Shown here: one piece after another, positions 1-11,695 of the stretch
How positions within the stretch are numbered: position 1 is the stretch's first letter
Layout: each line of letters opens with the position of its first letter
Assembly (NCBI GenBank): GCA_023488945.1
Contig: JAMDBZ010000049.1
Location: 1 to 11,695, forward strand
Source: Deltaproteobacteria bacterium
GTDB lineage: Bacteria > Desulfobacterota_E > Deferrimicrobia > Deferrimicrobiales > Deferrimicrobiaceae
DNA: 11,695 nt
Reading direction: 5' to 3'
Notes under the pieces: generated by a model
The model's database searches: none
What the model saw: only the letters and a program-made list of their open reading frames with translations
What the model was told of the DNA's origin: nothing
Position numbers and translations under genes: made by a program

Positions 1-68
1 GGCCGCCCGCTCCGCCTTCTCCCGGTAAGCCCTCGTGTTCCTTCCCTCCGATATCCGCTCTCGCTCAC
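1..68 (-). CDS. Possible start of an unidentified gene, cut by window edge
   Basis: A GTG codon at 68-66 follows a good Shine-Dalgarno sequence (AAGGAG, 6 nt spacer). It lies about 55 nt downstream of the start site predicted from the sigma-54 promoter at 136-150, which is why I call a gene here. Only 22 codons are visible, giving a basic, arginine-rich start (SESGYRREGTRG after the first residue). An overlapping frame reads more like normal protein (YREKAERAA) and has better GC at third positions, but it has no usual start codon after its upstream stop. The frame is therefore uncertain, and so is whether this is a protein gene at all. No function can be assigned. Confidence 0.33.
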   Translation of the reverse strand, partial: MSESGYRREGTRGLTGRRRSGR

Positions 69-135
69 TGTCCTCTCCTTCCGTTCGTCAGTTCGCCGGG
101 GAAACCGCTCCGGACCGGTTGACGGGCGGGTAAAA

Positions 136-150
136 GCAGCCCCCGTGCCA
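136..150 (-). promoter_or_regulatory. Sigma-54 (-24/-12) promoter 1
   Basis: On the minus strand the sequence reads TGGCACGGGGGCTGC. It has the invariant GG (149-148) and GC (137-136) exactly 10 nt apart and differs from the usual TGGCACG-N4-TTGC only at the first T of the -12 element. Predicted transcription starts near position 124. The enhancer-like element at 237-268 lies 88 bp upstream of the -24 G. It would drive the possible gene beginning at 68. Confidence 0.68.
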
Positions 151-236
151 ATGCGTCCGACGAACGGCAACATCCCGGAAAACCAGGGGTCCCATGGGAA
201 AAAACGCGCGGGCGGAACGAATCGGGGAAGTCGTCC

Positions 237-268
237 GAAGAATATTGTTCAAACAATGAGGAGTATTC
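237..268 (-). promoter_or_regulatory. Enhancer-like upstream element, copy 1
   Basis: On the plus strand this 32-bp stretch starts with GAAGAATA, contains GAGGAG and ends with TATTC. The same three blocks occur in the same order and orientation at 865-897. It contains a palindrome, ATTGTT-CA-AACAAT, at 244-257, and its outer GAATA and TATTC are inverted copies of each other. It is AT-rich in a GC-rich setting and is centred about 128 bp upstream of the predicted start of sigma-54 promoter 1, a normal place for an NtrC-type activator site. Binding by the response regulator at 3971-5347 is inference. Confidence 0.55.
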
Positions 269-396
269 GACAGGCCAGAGGAGGATGTGCCGGGCCGCGG
301 ACCGAATAACGAGAGGGAACGCCCGGCGACGAGGCGAACACCGCGTGACCGGGAAGGAAGAAGCCGGGACTGGAGGTTTGGAGAAGTTCCGGCGGG

Positions 397-443
397 AAGG
401 GGAACGGCGCGGTCCCCTTTCGGGCGGCCGCGCCGTTCCCCTT
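397..443 (-). terminator. Strong 16-bp hairpin after the small exported gene
   Basis: The arms 397-412 (AAGGGGAACGGCGCGG) and 428-443 are perfect reverse complements over 16 bp, with a 15-nt loop. The hairpin begins 28 nt after the stop of the 471-722 gene. No run of U follows it on the minus strand, so it may act as an mRNA end-stabilising structure or a non-canonical terminator. The rest of 269-396 shows nothing I recognise. Confidence 0.6.
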
Positions 444-470
444 GCACCGCTTCGAGAGCGGTTCGGCAGG

Positions 471-722
471 TTACGGCGTGTCGATGCCCCCCCGGTAGAG
501 TCGGCCGCCGACTTCGACCACGACGTCCTTCCCCTTGGCCAGAGCGCTCTTCCCGGAGGCATCCGAGAAGTAACCCACCGGGAGTTTCCCGGTCTCCAGC
601 GCCTCCTGGTATTGCCAGGTTCCCTGTTCGGGCGCGCTCTTCCCCGCCGCCCACGCCGCGCCGCCGGCAATCATGGTTGCCACCGCTGCGACCGTCACGA
701 TCGTCAAAATGCGGGATTTCAT
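471..722 (-). CDS. Small exported protein of unknown function
   Basis: This encodes 83 residues. Residues 1-25 form a clear Sec signal peptide: MKSR, then a hydrophobic alanine/valine/isoleucine core ending in a likely AWA cleavage site, leaving a mature protein of about 58 residues in the periplasm or outside the cell. The mature part has no Cys, His or membrane segment and ends in a short strand-like region (KDVVVEVGGRLYRGG). I do not recognise the family. The ATG at 722 is chosen over an upstream ATG at 758 because it has a strong AAGGAGGGA ribosome site 7 nt away and opens the signal peptide directly. The 758 start would also lie upstream of the predicted sigma-54 transcription start near 753. 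Promoter 2 (764-779) and the upstream element (865-897) suggest inducible expression through an NtrC-type activator. The position, next to a sigma-54 two-component system, recalls zraP beside zraSR, but no ZraP-like metal-binding motif is visible. Confidence 0.8.
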   Translation of the reverse strand: MKSRILTIVTVAAVATMIAGGAAWAAGKSAPEQGTWQYQEALETGKLPVGYFSDASGKSALAKGKDVVVEVGGRLYRGGIDTP

Positions 723-763
723 TTCGAGTCCCTCCTTTTGTGGAATGTCTGGCGGCATTGGGC

Positions 764-779
764 TGCATCGGGCGTGCCA
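764..779 (-). promoter_or_regulatory. Sigma-54 (-24/-12) promoter 2
   Basis: On the minus strand the sequence reads TGGCACGCCCGATGCA. The GG (778-777) and GC (766-765) are 10 nt apart, with a full TGGCACG -24 box. The -12 box is ATGCA instead of TTGCA. The predicted start is near 753, giving a ~31-nt leader that holds the Shine-Dalgarno sequence of the 722 start. The related element at 865-897 lies 87 bp upstream of the -24 G. Confidence 0.76.
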
Positions 780-808
780 TGGGAGGCTCGGGCGAAATGA
801 CTTGCTGT

Positions 809-825
809 TCCGCCAACTTGGCGGA
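809..825. repeat. 17-bp palindrome between enhancer and promoter 2
   Basis: The sequence TCCGCCAA-C-TTGGCGGA is a perfect 8-bp inverted repeat around one central base. It lies between the upstream element (865-897) and sigma-54 promoter 2, at roughly -56 to -72 from the predicted start. It could bind a dimeric regulator or a second activator. It has no equivalent in the module at 136-268, where the corresponding spacer instead holds a different 10-bp palindrome (TCCCATGGGA, 190-199). Confidence 0.4.
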
Positions 826-864
826 GGATCCCCGCGCCCCCCCTTCGCCCCGGATCGATGATTT

Positions 865-897
865 GAAGAATAGTGTCGAATGGGGAGGAGAATATTC
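865..897 (-). promoter_or_regulatory. Enhancer-like upstream element, copy 2
   Basis: This 33-bp stretch shares GAAGAATA (865-872), GAGGAG and TATTC with copy 1 at 237-268, in the same order and orientation. It also contains the palindrome GAATATTC at 890-897. It begins 30 bp after the stop of the Nramp-Usp gene and is centred about 128 bp upstream of the predicted start of sigma-54 promoter 2. The matching geometry of the two copies is the main reason to regard both as activator sites. Confidence 0.58.
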
Positions 898-926
898 CGG
901 ATGGAGGCAGCGCGTCGGCCGGAAAA

Positions 927-2819
927 TCAGGCGCCCGGGCGGCCCACCACCAGCACGGCGATCTTCAGGCGGTGCCGGAGCTCGTCGATCGTGGAGCCGT
1001 GGAGCCAGTCGGCGAAGCCGCGGTGCCCGTGCGCTCCCGCGACGAGGAGCTCCGCGCCGTGCCGATCGACGATTTCGGGGATGGCGCGGACCGGGTGGCC
1101 GAACCCGAGCTCGACTTCCACCTCGACGTCGTACTTGCCGAGCGACACGGCGTATTGTCTCAACCGCTCCAGGTCCTTCCGGCTCTCGGTGTCCTCCGCC
1201 TCGCCGCCGAGCGCGCTCGCCCCGGCGCTTTCGACGCAGTGGATGAGCAGGAGCGGGCAACGGGCGGCCGCGGCAAGCGACGCGGCGCGCGTCAGGACCT
1301 CGTCGTCCGCCGGCCCGAAATCGAGCGCCGCCGCGATCTTCCGGAACGGCCGGGCCGGCTCGATCTCCCGCGGCTCCTCCTCGCCGTGGACGCTCGCCGG
1401 CGGGCGCCGGACCCTCCGGCGGGAGATCCACGGCTCCAGCAGGACGAACAGGAGCAGAAGCCCCACGGCGACGGCAGCCGGCAAAACGAGCGCCCGGGCC
1501 ACGGTCCCGACGGTCCCGCCCACGGAAATCCACCCCCCCACCTCATCGACCACAAGCTTCACGTTCAGGAGGGCGATGATCCCGGCGCACAGCCACGCCA
1601 GCGCCCGGACCCAGCCCGTGACCGCGAACGCTCCCATCTGCTTCCGGTCACTCACCATGTGGATCAGGGGAACGACGGCGAAGGAGAGCTGGAGGGAGAG
1701 GACGACCTGGCTCAGGACCAGGAGATTCCCGAGCTTCCCCTCGCCGAACCAGGCGATGGTCGCGATCGCGGGCACGATCGCGAGCGCCCGGGTCACCATC
1801 CGCCGGAGCCATGGCCGCAGCCGGATGTTCACGAACCCTTCCATCACGATCTGTCCGGCGAGCGTCCCCGTGATGGTCGAGCTCTGCCCGGAGCAGATGA
1901 GCGCCACCGCGAACAGGACCGGTGCCAGGGAGTTCCCGACGATCGGCGCCAGAAGCCTGTGGGCCTCCTGGATCTGGGCGACCTCGGTGTAGCCGGCCCG
2001 GAAGAAGACGGCGGCTGACAGGACCAGGATCGCCGCGTTCGTGAAGAAGGCGAGGTTGAGCGCCACCACGGAGTCGACGAGGTTGAATTTCAGCGACTGG
2101 CGGATTCCGCCCGCGGTCTTGATCACCCGGCGCGACTGGACGAGCGAGGAGTGGAGATACAGGTTGTGCGGCATCACCGTCGCCCCCAGGATCCCGATCG
2201 CGAAGTACAGGGCGCTGGAATCCGGCAGGGCCGGCATGAACCCGCGGAGGATCCCCGCCCCGTCCGGGCGGGACAGGAGGATCTCGACGAGGAAGCAGGC
2301 GCCGATCGTCCCGATGAGGACCACGATGAACGCCTCCATCTTCCGGATCCCCGCGTGGTGGAGGAGGAGGAGGAGGAAGGTGTCCAGGGCGGTGATCAGC
2401 ACACCGTACAGGAGGGGGATCCCGAACAGAAGCTGCAGGCCGATGGCCGACCCGACCACCTCGGCGATGTCACACGCGGCGATGGCGACCTCGCACAGGA
2501 TCCACAGGACCGCGTTGACCGGCGCCGGATAGCGGTCGCGGCACGCCTGGGCGAGGTCCCTCCCGGAGACGAGCCCCAGACGCGCCGAGAGGCTCTGGAG
2601 GAGCACGGCCATCGCGTTGGACATGAGCAGGACCCAGAGCAGCGCGTAGCCGTACCGGGAGCCGGCGGCGATGTCGGTGGCCCAGTTCCCCGGGTCCATG
2701 TAGCCGACGGAGACGAGGTAGGCCGGTCCGGCGAAGGCGAGGAGGCGCCGCAGGAACCCCCGCGCCTCCGGGATCGCCACCGTCGAATGGACTTCCGAGA
2801 GCGACCTGTCGTCAGCCAC
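927..2819 (-). CDS. Nramp (MntH-type) metal-ion transporter fused to UspA domain
   Basis: This 630-residue inner-membrane protein is predicted to import Mn2+, Fe2+ or a similar divalent ion with protons. Residues ~25-465 are the Nramp/SLC11 transporter, with about 11 membrane segments. The metal-site motifs are intact: DPGN at 42-45 in segment 1 and MPHN at 216-219 in segment 6, whose methionine is typical of transition-metal rather than Mg2+ or Al3+ relatives. A charged linker (466-490) leads to a cytoplasmic UspA domain (~491-627) with the ATP-binding pattern G-x2-G-x9-G-S (G595, G598, G608, S609). E. coli MntH is about 410 residues, so the extra length is the Usp domain. The start is GTG at 2819, overlapping the end of the kinase gene by 8 bp (GTGGCTGA), with GGAGAGG upstream, so translation is probably coupled. 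The Usp domain may sense ATP or energy state and gate uptake; that is inference. No clear hairpin terminator follows. Confidence 0.93.
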   Translation of the reverse strand: MADDRSLSEVHSTVAIPEARGFLRRLLAFAGPAYLVSVGYMDPGNWATDIAAGSRYGYALLWVLLMSNAMAVLLQSLSARLGLVSGRDLAQACRDRYPAPVNAVLWILCEVAIAACDIAEVVGSAIGLQLLFGIPLLYGVLITALDTFLLLLLHHAGIRKMEAFIVVLIGTIGACFLVEILLSRPDGAGILRGFMPALPDSSALYFAIGILGATVMPHNLYLHSSLVQSRRVIKTAGGIRQSLKFNLVDSVVALNLAFFTNAAILVLSAAVFFRAGYTEVAQIQEAHRLLAPIVGNSLAPVLFAVALICSGQSSTITGTLAGQIVMEGFVNIRLRPWLRRMVTRALAIVPAIATIAWFGEGKLGNLLVLSQVVLSLQLSFAVVPLIHMVSDRKQMGAFAVTGWVRALAWLCAGIIALLNVKLVVDEVGGWISVGGTVGTVARALVLPAAVAVGLLLLFVLLEPWISRRRVRRPPASVHGEEEPREIEPARPFRKIAAALDFGPADDEVLTRAASLAAAARCPLLLIHCVESAGASALGGEAEDTESRKDLERLRQYAVSLGKYDVEVEVELGFGHPVRAIPEIVDRHGAELLVAGAHGHRGFADWLHGSTIDELRHRLKIAVLVVGRPGA

Positions 2820-3993
2820 CGGCCTCTCCGCCGGCGGGAAGGGTGAGCGAGAACTCCACCCCCCCGCCGTCCGGCAGGTTCCGCACCGAGAGGACCCCGT
2901 CGTGCTGGTCGGCGATGCGGGAGCAAATCGACAGCCCCAGCCCCGTGCCCCCGTCCTTGGTCGTGTAGAAGGGGTCGAAGATCCGCTCGAGATGATCCTC
3001 CGGGATCGGCGGCCCCGTGTTCGCGACGCGCGTGGCGACGAACTCCCGCTCCCCCCGTTTCTCCCGATGGACGGAGAGCTCCAGCCGCCCGCCGCCCCGC
3101 GGCGCCATCGCCTGGACCGCGTTGATCGCGATGTTGAGGAGGAGCTGGGCCAGGCGGTCGGGGTCGCCCATCACGGACGGCGGCGCGGATCCCCCGTAAG
3201 GACGAACGGCGGTGGCGACCCCTTCGCGGCGCGCCTGGGTCTCCACCAGGGACCCCACCCGTTCCGCGACCTCCCGCATATCGAGGGGACGCCGCTCCGA
3301 GGGAGCCGGCGCCGCGAACGAGAGGAACCGGTCCGCGGTCTGCGCCAGGCGGTCGATCTCCTCCATGTGGATGTCGAGCATCCGCCGCTCGGGCGCCCCC
3401 TCCGGGATGACATCGCGCAGGATCTCGGCCGTCCCCTTCATCGCGTGGAGCGGGTTCTTGATCTCGTGCGCGATCCCCGCCGTCAGCTCTCCCAGCGCCC
3501 CGAGCCGGCCGGCCCGGATCAATTGGGACTCGATCCGGCGCTGCTCATCGAGCGCATCGGACAGCTTTCCGGCCAGCCGCTCCTGCTTCTCCCGCTCGCG
3601 CCGCTCCCGGTCGACGAGGAGCCCCGCAACCACCGCCACGATGTTGTAGAGAACGATCTCGAGCCCCTTTTCGAGGGCATTGCCCGGATCCTGCGCCACG
3701 ATGCTCGTGAAGGCGTGCGGAAAGTAGATGAGGGAGGCGAAGACGGAGAGCGCGATCGCCCCCCTGACGCCCGTGGAAAAGGCGGCGAACAGGATCGGGA
3801 GATAATAGAGGCGGCGCAGGACGTCGTGGACCCAGGCGTGCTGCTCCCCCGTCCGGTAGTGCAGGATGGTGATGACGAGGGACGGAATCCAGGCCGACAG
3901 GACCACCTTCGGGGCGAAGACGGCCCGGAGGTCATCCACGACGGCTGCGGCCAGACCGGTCCTTCCCTTCTCAGGCGTCCCGTCGGATTCCAT
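2812..3993 (-). CDS. Membrane sensor histidine kinase, NtrB/AtoS-like
   Basis: This encodes 393 residues. Residues ~30-128 hold about four membrane segments with almost no periplasmic loop, suggesting that it senses within the membrane or through a partner. A coiled coil (~128-165) joins this to the HisKA domain, with the phosphorylated histidine at H176 in HEIKNPL. The ATPase domain shows the N box (N287 and N291 in LLLNIAINAVQA), a variant G1 box (NTGPPI, with N where D is usual), the F box FDPFYTTK (339-346) and the G2 box GGTGLGLSI (348-356). The G1 change is, as I recall, common in this type of kinase and does not by itself imply inactivity. The ATG at 3993 lies inside the end of the response-regulator gene (23-bp overlap), and the gene overlaps the Nramp-Usp gene by 8 bp. 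It presumably phosphorylates the regulator just upstream. The signal is unknown, but the next gene suggests metal status. Confidence 0.92.
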   Translation of the reverse strand: MESDGTPEKGRTGLAAAVVDDLRAVFAPKVVLSAWIPSLVITILHYRTGEQHAWVHDVLRRLYYLPILFAAFSTGVRGAIALSVFASLIYFPHAFTSIVAQDPGNALEKGLEIVLYNIVAVVAGLLVDRERREREKQERLAGKLSDALDEQRRIESQLIRAGRLGALGELTAGIAHEIKNPLHAMKGTAEILRDVIPEGAPERRMLDIHMEEIDRLAQTADRFLSFAAPAPSERRPLDMREVAERVGSLVETQARREGVATAVRPYGGSAPPSVMGDPDRLAQLLLNIAINAVQAMAPRGGGRLELSVHREKRGEREFVATRVANTGPPIPEDHLERIFDPFYTTKDGGTGLGLSICSRIADQHDGVLSVRNLPDGGGVEFSLTLPAGGEAGG

Positions 3994-5347
3994 ACTTCTC
4001 GATCCGGTAGACGAGGATGTGCCGCGGCACGCGCAGGAAGGCGGCCGCCTGGGTGATGTTGCCCCCCTTGAGCCGAAGCGCGCGCTCGATCACCTTCTTC
4101 TCGAGATCCACCAGGGACAACCCTCCGGGCGGAAGCGGCGGCCAGTCGTCGACCGCCGCCTCGGGCGATCCATCCCCGGCGCGTGTCCCCGGGGGAGAAG
4201 GCGGGAGGTCCTCCGCCGACACCTCGTTGCCGCGGCACAGGATGGCCATCCGCTCGCAGGCGTTCTTGAGCTCCCGGACGTTGCCCGGCCACGGCCGGCG
4301 CGCAAGCTCCTCCATGACGGCGGGCGGCACGGCGATTTCCCTGTCTGCGACCAGCTCTTCAAGGAAACGCCGGACCAGGGGCGGGATATCCTCCGGGCGC
4401 TCCCGCAGCCGCGGGACGTGGATCTCGACGACGTTCAACCGGTAGTAGAGGTCCTCCCGGAACGTCCCCTCGCGGATCCGCTCCATCAGGTCCCGGTTGG
4501 TGGCCGCCACGATCCTTGCGTCGACCGGGATCGGCCGGTCGCCTCCGACCGCATCGACTATCTTTTCCTGGAGCGCGCGAAGCAGCTTCGGCTGGAGGGA
4601 CAACGGAATCTCGCCGATCTCGTCGAGAAACAACGTCCCCCGGGACGCCTGCCGGAACCGGCCGAGCCGGTCCCGGACCGCGCCGGTGAACGCCCCGCGC
4701 GCGTGCCCGAACAGCTCCGACTCCAGGAGCTCCCCGGGGATCGCCGCGCAGTTGACCGCCACGAAAGGCCCCTCGGCACGGGGGGACCGGACGTGGATCC
4801 GGCGGGCCACCGCCTCCTTCCCCGTCCCGCTCTCCCCCGTGATGAGGACGGTCGCGTCGGTCGCCGCGACGCGGTCCGCGACCTCGAGGACCCGCCTCAT
4901 CGCGGGTGAAACGCTGACGATCTCCCGCTCGACGCCGGTCGCGCGGATCCTTAAGGTCCGGACCTCGGTCGCGAGCCGCTTCCGCTCAAGCGCCTTCCCG
5001 ACCGCGAGGAGAAGCTGGTCACGGTGGAACGGCTTCCCGATGAAGTCGTAGGCGCCTTCCTTCATCGCCTCGACCGCCGTCTCCACGTTCCCGAACGCGG
5101 TGATGACGAGGACGGGGACGTCCGACGCCTGGCGGCGCACCGCCTTCAGCACGTCGATCCCCGAGATCCCGGGCATCTTGACGTCGGTAATGACGAGGTC
5201 GAACATCCCGGCGGAAAATGCGGCCAGGCCCTCCCGGCCGTCCGACGCGGCGGTGACCTCGTGGCCGGCCTTCCGGAGATTGAAGAGGGCCACCTCCCGG
5301 CCCGCCCGGTCGTCGTCTATGAAGAGGATGCGCCCGGCCATGGCCAT
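3971..5347 (-). CDS. NtrC-family sigma-54-dependent response regulator
   Basis: This encodes 458 residues in the usual three parts. The receiver (6-120) has the acidic pair at D11/D12, the phosphorylation site D55, T83 and K105. The AAA+ domain (~145-375) has Walker A GESGTGK (171-177), the sigma-54-contacting GAFTGA loop (218-223), Walker B LFLDE (239-243) and arginine-finger-type residues further on. A Fis-type helix-turn-helix lies at ~414-454. It should activate transcription only with sigma-54, from distant upstream sites. The two sigma-54 promoters at 136-150 and 764-779, each with a matching upstream element, are the obvious candidates. The ATG at 5347 is one base after the PIN-gene stop. 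The in-frame ATG at 5341 sits better spaced from GGTGAG and may be the true start. The gene overlaps the kinase gene, so the pair is co-translated. Confidence 0.94.
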   Translation of the reverse strand: MAMAGRILFIDDDRAGREVALFNLRKAGHEVTAASDGREGLAAFSAGMFDLVITDVKMPGISGIDVLKAVRRQASDVPVLVITAFGNVETAVEAMKEGAYDFIGKPFHRDQLLLAVGKALERKRLATEVRTLRIRATGVEREIVSVSPAMRRVLEVADRVAATDATVLITGESGTGKEAVARRIHVRSPRAEGPFVAVNCAAIPGELLESELFGHARGAFTGAVRDRLGRFRQASRGTLFLDEIGEIPLSLQPKLLRALQEKIVDAVGGDRPIPVDARIVAATNRDLMERIREGTFREDLYYRLNVVEIHVPRLRERPEDIPPLVRRFLEELVADREIAVPPAVMEELARRPWPGNVRELKNACERMAILCRGNEVSAEDLPPSPPGTRAGDGSPEAAVDDWPPLPPGGLSLVDLEKKVIERALRLKGGNITQAAAFLRVPRHILVYRIEKYGIRRDA

Positions 5348-5348
5348 C

Positions 5349-5771
5349 TCACCGAATCACCGTCATCCCGAGGGCCGGGAAATCGGCGTCGAAGGAGAGC
5401 ACCGGGATCCCCTTCAGGCGCCCCGTGACGATGGAATACGACAGGAGATCGACGAAGGAAACCTTCCTCCCCGCCGCGTGCCGCGGGAACAGCGCGGCCG
5501 CCGACCGGAATTCCGCCTCCGCCGGCGCGTGGACCCGGAAGCCGGGGAGCGCCTTGAGCACGGCCGCGGCCTCCGAATATCCATAATGGTACAAGAGCAG
5601 CGTGACCGCCTCCCCGACAACGGGCCAGGAGGAATGGATCTCGACCCGTTCCCGGACCGCGTCCCGAAAGAGCTCCTCCGCCCGCTCGTGGAGGTCGTCT
5701 CTTTTGGAAAACAGGGCGATCAGGAAGCCGGCGTCCGCGAAGACGCGCCGGTGGCCGGAGAAACGGGACAC
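5349..5771 (-). CDS. PIN-domain ribonuclease toxin (VapC-like)
   Basis: This encodes 140 residues, the usual size for a single PIN domain. The Mg2+-binding acidic residues are visible in order: D13 (VFADAGFLIALF), E54 (VVGEAVTLL), D108 (SFVDLLSYSI) and D128/D130 (LSFDADF). Such proteins cleave RNA and are held inactive by the partner encoded just upstream. The start is GTG at 5771, 6 bp after the antitoxin stop, with GGAGGT upstream. The stop at 5349 sits one base before the first ATG of the response regulator, so the pair appears to head the same transcript as the two-component system. It could be a free-standing stability or stress module or a post-transcriptional part of this operon; sequence alone cannot decide. 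Confidence 0.85.
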   Translation of the reverse strand: MSRFSGHRRVFADAGFLIALFSKRDDLHERAEELFRDAVRERVEIHSSWPVVGEAVTLLLYHYGYSEAAAVLKALPGFRVHAPAEAEFRSAAALFPRHAAGRKVSFVDLLSYSIVTGRLKGIPVLSFDADFPALGMTVIR

Positions 5772-5777
5772 CCCCCC

Positions 5778-6044
5778 CTACCTCCCGGACTTGCCGTAGA
5801 GAAGATCCTTGTATCGGGCCGCGACCCGCTTTTTCTTCCCCTTGCCGGACGGCAGGGACCCGATGATCTCGATGACCCCCGCCGCCGGATCGGGCGGCGG
5901 AAGCAGCTCGAGCCGGGCGAAGGGCCTCCCTCGCCGGGATATCTCGACAGCTTCGCCGGGCCGCAGGATCCGGTCGAGCCGCGTCAGTTTCTCGCGCGCC
6001 TCCGTAATCGAGAGATGATTGATCTTCACCCGCCGCATTTTCAT
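5778..6044 (-). CDS. Phd/YefM-like antitoxin
   Basis: This encodes 88 residues. Residues ~6-48 match the Phd/YefM DNA-binding fold: an N-terminal strand, then ITEAREKLTRLDRILRPGE and the strand pair VEISRRGRPFARL. The proline- and lysine-rich C-terminal part would bind and neutralise the PIN protein encoded 6 bp downstream. The ATG at 6044 has AGGAGG 8 nt upstream; a second in-frame ATG at 6038 is possible. Proteins of this type usually repress their own promoter, often with the toxin. The duplicated TGTACA-containing sites at 6058-6067 and 6089-6099 flank the promoter and are good candidates for its operator. If so, this antitoxin would also set the level of the downstream two-component and transporter genes. 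Confidence 0.84.
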   Translation of the reverse strand: MKMRRVKINHLSITEAREKLTRLDRILRPGEAVEISRRGRPFARLELLPPPDPAAGVIEIIGSLPSGKGKKKRVAARYKDLLYGKSGR

Positions 6045-6057
6045 CCGGTCGCCCTCC

Positions 6058-6099
6058 TGTACAAATCATAACATCTCCATGGAACAAATGTACAAAATC
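6058..6099. repeat. Paired direct repeats, likely antitoxin operator
   Basis: TGTACAAATC (6058-6067) and TGTACAAAATC (6089-6099) are direct repeats with starts 31 bp apart, close to three helical turns. Each begins with the palindrome TGTACA. One overlaps the proposed -35 box and the other lies just downstream of the -10 box, an arrangement suited to repression by a Phd-type antitoxin. Binding is inferred. Confidence 0.5.
6065..6095 (-). promoter_or_regulatory. Probable sigma-70 promoter of the antitoxin operon
   Basis: On the minus strand, TTGTAC (6095-6090) and TATGAT (6070-6065) resemble -35 and -10 boxes. The spacer is 19 bp, longer than the ideal 17. The -10 box differs from TATAAT at one base. 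It sits 20-50 bp upstream of the antitoxin ATG, in an AT-rich island within GC-rich DNA. Confidence 0.5.
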
Positions 6100-6246
6100 G
6101 GGAGCTGCGAGGGGACCGCTTTCGCGGACAACCGGAGGTCCGGCGGGGATGAGGAAACCCGCGGCACTTCTCCTCGCGTTGAGCTTCGGCGGATATGGAC
6201 GGGCGGACGCGGGTCCGTTCGGCCCGCGCGAACCTTGCCAAGGACT

Positions 6247-6280
6247 GCGCGGGGCGCTCCGGCATCGGGGCGCCCCGCGC
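6247..6280 (-). terminator. GC-rich hairpin after hicB-like gene
   Basis: The arms 6247-6257 (GCGCGGGGCGC) and 6270-6280 pair perfectly over 11 bp around a 12-nt loop, 5 nt after the stop of the HicB-like gene. No U-run follows, so it is a non-canonical terminator or an mRNA end structure. A smaller palindrome, CCTTGCCAAGG, lies just beyond it. Confidence 0.55.
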
Positions 6281-6285
6281 GCGCA

Positions 6286-6507
6286 TTACGCCGGGACCGT
6301 CCGCTTGCAGCGACCCACGTCGGGGATCGGCTCCCCCCTGGCGATCATCCGGTCGAGACGGCGGTCGAGCATCGCCCGGAGCTTGCGGACCGCTTCCTCC
6401 TTCGTTTCCCCGCGCGCCATGCACTTGGGCACGAGCGGGCAGACCGCGCGGTAGCCGCTTCCGCTCCCGGACGGCATCAATATGACCGTGTAGGTGTATT
6501 CCTTCAT
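6286..6507 (-). CDS. HicB-like (UPF0150) antitoxin-type protein, no partner seen
   Basis: This encodes 73 residues. The sequence fits the partial RNase-H fold of HicB/UPF0150 proteins: YTVILMPSGSGSGYRAVCP as the first strand pair, the conserved turn CMARGETKEEAV (29-40) and a helix (RKLRAMLDRRLDRMIARG), followed by a short tail. HicB proteins neutralise the RNase HicA. No HicA-like ORF is visible on either side, and the tail lacks a separate helix-turn-helix, so this looks like a solitary HicB. The ATG at 6507 is preferred because GGAGG lies 8 nt upstream; the ATG at 6522 would place that site inside the gene. An 8-bp hairpin (6530-6551) precedes it and a strong hairpin follows. Confidence 0.78.
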   Translation of the reverse strand: MKEYTYTVILMPSGSGSGYRAVCPLVPKCMARGETKEEAVRKLRAMLDRRLDRMIARGEPIPDVGRCKRTVPA

Positions 6508-6529
6508 CCCGTTGTCCTCCATCACAGCG

Positions 6530-6551
6530 CGACTTCCACGGCGGGAAGTCG
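6530..6551. repeat. Inverted repeat upstream of hicB-like gene
   Basis: CGACTTCC (6530-6537) and GGAAGTCG (6544-6551) are perfect reverse complements around a 6-nt loop, just upstream of the Shine-Dalgarno sequence of the HicB-like gene. It may be an operator for that gene or part of the end of the preceding transcript. No U-run is present. Confidence 0.4.
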
Positions 6552-6611
6552 TTCCGGTTGCCATTTTCATGGAACGTTGGACCGCTCGGAACGCGTCGAA
6601 CGAAGGGACGA

Positions 6612-6950
6612 TCAGGCTGTCGGGGGACGGAAGACCTCGGTGCGGTAGTCGGAGGAAAGGAGAACGTCGGAAGAACAGACGACCCCCGACGCGGCGAGCG
6701 CCGGGGAAACGAACGAGACGGCGGGCGTTCCGAACTCCATCGGGAGGATCGGGTTGGAATCGTCCTCCTCGCCGTCGGGCGGGTCCGCGACCGATCGGGG
6801 GACCTCGGCCGGCGCCAGGAAGGTCTCCCGGGGCGCACAGAACGCCCGAGCCGGATCCAGGGGGGAAACTCCTTCCGCCAATCCGTGAAGCGCGGACGCA
6901 AGCAAAACCAGGGCAAGCCCCATGCGGACGATCCCGGTTCGCGCCGTCAT
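6612..6950 (-). CDS. Small exported protein of unknown function
   Basis: This encodes 112 residues. Residues 1-26 are a signal peptide (MTARTGIVRMGLALVLLASA, then HGLAEG). The mature part is low in predicted order, with many proline, alanine and serine residues and an acidic stretch (PDGEEDDSNP), and has two cysteines (in AFCAPRE and GVVCSSD) that could form a disulfide. I do not recognise the family. The ATG at 6950 is chosen because it has GGAG upstream and lies ~22 nt after the start predicted from the sigma-70 promoter at 6979-7007; an in-frame ATG at 6980 would fall inside the -10 box. It appears to be a single-gene unit, perhaps reading into the HicB-like gene about 100 bp downstream. 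Confidence 0.66.
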   Translation of the reverse strand: MTARTGIVRMGLALVLLASALHGLAEGVSPLDPARAFCAPRETFLAPAEVPRSVADPPDGEEDDSNPILPMEFGTPAVSFVSPALAASGVVCSSDVLLSSDYRTEVFRPPTA

Positions 6951-6978
6951 TCCCGCTCCGCAACGATGATGTGCCCTC

Positions 6979-7007
6979 ATTTTAGCGGAACGGGTATCGC
7001 GATTCAA
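6979..7007 (-). promoter_or_regulatory. Sigma-70 promoter for the 6612-6950 gene
   Basis: On the minus strand, TTGAAT (7007-7002) and TAAAAT (6984-6979) are separated by exactly 17 bp. The -10 box differs from TATAAT at one base and the -35 shares TTGA with the consensus. The predicted start is near 6972, just upstream of the ATG at 6950. Confidence 0.66.
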
Positions 7008-7014
7008 TTCCGGC

Positions 7015-7041
7015 GGGCGGCGCGCCGAACGCACGCCGCCC
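7015..7041 (-). terminator. Hairpin after the transglutaminase-like gene
   Basis: The arms 7015-7022 (GGGCGGCG) and 7034-7041 pair perfectly over 8 bp with an 11-nt loop, 17 nt after the stop at 7059. It has no U-run. It separates this gene from the sigma-70 promoter of the next one. Confidence 0.5.
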
Positions 7042-7058
7042 CCGATTCTCCCCTCCGG

Positions 7059-8129
7059 TCAAAAGTCCTTGTGCCGGATCGTGTACCCGATGTTGAACCC
7101 GTACAGGTCCTCGTTCAGCGGTTTGCCGTCCGCCTCGGCGTACGGGTACATGAAGTAGTTCAACGGCCCCCCGGCCTGCGGCGGGTTGAGGACGATGTCC
7201 CGGCCGGTGCCGAAGGCGATCCGGTTTTCGTCGACCGCGCCGAAGTAATACTCCCGCAGCGGCTTCGCCTCCTCCAGTGTGAGCTTCCTCTCGAGGATCG
7301 CCTTCCGCACGTCCGCGGGATCGACGACGACCCACCCCATGCCCGGGAGGTAGAATTCCGCCCAGCAATGCTGGGCTTTGGTCATGTCGCCCTCCTTCCC
7401 CTCCGGAAGACGGATCCCGAAGACCTCCCGGGCGGGGATGCCGGCCGCACGGGCCAGGGCCACAAATACGGAACTGATATCGGCGCACTTGCCGCCCAGC
7501 GTGCCGAGGATCGCCTGGACGTCTCCCAGGCCGCACCCCTTCACGCCGGGGTCCCTGCGCATGTTGTCGACGATCCAGTCGTAGACGGCTTTCGCTTTTT
7601 CGAGCGTCGTCTTCCTCCCCGAGGTGATCTTCCGGGAATATTCCTTCACGGCCCCTTCCACCCCGCCGGGAACCGTCGGCGCAAGGAATTTCCCAAGCTC
7701 CTTCCCCGCGATCGGCGGTTCCTTGCCCGGCACGGGCTTCGTCACGACCTCCTTCCGGGCCGCCCGGAACGAATAGGTGAGCGTTCTCCCGTTCGCCGGG
7801 ACGTTCCATTCGGCGTACAGGATCGGGTTGCCGAACGCCCCCTCCCGGTAGACGCCCAGCGCCGAGTAATTCCCGGTGACGGCGACATCGGTGATTTGCT
7901 GGTTTTCGTCCGACATCGGATAGGGGATCCAGAGCCTGACACGATGAGCATTGACGGGCGCGGCGAGCTTGACGTCGACCGTGACGGCCACGCGCCGTTC
8001 CGCGGCCGGAGATGGTTTGACACTCAAAAGGAAAGCGAAGAAAAAGGAAACCGCAAAAAGCGCGGCAAGGGGAAATCGAGACGACGCCTCAGGGCGGGAG
8101 CGGCCTCCCGACCCGCGCAGTCCATGCAT
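7059..8129 (-). CDS. Exported transglutaminase-like (papain-fold) protein
   Basis: This encodes 356 residues. A basic N-terminus and hydrophobic stretch (~19-43, ending in PAA) form a signal peptide or membrane anchor, so the protein acts in the periplasm or at the surface. A beta-rich N-terminal domain (~46-130) precedes the transglutaminase-like core (~175-275). The catalytic triad is visible as C215 (GGKCADISSVF), H254 (AQHCWAEFY) and D270 (GWVVVDPAD). Such enzymes cleave or crosslink amide bonds; the substrate is not known here. The ATG at 8129 is chosen because GGAGGT lies 9 nt upstream and it leads directly into the signal peptide; the longer form from 8180 has no comparable ribosome site. 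The gene stands alone, with a hairpin and a possible leader ORF upstream. Confidence 0.87.
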   Translation of the reverse strand: MHGLRGSGGRSRPEASSRFPLAALFAVSFFFAFLLSVKPSPAAERRVAVTVDVKLAAPVNAHRVRLWIPYPMSDENQQITDVAVTGNYSALGVYREGAFGNPILYAEWNVPANGRTLTYSFRAARKEVVTKPVPGKEPPIAGKELGKFLAPTVPGGVEGAVKEYSRKITSGRKTTLEKAKAVYDWIVDNMRRDPGVKGCGLGDVQAILGTLGGKCADISSVFVALARAAGIPAREVFGIRLPEGKEGDMTKAQHCWAEFYLPGMGWVVVDPADVRKAILERKLTLEEAKPLREYYFGAVDENRIAFGTGRDIVLNPPQAGGPLNYFMYPYAEADGKPLNEDLYGFNIGYTIRHKDF

Positions 8130-8182
8130 AGGGAATGACCTCCATTCTGGATTTCGTGGAGAATCGCAAGCCGCATCCATGT

Positions 8183-8200
8183 CCCCGCCGACCGGCGGGG
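8183..8200. repeat. GC palindrome in transglutaminase leader
   Basis: CCCCGCCG (8183-8190) and CGGCGGGG (8193-8200) are perfect reverse complements separated by 2 nt. It lies 11 nt after the stop of the tiny ORF at 8212-8250 and ~54 nt before the transglutaminase ATG. It may be an attenuator-like structure or a dimer-binding operator. Confidence 0.4.
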
Positions 8201-8211
8201 CGCCCGCCGCC

Positions 8212-8250
8212 TCAGCGCAAGGCGCAGGACCGAACCATCGAATCCGCCAC
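8212..8250 (-). CDS. Possible 12-codon leader ORF
   Basis: A GTG at 8250 follows AAGGGGGTGATC, which matches 11 of 12 bases of the ideal 16S-complementary sequence AAGGAGGTGATC, spaced 8 nt from GTG. The ORF reads MADSMVRSCALR and stops at 8212. The very strong ribosome site is the only evidence that it is translated. It may be a leader peptide whose translation affects the hairpin at 8183-8200 and the gene beyond. It could also be a chance match or the remnant of a lost gene. No run of one amino acid suggests what it would sense. The rest of 8251-8390 shows only weak promoter-like sequence. Confidence 0.28.
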   Translation of the reverse strand: MADSMVRSCALR

Positions 8251-8390
8251 GGAGATCACCCCCTTTCGAGACACATCGGATGCTTGAGTTTACATCATGA
8301 TTCGCCGGGGTTCGAGACTTGTCGGAGGAGCCGAGGCCGGATACGGGAACCGGGCCGGGCCGCCGGGGATCAGGGCGCCCATCGTCCGGC

Positions 8391-9956
8391 TCAGATCATG
8401 GGGCCGGCATCCTCCGGCGCCGCTCCGCGCACCGGCCGGTCCCGGAACAGGACCGCCACCGGCCCGGTATCGTTGCGCCGGAACTCGAAGGACAGGCCGT
8501 ATCCGAACGCCAGGCGGGCCACCGTATCGAGGTGGTCGGCCGTGCGGAGCCTGATCGCCACCCGCTCGCCGGCCGCCAGCCGGTCGAGGAACCCGGGCGA
8601 CACGGAGAACTCCACGGGGCCGGCCTCGTGCGACAGGTCCACGAGGTTGCCGTCCGGCTCGGTCGCGAGACGCGCGTCGAGGCGGATCAGCCGGGCGTGC
8701 CCTCCGGCGGCATCGGCCCGGGCCTCCCGGATGATTCCGCCTCCCGCCACGAACCCCCCGACCGAGACGACGAACCGGCCCAGCCGCGGGTTTTCCTCGA
8801 AGGTATCCGCCGCGATCGGGCGGGAGGCGAGGAACGTCACGTTGGCGACCTCGAGGTTCTCCACCCTCTCGGCGTGACGCTCGATCACCTCCAGCGTGGA
8901 GGAGTTGAGCCTCTCCGTGACGGCGGAGAGCGTCACCTCGGTCTCGGACGTGGCCAGCTTCAGGACATATCGGCCGTTAAGGCGCAGCGGCTCGTTCCCG
9001 AGCCAGAACAGCGACGCACCGATCTCCCTCGCCCCGCGCGGCGGCTCGTCCTCCCGCCCCATGACTTCGCCCCGCTCCAGGAAGAGCTCCTCCTCGAAGG
9101 TGATCCCGACGCACTCCCCCGCCGCGGCCCCGGGGAGCAACCCCTTGCCCCACTTCTCCACCGAGCGCACCCGCGCCGCCTTCCCCGACGGGGCGAAGAC
9201 GACGCGGTCGCCCGGGCGAACCTCGCCCGACTCGACCCGCCCGGCGTAGATCCGCTTCCGTTCCTGGATGTACACGTCCTGGACGGGGAACCGGAGCGGC
9301 AGACCGGTCGGCTCGGGCGTCGGGGTGAAGGAATCGAGCGCCGAAAGGAGCGTCGGCCCCGCGTACCACCGCATCCGTTCCGAGGAACGCGCGATGTTGT
9401 CTCCTTCCCGGGCCGAGATGGGGATGACGTAGGACGGGACGATCCCCACCGAGGACAGGAACCGCCGGATCTCCTCCTCCGCCTCGTGGAACGCCTCGCG
9501 GCGGTACGACGCGAGATCCATCTTGTTGACCGCCACCGCCACCTGGCGCAGCCCCAGGAGCGACAGGATGTGGGCGTGGCGCCGCGTCTGCTCCCGGACC
9601 CCTTCCGTCCCGTCCACCAAAAGGATCGCGGCGTCGGCGGCGGCCGCCCCCGTAACCATGTTCTTCAGGAACTCCTTGTGCCCCGGCGCGTCGATGATGA
9701 CATAGGGGCGCCTCGCGGTCCGGAAGAAGCTCTGCGCCGTGTCGATCGTGATATTCTGCTCGCGCTCCTCCTCGAGGGCGTCCATGAGGTAGGCGAACTC
9801 GAACTCCCGTCCCTGCTCCCGGCAGGTCCGCTCGATCTCCCGGTACCGCTCCACGGGGAGCGACCCCGTGTCGTAGAAGAGCCGCCCGATCAGGGTCGAC
9901 TTGCCGTGGTCGACGTGCCCCGCGATGACGATGCGGAGCGTATCGGATACGCTCAT
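8391..9956 (-). CDS. cysN: Sulfate adenylyltransferase GTPase subunit (CysN)
   Basis: This encodes 521 residues. It is the GTPase that drives APS formation from ATP and sulfate together with CysD. The GTP-binding motifs are complete: G1 GHVDHGKS (13-20), G2 threonine in NITID, G3 DAPGH (89-93), G4 NKMD (144-147) and G5 SAR (181-183). EF-Tu-like beta-barrel domains 2 and 3 follow to ~412. The G1 box reads GHVDHGKS, as in EF-Tu-like proteins, where E. coli CysN has GSVDDGKS. After the usual end (GGGIIREA, ~405-412) there are about 110 more residues, against roughly 45 in E. coli CysN. They do not contain an APS-kinase P-loop, so this is not a CysNC fusion. The ATG at 9956 is 16 bp after cysD, with GGGAGGGG upstream. 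It is the last gene of the operon; no strong terminator follows. Confidence 0.93.
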
Positions 9957-9972
9957 CGGTCCCCTCCCGGCG

Positions 9973-10773
9973 TCACATGTAACCCAGCGAGCGCAGCTTC
10001 TGCATCGTGTAGGCCGCCTCGTGGTCCTGGGCCCGCCCCGCCCGCTCCGGCGTCTTCGTGACCTTCAGCTCCTCGACGATCTCGTCGATGGTCGCAGCGT
10101 TCGACTCCACGGGGAAGTTGCACGGCACGCAGCCGAGCGACCGGTACCGCTTCCCGTCCTTCGCAAAGTAGAGGGGGCAGATGGGGATCCCCTCCCTCCG
10201 GATGTACTGCCAGACGTCGAGCTCGGTCCACGACAGAAGCGGGTGGATCCGGACGTGCGTCTCGGCCCCGAAGGAGGTGTTGAACTGGTCCCACAGCTCC
10301 GGCGGCTGGTCCTTGTAGTTCCACTCGAAGTTCTTGTCCCGCGGCGAGAAGACCCGCTCCTTGGCACGCGACCCCTCCTCGTCCCGGCGGATCCCCAGGA
10401 AGATCCCCTTGAAGCCGTGCCGGTCCAGGAGCTGCTGGAGCGCCTGCGTCTTGAGGGCGTTGCAGCAGATGAACCGCCCCTTGTCGGGGTGCATCCCTGC
10501 GCACAGCGCCTCCTCGTTCTTCCCGACGAGAAGCTCCACGCCCCACTCGCGGGCCATCCGGTCCCGGTACTCGATCATCACGGGGTGCTTGAACGTCGTG
10601 TCGATGTGGACGAGGGGGAACGGCACACGGCCGAAAAACGCCTTGCGGGCGAGCCACAGAAGCGTCGTCGAATCCTTCCCGATCGACCACAGCATCGCCA
10701 GGTTGCGGAACTTCCGGAACGCCTCCCGGAAGATGTAGATGCTCTGGTTCTCCAGCGCGTCGAGATGATCCAT
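9973..10773 (-). CDS. cysD: Sulfate adenylyltransferase small subunit (CysD)
   Basis: This encodes 266 residues. It is the ATP-pyrophosphatase-fold catalytic subunit that makes adenosine 5'-phosphosulfate (APS) from ATP and sulfate in the cytoplasm. The P-loop SIGKDS (30-35) opens the fold, and the family stretches [38 protein letters not shown] and [17 protein letters not shown] are all present, as is [12 protein letters not shown] near the end. It lacks the extra N-terminal ~25 residues of the 302-residue E. coli protein, as many bacterial CysD do. The ATG at 10773 has AAGGA upstream. It lies 21 bp after cysH and 16 bp before cysN, in one operon. Confidence 0.96.
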
Positions 10774-10794
10774 CAGGTCACGTCCTTCCCTTTC

Positions 10795-11598
10795 TTACGC
10801 CTTCCGTTCCTTCCGCTTCGGGGCCTGCTCCTTCCCGCCGCCCGTCCGGAGCGGCCCGGAACGGCCATGCAGCCCGCACTCCTTGTGCTCGGGGCGCTCC
10901 CACCACCACCGCCCCGCGCGGGGATCCTCGCCGGGCCGGACCGCCCGGGTGCAGGGGGCGCACCCGATGGAAGGATATCCCATGTCATGAAGCCGGTTGT
11001 AGGGCAGGTCGCGCTCCCGGACGTACCCCCGCACCTGATCATCCGTCCAGTCGGCCAACGGGTTGATCTTGAGGATCCCGCCATGCGCGCCGTCGGTCTC
11101 GAACACGGAGAGACCGGCCCGCGTCACGCCGTGGGCCCGCCGCTGCCCGGTGATCCAGGCGCGCAACCCCGAGAGGGCGCGGGAAAGCGGCTCCACCTTC
11201 CGGATCCGGCAGCACTCGTGGCGGTTCTCGAGCGAATCGCGGAACGAGTAGAGACCCTTGGTCCTCTCGAGCTCCTCCACCGCGGCCCGGTCGGGGAAAT
11301 GCCACTCGATCCGGACGCCGAACTTCCGGCGGAGGCCTTCCGCGGCCTCGTACGTCTCCTCGTTCAAACGCCCGGTGTCCAGGGCGAAGACGCGGGCGTC
11401 CGGCCGGCTCCCGACCATCATCGCGATGAGAACGATGTCCTCCATGCTGAAGCTCGACGCCAGCGCCACGCCGGGGTGATATTCGGACAGGGCCCAAGCG
11501 AGCACCTTCTCGGGCGGTTCCCCGCCGAGCCGGCTCGTGAGGCGCGCGATCTCGTCGCGGGAGATCCTTCCTATATTAATGAACGTGGAATGGTCCAA
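10795..11598 (-). CDS. cysH: APS reductase, Fe-S type (CysH family)
   Basis: This encodes 267 residues. It reduces the sulfate adenylyltransferase product to sulfite and AMP, taking electrons from thioredoxin. The catalytic cysteine is C241 in KECGLH near the C-terminus. Two further cysteine pairs, C129-C130 (ECCRIRK) and C213/C216 (GCAPC), are the ligands of the [4Fe-4S] cluster that marks the APS-using form; PAPS-using enzymes such as E. coli CysH lack them. This agrees with the absence of an APS kinase (cysC) in the visible operon. The N-terminal nucleotide-binding part includes SSFSMEDIVLI and FALDTGRLNEET. The start is TTG at 11598 with GGAGG 5 nt upstream, a rare start that could lower its translation. 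A lysine-rich tail (~255-267) follows the catalytic motif. I use cysH as the family name. Confidence 0.95.
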   Translation of the reverse strand: MDHSTFINIGRISRDEIARLTSRLGGEPPEKVLAWALSEYHPGVALASSFSMEDIVLIAMMVGSRPDARVFALDTGRLNEETYEAAEGLRRKFGVRIEWHFPDRAAVEELERTKGLYSFRDSLENRHECCRIRKVEPLSRALSGLRAWITGQRRAHGVTRAGLSVFETDGAHGGILKINPLADWTDDQVRGYVRERDLPYNRLHDMGYPSIGCAPCTRAVRPGEDPRAGRWWWERPEHKECGLHGRSGPLRTGGGKEQAPKRKERKA

Positions 11599-11633
11599 CC
11601 ACCCCTCCCCGGATCACGGGCGCCGTTTCCCCC

Positions 11634-11695
11634 TCAGATCTCGTACTCGGGCGGCCTCTCGACGCCGAACCGGCTCCGCGCCCACGCTCGCTCGT
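11634..11695 (-). CDS. C-terminal end of an unidentified operon gene
   Basis: One frame on the minus strand gives 19 codons ending ERAWARSRFGVERPPEYEI and a TGA at 11636-11634. Third positions are almost all G or C, as in the neighbouring genes. It lies 35 bp upstream of the cysH start in the same direction, so it is probably part of the sulfate operon. The fragment is too short to identify; a sulfite reductase or another sulfur-assimilation protein is only a guess from position. Confidence 0.55.
   Translation of the reverse strand, partial: ERAWARSRFGVERPPEYEI

Follow-up and report, generated by a model that had tools for sequence, protein, structure and literature searches.

Paired sigma-54 enhancer elements as probable switches of a copper-sensing two-component system and its defence genes

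The window, that is, the whole stretch of 11,695 nucleotides analysed here, carries two minus-strand sigma-54 promoters, each behind a similar upstream element, one facing the gene of a small exported protein and the other a gene cut off by the window edge. This arrangement raises the question of which regulator would act through the paired elements, in response to which signal and on which genes. The answer favoured here is that a copper-sensing two-component system most likely uses the elements as switches to turn on its defence genes, a reading adopted because they recur near copper-export genes in related bacteria. In linking the module to the window's NtrC-type regulator and to copper, it goes beyond an earlier sequence-only reading of the same DNA.

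Promoter 1 (TGGCACGCCCGATGCA) lies at 764-779 (-), with the T of its -24 box 88 bp past the end of UAS1, the candidate enhancer of the small exported protein gene (868-897 (-), 30 bp). Promoter 2 (TGGCACGGGGGCTGCT) lies at 135-150 (-), with its -24 T 89 bp past the end of UAS2, the candidate enhancer of the cut-off gene (240-268 (-), 29 bp). Both have the GG-N10-GC spacing and the TGGCACG/TTGCW-like boxes of sigma-54 promoters. UAS1 and UAS2 reach matrix scores of 41.0 and 48.9, both being themselves among the 24 training modules of the weight matrix. The sequence-only reading had located the first promoter exactly and had set the second one base short, at 136-150, being otherwise right about it. 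Its limits for the elements, 865-897 and 237-268, hold as well, since a TTC comes after 897-868 and 268-240, and so do its distances of 87 and 88 bp between the -24 G and the element, equivalent to 88 and 89 bp when measured between the last base of TATTC and the T of TGG. The blocks it saw shared by the elements (GAAGAATA, GAGGAG and TATTC) are present, and aligned relatives make them parts of two tandem operators, located on the minus strand at about 886-901 (distal) and 864-879 (proximal) in UAS1 and at about 257-272 (distal) and 236-251 (proximal) in UAS2. The 16-bp palindrome behind the blocks is visible only in that alignment.

In the aligned relatives, the element consists of two tandem 16-bp operators with the consensus TGAAGAATATTCTTCA. 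The promoter-proximal operator reads TGAAGAATATTCTTCA, a perfect 16-bp palindrome in the consensus, and the distal one retains GAATAnTCTYCA. The spacing was examined in 54 modules (hits with an element score of at least 20 after merging of registers), which are not independent because they were drawn from related genomes. The operator centres are 22, 21 and 20 bp apart in 41, 6 and 7 of them, that is, about two helical turns, a range partly imposed because the scan admitted only elements 28-30 bp long. The distance from the element's end to the T of TGG is 87-91 bp in 31 of the 54 modules, further copies at the same spacing being what the sequence-only reading had named as support, and 74-79 bp in 16. 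The window's offsets of 88 and 89 bp belong to the main class; rarer offsets are 96-97 bp (three modules), 66-67 bp (two), and 54 and 116 bp (one each), and no module of the 54 has an offset of 68-73, 80-86 or 92-95 bp. The modules thus show conserved paired operators about 100 bp upstream of the promoter, with a set spacing and clustered offsets, as upstream activating sequences of the NtrC type do. A strict 10.5-bp phasing of the promoter spacing is not supported, periods of 11 to 13 bp fitting better, and therefore only the clustering of offsets is claimed. At three places, a single element appears to serve two divergent sigma-54 boxes as a two-way enhancer, with offsets of 76 and 96-97 bp (L103 7655-7684, L218 167-196 and 2592-2621, in genomes G012 and G011; element scores 19-23).

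The relatives were found with the window's regulator as query, 80 of 569 being kept. Three of them (L005, L009, L010), with an element within 1 kb of the regulator, provided together with the window the pattern GAATANTCN{12,16}ANTATTC, which was searched in whole genomes with the reversed pattern as control. It matches 4 of the 9 genomes reached through loci, 15 of the 24 genomes of the order of G007 and 16 of the 26 genomes of its class, the reversed control giving 0 in all three sets. To judge by the 75-85% identity of the regulators and by the gene order, the window probably belongs to the order of G007. The 15 order genomes hold 23 distinct element places, 21 of which have a sigma-54-like box downstream, defined by a hand-made score of at least 12 (reverse orientations reach at most 11.5) in a check that leaves out the element match G029:C111. 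Some of the 21 boxes are imperfect, for example those in L110 (TGGCACGGAATGTGAT) and L108 (CGGCATTCCGTATGCA). The two strict matches without a promoter match, G026:C9 and G004:C115, were dropped and left out of the box rescoring. The weight-matrix scan gave 69 matches, 61 without duplicates (some of these still overlapping registers), in 550,560 bases of loci and 0 in three Markov copies, figures that speak of specificity and not of frequency, because the loci, partly overlapping, were mostly chosen for elements or regulator.

A model of the element's sequence built from 33 sites extends its presence to 19 of the 26 class genomes at E 0.05, among 150 first-look candidates per genome. With the same threshold and number of candidates, no element was found in the regulator-bearing genomes G014, G019 and G001, and G013 and G015 have weaker elements only (best 0.005 and 0.013 among the 150 scored). 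Outside the class, the loose pattern was discarded as mostly noise: in the class of G008 it matches 63 of 149 genomes, but the reversed control matches there too, so that credit is limited to the symmetric sites of G008 and G107. A more stringent palindromic pattern is found in 3 of 395 sampled genomes of the phylum in each of two largely overlapping samples (G007, G008, G017 and G027 for both samples together; control 0), a count that does not measure the element's reach because the pattern also misses most known class sites. No element was found beside the Nannocystis regulator (L007), and L011 has weak AGACTATTC-like sites scoring 19.3 and 13.8, the best shuffle reaching 15.2. Rfam returned nothing in the window at gathering thresholds.

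The gene behind module 1 (ORF 471-722 (-), with GGAGG before the ATG at 722) encodes an 83-aa small protein with a signal-peptide-like start and the motifs ETGxLP and GGxxYRxGIDxP. The mature part has no Cys, His or Met, and the protein is therefore not an obvious metal carrier. It has no Pfam match, and a search with the single sequence gave 17 candidates, none at E 0.001. A profile of 11 members, which have T44, G45, P48, G72, G73, R77 and D81 in common when aligned, recovers 107 proteins at E 0.001 among 7,994 candidates scored. None of these 107 family members has a precomputed Pfam domain, and one of them is named from Candidatus Deferrimicrobium, a hint at the group concerned. Another, P0006, encoded on a contig of 9,584 bases, is 85% identical to the window's protein. 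By the motif rule, and in loci largely chosen for elements, a module lies at most 700 bp upstream in 12 of 14 family members, one of the 12 using its neighbour's module too and the one in L206 being weak; L104:4291 and L212:5596 have none within this distance.

The start of the cut-off gene occupies positions 1-68 (-), with a GTG at 68 (reading MSESGYRREGTRGLTGRRRSGR..) and AGGAG upstream; this GTG is the only ATG, GTG or TTG from 20 nt past the -24 T of promoter 2 to the window edge. The predicted protein does not resemble a response regulator at its N-terminus. A polar, basic N-terminus ahead of a membrane helix is found in several FtrD-like proteins of relatives. In G017 (L106), the gene order is that of the window plus one small ORF: regulator, kinase, Nramp-Usp, element, small Pfam-less ORF, small exported protein and a second element, whose position UAS2 matches. 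Downstream of the second element, all on one strand, come genes for an FtrD-like protein (PF10080), a MacB/FtsX permease, an ABC ATPase, a TolC-type protein and a CusB-type protein that carries a heavy-metal-binding domain, and then a CusA pump gene, read by eye and cut by the end of the fetched locus. Judging from this order and from the Pfam assignments of the G017 genes, there is a good chance that the cut-off gene encodes an FtrD-like membrane protein, and it probably heads an operon for an ABC transporter and CusCBA-type efflux. The second element of G007 stands in front of a second regulator gene and not of one for an FtrD protein.

The genes near elements in other relatives were called by a home-made codon score, and Pfam was run on 19 proteins outside the window plus one more. 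The domains found among the targets are FtrD-like, MacB_PCD/FtsX, OEP, HlyD_D23 with HMBD, ACR_tran, Cu-oxidase, Copper-bind with CusF, and CueP. The targets are mostly copper genes, joined by the Pfam-less small exported family to which the window's protein belongs; from a reading of the matrix scan, the commonest two are FtrD-like proteins, with about 17 modules, and small exported proteins, with about 12. Pfam identifies a full RND pump in L117 of G027, and in L116 of this genome a TolC-type gene stands behind an element, together with genes for a multicopper oxidase and for a fusion of cupredoxin and CusF. A Smithellaceae genome has a CueP gene (PF21172, 1.8e-33) behind an element with TGGCACGCCATTTGTA, in a row that reads kinase, regulator, element, FtsX, ABC, element, CueP, others, TolC, CusB and CusA, Pfam having been run there on CueP only; the element next to the regulator lacks a good box at a suitable distance (score 10.5). 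Two of the three P-type ATPases scanned near elements have a heavy-metal-binding domain. On these assignments, the gene content downstream of the elements is that of copper/silver defence. Conservation upstream of orthologues, whose absence had been named in the sequence-only reading as the outcome that would count against it, was looked for and found at the small exported protein and at copper-efflux operons. The copper clusters also hold a second small family, with some Met/His-rich members and a C-terminal (E/A)GGKKG..F..x-K (L101:10211-10624, L106:6937-7248 and L104:781-1413), which stands directly behind an element in L104 and L106; the members in L101 and L106 have no Pfam match.

The likely activator of both elements is the window's own NtrC-family response regulator (3971-5347 (-)), acting with the sensor histidine kinase encoded at 2812-3993 (-). 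Pfam assigns to the regulator the complete set of NtrC-family domains, namely a receiver, an AAA+ sigma-54 interaction domain (Sigma54_activat) and a Fis-type HTH (HTH_8). Homologues with 75-85% identity (E <= 1e-120) are found in 19 of the 24 genomes of the order of G007. Six of these 24 have two regulator matches (G007 in L206 and L009, G027 in L116, and G002, G003, G004 and G006), and either paralogue could be the binder of the elements. In G021, which has no match at E 1e-120, part of a regulator lies at the end of a contig (L110). The regulator gene has an element overlapping or abutting its 3' end in G007 and G027, and one 26 bp behind it in the Smithellaceae genome. The HTH segment (V/I)PRHxLxYR is common to the class regulators of both paralogue groups and to those of Smithellaceae and Nannocystis, and it differs in most other enhancer-binding proteins fetched; the regulators of L011 and L023 have nearly the same segment and no clear element. 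RpoN (PF04552) was found in 24 of the 26 genomes of the class and missed in G004 and G010. Modules also lie upstream of regulator genes in L116, L206 and L225, one regulator copy there being itself placed behind an element in a manner that suggests autoregulation, and in L116 no kinase gene was called beside that copy.

The kinase, assigned by Pfam, has a hydrophobic N-terminal region, with no HAMP match and with DUF4118/MASE1 matches below the cutoff only. LHY, HD, (Y/F)Y-x-PI and YxPH are conserved in this region in the window and in seven relatives, down to Smithellaceae, and a copper site in the membrane is our guess for their role. Adjoining the regulator and kinase genes, and on their strand, is the gene for a fusion of an Nramp-type metal transporter with a universal stress protein domain (927-2819 (-), Pfam). 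The order is kept in L001 and L006, and the fusion gene stands beside the regulator and kinase also in G017, G021 and G022 (loci L106, L110 and L112). L001 (JAENIX010000210.1) is titled Actinomycetota, its regulator being 83% identical and its genome falling in the order of G007, and its label or binning looks wrong; the regulator there has one in-frame TGA. In L008 (10001-11364), the regulator is split over two frames (tblastn pieces 3-280 and 281-457) by a frameshift or an assembly error. Elsewhere in the window, an 88-aa antitoxin-like ORF that has no Pfam match and, behind it, the gene of a PIN-domain protein lie upstream of the regulator (5349-6044 (-)), the two being a possible toxin-antitoxin pair, and genes at 8391-11598 (-) look by eye like those of sulfate assimilation (sulfate adenylyltransferase subunits 1 and 2 and a PAPS/APS-reductase-like protein).

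The full reading, to which we give a probability of about 0.8, thus comprises tandem-operator enhancers bound by the regulator, sigma-54 promoters, a copper/silver-sensing kinase and copper-efflux targets. In the proposed sequence of events, the kinase would respond to copper (or silver), probably within the membrane or on its outer surface, by phosphorylating the NtrC-type regulator. The phosphorylated regulator would bind the paired TGAAGAATATTCTTCA operators of each element and loop to RNA polymerase with sigma-54 at the -24/-12 box, where its ATPase domain would open the promoter. Module 1 would in this way drive the small exported protein, and module 2 the cut-off gene, most likely FtrD-like, heading the genes of a MacB-type ABC transporter and a CusCBA-type efflux operon. 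Comparison among relatives establishes the element, its spacing, the classes of its targets and its presence beside the regulator; the binding of the regulator to the operators, the looping and the metal we infer from gene content and from established knowledge of NtrC-type activators. The system may moreover be a copper regulon of its own kind in a little-studied class, a proposal whose chances we put a little below even, with an intramembrane His/Tyr kinase that reads copper, tandem TGAAGAATATTCTTCA operators and a new small exported family in resistance, this family being one of the two most repeated targets without having obvious metal-binding residues.

Other explanations account for part of these data. 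That two stretches of GC-rich sequence look alike by chance has a negligible probability: the window does contain 10 TGGCA words, but TGGCACG-N5-TGC occurs exactly twice with both strands searched, against an average of 0.007 in 300 Markov copies of the window, none of which holds two, and the full module pattern (element, 70-95 bp, box) has two matches in the window and none in the 300 copies. Chance is already refuted by conservation, given the matches of the element pattern across the class and the empty reversed control; the recurrence of the element with a sigma-54-like box upstream of homologous genes in relatives upholds the claim, made from the sequence alone, of conserved function. 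It is also quite improbable that a different enhancer-binding protein, encoded elsewhere, binds the elements and that the adjoining regulator is unrelated to them. The regulator search gave 17 to 112 first-look candidates per genome, so that other sigma-54 activators are likely to exist, and in two genomes with elements, G011 and G020, the regulator has no match at E 1e-120. Nevertheless, the element adjoins the regulator in two classes and also stands upstream of regulator genes, the HTH segment is held in common, and the two have a similar reach (regulator in 19 of 24 genomes, element in 19 of 26).

The signal itself could be a metal or envelope stress of another kind (zinc, lead, iron or damage, as with ZraSR), the sigma-54 module being real and the copper genes part of a broader response, which we regard as unlikely. 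The regulator does adjoin the kinase and an Nramp transporter gene, and in Campylobacter a DUF2318 protein occurs with an ABC transporter in a cluster linked to iron limitation (PMC10783030). Yet the targets and neighbours beyond the window are for the most part specific to copper (multicopper oxidase, CusF/cupredoxin, CueP), and DUF2318 proteins are also found in a copper CsoR regulon (PMC4938975).

Under the copper reading, an uncharacterised NtrC-type two-component system, whose carriers among the relatives are mostly metagenome bins, acquires a likely signal, operator and regulon. The nameless family of small exported proteins receives a first functional lead, copper defence, and the operator allows the genomes of the group to be read for copper genes.

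Among known systems, the CusCFBA copper/silver RND efflux of E. coli is controlled by the two-component system CusSR, CusR being a member of the OmpR family. RND efflux for copper/silver under a two-component system would be common to both cases, whereas the regulator and promoters described here are of sigma-54 type. In ZraSR, a sigma-54 two-component system for metal stress drives a small periplasmic protein as part of the zinc/heavy-metal response. A small exported protein is likewise a predicted target of a sigma-54 two-component system here, but the window's protein differs in having no Pfam match and a mature part without Cys, His and Met, and a ZraP-type family domain was found neither in it by Pfam nor in the 107 family members by precomputed Pfam. 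ZraR is treated in PMC12316311, in which copper was looked for and not found, and copper and heavy-metal words are absent from the main text of PMC4641369 and PMC3333781. A literature search from which subscription papers were largely excluded returned no sigma-54 copper system besides CorSR and no operator of this kind. The FetMP-FetABCDEF cluster of Campylobacter, related to iron limitation, resembles the present clusters in that a DUF2318 protein gene adjoins an ABC transporter; FetA has eight predicted transmembrane segments and a YHS domain (PMC10783030), while the protein found here in copper-efflux clusters has 169-198 aa. The nearest precedent, set beside our system by described domains and genes and not by the CorR sequence, is CorSR of Myxococcus xanthus, in which a regulator with receiver, sigma-54 activation and HTH_8 domains controls copper-tolerance genes, among them the curA operon with a multicopper oxidase, a P1B ATPase and four putative sigma-54 promoters (PMC3707914). 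The main text of that article contains none of the words "binding site", "palindrome" and "repeat". Both systems place copper-tolerance genes under sigma-54 boxes and an NtrC-type regulator, as judged here by gene content in relatives. They differ in the sensor, since CorS has a periplasmic sensor and a HAMP domain (PMC3707914) and the kinase described here no HAMP match and a hydrophobic N-terminus in which His/Tyr are conserved, and in the targets, which here are of CusCBA type, FtrD-like with an ABC transporter, and small exported proteins.
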